Virus record (IMG/VR): IMGVR_UViG_3300009314_000913
Coordinates: 1 to 24,576 of that record
Source: a virus
Reading direction: 5' to 3' (one strand)
Length of the DNA: 24,576 nucleotides
Position 1 is the first letter of the stretch. Each line of letters begins with the position of its first letter. The notes beneath the pieces are model-generated. The model made no database searches and was not told the DNA's origin. It saw only the letters and a list, made by a program, of their open reading frames with translations. A program made the position numbers and the translations under genes. This document shows positions 1 through 24,576 of this stretch, one piece after another.

Positions 1-1443
1 ATGGCCGTTGACCTGGTCGAGGAGTTGGGCCTGCCGACGCTCTGGCTTGCCCACCGCAAGGAACTCATCGACCAGGCGGCGGCCCACCTCGAAGCACTGG
101 ACCTCTGGCCGGGAAGGATCATGGCCGGCTATGCTCCCGCGCCCCTTGCGAAGGTACAGGTCGCCAGCGTCCAGACGTTGATTCGCCGTGAGATGCCGCG
201 AGCAGAGATGATCGTCATCGACGAATGTCACCATGCGCGGGCGGGCAGCTACGAGCACATCCTTGAGCACTATCCCGACGCCAAGGTCGTCGGCCTGACG
301 GCGACGCCGTTCCGGTTAGATGGCCGCGGCCTCGGGGACGTGTTCGGTGAAATCGTCGTGGCTGCCTACACGGACGAGCTCTGCGAGTCCGGGGTGCTTC
401 ACGACCCGCGCGTCTATGCGGGCAAGTCGCCTGACCTTCGGCGGGTCAAGATCAGCATGGGCGACTACGCCGTCGGGGAACTCTCCAAACGCACGAACAC
501 CGATGATCAGAACGCCGACATCGTCAAGACCTGGCTGGAGAAGTCGTCCGGACGCAGGACCGTTGCATTCGCTGTGGACGTCGAACACAGCCAGGCGATC
601 ACCGCCGCCTTTCAAGCCGCCGGCGTTCCTGCCGAGCACATCGACGGCAAGACGCCGAAACACGAGCGCGAGGCGATCCTCGAACGTCTTCGCGACGGCC
701 GCACCCAGGTGGTCAGCAACTGCATGGTGCTCACCGAAGGCTGGGATCTGCCGGCGCTGGAAACGGCCATCGTCGCACGGCCTACGGCGAGTCTGAATCT
801 TCACCTCCAGGCCATCGGACGCGTGATGCGCGCCTGTCCCGACAAGGACGGGGCCATCGTCCTCGATCATGCCGGCAACCACCACGTCCACGGTCGCGTG
901 ACTCGACGCATCGAGTACACACTCGACAGCGACAAGAAGGTCGGTGAGAGCGATCCGCTTCGGCTGCGCCGGTGCAAGGCCTGCCAGTTGCTGTTCGATC
1001 CGGGCGAGCCGTGCTGTCCCGACTGCGGCTGGACGCCGGAATCGGCGACGCCGCGGGAGCGTGTCCCCATCCATGGGACTGGGCGGCTTGATGAGTTCGA
1101 CGACGCGGACTTTGCCTACCGAGCGGAGTTCTGGCGACTCATCGAGGGCCAGCGCATGGCCGCGGGTTACAAGCCTGGCTGGGCGGCCTATCGATTCAAA
1201 GAACGGTTCGGCGACTGGCCGGTCGTGGCTGACGGCGAGCTGGTCGACCCGCAGCACGCCACGCTCGATGAGAAGCGCGCGGTCTATCACGGCTTCGTCT
1301 GCCAGGCCGCGATGAAGGGCTTCAAGCCCGGCTGGGCCGCCTATCGCTACAAAGACATATTCGGCTGCTGGCCGAGAGGCTTTGTCCAGGATGTGCGGCG
1401 CGAGGCTATGCGCGAACGGTTTCAGGAGTACGCCCAGACGTGA
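1..1443 (+). CDS. SF2 DEAD/DEAH-type DNA helicase, 5'-truncated by window edge
   Basis: This is a superfamily 2 helicase of the type found in phage replication modules. It would use ATP to unwind or remodel DNA. Visible motifs are the Walker B box DECHH at residues 74-78, motif III as GLTATPF at about 98-104, and the arginine-finger motif QAIGRVMR at about 270-277. The Walker A lysine motif is missing, so the true start lies upstream of the window and the first ATG is probably internal. A four-cysteine zinc ribbon (C325, C328, C339, C342) follows the helicase core. The C-terminus has two copies of a roughly 20-residue unit (about 387 and 438) sharing KPGWAAYR and ending FG.WP. The gene overlaps the next nuclease gene by GTGA. 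The family call is firm; the exact role is inferred. Confidence 0.9.
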   Translation: MAVDLVEELGLPTLWLAHRKELIDQAAAHLEALDLWPGRIMAGYAPAPLAKVQVASVQTLIRREMPRAEMIVIDECHHARAGSYEHILEHYPDAKVVGLTATPFRLDGRGLGDVFGEIVVAAYTDELCESGVLHDPRVYAGKSPDLRRVKISMGDYAVGELSKRTNTDDQNADIVKTWLEKSSGRRTVAFAVDVEHSQAITAAFQAAGVPAEHIDGKTPKHEREAILERLRDGRTQVVSNCMVLTEGWDLPALETAIVARPTASLNLHLQAIGRVMRACPDKDGAIVLDHAGNHHVHGRVTRRIEYTLDSDKKVGESDPLRLRRCKACQLLFDPGEPCCPDCGWTPESATPRERVPIHGTGRLDEFDDADFAYRAEFWRLIEGQRMAAGYKPGWAAYRFKERFGDWPVVADGELVDPQHATLDEKRAVYHGFVCQAAMKGFKPGWAAYRYKDIFGCWPRGFVQDVRREAMRERFQEYAQT

Positions 1444-1769
1444 AAGAGAAAGCGATCCAGAACGACATCCTGCGCGCCTTCGGAACGAAGCGCTGGATGC
1501 GCCTCTGGCGAGCCAACGTTCTGGCCGCGCGCATGGGGAATCGTTTCGTCAGGGCCGGTCTGCCGGGTCAGGCTGACCTGACGGGCATACTCCCGGACGG
1601 CCGCCGTCTGGAGATCGAGGTCAAGTCCGACCGAGGAAGGCAGACCAAGGACCAGCGCAACTTCCAGCGGATGATCGAGCGCTTCGGCGGCGTCTACGTG
1701 CTCGCGCGGTCGGTCGAGGACGTCGAACGCGCGCTGACACAAGCCGGATACGACGCGGAGGCGCCATAA
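1440..1769 (+). CDS. VRR-NUC domain nuclease
   Basis: This 109-residue protein matches the stand-alone VRR-NUC nuclease family of the PD-(D/E)XK superfamily, which in phages often acts as a structure-specific nuclease beside helicase and primase genes. Visible features are GLPGQADLTG with D46, the EVK metal-binding pair E60 and K62, and GRQT.DQ containing Q68. Its length is typical of the single-domain family. The start is GTG at 1440, overlapping the helicase TGA stop, which implies translational coupling. It is followed 18 bases later by the primase-polymerase gene. A role in recombination or resolving replication intermediates is inferred from family and neighbours. Confidence 0.88.
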   Translation: MKEKAIQNDILRAFGTKRWMRLWRANVLAARMGNRFVRAGLPGQADLTGILPDGRRLEIEVKSDRGRQTKDQRNFQRMIERFGGVYVLARSVEDVERALTQAGYDAEAP

Positions 1770-1787
1770 CCGAATACGGAGACACAC

Positions 1788-4148
1788 ATGCCAGAGCATA
1801 CCAACGGTTTCCTTGATGCGGCGCTCGATTACGCCGCGCGAGGGTGGGCCGTCTTTCCGCTGAAGCCGGGCGGCAAGACGCCGCTGACGCCGCACGGCTT
1901 CAAGGACGCGACCGCCGACCCCGAGCGCATTCGTGGATGGTGGGCGGAACATCCCGCCGCCAACGTCGGCCTGAGAACGGGCACGGCGTCGGGCGTTGTC
2001 GTTCTCGATGTGGATCGCCACGGAAAAGGCGACGGCGAGGCGTCGCTGCAGGAGCTGCAAAAGGAGTTCGGGAGGCTGCCGCCGACCTGCGAGGTCCGCA
2101 CGCCGAACGACGGACGGCACTTCTACTTCGCCCACTCGAACGGCGAACTGAAAGGCCGCAACAACCTGCGCCCGGGTATCGACCTGAAGGCCGAGGGCGG
2201 ATACGTCGTCGCGCCGCCGTCGATGCTCAAGGGCGTCGCTGAACCCTACGCCAAGCGCAATGGGGACGCTATGTCTCCCTTGCCGGCGTGGCTCCTCGAC
2301 CAAGCGAACCGGAACGCATCGAGGCCCACGCATCCTCCCCCCAGACGCCCGGCCAGCGCGGAGACCTCGCGCTATGCGGAGACGGCGCTGAAGCTGGAGC
2401 TGCGCAACCTGCGTAGCGCGACCGAAGGCACGCGCAACGACACGCTTAATCGCGCCGCCTTCAACCTGGGGCAACTGGTCGCCGGCGGCTATCTCGAACG
2501 GCAACGCGTGGAGTCGGAGCTTTCCTCGACCTCTGCGGTGATCGGCCTCGGTGAGCACGAAGCCGCTGCCACAATCCAGAGCGGCATCGAGGCGGGCACG
2601 AAGGAACCGCGGACAATTCAGCCGCGACAAGCGTCCGGCAAGCGATCATCCGACGGCGATACATGCATGCCGGACGTCATCCTCATCCCCGGCCCGCACA
2701 AGGACGACCTCGAACGCTACACCGAGCAATCGAGCAAGGACTTCGCCGACCAGGTCGTCCAGGCTCTGCCCGTGGACCTCGTCTACCGCAAGGGCTACAT
2801 CCCCGGCGAACTATTGGGGCCGCGCGGGAAGCGTCGCTGGAGCGAACTGATCGCCGACCGCACACGTCTGATCGTGGACGAGCACGTGAAGCTTGGCGCG
2901 TGGTATCAACGCAAGAACGGCGAAGGCGCGGTCCTCGTCTACAAGCCGTGCAACAAGGACTATGCCGGACTCGTCATCGCCGGGGCCCAGCAGGACGCGC
3001 GCGTGCGCGATCTCGATCTACTCGTTCACTATCCGGTTTACGGCCCGGGCTTCGTGCGCGTCCGTCCCGGCTGGCGCAACGGCATCTACTACGACGAACC
3101 GCCGGAACTGAAGGGCATCGAGCCGGAGTGTGACATCCAGCAGATTCAGGAGGAGATACACGAGCTTCTGGTCGACTTCCCGTTCAAGGACGAGGCCAGC
3201 CGCCAGAACTTCATCGGTCTGATGCTCACGCCTCTCGTCGCGCCCGCCATCGACGGCAACCGCCCTCTGCATCTCTTGCTCTCTCCCCTCGAACGCACCG
3301 GCAAGACGAAGCTCGCCGAGGAGGTCTTCGGCGGCGTCATCCTCGGACGCGAGACCCCGGCGCTGCAGATCACCGACCGCGACGAGGAGCGCGACAAGCG
3401 GCTGCTTGCCCTGCTGCTCCAGGGCGAAACCATCGTCCATCTGGACAACCTGCCGCCGACCGTCGAGAGCGGCGCGCTGGCGTCGATCCTGACCGCGACG
3501 ACATACCAAGGCCGCATCCTCGGCGCATCGCGCATCGTCAGCCTGCCGAACACGCTAACCGTCGTGGGTTCCGGCAACAACACCGAGTGCAGCGCCGAGA
3601 TCGCCAAGCGCACGGTGCCGATCCTGCTGCAGCCGCGCACGCCGCATCCCGAGGCACGGAAGAACTTCCTCCATCCCGACTTGCGCGCCCACGTCAAGCA
3701 CAGCCGGCGACGCATCCTCTCCGTGCTCCTGGGCATGATCGAGAACTGGCTCGATCAAGGCCACAAGCCTCACGCCAACCGCTTCGGCGGTTTCGAGACC
3801 TGGTCGGAGACCATCGGCGGCATCCTCCACACGAACTGCTTCAACCGCTGGCGCACGAACGAAGAAGAGTGGCGTCAGGCGGCTGATCCAATCGGACAGG
3901 AATGGGAGACGTTCGTGGCGGCGTGGTGGGATCGCCACGACAAGAACCTGATGACCGTGGCTGAGCTCATGGAGATCGCCGAGGACTGCGGGTGCTTCCA
4001 GCAGGCCCTCAATCGCAGAAGCGAACGCGGTCGCCGCGTCGCCTTCGGAGTTCTCGTGCGGCGTCGAGTGGACACGCCCGTGGGTGAAGCGGTGATCCGG
4101 CGGCATGGAAGCGGGACGCATTCGGCCTACTACCTGGAGCGACGATAG
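1788..4148 (+). CDS. Primase-polymerase with C-terminal ATPase (replication protein)
   Basis: The N-terminal 150 residues match the bifunctional primase/polymerase (archaeo-eukaryotic primase, prim-pol) domain, which primes and extends DNA in phages and plasmids. Visible signatures are WAVFPLKPGGKTPL near the start, the metal-binding pair in VLDVDRH (about 72-78), GRHFYF (about 109-114) and LRPGIDLKAEGGYVVAPPS (about 127-145). The C-terminal half has a Walker A-like stretch, PLERTGKTKL (about 500-509), and a Walker B-like IVHLDN (about 549-554), so it probably contains a helicase-type ATPase. The 786-residue length fits a primase-helicase fusion. ATG follows a CGGAGA ribosome site. It closes the operon, directly before a repeat-rich non-coding region that may be the origin it acts on. 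Confidence 0.88.
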   Translation: MPEHTNGFLDAALDYAARGWAVFPLKPGGKTPLTPHGFKDATADPERIRGWWAEHPAANVGLRTGTASGVVVLDVDRHGKGDGEASLQELQKEFGRLPPTCEVRTPNDGRHFYFAHSNGELKGRNNLRPGIDLKAEGGYVVAPPSMLKGVAEPYAKRNGDAMSPLPAWLLDQANRNASRPTHPPPRRPASAETSRYAETALKLELRNLRSATEGTRNDTLNRAAFNLGQLVAGGYLERQRVESELSSTSAVIGLGEHEAAATIQSGIEAGTKEPRTIQPRQASGKRSSDGDTCMPDVILIPGPHKDDLERYTEQSSKDFADQVVQALPVDLVYRKGYIPGELLGPRGKRRWSELIADRTRLIVDEHVKLGAWYQRKNGEGAVLVYKPCNKDYAGLVIAGAQQDARVRDLDLLVHYPVYGPGFVRVRPGWRNGIYYDEPPELKGIEPECDIQQIQEEIHELLVDFPFKDEASRQNFIGLMLTPLVAPAIDGNRPLHLLLSPLERTGKTKLAEEVFGGVILGRETPALQITDRDEERDKRLLALLLQGETIVHLDNLPPTVESGALASILTATTYQGRILGASRIVSLPNTLTVVGSGNNTECSAEIAKRTVPILLQPRTPHPEARKNFLHPDLRAHVKHSRRRILSVLLGMIENWLDQGHKPHANRFGGFETWSETIGGILHTNCFNRWRTNEEEWRQAADPIGQEWETFVAAWWDRHDKNLMTVAELMEIAEDCGCFQQALNRRSERGRRVAFGVLVRRRVDTPVGEAVIRRHGSGTHSAYYLERR

Positions 4149-4180
4149 GATGGCAAACCCACGAGTCCCCAAGCCTCACG

Positions 4181-4410
4181 CGCGCTCACGTGCGTACACA
4201 CGCGCGCTCGCGTGCGAGCGCATAACGCAATCCCGCAATCTTCACCGCAATCGCCAACAGCAAGATTGCGCATCAGAATTCACCGTATTACATGGCCTTA
4301 CAGCACACGGCGCAATCTCGCAATCTCTTCTACAGCTTCACACATACGCACGCGCATGCTCGCGCTCACGTGCGTACGTACACGCGTTCACGTGCGCGCG
4401 CGTGCACACG
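4181..4410. repeat. Two alternating purine-pyrimidine tracts sharing a 17-bp direct repeat
   Basis: The 17-mer CGCGCTCACGTGCGTAC occurs at 4181-4197 and again at 4361-4377, exactly 180 bases apart. Each copy lies in a tract of CG, CA, TG and TA steps with CACGTG palindromes. These tracts bracket the CGCAATC cluster. Alternating sequence of this kind can adopt Z-DNA under supercoiling; a function is not proven. Confidence 0.7.
4226..4325. repeat. CGCAATC iteron cluster (six copies)
   Basis: Exact CGCAATC copies lie at 4226-4232, 4234-4240, 4246-4252, 4311-4317 and 4319-4325, with one inverted copy, GATTGCG, at 4264-4270. Two pairs have the same 8-base period, giving the 15-mer CGCAATCNCGCAATC at 4226 and 4311. 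Six copies of a 7-mer in 100 bases is far above chance. They probably bind an initiator or regulator. Confidence 0.75.
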
Positions 4411-4509
4411 GGACGGGCTGAGAAAGATCGCAAAGACTGCGAGTTTGCATTTGGGAGTGCTGAGGCAACATTCCAGAGACCTACCAGACCAATCACCCAT
4501 CGCTTCGGC

Positions 4510-5676
4510 TCACGCCTGCCAGATGTTAGCCAATCGGTCCACCGGAAGGGCCTTGACGCCCGGTCTCAACGCGGTCAGACGACGCGATCCGCCCGACGGG
4601 CGATGGACGACGAATCGGCGGACATCGTAGTCCTTGATCGCCCTCGTCAGTCGCAAGAGCGACTCGGCCGCGCGTGGCACCGGCGTCCGCGTGGCCTTCG
4701 CTTCGATCAGCGCCAGCCGCCGGCCGCTCAAGTCCAGCAGGAAGTCGACCTCCAGCCCCTGGTGATCCCGGAAGTAGTAGAGCGACTTGCTGTGCCCCGT
4801 GTTGACCTGCCGCTTGAGAATCTCGGCCGCCACAAATCCCTCGAAGATCGGTCCCAGGAACGGGGACTTATTCAGATCCTGCTCGGACTCGATGCCGAGG
4901 AGATGACATGCCAGACCGGAATCGAGGAAGTAGAGCTTGGGCGACTTGACCAGACGTTTGCCGAAGTTCTCGTAGAAAGGCGGCACAAGCGCGATCTGCG
5001 ACGTGATCTCCAGAACGCTGAGCCAGGAGGTGATTGTCGGCACGGAGACGCCGAGCGGCGCGGCGATGTCCGTCTTGTTGAGCAACTGCCCGCAACGGCT
5101 CGCCAGGAGGGCAAGGAATCGCCGGAAGGTGGCGAGATCGCGGATCGAAGTAACGGCTCGAACGTCCCTTTCGAGATAAGTCTGGATGTAGGAGCGAAAC
5201 CAGGTACGGCGAGTCCTTGGATGGTCGAGCACCTCCGGGAACCCGCCGTTCAGGAGCGACACCTTGTCGGTCTCTTCACAGGACATGGGCAGCAACTGGA
5301 ACACAGCGGCCCGTCCCGTCATGGACTCGGTCACTCCTTGCATCAAGGGGGCCTCTTGCGAGCCGGTGAGGAACCATTGCCCCTTGCGCTCAGGATGGGC
5401 GTCGATCAGGGTCCGCAGGTAGTTCAATACCTCGGGCACGTTCTGAATCTCGTCGAGAAGCGCCGGGGGCTTGATCTCCTCAATGAACGACCTGGGGTCC
5501 GCCCGGAAACGCGCAATCAGGTCCGGGTCTTCGAGGAGATAGTAGTCGGCTTTCGGGAAGACCTTGCGCAACAGCGTCGTTTTGCCGGCCCGTCGCGGCC
5601 CGGTGAGGATCAGCGCGGGGAAGGCCTTGGCGGCCGCTTTAAACTCGGCAGCCAGTTGTCTGGGAATGAACTCCAT
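4510..5676 (-). CDS. AAA-family ATPase with DUF4143 domain
   Basis: This 388-residue protein belongs to the widespread AAA_14/DUF4143 family of mobile, accessory ATPases, whose cellular role is not established. Walker A is GPRRAGKT at 26-33 and Walker B is ALLDEIQ with D75 and E76. A conserved LTGSQ follows the second strand, and the C-terminal DUF4143 part has YLERDVRAV and YFLDSGLACHLLGI. The length is usual for the family. The gene faces the replication operon convergently and has its own promoter. The start is ATG at 5676, with no Shine-Dalgarno sequence upstream, which fits a leaderless message. It looks like inserted cargo rather than a phage core gene. Confidence 0.9.
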   Translation of the reverse strand: MEFIPRQLAAEFKAAAKAFPALILTGPRRAGKTTLLRKVFPKADYYLLEDPDLIARFRADPRSFIEEIKPPALLDEIQNVPEVLNYLRTLIDAHPERKGQWFLTGSQEAPLMQGVTESMTGRAAVFQLLPMSCEETDKVSLLNGGFPEVLDHPRTRRTWFRSYIQTYLERDVRAVTSIRDLATFRRFLALLASRCGQLLNKTDIAAPLGVSVPTITSWLSVLEITSQIALVPPFYENFGKRLVKSPKLYFLDSGLACHLLGIESEQDLNKSPFLGPIFEGFVAAEILKRQVNTGHSKSLYYFRDHQGLEVDFLLDLSGRRLALIEAKATRTPVPRAAESLLRLTRAIKDYDVRRFVVHRPSGGSRRLTALRPGVKALPVDRLANIWQA

Positions 5677-5712
5677 AGTGAGAATTCTAAACTGCTACTT
5701 TAGATTTGTCAA
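5677..5712 (-). promoter_or_regulatory. Near-consensus sigma-70 promoter, predicted leaderless
   Basis: On the - strand, TTGACA (5707-5712) and TAGAAT (5684-5689) are separated by exactly 17 bases. The expected transcription start is about 5677, one base before the ATG of the ATPase gene, so the message would have almost no 5' leader. The absence of a ribosome-binding site agrees with this. Confidence 0.75.
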
Positions 5713-5764
5713 ATGCTTTTCCGGGCAATCGGAAGGCAATCCGACCGCACATGGAGGTCACGTC

Positions 5765-6022
5765 ATGACATTCAGTCGCCCAATCAGACCGGCGGTCAAG
5801 CGATTCGGTCCACCGCCGATTCGACCGAACACAACATTCTCGCTCACCCAACGCATGGCGGCGAAGTTCATGTCGCGTGCGCTGCCCTCCATGAACGCCG
5901 ACCAGCGCTTCGAGTTCGAGGAGCGCGTGGCGATTTGCATGTTCGACGGCGGACTTTCCGAGGCCGACGCGACGCTCATCGCCCTGAACGACTACGCCCT
6001 TCACAAGGGGTCCGCCAAGTGA
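5765..6022 (+). CDS. Small hypothetical phage protein
   Basis: This encodes 85 residues. The ATG at 5765 is preceded by GGAGG at 5753-5757 with a 7-base gap, which decides the start over longer upstream extensions. The C-terminal half contains FEERVAICMFDGGLSEADAT, similar in style to the EERAAILEYDGG-type segment of small proteins found near phage and plasmid replication genes. No catalytic motif is visible. It overlaps the next gene by GTGA, so the two are probably co-translated. Function is unknown. Confidence 0.7.
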   Translation: MTFSRPIRPAVKRFGPPPIRPNTTFSLTQRMAAKFMSRALPSMNADQRFEFEERVAICMFDGGLSEADATLIALNDYALHKGSAK

Positions 6023-6285
6023 CCGCATCCGACAAGCCCAACTACGTGCTGCACTGCTTCCTCTGTGGTTGGCCGGAGGGCCAGCCCTGGCTAACGGTCA
6101 AGCAGGCAAGCGCGTCGCTCTCTATCCCGCGACGGAAGGTGCGCCAGATGATCCACATGGGCGCGTTCAACCAGGTCCTGAAAATCGACAACGAGTGGCG
6201 CATCCACCACGACGCGCTCGACGCCTACATCGCCGAGACCCAGGAGGTCGTCGGCGTCCCAAGAAAGAAATCTCAGGGGAAGTGA
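6019..6285 (+). CDS. Excisionase-like helix-turn-helix protein
   Basis: This encodes 88 residues from a GTG at 6019 that overlaps the preceding TGA. The body reads WLTVKQASASLSIPRRKVRQ followed by a short wing (VLKIDNEWRIHHDALDAYI), the pattern of the MerR-like HTH_17/excisionase DNA-binding family. An N-terminal CFLCGW pair of cysteines is an unusual addition and could be half of a metal site. By family it could direct excision with the integrase at 8778-9662, or act as a small regulator. The distance from the integrase leaves the partner unproven. Confidence 0.75.
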   Translation: MTASDKPNYVLHCFLCGWPEGQPWLTVKQASASLSIPRRKVRQMIHMGAFNQVLKIDNEWRIHHDALDAYIAETQEVVGVPRKKSQGK

Positions 6286-6405
6286 CACCTGTGTACATCC
6301 GCGACGCCACGCTGATCTTGAATCTGTTCCAATGGTGGCGTGACCGAATCGGTGAGTAAAGGATTTCGCAAGATGGCAGTGGCTGAACTTGGAAGACTGC
6401 GGCGA

Positions 6406-6792
6406 TCAGGATTGCGTGTGGCGGCGAAAGAACTCCGCGACGGTCGCTTTGTCCGCTTTGCCCTCGGCGACCTGCCTGACCAGTTTCTCGAACGCGGCCT
6501 CGCTGGCGGTGAGGTCCAGGCCATTCAGCGCCAGGAAGACGTCTGCCGCGACCGCGCCGGTGCGCTTGTTCCCGTCGATGAAGGCGTGATTCTGCACGAT
6601 GTGGAAGAGGTATGCGGCCGCCATCTCGCAGAGGTCGCCGTGCAGAAAGTCTCCGCCGAACGCCGCCTGGGGCATGGCCACCGCCGACTGCAGCAATCCA
6701 AGATCACGGATGCCCGGATCGCCCCCGTAGAGCTCGATCTGGTTCCGGTGGATTTCGACAATTTCACCGAGGCTGAGGAAGATCGGTTCCAT
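6406..6792 (-). CDS. doc: Doc-family (Fic fold) toxin, death-on-curing
   Basis: This 128-residue protein carries the Doc/Fic active-site motif HAFIDGNKRTG at 69-79, with catalytic H69, acidic D73 and the GNKR phosphate-binding loop. The N-terminal FLSLGEIVEIHRNQIELYGG and GIRDLGLLQSAVAMPQ are also typical of Doc. Doc enzymes block translation by phosphorylating elongation factor Tu; that activity is family knowledge. The toxin lies 3 bases downstream of its antitoxin gene on the - strand. All key residues are present, so it appears intact. Confidence 0.93.
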   Translation of the reverse strand: MEPIFLSLGEIVEIHRNQIELYGGDPGIRDLGLLQSAVAMPQAAFGGDFLHGDLCEMAAAYLFHIVQNHAFIDGNKRTGAVAADVFLALNGLDLTASEAAFEKLVRQVAEGKADKATVAEFFRRHTQS

Positions 6793-6795
6793 ACG

Positions 6796-7023
6796 TCAGT
6801 CCGCCAGCCGCTTGAGGGCGTGGCCGTAACGGCGGTTTGCGGCCTTGAGCGCGGTCTCGAACTTCTCCCGATGTTCAGCGTCTCGCACGGGCGAGATGAG
6901 CAGGATCTGCCCATCCGTGGTGATGTCGAGAGGGGTGTCGCCATCGATCTTCAGCAAATCCAGAACGCCCCGGTCGATCACGAGCGCCAGGCTGTTCCCG
7001 TGCCTCGTCAGCGTCTTGATCAT
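6796..7023 (-). CDS. AbrB/MazE-type antitoxin paired with Doc
   Basis: This 75-residue protein begins with a swapped-hairpin AbrB-like DNA-binding segment (LTRHGNSLALVIDRGVLDLL) and ends with a charged helical tail likely to bind and neutralise the toxin. It precedes the Doc gene in one transcript. The start at 7023 is supported by GGAGG at 7031-7035 with 7 bases of spacing. The classical Doc partner is Phd, so this is a Doc module with an AbrB-type antitoxin. An inverted repeat just upstream suggests autoregulation. Confidence 0.88.
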   Translation of the reverse strand: MIKTLTRHGNSLALVIDRGVLDLLKIDGDTPLDITTDGQILLISPVRDAEHREKFETALKAANRRYGHALKRLAD

Positions 7024-7046
7024 CGTCGGACCTCCAAAAGGTTATC

Positions 7047-7062
7047 CACTGTATATCCAGTG
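7047..7062. promoter_or_regulatory. Inverted-repeat operator upstream of the Doc module
   Basis: CACTG (7047-7051) and CAGTG (7058-7062) form a perfect inverted repeat with a TATATC centre, 24 bases upstream of the antitoxin start. Its position between the antitoxin gene and the divergent terminase-like gene fits an autoregulatory operator bound by the antitoxin. No convincing -35/-10 pair was seen. Confidence 0.5.
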
Positions 7063-7145
7063 TATCACCAACCGTGGCGCTCGTCAAGGGCGTTTTCCGC
7101 ATCCCGCGCCGTCCGGCGGCCAGCCACGACAAAGGCTCTTGGACA

Positions 7146-7709
7146 ATGAGCAAAATGAGCGACGACAAGCGCTGCACGGCAAAGAGCAAGCAGACCGGCG
7201 AACGCTGCAAGCGGCGCGTCACGCCGGGCTACCGCGTCTGCTACTACCACGGCGCGAATCCCAAGAACCACGGCGGTTGCCCACCTGAGAAGGCGAAGGG
7301 CAATCTCAATGCCCTGAAGCATGGCTTCTTCGCCAAGCGCATCCTGGACGAGGACGAGCAACGACTGTTCGACGACATCGTGGCGCAGCTTCATGTCGAC
7401 TTCGTGCTGAACGAATCGTCGGATCTGATCGCGGTCGAGGCCATGGGCCTGGCGCTCGTTCAGTATTCCCGCGCCATGGATGCCGGCAACGCCCAGGCGG
7501 CCGAGACCTTCGACCGCATCGTTCGCTGCCACCTCAAGGACCTCAAGGCCACGAAGATCGCGCGCGAGGGCGAGACCACCAGCAACCTGAATACATCCCC
7601 GGCGGAGTGGGCAACCGCTCTGCTGGAGAGCATCCGCAAGTCCGAGAAGCCGAAGGCTCGAGGAAAGAAGGCATCCCGTGGCAAAACGTCAAACAAACGT
7701 CAGATTTGA
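7146..7709 (+). CDS. Zinc-finger protein, possible small terminase subunit
   Basis: The 187-residue product from ATG 7146 begins with a compact C-x8-C-x10-C-x2-H zinc module (RCTAKSKQTGERC, then VCYYHG), followed by a GNLNALKHGFF segment common in phage proteins encoded beside terminases. The middle is helical and the tail is lysine-rich. The start is uncertain because no strong ribosome site is seen; ATG at 7155 or an upstream extension to 7074 are alternatives. The large terminase at 10189 has a very similar N-terminal zinc module, which supports a packaging role. DNA recognition for packaging is inferred; no classical small-terminase helix-turn-helix was recognised. Confidence 0.6.
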   Translation: MSKMSDDKRCTAKSKQTGERCKRRVTPGYRVCYYHGANPKNHGGCPPEKAKGNLNALKHGFFAKRILDEDEQRLFDDIVAQLHVDFVLNESSDLIAVEAMGLALVQYSRAMDAGNAQAAETFDRIVRCHLKDLKATKIAREGETTSNLNTSPAEWATALLESIRKSEKPKARGKKASRGKTSNKRQI

Positions 7710-7796
7710 TGAAAAGCGCGGAGTGGGCCTGTCCCCCAGGTCTTTGGCTTCTCGCGACTTACGGGCTGGCCGTTTCGGCGGGTCCGGCGAAAACGT

Positions 7797-7816
7797 CGCA
7801 TTTCATCACAAATGCG
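7797..7816. promoter_or_regulatory. Inverted repeat, possible operator
   Basis: CGCATTT (7797-7803) and AAATGCG (7810-7816) form a perfect 7-bp inverted repeat around CATCAC. It is short for a terminator and has no T-tract, so a protein-binding site is more likely. No partner protein can be named. Confidence 0.4.
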
Positions 7817-7962
7817 CGGTTCTCGTTGGCCTGGTTCTGGCGCTGACTGGCGCGCACGTTTGCGCCCTGAGTGCTTCGGCAGTCGGCCTCGACGCATGGG
7901 GCCAGGCCATCGCTCCAGGCGCGACGTGGGCCACGTGTGGCGGCCCGTGCGCGGCCCCGGAG

Positions 7963-8076
7963 ACTGCTTCGGAAGCAGTACCTGGTTTCGGGGGGCAAGC
8001 AGTCCCCAAAACGACGGTCAAGCAGTGTTTCGGCACATCCGCAAGCAGTCATCCGCACCATCTGCAGGACTGCTTG
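7963..8076. repeat. AAGCAGT array with about 23-bp spacing
   Basis: Direct AAGCAGT copies start at 7973, 7997, 8020 and 8043, spaced 24, 23 and 23 bases. Inverted ACTGCTT copies lie at 7963-7969 and 8069-8075, one at each end. The left pair forms a 17-base palindrome, ACTGCTTCGGAAGCAGT. Four of the six copies extend to CAAGCAGT. Such spacing, near two helical turns, is typical of cooperative protein binding. Confidence 0.75.
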
Positions 8077-8154
8077 GAATTGGCGTGCCAAACTGCGCGT
8101 GAAATCGAGGTTCACTCGGATTTCGCTCCGGCTGAAAGACGGGAGGTCGAGAAG

Positions 8155-8604
8155 GTGACTCGGGCCGAGGTGCTTCGCGAGGTGATCTGTGTGCATGGGC
8201 GCGAAGGCGCCGCCGCTCACCTGGCGCTCTTCGCCAATCGGCGCTGGCTTCCCGTCGAGACGGCCTACGCGCGGGAAGTCGCCGCCGAGCGTGACCGCGG
8301 CCTGCGTCTGGGCCAGGTCGGCATGCTCGACAGCAATGGGGCTAATCCCGCGCTGATTCTTCGGCTCTTCGTGAAGGCATGGCGGCGCTTCCAGGCGCTT
8401 GGCCTCGACGTCGTCTATGTGGCGGTGGCCCCTGATGACGTCTCCTTTTACCTGCGGATCCTCTTCGAGCTCGCCGGCTGGGGCCGGCGTCCCTGGGATT
8501 TCGCTGACTATGCTTCCGTCGAGGTGGTGCGGCTGGACGTCCGGAAGGCGTATCTCCGCGCGGGGGGAACACTTCGACGGCGGTTCATCGAGGAGGTGGT
8601 CTGA
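8155..8604 (+). CDS. Small acyltransferase-like protein (function uncertain)
   Basis: This encodes 149 residues from GTG 8155, chosen because GGGAGG at 8141-8146 sits 8 bases upstream and because the open frame before it looks non-coding. The sequence has LRLGQVGMLDSNGANPAL, a long helix, then VVYVAVAPDDVSFYLRILFE. This pattern recalls GNAT-fold N-acyl amino-acid synthase (FeeM-like) proteins, where a strand ending in a histidine- or aspartate-containing loop precedes the F/Y-Y..LF helix. The match is by eye and weak. The gene ends with a stop/start overlap onto an ATG at 8604 that now runs antisense to the integrase. Confidence 0.55.
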   Translation: MTRAEVLREVICVHGREGAAAHLALFANRRWLPVETAYAREVAAERDRGLRLGQVGMLDSNGANPALILRLFVKAWRRFQALGLDVVYVAVAPDDVSFYLRILFELAGWGRRPWDFADYASVEVVRLDVRKAYLRAGGTLRRRFIEEVV

Positions 8605-8725
8605 TGCTGACCATGAGTCTGGCAGCTTGCGACCCTCGTCCTGGGGCCGATATGTGTGCTTCTGCGTGCTGTAGGGTCGACTGTCTCTCACTGTCGCTTG
8701 GCTGTCTTCGCCAGGAAGGAGCGCC

Positions 8726-8749
8726 GCCCCAGGCCGTGAAGCCTGGGGC
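8726..8749 (-). terminator. Hairpin downstream of integrase
   Basis: GCCCCAGGC (8726-8734) and GCCTGGGGC (8741-8749) form a perfect 9-bp stem with a 6-base loop, about 30 bases past the integrase stop. There is no clear T-tract on either side, so it may be a weak, factor-assisted or bidirectional terminator between the two converging genes. Confidence 0.5.
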
Positions 8750-8777
8750 AGGCGCGGGATTCGGCGAGTTGGCGCGA

Positions 8778-9662
8778 TCACAGCGCCTCCAGCGCCTTGG
8801 TGAGCGCCTCGCTCGGCTGATGGGTGTAGCGCACGGTTGTCGAGATGTTCCGATGGCGCAGCGCCTCCTGGACGGTGCGCAGGTTGCCGGTCCGCTCCAG
8901 GAGATGCGTGGCGAATGTGTGGCGCAGGCCGTGGACGGTGACTTTCTTGGCGATGCCTGCGCGTTCGAGCCACTGCTCGACGACAACCTCGGCCTGGCGC
9001 ACGGAAAGCCGCTCGCGCCGGTTGCTGAGGAAGAGCGCCTGCGTCTCGGCCAGGACCTGCTTGCGTCGCTTGAGGAACGCGCCCAGCCGCCTTCGCGTCC
9101 GCGCGTTCAGGAAGACCTTGTGGGTCTCGCCGCCCTTGGCGGTGATGGTGACCTGCTTCTCGGCGACGTTCACGTCGGACAGGTCCACGCCGACCGCCTC
9201 GGAGACGCGCAGGCCGGTGTTCAGGATGAGGTCGATGAGGCCCGCGTCCCGGTGGGCCTTCGCGCCCTTGGTCCGGTCGATGAGCCTGAGCAGCCGCTTC
9301 TTCTCCTGGACCGTGAGCACGTCGGGCGCGGGTCGGCGGCGGTGCTTGAGCCGGATGGCCGCAGCCGCATTGGCGGGGACGATGCCCCCGTCGTGCGCCC
9401 AGCGGAAGAATGCCTTGACGCTGGTCTTCACCTTGTCCACCGAGCCGGGAGCTTTCGGCGTCCCGTCCGGGCGCTTGGCCACGGCGTCGCTCGTGAGAAA
9501 GGCCGCGAGGGCGTCGGGCGTGACGCCCTCGACGGCGGTTCCTCCGCCCATGTGATCGGCTAGCATCCCCAGATCGCGGAGGTAGCTTGAGATGGTGTGT
9601 GGTGAGTTGCCATTGGCTTCCAGGTGTGTGCGAAAGCGCTCAATCGCCGGTCTGAGCTGCAT
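8778..9662 (-). CDS. Tyrosine recombinase / phage integrase
   Basis: This is a complete 294-residue tyrosine recombinase of XerC/D-like size, expected to integrate or excise the element by strand exchange. The N-terminal SAM-like core-binding domain spans about 1-100. The catalytic residues are all visible: R152 in TGLRVSE, K176 in the beta-hairpin, H244 and R247 in VHGLRHTF, H270 in LRHRN and nucleophile Y279 in VRYTH. It overlaps the upstream gene for a stand-alone core-binding domain by 23 bases, so the two form one reverse-strand operon. It lies between the small- and large-terminase genes, an uncommon position for an integrase. Confidence 0.95.
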   Translation of the reverse strand: MQLRPAIERFRTHLEANGNSPHTISSYLRDLGMLADHMGGGTAVEGVTPDALAAFLTSDAVAKRPDGTPKAPGSVDKVKTSVKAFFRWAHDGGIVPANAAAAIRLKHRRRPAPDVLTVQEKKRLLRLIDRTKGAKAHRDAGLIDLILNTGLRVSEAVGVDLSDVNVAEKQVTITAKGGETHKVFLNARTRRRLGAFLKRRKQVLAETQALFLSNRRERLSVRQAEVVVEQWLERAGIAKKVTVHGLRHTFATHLLERTGNLRTVQEALRHRNISTTVRYTHQPSEALTKALEAL

Positions 9663-10026
9663 CGGGGTTATCCTCCTGTTGCTTGCGGCGGCGCTTGGGC
9701 ATGGCGTCCTTTGGGAAGGCGACCGTCTCGACCATCCCCTGGGCCTGCGCCCACTCCAGAAACATCCTGAGCACGCGCACGATCTGCTTCACGGTCGGCT
9801 CGGCGCGATCTTTGCCATTGGGCTTCTTCAGGAGCGCGTCGCTCTTGAGGAAGCGACCCACGTCGGCGGGTCGGATGGCGGTCAGCTTCTTGCCCTCGCC
9901 GAAGAAGCCTGTCACGACGTCGAACTGCCTCCGGTACGTGTCCACCGTGCGCTGGTTCTTCGCGGCGGCCTTGAGCGCCTCGAAGTACTTCGGCCCGGCG
10001 TCCTTGAGCGTGGTCTGGCTCGGCAT
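9640..10026 (-). CDS. Stand-alone integrase core-binding domain protein
   Basis: The 128-residue product contains only a SAM-like, core-binding domain of the tyrosine-recombinase type and has no catalytic R/H/R/Y domain. Its segment FLKSDALLKKPNGK...FLEWAQAQGMV parallels FLTSDAVAKRPDGT...FFRWAHDGGIV in the downstream integrase, so it probably arose by duplication of that domain. The tail is very basic (PKRRRKQQ). The start at 10026 was chosen over an upstream one because AAAGGAG precedes it. Overlap with the integrase suggests coupled synthesis. It might bind att sites as an accessory or regulatory subunit; this is inference. Confidence 0.75.
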   Translation of the reverse strand: MPSQTTLKDAGPKYFEALKAAAKNQRTVDTYRRQFDVVTGFFGEGKKLTAIRPADVGRFLKSDALLKKPNGKDRAEPTVKQIVRVLRMFLEWAQAQGMVETVAFPKDAMPKRRRKQQEDNPDAAQTGD

Positions 10027-10188
10027 CTCTTTCTCCTTTGCAGCCAGGTTCCTGGCGGCTCGGCGCGTCGTCTCGCTGACGGCTCCATCGCCTCTTCCGC
10101 CGGACACATACACGCTCTATTCGCAGCGGATAGCAAGGGGAAAAATGAGCGATTTCGGGCCTTTTCACGGGTCGCAGGAGGTGCGTGC

Positions 10189-11859
10189 ATGGCGCAATGC
10201 AAGGCGACGCGAAACGACGGCACGCCCTGCCGGGCGGCGGCCCTGACCAGCGGCGACTACTGCTTCGCCCACGATCCCAGCCGGCGGGCGAGCTTCCTGA
10301 ACGCGTCGCGCCGAGGCGGCAACACGCGGGCGCGACAGCTTTCCAAGCAGGACAAGCGCGCCATTGCCCGCCGCCTTGCCGACCCCGTGCTCTGGGGCGA
10401 GCACTACCTGCGCAACCAGGACGGGTCGGCCCGACACTACTGGCCCCATCAGGCCGAGGATCTGCGCTGCGAAGAGCGCAACGTCATCCACCTGGATGGC
10501 CGCGCGGTCGGCAAGACGGTCTGCCTGGCCACGGACCTGCTGCACTTCGCCTTCATCACGCGTGGCGGACACGGACTCGTGGCCGCGCCGCATCAGGGGC
10601 ATCTCGACACCATCATCGAGGAGGTGGAGTTTCAGCTTCAGGCCAACGAGGACCTTGAGAGCAGCATCGCAACCAACAGCCAGGGACGGCCCAAGATCGT
10701 GCGGAAGCCATACTTCCGGATCGAGTTCAAGAACGGCTCGGTCATCTACTTCCGCCCCGCCGGCGCGTATGGAGACGCCTTCCGGTCGCTCCACGTCGAG
10801 CGCGTGTGGGTGGACGAGGGCGCGTGGCTGTCCGAGCGGGCTTGGCGCGCTTTGCGGCAATGCCTCAAGGCCGGCGGTGTCCTGCGCATCTACTCGACGC
10901 CCAACGGCCTGCGCAAAACGACCTACTACCGCCTGACCCAGACGCCGACGTGGAAGGTGTTCCGCTGGCCGAGCTGGCTGAATCCTTCCTGGAACGCCGA
11001 GCGCAAGGCCGATCTGCTGGAGTTCTACGGCGGCAAGGACACGCCCGGCTGGCAGCACGAGGTCGCTGGCGAGCACGGGAAGCCCAGCTACGGCGCGTTC
11101 AACCTGGAGTACCTCAACCTCTGCCGTGTGGATATCGAGGAGTACCGGAAGATCGTCATCACCGGCGCGGAACTGTCGGGCTGCGACACCGAGGGAGAGG
11201 TGTTTGACCGGCTGGAGATGATGCTGAACCTTGCGCCCCAGGACGGAACCTTCTGGATCGGCGGCGACCTGGGCTACACCAACGACCCGACCGAGCTTGT
11301 GGTCTTCAGGGAGACGCGCGACGAAGACCGGACGCGCGCCAAGCTCGTGCTGCGCATCCACATGGAGCGCGTGGCCTATCCGCATATCTCCGTGGTCATC
11401 GCGCTACTGGATCGCTACTTCGCTCCCGCGGGCATCGGCGTGGACCGCGGCGGCAACGGCTTGGCCGTCGTGCAGGAGTTGACGACGCTGGACAAGTTCA
11501 AGGCGCAGGAACTGGACAAGCGGCTCCACGGATACGACTTCGGCGGCTCCGTCACCATCGCCCTCAAGGACGGCGAGCCGCTCAAGAAACGCGCGAAGGA
11601 GTATATGACCAGCCTCATCAACCGCGCGCTCCAGCGGCGCGAGTTGCTGCTTCCGGTGGATGACATCGAGATCGAGGACGAGTTCACGACGCAGACCTAC
11701 ACGCTGTCCAACGGCAACGTCGTTTATTCCAAGGGCAACGACCACGTCGTGGACGCCGTGCGTTGCGCCATGCTCGTGCGCGACCAGGAGCGGCTCGACC
11801 GGATCTCGGAGGTCGTGCCCTGCGTGATGCCCGTGATGACCGACCCCGTGTTCATATGA
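10189..11859 (+). CDS. Phage terminase large subunit with N-terminal zinc finger
   Basis: This 556-residue protein is the ATP-driven packaging motor and DNA-cutting nuclease. ATG 10189 follows AGGAGG and is preferred over the much longer open frame that runs antisense to the recombinases. A C4-C14-C25-H28 zinc module opens the protein. The ATPase has a variant Walker A, DGRAVGKT (103-110), and Walker B VWVDEG with D209 and E210. The RNase H-like nuclease shows D360 in GGDLGYTNDPT, D419 in GVDRGGNG, and D518/D522 in GNDHVVDA. Fusion of a zinc finger to the motor is unusual and is shared with the gene at 7146. It is followed within 30 bases by the convergent vapC gene. Confidence 0.9.
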   Translation: MAQCKATRNDGTPCRAAALTSGDYCFAHDPSRRASFLNASRRGGNTRARQLSKQDKRAIARRLADPVLWGEHYLRNQDGSARHYWPHQAEDLRCEERNVIHLDGRAVGKTVCLATDLLHFAFITRGGHGLVAAPHQGHLDTIIEEVEFQLQANEDLESSIATNSQGRPKIVRKPYFRIEFKNGSVIYFRPAGAYGDAFRSLHVERVWVDEGAWLSERAWRALRQCLKAGGVLRIYSTPNGLRKTTYYRLTQTPTWKVFRWPSWLNPSWNAERKADLLEFYGGKDTPGWQHEVAGEHGKPSYGAFNLEYLNLCRVDIEEYRKIVITGAELSGCDTEGEVFDRLEMMLNLAPQDGTFWIGGDLGYTNDPTELVVFRETRDEDRTRAKLVLRIHMERVAYPHISVVIALLDRYFAPAGIGVDRGGNGLAVVQELTTLDKFKAQELDKRLHGYDFGGSVTIALKDGEPLKKRAKEYMTSLINRALQRRELLLPVDDIEIEDEFTTQTYTLSNGNVVYSKGNDHVVDAVRCAMLVRDQERLDRISEVVPCVMPVMTDPVFI

Positions 11860-11887
11860 GGAGGAAGGAATGCGTCTGAAGTCGGCC

Positions 11888-12262
11888 CTATTGCTTTGCC
11901 TTGTACTTCACGCCGGGGAGGCCATCGAAGTCGGCGTCCTGCGTCCAGACCACGGCGTCGTGAGCGCGAGCCGTGGCCAGAATGACGCTGTCGGCCATGG
12001 GCAGCTTCAGGTCGGCGCTGATCCGTGCGGCGGTAAGGGCCGTCGCCGTGTCCAGCGAAACGACCCGGCCTTCCTGCATGTTCGTGACGGCTTGCAGGGC
12101 GGCGGTCTCGCCACGCTGTTGAAAGACGCGCTTGAAGACCTCAAGGAGACAGATCGTCGGCACCAGCAACCGGTCTACATCCTCGATGGCCTTGCCGAAG
12201 AACTTCGCGTTCGGTCCGTCCGCGAAGTAGTCGAGCCAGCCGCAGGAGTCGACGAGATTCAT
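11888..12262 (-). CDS. vapC: PIN-domain toxin, VapC-like
   Basis: This 124-residue PIN-domain protein has the acidic residues expected of VapC ribonucleases: D5 in VDSCGW, E41 in CLLEV, D91 in MADSVILA, and D109 with D111 near TQDADF. VapC enzymes cut tRNA or rRNA to arrest growth; the target here cannot be predicted. It overlaps the AbrB-type antitoxin gene by ATGA and shares its promoter. It lies on the opposite strand to the phage structural genes, consistent with accessory cargo that helps maintain the prophage. Confidence 0.92.
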   Translation of the reverse strand: MNLVDSCGWLDYFADGPNAKFFGKAIEDVDRLLVPTICLLEVFKRVFQQRGETAALQAVTNMQEGRVVSLDTATALTAARISADLKLPMADSVILATARAHDAVVWTQDADFDGLPGVKYKAKQ

Positions 12263-12465
12263 ACCCGATCCTCGTCACGTGGGACGTCCGTGTCGATCCC
12301 CTTCAGGAACCCCCGCATTTCGCGCATCTTCCGAACCGGCACCAGTTCGATGCGGTCGCCGTATCCGAAGACGCGGACCTTCTGGCCGGGGCGAATGTGC
12401 ATGGTCTCACGAACGTCCTTGGGAATCACGACTTGGTACTTGGGCGAAATGGTCACGGTATCCAT
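12259..12465 (-). CDS. vapB: AbrB-family antitoxin, VapB-like
   Basis: The 68-residue product starts with the SpoVT/AbrB swapped-hairpin pattern (TISPKYQVVIPKDVRETM, then LRPGQKV-like IRPGQKV) and ends with a charged tail that should mask the toxin. ATG 12465 is fixed by GGAGG at 12471-12475; the much longer upstream extension of the frame runs through the promoter and is rejected. Antitoxins of this type repress their own promoter, and the promoter lies immediately upstream. Confidence 0.9.
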   Translation of the reverse strand: MDTVTISPKYQVVIPKDVRETMHIRPGQKVRVFGYGDRIELVPVRKMREMRGFLKGIDTDVPRDEDRV

Positions 12466-12495
12466 GGCAGCCTCCATCGATAAAGGGCTGGTTAA

Positions 12496-12524
12496 ACGAT
12501 ACCACGTTCGATCTGCTTTGGCAA
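12496..12524 (-). promoter_or_regulatory. Promoter of the VapBC module
   Basis: On the - strand, TTGCCA (12519-12524) and TATCGT (12496-12501) are 17 bases apart, about 30 bases upstream of the antitoxin ATG. An imperfect TGGT/ACCA symmetry overlaps the -10 region and could serve as the antitoxin operator. Confidence 0.6.
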
Positions 12525-12576
12525 GCATGAACTCAGAACAGGCGGGCGCTCGTTTCCGCCAGGAGGCCCATGCTGC

Positions 12577-12915
12577 GTGATTCGTTTCCACTACTACGAC
12601 CTGTGCAAGGCCACGAAGATCGGCCGCGTAACCGTGCCGCGCGGCACGCCAAGCTGCCACGTCTACTCGACCGACGGCCTCGACGAGCTGCTGGACTGGG
12701 GACGGAAGCGAGGGTTCGTGGCCGACTGGCTTCAGGACTCGCGCGGCTTCGTGCATTTCGTCGCCTGGGGCGGCCTGCTCAAGCACTGCGGCGAAGGCGT
12801 GGCCTATCACGTGTTCATGCGAGACGTGGCGACCACACGGCTCAACCGACCGTCCAGGCGCGGGCGGCCGTGTTGTGGTGAGAAAAGGAAGCGCCAAAGA
12901 CAAGGGAGGACGTGA
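12577..12915 (+). CDS. Hypothetical protein
   Basis: This encodes 112 residues from GTG 12577, 10 bases after AGGAGG at 12561-12566. The core includes GTPSCHVYSTDGLDELLDWG and WLQDSRGFVHFVAWG; the arrangement loosely resembles small DUF4031-type proteins, but the match is not secure. The C-terminal 20 residues are very basic and contain a CC pair. It begins the downstream + strand cluster of holin-like, lipoprotein and head genes, after the VapBC insert. Function is unknown. Confidence 0.65.
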   Translation: MIRFHYYDLCKATKIGRVTVPRGTPSCHVYSTDGLDELLDWGRKRGFVADWLQDSRGFVHFVAWGGLLKHCGEGVAYHVFMRDVATTRLNRPSRRGRPCCGEKRKRQRQGRT

Positions 12916-12916
12916 G

Positions 12917-13171
12917 ATGGCTGAGAATGGAAACGGCAAGGCTGTGTCCCGCTGGGCGAGCCGGCGATTCCTGCTGGCCGCGGTGGGCATGGTGGTGGCG
13001 ATCCTGGTCACGTTGGGCAAGCTCGCGCCGGAGCAGACCGACGGCGCGGTCCAGGTCATCGTCGGCGCGGCGACTCTGGTGTTGAGCGTCGTCGGCTACC
13101 AGGTCACCGAGGCGTCCGTGGACAAGGCCCGCGCGCAGAACGGCAACAATGAGCAGGAGGGCAACCGATGA
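12917..13171 (+). CDS. Small membrane protein, holin-like
   Basis: This 84-residue protein has two probable membrane segments: RFLLAAVGMVVAILVTLG (about residues 15-32) and VIVGAATLVLSVVGY (about 47-61), joined by a short polar loop and followed by a charged tail. The layout fits a class II phage holin or another small phage membrane protein. ATG 12917 follows GGGAGGA. It overlaps the lipoprotein gene by ATGA. A holin role is inferred from size, topology and the lipoprotein neighbour; no endolysin was found nearby. Confidence 0.6.
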   Translation: MAENGNGKAVSRWASRRFLLAAVGMVVAILVTLGKLAPEQTDGAVQVIVGAATLVLSVVGYQVTEASVDKARAQNGNNEQEGNR

Positions 13172-13641
13172 TGCGGAGAGCACTCTGGCCCCTGCTTCTG
13201 GTCGCCGCCGCCGGCCTTGCCGGCTGCACATCGGCGCGGGGCACGATGACGGCGATTGACGCGGCCCATCGCGGCGTCGTGGCCGAGGAGCGGATCGTCG
13301 AGGCGTACCACCAGGCGGTCATGGAATCCTTCGGACAGGCGCGCGCGGCGCACGTAACCGAGGCCAAGCACATCGTGGACCGGCTGGCCGCACAGGAGCA
13401 GCTGACCGCCGATGTGGTCAAGGATGGATTCGACCGCCTCCTCGCCAACCTGGACGCCGTCGAGGCGAGGCGGGCGAAGTTTCACGAGTTGCATCGGCTG
13501 GCCCGCCGAAACAGCGCCGCTGTTCTGGAGGCGCTTAGGGTCGCCGATAGCCTGACGGCTCAGAGCGCCGCGATGCAGCAGGAGATCGAGGACCTGCTCG
13601 GCAAGACCGTCGAGCGCGTGAAACAAGGAGGCGACCGATGA
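13168..13641 (+). CDS. Predicted lipoprotein, possible spanin-like protein
   Basis: This 157-residue protein starts with a basic, hydrophobic signal peptide ending in the lipobox LAGC, with C20 as the lipidated residue. The mature part is almost entirely alpha-helical and probably forms coiled coils (for example VKDGFDRLLANLDAVEARR). Lipoproteins next to holin-like genes can be outer-membrane spanins, but the length and helical content are not specific. It overlaps the previous gene by ATGA and the following one by ATGA, so translation is coupled. An AGGAGG site precedes it. Confidence 0.75.
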   Translation: MMRRALWPLLLVAAAGLAGCTSARGTMTAIDAAHRGVVAEERIVEAYHQAVMESFGQARAAHVTEAKHIVDRLAAQEQLTADVVKDGFDRLLANLDAVEARRAKFHELHRLARRNSAAVLEALRVADSLTAQSAAMQQEIEDLLGKTVERVKQGGDR

Positions 13642-13910
13642 ACACGAATCGAGACGACCTGCTCAAGCAGGTGCAGGAGCTGCGCGCCGAAGCCGAGAAG
13701 GCGGGTCTCGTTGCGTCCGACCCGTGGGTGTCCCTGGACGCCGTGTGGAAAGGCCCGGACGTGGACCTGGAGCGGATCTCCGTGATCGGCGAAGAGACGC
13801 TCGACGCCGTGCGCCAGGCGTGCGCCGAAGGCAAGGCCGACACGAATCTGCTCACCAAGGCCCTGGACTTGGCGAAGCTGATCCTTCCTGCGGCCCTGAT
13901 GGCGCACTGA
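13638..13910 (+). CDS. Small hypothetical phage protein
   Basis: This encodes 90 residues, with an N-terminal helix of heptad-like spacing (LLKQVQELRAEAEKAG) and a weakly hydrophobic C-terminal helix. The ATG overlaps the lipoprotein stop and follows GGAGG. It lies 16 bases before the portal gene, in the same operon. No conserved motif was recognised and no role can be assigned. Confidence 0.65.
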   Translation: MNTNRDDLLKQVQELRAEAEKAGLVASDPWVSLDAVWKGPDVDLERISVIGEETLDAVRQACAEGKADTNLLTKALDLAKLILPAALMAH

Positions 13911-13926
13911 GAGGAGAGGAAGTTAC

Positions 13927-15459
13927 TTGACCCAGCAGGCGACAGCACAGGCTGAACATCCCGAGACCACGGTGGTGGCCCTCGGCCCGGAGTATCTGGC
14001 CGCAGTCGCGGCGCTCGACGCCAGCGCCTTCGACAAGCTCCAGGTCGAGGAGGCCATTCCCGCGACGTGGGAGGAGCGCGCCAAGCTGGCATGGGAATAC
14101 TACACCGAGGAACCCATCGTCAAGAACGCGGTCAATGCTTGGCGCACGTTCGCCATCGGCGACGAGATCACGCTGTCCTGCGATGACGAGGACGTGCAGG
14201 CCGACGCCGTGAACTTCGCCAGGCGCGTGGGTCTGGACAAGTTCGCACGGGACATGGTCTTGCAGATGCTCGTCAAGGGCGACTGCCTTGGCTACAAGAC
14301 CTACACCGAGGACGGCAAGGACATCGACGCCATTCAGTGCGTCAATCCGACGTCGGTGAAGATGTCCTATGTCCAGGGCGTGCTGACGGAGGTCCGCCAG
14401 TATCCAGAGGAGACGGGTGCCATCGGCGAGGGCATCGAACTGCCCCTGGAGCAACTGACCCACCTCAAGTGGGACGCGCCGTCCTTCTCCCCGCGCGGCA
14501 ACAGCATGGTCCTTCCGGCCTTCAGTTCCATCGCGCTCCTGCGCGACTATCGCAAGAGCGAGCAGGCCATCGCCAAGCGCTGGACCACGCCCCTGCGCTT
14601 CATCCGTGTGGGCGGACAGTTCGGGTCGAAGCTCATCATGCCCGACCAGGGGATGCTGGAGCGCATCCGCGACATGGTCAACAAGATGGACCTGAAGGCG
14701 GGCCTCGTAGTGCCGTTCTACTGCGACGTAAAGACCTACGGCACCGAGGGCGAGGTCCTCAACACCGAGGCCAAGGTCAAGGAGATCAAGGAAGACATCA
14801 TCGTCGGCCTCGGTCTGGCGCGAAGCATCGTCACCGGCGACGGCCCCAACTTCGCCACGGCGTCGGTGTCCATGCACAAGATGATCGTCATGCTCGGTGA
14901 AATCAAGCAAGCCGCTCGGGGGCTGGTTCGCTGGGTGCTCGACGACTGGCTGGAGATGAAGGGCTACTCGGACAAGACCATCGAGGTCATCTTCAACGAT
15001 CTCGATCTCACCGACGAAGTGGATGTACGTAAGCTGCTCATCGAACTCTACGACCGTCGGCTCATCTCGAAGAAGAGTCTTCAAGTGCGCATGGACCTCG
15101 ATCCCGAGGTCGAGGCCGAACAGGGCGAAAAGGACCGGTCGCAGATCGACGTGACCGACGAGAAGCGGATCAAGCCCGTGGTGGACATGGTGAACGCCGG
15201 GATCATGTCGCCCGAATACGCCCAGGAGTTGCTGGGGCTTCCGCCGGAGAAGAACCGTCAGGATGCCGCGCTCCAAGGCACGGCGTCGCAGCTTTTCTCT
15301 TTGGCAGACGTGCCCGACGCCATCTGCGACGAGTGCGAGTACTTCGACGAGGACACGAACTTCTGCAGCGTCCGTGAAACCGAGACGCGGTTCGACAACA
15401 ACGCGTGCCGCCACTTCGAGAACCACGTGCGAAGCGAGGAGTGCGCCGAATGCCGCTGA
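13927..15459 (+). CDS. Phage portal protein with C-terminal cysteine cluster
   Basis: The 510-residue product has the features of the portal ring through which DNA enters the head: EERAKLAWEYYTEEPIVKNAV near the N-terminus, a wing and clip region, VNKMDLKAGLVVPF, and GLGLARSIVTGDGPNFATAS. The size is typical. The start is a TTG at 13927 following AGGAGAGGAAG. The last 45 residues add cysteines C467, C470, C480, C494, C506 and C509, forming one or two possible metal sites, which is not usual for portals. It overlaps the MuF gene by 10 bases. Confidence 0.85.
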   Translation: MTQQATAQAEHPETTVVALGPEYLAAVAALDASAFDKLQVEEAIPATWEERAKLAWEYYTEEPIVKNAVNAWRTFAIGDEITLSCDDEDVQADAVNFARRVGLDKFARDMVLQMLVKGDCLGYKTYTEDGKDIDAIQCVNPTSVKMSYVQGVLTEVRQYPEETGAIGEGIELPLEQLTHLKWDAPSFSPRGNSMVLPAFSSIALLRDYRKSEQAIAKRWTTPLRFIRVGGQFGSKLIMPDQGMLERIRDMVNKMDLKAGLVVPFYCDVKTYGTEGEVLNTEAKVKEIKEDIIVGLGLARSIVTGDGPNFATASVSMHKMIVMLGEIKQAARGLVRWVLDDWLEMKGYSDKTIEVIFNDLDLTDEVDVRKLLIELYDRRLISKKSLQVRMDLDPEVEAEQGEKDRSQIDVTDEKRIKPVVDMVNAGIMSPEYAQELLGLPPEKNRQDAALQGTASQLFSLADVPDAICDECEYFDEDTNFCSVRETETRFDNNACRHFENHVRSEECAECR

Positions 15460-18400
15460 CGCTGGAACAACCTGTGGGCGTCGCGCCGGAATGGGATGAG
15501 GACATCCTCAGCGCCCGATCCGCGCCCAAGCCGCAGTCCCAGCGGATTCGGCAATGGGCGCAACGGGCCTACAGGAACCGCAACGCCTACGGCGAGAAGA
15601 CCGCCGCCAGGGTGACCGGCGTACTGGCGCGCGCCGAGAAGGACGTAAAGGCCGCGCTGCTCCACACCACCACACTGGGCGACATGCCGGAAGGAAGACT
15701 CGCCAACCAGCGGTCGCTCCGCCGGCTCCAGGGCGAGATCCGCACCATCGCCGCCCAGGTCCGTGACGAGCACCGGTTGATCCTAAAGCACGCCTCGACG
15801 GGCAGCTTCAAGCGCGGCATCGGCCACGGCATCGAGGAATTCGTGGCCGCACAGTTGCCGTTCTACAAAGACCTTGGGCCGAACGGCATCGACAAGATGT
15901 CCACGAACGTCTTCACCGTCATCGACACCTCGGCCCTCGACTTCATGACGCGCTTCAACATGCAACTGACCGGCGACGTGTCCCGCGAACTGGCCGATGG
16001 CTTGAACCGCGTCGTCCAGACCGGCATCGCCACAGGCATGTCGGTGAAGGACATCGTCAAAGAGATGGGGACCGTCGTCACGGACAAGGAGGCGTTCCGC
16101 CACGCTGGCAAGAAGGTCTTCGGCAAGGCGCAGACCCGCATGGAACTCATCGCGCGGACGGAAACCATGCGGGCCCACAGCCAGGGTCAGCGGAAGTTCT
16201 ACTCTACGGTGGGCGTGCGCAAGCTCGAATGGATGACCATGGACGACGAGCGCATGTGCCCCGAGTGCGAGCCTCTCGACGGCAAGGTCTACCCCACCGG
16301 TAAGTTCCCGAACCAGCCCAAGCATCCGAACTGCCGCTGCGGACACACGGCCGTCGTGGACCTTCCCATCTGTGGCTCTCAGCCGCTCGTAAGCCACGCC
16401 GCGCCCGCACAGCAGAGCTGCATCCTGTCGCCGGACGACGTTGCGGCGGAGACGGCGAAGGTCACGGCGGACGAGCAATCGGTCAAGTACGCCGTCAAGA
16501 GCGGAAACTTCGACAACCTGACCGCCAAGCAGGCGCAGATGGCCGCGAAGCAGAATGGCGTGTCCGTCGCCCGCACCAAGGCCGACTTCATCAAGCTGCT
16601 TGACCAAGCCGAGCCGGGCGTGAGTCACTCCCACCTCGGAGGCCAGGCGCTCAAGCAGAAACTCTCCGAGTACAAGATCGGCGCGCTGCGCACCAAGCAG
16701 GAGTTGCTCGATCTGCTGAAGGCGAAACACGCGGCCGCGGCGCAGAAGCAGACCATCGACGCGGTTACGCCGCCAGGCGGCTATGGACAGTTCACGGTCA
16801 AGGAGTTGCAGCAGCAGGCCCTCAATGAGGGCGTCTCGATCCACATGACGAAGCAGGACGTCATCGACCATCTGGACCAGATCGAGCTCGGCGTCGACCA
16901 CTCCCACCTGAGCGGCAAGTCCCTGGCCGCGGCGAAGCAGAAGTACGGCATCGGCGCGCTCAAGAACAAGCAGCAGTTGATCGACGCCCTCAACAAGCAG
17001 GCGGGACAAGCGGCCGCCGAGCAGGCGAAGAAACAGGCCGACCAGGCGGAACTCGCCGTCAAGATCGCCCACGCCAATGAACACCTCGAGGCCAAGACCG
17101 CCGCCGTCCAAGTGCCCGAGGATCCGGCGGATTACGACTCCTTCCTCGCGTCGGTGAAGTCGGCCGAGGACCAGATCGCCCAGTCGGGCATCGTGCCCCA
17201 GGATGCGGTGCAGTCCCACGCCTCGGCGCTCGCCGTCAAGAAGCAGGTATTCCATCAGCAGATCGCCTCGATGTCGAGCTCCGAGCTGAAGAAGCTCGCA
17301 CAGAAGACCAAGGTCCACCACTACCAGTGGGCGGCCAAGGGCGATCTCGTTGCGCTCTTCACCGAGACCGACCCGGCCAAGGTTCAAAAGGCCAAGGACA
17401 AGATCGAGGCCAAGTGGGGCAAATGGGCCGAGAAGCACGGATCGAAGAAGGCCAAGAAGAAGCAACCCGCCGCGCCCAAGCCCGCGCCCGCGCCGGAGCC
17501 GCCGCAACCCGCCGCGACCGTCCAGCCCAAGAAAGGCTCGGAGTTCGTCGCCTCTGACGAGGCATGGAAGCAGAAGGGCCAGCCCAACAACTTCACCTTC
17601 CAGGGCAAGGCCGAGATCGAAGGCGCACACACCAAGTACTTTTACACCGACGAGAACGGCGAGAAGTGGCTGTTCAAGCCGGCGGAAGAGGAGTTCCGTG
17701 CGCACGGCGATGAGGCCGCCTACCGGATCGGGCGGCTCATCGATCCGGAAGCCATTGAGGTGCGCGTCGTCACGCTCGACGGCAAGGTCGGCTCCATCCA
17801 GAAGTGGCGCACGGGCCTGGCGGCCAAGAAGGACTTCGCCGGGGTCGATCCGGCGGATCTGACACCGTCCGACGTAGCGCAACTCCAGCGCGAGCACGTG
17901 GTCGACTGGCTCATCAGCAACCACGACGGCCACGGCAAGCAGTTCCTGCGCACTCGGGACGGGCGCGTTCACGGCATCGACAAGGGACAGCTGTTCAAGT
18001 TCCTGGGCGACGACCGGTTGAGCATCGACTATCACCCGAATCAGGCGCACGGCGAGAGCGAACCGTACTACAACACGGTCTTCCGCGCGGCGAAGCAGGG
18101 CAAGGTCAAGTTCGATCCTGCCGAGACGTTGCGGTACATCCGCGAGGTCGAGCGCATTTCGGATGACGACTACCGCGCGCTCCTGGCTCCGTATGCAGAT
18201 CGCCGATTCGGCAGAAAGGCAGCTCAGAAGGAGGCGTTCTATCGCACGGCGCTGGAACGCAAGCAGCACATCCGGCGCGACTTTGAGCAGTTCTACGGCG
18301 GCGTCTTGGGACAGAAGGACTTCCGCTTCGAGGACGCGGGGCCCAAGGCGGGAGGCCAGCTGGGCAAGGCTGAGATCGAGATGCTCCAAGATGCCAAACG

Positions 18401-20048
18401 CGCCGGCTGGCAAGGCAAGGTGATCCCCTTTGACGTCGAGGACGTCGAGGACCAGAACGCCCTCGTCTTCACCGAGACGGTCGGCGGCAAGCGACGCACC
18501 GTGGTCCGCATGAAGATCAGGCCCGAGGCCGAGTCCAAGATGCTGAAGAACCTGGCGCTCACCTCCGACGACAGCCTGGTGACGCTCGTCGGCGACTCGC
18601 TGCCCGACGACAAGTACCACGACACGATCCTGGCGGGCATCAAGACCGTCAACAGCCATGTCGCCAAGGGCGACCTCGAGTACAACAAGCAGAAGCTGCA
18701 GGCGGTACGCGACATCCTCCCCGGCCTCGAGCGGCTGCGGAAGTCGAAGGACCGCGACGTGGCGGCCATGGCCGATCAGTACCTGGCCGACTGTCGCAAG
18801 GTGCTCGACGGCGCGACCGCGGATGCCAAGTACCAGGGGACGTTCGTGCAGTACAAGAAGCGGTTCGAGAGCAAGCCCGACCGCAAGAAGCCCGTCGAAG
18901 GCATCACCGCGCGCAAGACCAAGGTCCGCATGCCGCTGCGGCAGATACGCAACGGCGATGTCTCCGTGGTCGACGAGACGGCATCAACCAGCGACGTGTT
19001 CGGCCGCGCCATGAAGGACGGCGTCCAGTACGAGATCGACCTTGGCGACGGTATGCGCGCGAGCTACAGGCCCTGGGTCAACGGCAACTACTACGCGCAC
19101 CAGGGGGAGTTCGAGATTCACCTGCCGGGAGACGCCGATCCGAAGCAGTTCGATCAGATGATGACGCGCCTCGACCGAATGGGCATTACGGCGACCATCG
19201 CCACGCCTCAGGACGCGGAGTTGATGTACCTCCAGAAGCAGGCATACGTCGTCAAGGCCGATACCACGGCCCCGTACAAGAAGACGCTTCGAGACCTCGA
19301 CCGTCGCGGCGCGAGCAAGGAGGAGCGCATCGCGGCGTTGCGGGGGTTCTGGGAGAAGAAACTCGGTGTGCCGGACCTGACCAGGATGCCCGGCTACAAC
19401 CCACTGGGCGAGTACCAGACGCAGTGGGACGATCCGAAGCGCCAGGCCGGCTATCGCCACCAGATGCGGTTCGACGTCTCGAACGAGGAACTGGACCGCC
19501 AACTGCCCGGATACGGCCTCTACCACCGGCTGACCGACGACGGCAGCCTGCCGACCTTCATGGACGAGATACTCGGAAGCAACGGTGCGATGGCGTCCAC
19601 CGTCGAGAAGATGCGCATCGGCGTCAAGCCGGGCGGCATGTCGCCCCAGGAAGACATGAACACCGGCGGCGCGACATACTTCTTCACCCGCATTCGGAAG
19701 CTTCCCGGTCAACGCGGCGGATCCCGCGAGCCGGGCCTCTACTTCAAGAAGCGCATGCTCCGGCGCATGGACGCGATCACCTACACTGGCGACAAGTACG
19801 GTCGTGTCACGGGTGACACGGTCCACAAGAGCCGTCGCAGCGGCGTCGCGGACTGGAAGAAGATCGCCGAGCGCGGCGGGTCTGACGAGACGATTTTCAA
19901 GTATTCCGTGACACTTCTCGACAATATCGAGGTCGTCGCGGTACGTAATGCATCAGAGAGAACGAAGGTGATCGCCGCGTTCAAGAAGCGCGGGATCGCC
20001 CAGTTACCGGACGGACGCAAGATCGAGGAGTTGGTGGTCGCGCGATGA
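15450..20048 (+). CDS. Giant MuF minor head protein with kinase and toxin-like domains
   Basis: This is a 1532-residue multi-domain protein. ATG 15450 follows GAGGAG and overlaps the portal stop. Residues 1-300 are a Mu gpF-like minor head domain, with RMCPECEPLDGKVYPTG (about 267-283) and HPNCRC (about 292). Residues about 352-518 hold two 72-residue repeats, each with two SAP/HeH-like helical units, and a fifth unit lies near 610. After a Pro/Ala linker (about 671-695) comes a kinase-like domain: K743 in WLFKPA, E755, D826 in SNHDGHGKQFL and D844 in GIDKG, resembling the PI3K/actin-fragmin/HipA group. A central region is unassigned. The C-terminus (about 1350-1532) may be ADP-ribosyltransferase-like, with H1359, Y1410 and E1494. 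MuF proteins can be polymorphic toxins; effector delivery is inferred. Confidence 0.85.
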   Translation: MPLTLEQPVGVAPEWDEDILSARSAPKPQSQRIRQWAQRAYRNRNAYGEKTAARVTGVLARAEKDVKAALLHTTTLGDMPEGRLANQRSLRRLQGEIRTIAAQVRDEHRLILKHASTGSFKRGIGHGIEEFVAAQLPFYKDLGPNGIDKMSTNVFTVIDTSALDFMTRFNMQLTGDVSRELADGLNRVVQTGIATGMSVKDIVKEMGTVVTDKEAFRHAGKKVFGKAQTRMELIARTETMRAHSQGQRKFYSTVGVRKLEWMTMDDERMCPECEPLDGKVYPTGKFPNQPKHPNCRCGHTAVVDLPICGSQPLVSHAAPAQQSCILSPDDVAAETAKVTADEQSVKYAVKSGNFDNLTAKQAQMAAKQNGVSVARTKADFIKLLDQAEPGVSHSHLGGQALKQKLSEYKIGALRTKQELLDLLKAKHAAAAQKQTIDAVTPPGGYGQFTVKELQQQALNEGVSIHMTKQDVIDHLDQIELGVDHSHLSGKSLAAAKQKYGIGALKNKQQLIDALNKQAGQAAAEQAKKQADQAELAVKIAHANEHLEAKTAAVQVPEDPADYDSFLASVKSAEDQIAQSGIVPQDAVQSHASALAVKKQVFHQQIASMSSSELKKLAQKTKVHHYQWAAKGDLVALFTETDPAKVQKAKDKIEAKWGKWAEKHGSKKAKKKQPAAPKPAPAPEPPQPAATVQPKKGSEFVASDEAWKQKGQPNNFTFQGKAEIEGAHTKYFYTDENGEKWLFKPAEEEFRAHGDEAAYRIGRLIDPEAIEVRVVTLDGKVGSIQKWRTGLAAKKDFAGVDPADLTPSDVAQLQREHVVDWLISNHDGHGKQFLRTRDGRVHGIDKGQLFKFLGDDRLSIDYHPNQAHGESEPYYNTVFRAAKQGKVKFDPAETLRYIREVERISDDDYRALLAPYADRRFGRKAAQKEAFYRTALERKQHIRRDFEQFYGGVLGQKDFRFEDAGPKAGGQLGKAEIEMLQDAKRAGWQGKVIPFDVEDVEDQNALVFTETVGGKRRTVVRMKIRPEAESKMLKNLALTSDDSLVTLVGDSLPDDKYHDTILAGIKTVNSHVAKGDLEYNKQKLQAVRDILPGLERLRKSKDRDVAAMADQYLADCRKVLDGATADAKYQGTFVQYKKRFESKPDRKKPVEGITARKTKVRMPLRQIRNGDVSVVDETASTSDVFGRAMKDGVQYEIDLGDGMRASYRPWVNGNYYAHQGEFEIHLPGDADPKQFDQMMTRLDRMGITATIATPQDAELMYLQKQAYVVKADTTAPYKKTLRDLDRRGASKEERIAALRGFWEKKLGVPDLTRMPGYNPLGEYQTQWDDPKRQAGYRHQMRFDVSNEELDRQLPGYGLYHRLTDDGSLPTFMDEILGSNGAMASTVEKMRIGVKPGGMSPQEDMNTGGATYFFTRIRKLPGQRGGSREPGLYFKKRMLRRMDAITYTGDKYGRVTGDTVHKSRRSGVADWKKIAERGGSDETIFKYSVTLLDNIEVVAVRNASERTKVIAAFKKRGIAQLPDGRKIEELVVAR

Positions 20049-20521
20049 ACTTGCAAGAGACGATTCAGGCCGAGAAGCAACGCGTCCAGGAGGCGCTGGA
20101 CCGCGTCTGCGATCCGGGCGCAACGATGCAGATCACCTTCCCGGACGGAGGCTCGCTGCGCTTCGAGGTCGACGGCTTCGTGGTGCTGCGCGCGCTGCCC
20201 CATGTGGACTCCCAGGGCGAGGTGAAGCAGTGGCGGTACGACCTGCTCTTCAAGGAGGTCGGCTACGACCAGGGGATGCAGTACGCCCACATGATCGGCA
20301 AGGCCGGCATTGCACAGGACGAGAAGTCCTGGGCGATCATCAAGGACGAGCACGGGAACATGTACACGGTCAACGTGATCGAGCCGGACATCGATCCCGA
20401 AGTGAAGGCGGTGTTCGACCGCTGGCGCGTCCAGAAGGACGGCGAGCGGGAGAAGTTCGAGCGGATTGATCGGCAGCTGGTCGAGGAGTACACGCGCATG
20501 GCCGAGGGGGGAGACGAATGA
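20045..20521 (+). CDS. Hypothetical protein coupled to the MuF gene, immunity candidate
   Basis: This encodes 158 residues. The ATG overlaps the MuF stop, so the protein should be made in step with it. The sequence is acidic, with beta-strand-rich middle segments (MQITFPDGGSLRFEVDGFVV, WAIIKDEHGNMYTVNVIEP) and a charged C-terminal helix. No catalytic motif is seen. In polymorphic toxin loci, an acidic protein immediately downstream is often the immunity factor. That is a positional argument only; a head-assembly role is equally open. Confidence 0.7.
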   Translation: MNLQETIQAEKQRVQEALDRVCDPGATMQITFPDGGSLRFEVDGFVVLRALPHVDSQGEVKQWRYDLLFKEVGYDQGMQYAHMIGKAGIAQDEKSWAIIKDEHGNMYTVNVIEPDIDPEVKAVFDRWRVQKDGEREKFERIDRQLVEEYTRMAEGGDE

Positions 20522-20850
20522 AGTTCCACTATATGATCGAGTACAGGCTGGTCGGCGGCGAGTACCGGCCCATCGGGGTCTGGTGCCTCGGCGAAGGCTC
20601 CGGCCTCGACCTGGAGATCCGCATGCTGCCGGAGTACCCCGACGAGCAGGAGGAGGCCGACTGGATCATCAACCGGATCATCGAGAGCGGCGTGACGCAC
20701 CTGGACCGGTCGCTCTTGGAATACCACCAGCAGACGATCTCGCCCTACGATGGCATGCGCTCGAAGATCGTCGAGACGGACGAGTACCCGAACCGCGACG
20801 CGCTGTTCGCCGACCTGCTCAAGCGGATACGGGAGGGGAAGATTCGATGA
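20518..20850 (+). CDS. Hypothetical protein
   Basis: This encodes 110 residues, again overlapping the preceding stop by ATGA. It starts with a likely beta segment (KFHYMIEYRLVGGEYRPIGVW) and continues as charged helices (YPDEQEEADWIINRIIESG). It is acidic overall. No family was recognised. It is the second of three coupled small genes after the MuF polyprotein. Confidence 0.65.
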   Translation: MKFHYMIEYRLVGGEYRPIGVWCLGEGSGLDLEIRMLPEYPDEQEEADWIINRIIESGVTHLDRSLLEYHQQTISPYDGMRSKIVETDEYPNRDALFADLLKRIREGKIR

Positions 20851-21020
20851 ATACGGGCGAGAAACTCTTCCACTTCCTGGCGAAGCTCATTCTGGACAGG
20901 TTCTACGGATCGGTTACAATACGCTTCGAGCACGGGAAGGTGACGCACGTCGAGACGGAAACTCGACGAGTTTGGGAGTACAAGAACCTTCCGCCTGAGA
21001 GCGGGGCTCAAGAGTCCTGA
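20847..21020 (+). CDS. Small DUF2292-like protein
   Basis: This encodes 57 residues, with the start overlapping the preceding stop. The central YGSVTIRFEHGKVTHVETE resembles the DUF2292 family, short proteins whose consensus reads roughly YGSVEI..H.GKI..IE. Members occur widely, and their function is not established. The gene is shorter than most annotation cut-offs but is supported by coupling and family resemblance. Confidence 0.65.
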   Translation: MNTGEKLFHFLAKLILDRFYGSVTIRFEHGKVTHVETETRRVWEYKNLPPESGAQES

Positions 21021-21030
21021 GGAAGTAGCC

Positions 21031-21768
21031 ATGGTATTTGAAGCACATCTCAGAGTCATAGGTGACGACGATAGTCGTGCTTGGCCCGTTGAGCATGTGA
21101 ACGACTTGACCATCGAGCAAGTATCTCCTGGACTGCTGAAGGCAACGAGCAATGGGGAGTATGCTGACGGCGAGGACTTTCGTGCGCACGTTAAGAGCCT
21201 TTTGCCAGCATTGGCGAGTCGATGTGTGTGGACACGAATGGGGGCCCTCTCCTTCGACATCAATGACGTGAGAGAAACGAAGCCTGGTATCGTGACAATT
21301 CATGTCTCCGACACAATCGCCATCGGCGACGGGCGTGACCTAATTGGCCTCAAGCCTATGAAGCCAGACCAATGGGACATGGGTGCTGTCCGTGATGAGA
21401 TCATCCGATCAGCGCTTGCAGACGGTGACCATGATATCGCGGCGGAACTTGAGGCGAATGCCACGCTGCTGCATTCCGTTGAGAGCTTCATACGAGCCAT
21501 ACTGCAGCCAGGGAACACGTTGGCTCACCTATACAAGGCGGTCGAGGTCGTTCAGCATCACGTTGGCGGCAGAAAGGAACTCTCGCAGATCGGTCTGTCG
21601 AAGAACTATGTAGACTTCATCATGTCAAGAGCCAATCGTTCCGAACTTGACCAACGACATGCACCAGTAGACGCCGGAACGGTTGAGGCGATCCCCGAAG
21701 AGGAAAGACTCGAGTGTATTGAGCGCGCAAGGGAGGTAGTCAGGAAGTTCGCTGATAGCCTGAAGTAG
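21031..21768 (+). CDS. Lower-GC cargo gene, hypothetical
   Basis: The 245-residue product is preceded by GAGGAAG and starts at ATG 21031. Base and codon use differ visibly from the neighbours, with many A/T-ending codons, which suggests recent acquisition. The N-terminal half looks beta-rich (FEAHLRVIGDDDSR, GIVTIHVSDTIAIGDG). The C-terminal half is helical, with LAHLYKAVEVVQHHVGG and a helical tail (ECIERAREVVRKFADSL). No known domain was recognised. Its place between the MuF-coupled genes and a strong terminator fits a moron, possibly with a defence or host-modifying role. Confidence 0.75.
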   Translation: MVFEAHLRVIGDDDSRAWPVEHVNDLTIEQVSPGLLKATSNGEYADGEDFRAHVKSLLPALASRCVWTRMGALSFDINDVRETKPGIVTIHVSDTIAIGDGRDLIGLKPMKPDQWDMGAVRDEIIRSALADGDHDIAAELEANATLLHSVESFIRAILQPGNTLAHLYKAVEVVQHHVGGRKELSQIGLSKNYVDFIMSRANRSELDQRHAPVDAGTVEAIPEEERLECIERAREVVRKFADSLK

Positions 21769-21777
21769 TTTCAGACG

Positions 21778-21831
21778 GCGTTGATGACTCAAGCCTGACG
21801 GGAAAGCCAGCAGGCGTTGAACGATCAAGCC
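21778..21831. repeat. Two GCGTTGA-N4-TCAAGCC direct repeats
   Basis: Copies lie at 21778-21795 and 21814-21831, 36 bases apart. The arms are identical and the central 4 bases differ. The inner TTGA-N4-TCAA is palindromic in both, as expected for a dimeric DNA-binding protein. The second copy touches the terminator stem. Confidence 0.6.
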
Positions 21832-21879
21832 CGGTGTCTTGGAGAGACAACCTCTCCGAGGCATCGGGCTTTTTCTTTT
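21827..21879 (+). terminator. Strong intrinsic terminator
   Basis: A 20-bp stem (21827-21846 with 21852-21871, including three G-U pairs) closes a 5-base ACAAC loop and is followed by a T-rich run to 21879. It separates the cargo gene from the methyltransferase gene and should end the long structural transcript. Confidence 0.9.
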
Positions 21880-21895
21880 GGCGAGGACGAGACGG

Positions 21896-24576
21896 ATGGA
21901 GACATTCGCAACCGACATCGAGAAGCTCGACTTCCTGCTGGAGGCCGACGCAGCCCTGGCCTTCTTGGGGCTGGAAGCCGAAGCCGCGGCCGCCGACGCG
22001 GAAGAGCGGCCGAAGTACGTGGCCACGTACATCGGCTCCAAGCAGAAACTCGTGGACTGGATTTGGCGCAACACCCCCGAGGGCGTCAAGAGCGCCTTCG
22101 ACGCGTTCTGCGGGTCTGCGGTGGTCGGCTACATGTACAAGACCAAGGGCCTGCGCGTGGTCGCCAACGACCGGCTGCGCTTCGCCTACCACACGGCGCG
22201 CGCCATCATCGAAAACGACTCCACTCGGCTGACGGACGCCGAGATCGATGCCCTCGTCGCCGCCAACCCCAAGGCCGGCGACTTTGTGCAGCGGACGTTC
22301 AAGGGCATCTACTTCAGCCCCGGCGTGCATGGGATCATCGACCATATTCGCGCCAACATCGACGCACTAAGCGGCTACAAGAAGGACTTGGCCCTCTTCG
22401 CCCTGGGCAAGGCGTGCATCACGGGCGGCTTCGGCCACTTCTCGGCAACCACCGAGATGGCGCGGCGCAACTACACCCCCGACCAGTTCCGGGAGAAGGT
22501 CAAGGAGACCGCGCGGCGCGTCAACGCCCTGGTCTTCGACAACGGCCAGAAGTGCAAGGCGCTCCAGAAGGACATCCTGGAAGCCCTGCCCGAGGCCAAG
22601 GTGGACCTCGCCTACTTCGATCCGCCCTACGCCACGCACTTCTCCACCACCAATTACGAGAGGGCCTACCACTTCATCGAGGGGCTGATGACGTACTGGG
22701 ACGGGCTGGAGATCGACACCGACAACAAGCTCCGCAACTTCAAGTCGACCCACAAGACCGTCACCAAGGCCAATGCCCACGACTTCTTCGACGGCTTCTT
22801 CGCCAAGGCCCGCCACATCCCGCACTGGCTCGTGTCCTACCGCGACCAGGCGTACCCGTCCGAGCCGGAGATGAAGAAGCTCTTGGCGACTCACGGGCGC
22901 GACTCCCGCATGAAGTCCAAGGACCACGAGTACATGATGACCACGCGCCACGGCGACGCGTCGCACGGCAAGGAGAGGCTCTTCATCTGCCGCCGCGCGC
23001 AGGTGCAGCGGGCCGCGGCTGCCCTCGCTGGCGAGGCGCTCCACGCCGACGCCATGCAGGCCGAAGCCATCTGGGAGGAGACCCGGAGCGAAATCCGCTA
23101 CCGCGTGCGCGACCCGAAGGATTTTCGCCCCGACACCTTCCGCCGGAAGGCGCTCGACGGCGTGGACGGCGTCTCCATCGTCGTCGCCAAGCTGAAGCCG
23201 GAGCACGTTCTCGAGGGCAACGATCCGGAGTCCATGGTCATCCAGGCGTACCGCTTTGCGCGGAAGACCAACGACACTCCCGAAGGCTGGACCCTGGATC
23301 GCGCCAAGGAGTGGATCGCCGAGAACGCCAAGGACGGAACGGCCCATTTGGAGGCGGCCGCCGCGGATGAGGCCGCGGATGCGGAAGGCGCCTTGCCCCA
23401 GGACGCCGAGGACGCACACTCCTCCTCGGATACCCTCGTCGCAGAGGGCGAAGAAACACACGATCTCCTGTCCCTGACCGGCGAGTTCGACCTGGACATC
23501 CTGGAAGCCATCGCCGCGCAGGAGCGCGTGCCGCGCGTTACCGGCTTCATGGGGTCCAAATACTTCATCCTGGGCTGGATCGACAAGCACGTGCCCAAGG
23601 ACGCCAAGAGCCTGTTCGACGCCTTCGCCGGCGGCTGCAACGTGGCCTACTACTACAAGCGCAAGGGCCTGAAGGTCTATGCCAACGACCTGCTGAAGTT
23701 CCCGTACCACCTGGCCCGCGCCGTCATCGAGAACTCGAAGGAAACGCTCACTCCCGAGGACGTCGAGGCCCTCTTCGAGCCGAATGCCCAGGCTGGCAAG
23801 TTCTGCGTGGACAACTTCCACGGCTACTACTACACGCGGCCCATCCTCGCCTGGCTCGATAACACCTGGGCCAACATCCAGAAGTTGTCGGGCTACAAGA
23901 AGGACATTGCCCTGGCCGCCCTGGGCTGTACCTGCAAGGCCAAGGCGCGCTTCGGCCAGTTCTCGCGCAGCAAGAAAGGCATGCGGGGCCGGCTGAGCGA
24001 CGACCACGAGCGCGCCCGCCACACACAACTGGGCAACATGCCGCTGTCGGAGTTCACGGAAACCTTCCGGCGCTATGTGAAGCAGCTCAACCGGCTCGTT
24101 TTCGACAACGGCCAGGAATGCCGCGTCTTCAACGCCGACGTGCTTGAGATCATTCCCAAGGTCAAGGCCGACGTCATCTACTGCGACCCACCGTATGTGA
24201 CCGAGTTCGGCTCGAACGATTACGAGAGCGACCTCCACTTCGTCGAGGGCCTGATGACGATGTGGAAGGGCAAGACGCTCACCGACGACACCCGCCGCGC
24301 CTTCCAGTCCCGCACCCGTTACACCAAAGCGTCCATGAAGGAACTCTTCCAGAGCTTCATCGCCGCCGCGCGCAAGAACGCTTCCACGATCCTCATCAGC
24401 TACCGCGACAAGGCATTCCCGACCGAGGACGAGGTCAAGGGCATGCTCGCGCACGACTATGAGAAGGTGGGCGTGAGCGCCATCGACGTGCAGTACGGCA
24501 TCGTACCCTACGAGGCCAAGCGCGGCGGTAAGTTCGCCAAGGAACTCCTGTTCGTGGCGACCGGGCCCAAGCGCAT
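21896..24576 (+). CDS. Tandem dual D12-class adenine DNA methyltransferase, 3'-truncated by window edge
   Basis: One open frame runs without a stop from ATG 21896 to the window end, at least 893 residues. ATG follows GAGGA by 8 bases. It contains two homologous Dam/D12-class N6-adenine methyltransferase domains. The first has FDAFCG (68-73) and catalytic DPPY at 242-245; the second has FDAFAG (574-579) and DPPY at 764-767. The repeats share YK.KGL.V.AND, YH.ARA.IEN, LSGYKKD and VFDNGQ.C. Between them, about 395-478, lies another module containing RYRVRDPKDFRPDTF and WTLDRAKEWIAEN, a pattern I associate with phage head-protein N-termini, then an acidic linker. These enzymes methylate adenine in specific sites, probably shielding phage DNA from host restriction; target sites are unknown. 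Confidence 0.92.
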   Translation, partial: METFATDIEKLDFLLEADAALAFLGLEAEAAAADAEERPKYVATYIGSKQKLVDWIWRNTPEGVKSAFDAFCGSAVVGYMYKTKGLRVVANDRLRFAYHTARAIIENDSTRLTDAEIDALVAANPKAGDFVQRTFKGIYFSPGVHGIIDHIRANIDALSGYKKDLALFALGKACITGGFGHFSATTEMARRNYTPDQFREKVKETARRVNALVFDNGQKCKALQKDILEALPEAKVDLAYFDPPYATHFSTTNYERAYHFIEGLMTYWDGLEIDTDNKLRNFKSTHKTVTKANAHDFFDGFFAKARHIPHWLVSYRDQAYPSEPEMKKLLATHGRDSRMKSKDHEYMMTTRHGDASHGKERLFICRRAQVQRAAAALAGEALHADAMQAEAIWEETRSEIRYRVRDPKDFRPDTFRRKALDGVDGVSIVVAKLKPEHVLEGNDPESMVIQAYRFARKTNDTPEGWTLDRAKEWIAENAKDGTAHLEAAAADEAADAEGALPQDAEDAHSSSDTLVAEGEETHDLLSLTGEFDLDILEAIAAQERVPRVTGFMGSKYFILGWIDKHVPKDAKSLFDAFAGGCNVAYYYKRKGLKVYANDLLKFPYHLARAVIENSKETLTPEDVEALFEPNAQAGKFCVDNFHGYYYTRPILAWLDNTWANIQKLSGYKKDIALAALGCTCKAKARFGQFSRSKKGMRGRLSDDHERARHTQLGNMPLSEFTETFRRYVKQLNRLVFDNGQECRVFNADVLEIIPKVKADVIYCDPPYVTEFGSNDYESDLHFVEGLMTMWKGKTLTDDTRRAFQSRTRYTKASMKELFQSFIAAARKNASTILISYRDKAFPTEDEVKGMLAHDYEKVGVSAIDVQYGIVPYEAKRGGKFAKELLFVATGPKR

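Follow-up and report, generated by a model that had tools for sequence, protein, structure and literature searches.

What reason would a phage have to retain a Xer-like recombination reaction, apparently separate from integration, beside its packaging genes? This question is raised by a locus in the window, that is, the whole stretch of DNA analysed here, a complete virus record of 24,576 bases, in which copies of the heptamer AAGCAGT are clustered between the genes terS and terL. Taken alone, the array is one more set of regularly spaced binding sites. More useful is its setting: in a large phage group, most of it uncultured, a dif-like site and a conserved pair of recombinases separate terS from terL. 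Our analysis indicates that the array is a real, lineage-specific element of the protein-binding type, situated inside a phage Xer-like recombination locus, and that some protein probably binds it. The features concerned are given in Table 1.

Table 1. Features of the terS-terL region (positions in the window).
Feature	Position	Strand	Remarks
terS, small-terminase-like	7146..7709	+	PHROG terminase small subunit 1e-5; NCBIfam TerS 3.5e-5, below cut-off
Box 1, core-like copy at terS stop	7695..7720		AAACGTCAGATTTGATGAAAAGCGCG
Middle box, between Box 1 and core	7737..7764		CAGGTC...GACTTACGG; kept in L069 and L145
Xer/dif-like core	7791..7822		AAACGTCGCATTT CATCAC AAATGCGCGGTTC; two 13-bp arms around a 6-bp spacer
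AAGCAGT array	7963..8075	both	six heptamers, order -,+,+,+,+,-
Array site 1, inverted	7963..7969	-
Array site 2	7973..7979	+
Array site 3	7997..8003	+
Array site 4	8020..8026	+
Array site 5	8043..8049	+
Array site 6, inverted	8069..8075	-
Cargo gene, weak FeeM-like acyltransferase match	8155..8604	+	GTG start; GGGAGG 8 bp upstream
int, XerC/XerD-like tyrosine recombinase	8778..9662	-	profile and structure matches
intN, core-binding (SAM-like) domain only, without catalytic domain	9640..10113	-
terL, large terminase	10195..11859	+

The six copies, four of them direct and one inverted at each end, are all present where the first-pass annotation of this DNA had placed them, and the spacing of the direct copies, given there as 23-24 bp, measured 24, 23 and 23 bp. 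The array had also been called symmetrical, which holds only loosely: an inverted copy does cap each end, but it is separated from the nearest direct copy by 3 bp on the left and by 19 bp on the right. Nor does the array lie directly downstream of terS, as had been proposed, since it begins 254 bp past the terS stop. The heptamer occurs 12 times in the window against 1.6 expected, a number reached in none of 100 shuffles, and the highest number of copies of one 7-mer per 115 bp was six in the window and three or four in 200 dinucleotide shuffles. The frame across the array shows a weak codon-position GC bias (0.68/0.57/0.65), compared with 0.77/0.46/0.78 for the gene that starts at 8155. Because there is little codon-position bias, and because the 24/23/23 spacing breaks frame, we read this stretch as non-coding, in agreement with the earlier description. 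An open frame that spans the array (7678-8604) was rejected as coding on the grounds of codon bias and its diverged length in relatives. The same array recurs on another contig from this virus (L072/L044), which is 99.8% identical over 8.2 kb and reaches about 12.8 kb further left (G004).

Scans for Int, TerS and TerL identified the gene order terS, gap, int, intN and terL, with int and intN facing the opposite way, in more than 50 viral contigs; in a few contigs bearing the module intN was not detectable. The module is also intact in four bacterial records (an Anaerolinea MAG, Desulfosarcina widdelii, Ectothiorhodospira shaposhnikovii and an uncultured Desulfobacterium), and no close named phage was found in the collection searched. 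Int matches the XerC and XerD profiles (TIGR02224/02225) and the XerD structure 1a0p (172 bits), and its Arg/His/Arg/His/Tyr residues are kept in 14 homologues. IntN aligns to the N-terminal domain of Int, and its model adopts the fold of tyrosine-recombinase core-binding domains, the best structural neighbours including 3lys, 2kob and lambda integrase (Foldseek E-values above 0.001, probability 0.99 to 1.0). In most relatives intN stands beside the full recombinase, between terS and terL.

Box 1, the middle box and the core occupy the first part of the terS-int gap and are kept across the phage group, and Box 1, some 96 bp upstream of the core, is a repeat of its left half. A core was found in 45 of the 57 distinct gaps, in the form of 30 distinct sequences, and close copies of the core of the window are found in L069 and L145. 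Among these 30 sequences, the complementarity between the arms exceeds the prediction for independent columns at several positions, and the first two pairs are always complementary. The core thus has the Xer/dif-type layout of two inverted arms around a 6-bp spacer, and a XerC/XerD-like recombinase with its catalytic residues is encoded next to it, an adjacency that suggests that the two belong together. Each of three module-bearing bacterial genomes contains the core once and unsplit; a reading of the core as attP was rejected, as no attL/attR split was found in the three bacterial genomes searched. Genes for a large serine integrase lie beside the D. widdelii prophage and on the longer contig of this virus, and therefore integration probably has its own enzyme. 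Multimer resolution is more likely than integration, given that a serine integrase is present and that no split core was observed. We infer that Int and IntN run a reaction other than integration, of which multimer resolution is the simplest. It may be added that the serine integrase gene of the longer contig is located at L450:17416-19008, together with a DUF2924 gene, and that the end of this contig encodes a second, unrelated small terminase (Terminase_2, L451:484-900).

The part of the gap that follows the core is variable, being about 100 bp in some relatives and more than 1 kb in others, and it contains cargo genes or other repeats. In the window this slot extends from 7823 to 8777 and holds the array and the FeeM-like cargo gene; in L074, L109, L152 and L137 the cargo is Fic/Doc-like, endonuclease-like and TPR-like, as judged from reading the sequences. 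The terS-int gaps of L151, L104 and L116 have repeats of the form CGCATAAGCCAAGCAG(A/T)TATTGGCATG, the first half of which resembles a recombinase half-site, and these repeats are possibly extra half-sites. Outside the gap, two toxin-antitoxin-like pairs were noticed in the window: one, near 6406-7023, consists of a Fic/Doc gene and an antidote-like gene (doc_partner, below cut-off), and the other, recognised from its sequence only, of a PIN-like gene preceded by an AbrB-like start, near 11888-12262.

When the array was sought in related phages, as the first-pass annotation had advised, a homologous array was found at the same place in L069, and most relatives had none. The L069 array (9600-9720) has the order -,+,+,+,- with steps of 24, 21 and 27 bp, and positions 8016-8092 of the window align to L069 with 70% identity (blastn, E 2e-6). 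Six sites with at most one mismatch lie within 135 bp in L069, a density matched in none of 1000 shuffles, and the variants include AAGCAAT, AAGCACT and GAGCAGT. Among the relatives compared, only the window and L069 have an AAGCAGT-type array in the gap; a scan with a relaxed array pattern found no further relative beyond the same virus, and no related DNA was found in named phages. Conservation of the array rests on one independent relative. From core to array the distance is about 140-150 bp in the window, against about 520 bp in L069. The gap of L071, searched in the same way, has no AAGCAGT-like site, whereas its core is nearly identical to that of the window and its Int is as close as that of L069. 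As L071 and most relatives do without the array, the recombinase does not need it. A search for a candidate binding protein common to the window and L069 only found none, and a xis-like gene that encodes an HTH_17 protein (6028-6282) was rejected as the array binder, having no match in L069. A family box, GAACAATGCCTGCGG, resembles one L069 site and is confined to a subclade.

We tentatively favour the explanation that the array is a lineage-specific protein-binding element and serves as an accessory or control part of the phage Xer-like recombination locus. One sequence-specific DNA-binding protein recognising about 7 bp would occupy the clustered heptamers, and the XerD-like Int, probably together with IntN, which lacks the catalytic domain, would act at the dif-like core. 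From the six sites, 140-285 bp away from the core, the bound protein could bend or pair the DNA or recruit a regulator, and the loaded array would limit recombination to the right configuration, as the accessory sequences of ColE1 cer do. The arrangement in the window is cer-like, with the array located 140 bp from the core and between the core and the recombinase gene. A more far-reaching version, which we hold to be distinctly speculative, is that Int and IntN form a two-protein phage Xer system, fixed in place between terS and terL, that resolves multimers or processes concatemers before packaging, and that the array is a lineage-specific switch or topological filter by which this step is coupled to the expression of the terminase or to the exchange of cargo within the gap.

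Other functions have to be weighed against an accessory role. It is unlikely, but worth considering, that the array is an operator or activator for the cargo gene (8155-8604), such that a regulator bound to the six sites controls its transcription. The array lies directly upstream of this gene, which starts 80 bp beyond the array end, is preceded by a good ribosome-binding site and shows codon bias, and the same segment serves as a cargo slot in L074, L109, L152 and L137. L069, however, has the homologous array followed by about 370 bp of non-coding DNA and no such gene, and a promoter scan, which covered the sigma-70 type only, found no promoter. The operator role named in the first-pass annotation is thus possible for the gene at 8155, but control of that gene is not the general role of the array, because L069 carries the array without it. 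As to the gene itself, its Pfam FeeM match (5.5e-5) is below the cut-off, its structure model is unreliable (pLDDT 38), and no relatives of it were found among viruses, the same virus excepted, or plasmids. The pac/cos site that had headlined the earlier annotation is a very improbable function. In that case TerS would bind the array, which does sit between terS and terL, and direct repeats occur in some phage pac regions, e.g. that of SPP1 (PMC4737164). In SPP1, however, the repeats occupy the 5' end of terS, and little preference for them was shown by the DNA-binding domain of SF6 TerS (PMC4737164). The array does not follow TerS similarity either: the TerS of L071 is closer to that of the window than the TerS of L069 (57% versus 48% identity), yet L071 lacks the array, as do nearly all relatives. 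Contig ends, a weak test, do not pile up at the array among the relatives listed. What is well supported of the original proposal is a protein-binding-type array between terS and terL that recurs in L069, and the case cautions against taking repeats near terS for pac sites. Least probable of all is a structured RNA, in which the inverted copies at the ends would pair into hairpins enclosing single-stranded AAGCAGU sites. Folding of the RNA is better than that of shuffled sequences (z -2.8), but such a fold is obtainable from inverted repeats alone; the first inverted pair of L069 is ATTGCTT/AAGCAAT, changed on both sides, but the loop of this pair differs (3 versus 16 nt), and Rfam gave no match.

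A replication origin of the iteron type, or else a site at which another phage's initiator is decoyed or hijacked, was likewise considered and seems quite doubtful. A three-copy AAGCAGT DNA pattern gave 67 viral matches, and arrays with a 21-25 bp spacing lie inside O-like initiator genes at 16 of these loci, against one for the control heptamer TGACGAA among the 120 listed of its at least 120 matches, although the O-like count is biased, as the O-like profile was built from AAGCAGT-bearing genes. Many of the 67 matches are coding repeats with a 24-nt or 12-nt period (e.g. L002 and L046) and were set aside as irrelevant. Some of the O-like arrays also carry inverted copies. In the O-like genes of L013, L030, L062, L055, L026, L009, L053, L060 and others the iteron reads GAAGCAGT(C/A)CC(A/G)AAAA, and the iterons are sometimes full dyads, AAGCRGTACC(N6)GGTAC-GCTT. 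Over the 7 bases that follow AAGCAGT, however, the pairwise identity of O-type iterons is 0.62-0.94 and that of the window copies 0.32, so that there is no conservation past the heptamer. No O-like gene is found around or beside the array, nor anywhere in the window or the 21-kb contig of the same virus, and the O-like phages in named collections use other heptamers. The likeness of the array to O-type iterons is one of layout. Moreover, the array is not the only cluster of its size in the window: six copies of CGCAATC/GATTGCG lie at 4226-4325, just after the primase gene and flanked by GCGCGTGCGC-type stretches, and a repeat array at this place is family-wide. The relatives have iteron-like arrays of other 8-mers there, in many cases split into two clusters some 200 bp from each other (CTTTCTAC in L096, CCACCGCA in L104/L151, CCTTCGCA in L149/L152, AGCCGGGA in L071 and GGGTAGAC in L069). 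The 4226-4325 cluster is likely a replication origin with fast-changing iteron words; it is a better origin candidate than the AAGCAGT array and weakens the origin function that had been suggested for the latter.

We return to the accessory role and to the systems that this locus resembles. Like ColE1 cer, it has a two-armed core of some 30 bp, interrupted by a short spacer, and accessory DNA on one side, which in cer amounts to about 180 bp beside the core and is bound by other proteins (PMC2409434). It differs from cer in that the recombinase is encoded by the phage and next to the site, and the array would be accessory by analogy. The Tyrovirus gp50 is also a XerC/XerD-like recombinase encoded in the late gene region, and its putative attP, which follows closely on the gp50 stop codon, is made up of a 6-bp spacer between two 11-bp inverted repeats (PMC9703825). 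However, gp50 lies between the neck and tape measure genes (PMC9703825) and Int between terS and terL, and the present locus also includes a second gene, intN, whose product is a partner reduced to one domain, as well as the array, the latter in this lineage. In lambda ori and the O-type iterons, as in the array, a short word recurs about every 20-24 bp in both orientations, and some O-like phages even have the same heptamer, but the array lies outside any initiator gene, no O-like gene was found, and conservation is limited to the heptamer. Finally, direct repeats adjoin the small terminase gene both here and in the SPP1/SF6 pac regions; those of SPP1 span the start of terS, whereas those of the window lie past its end and beyond the recombination core.
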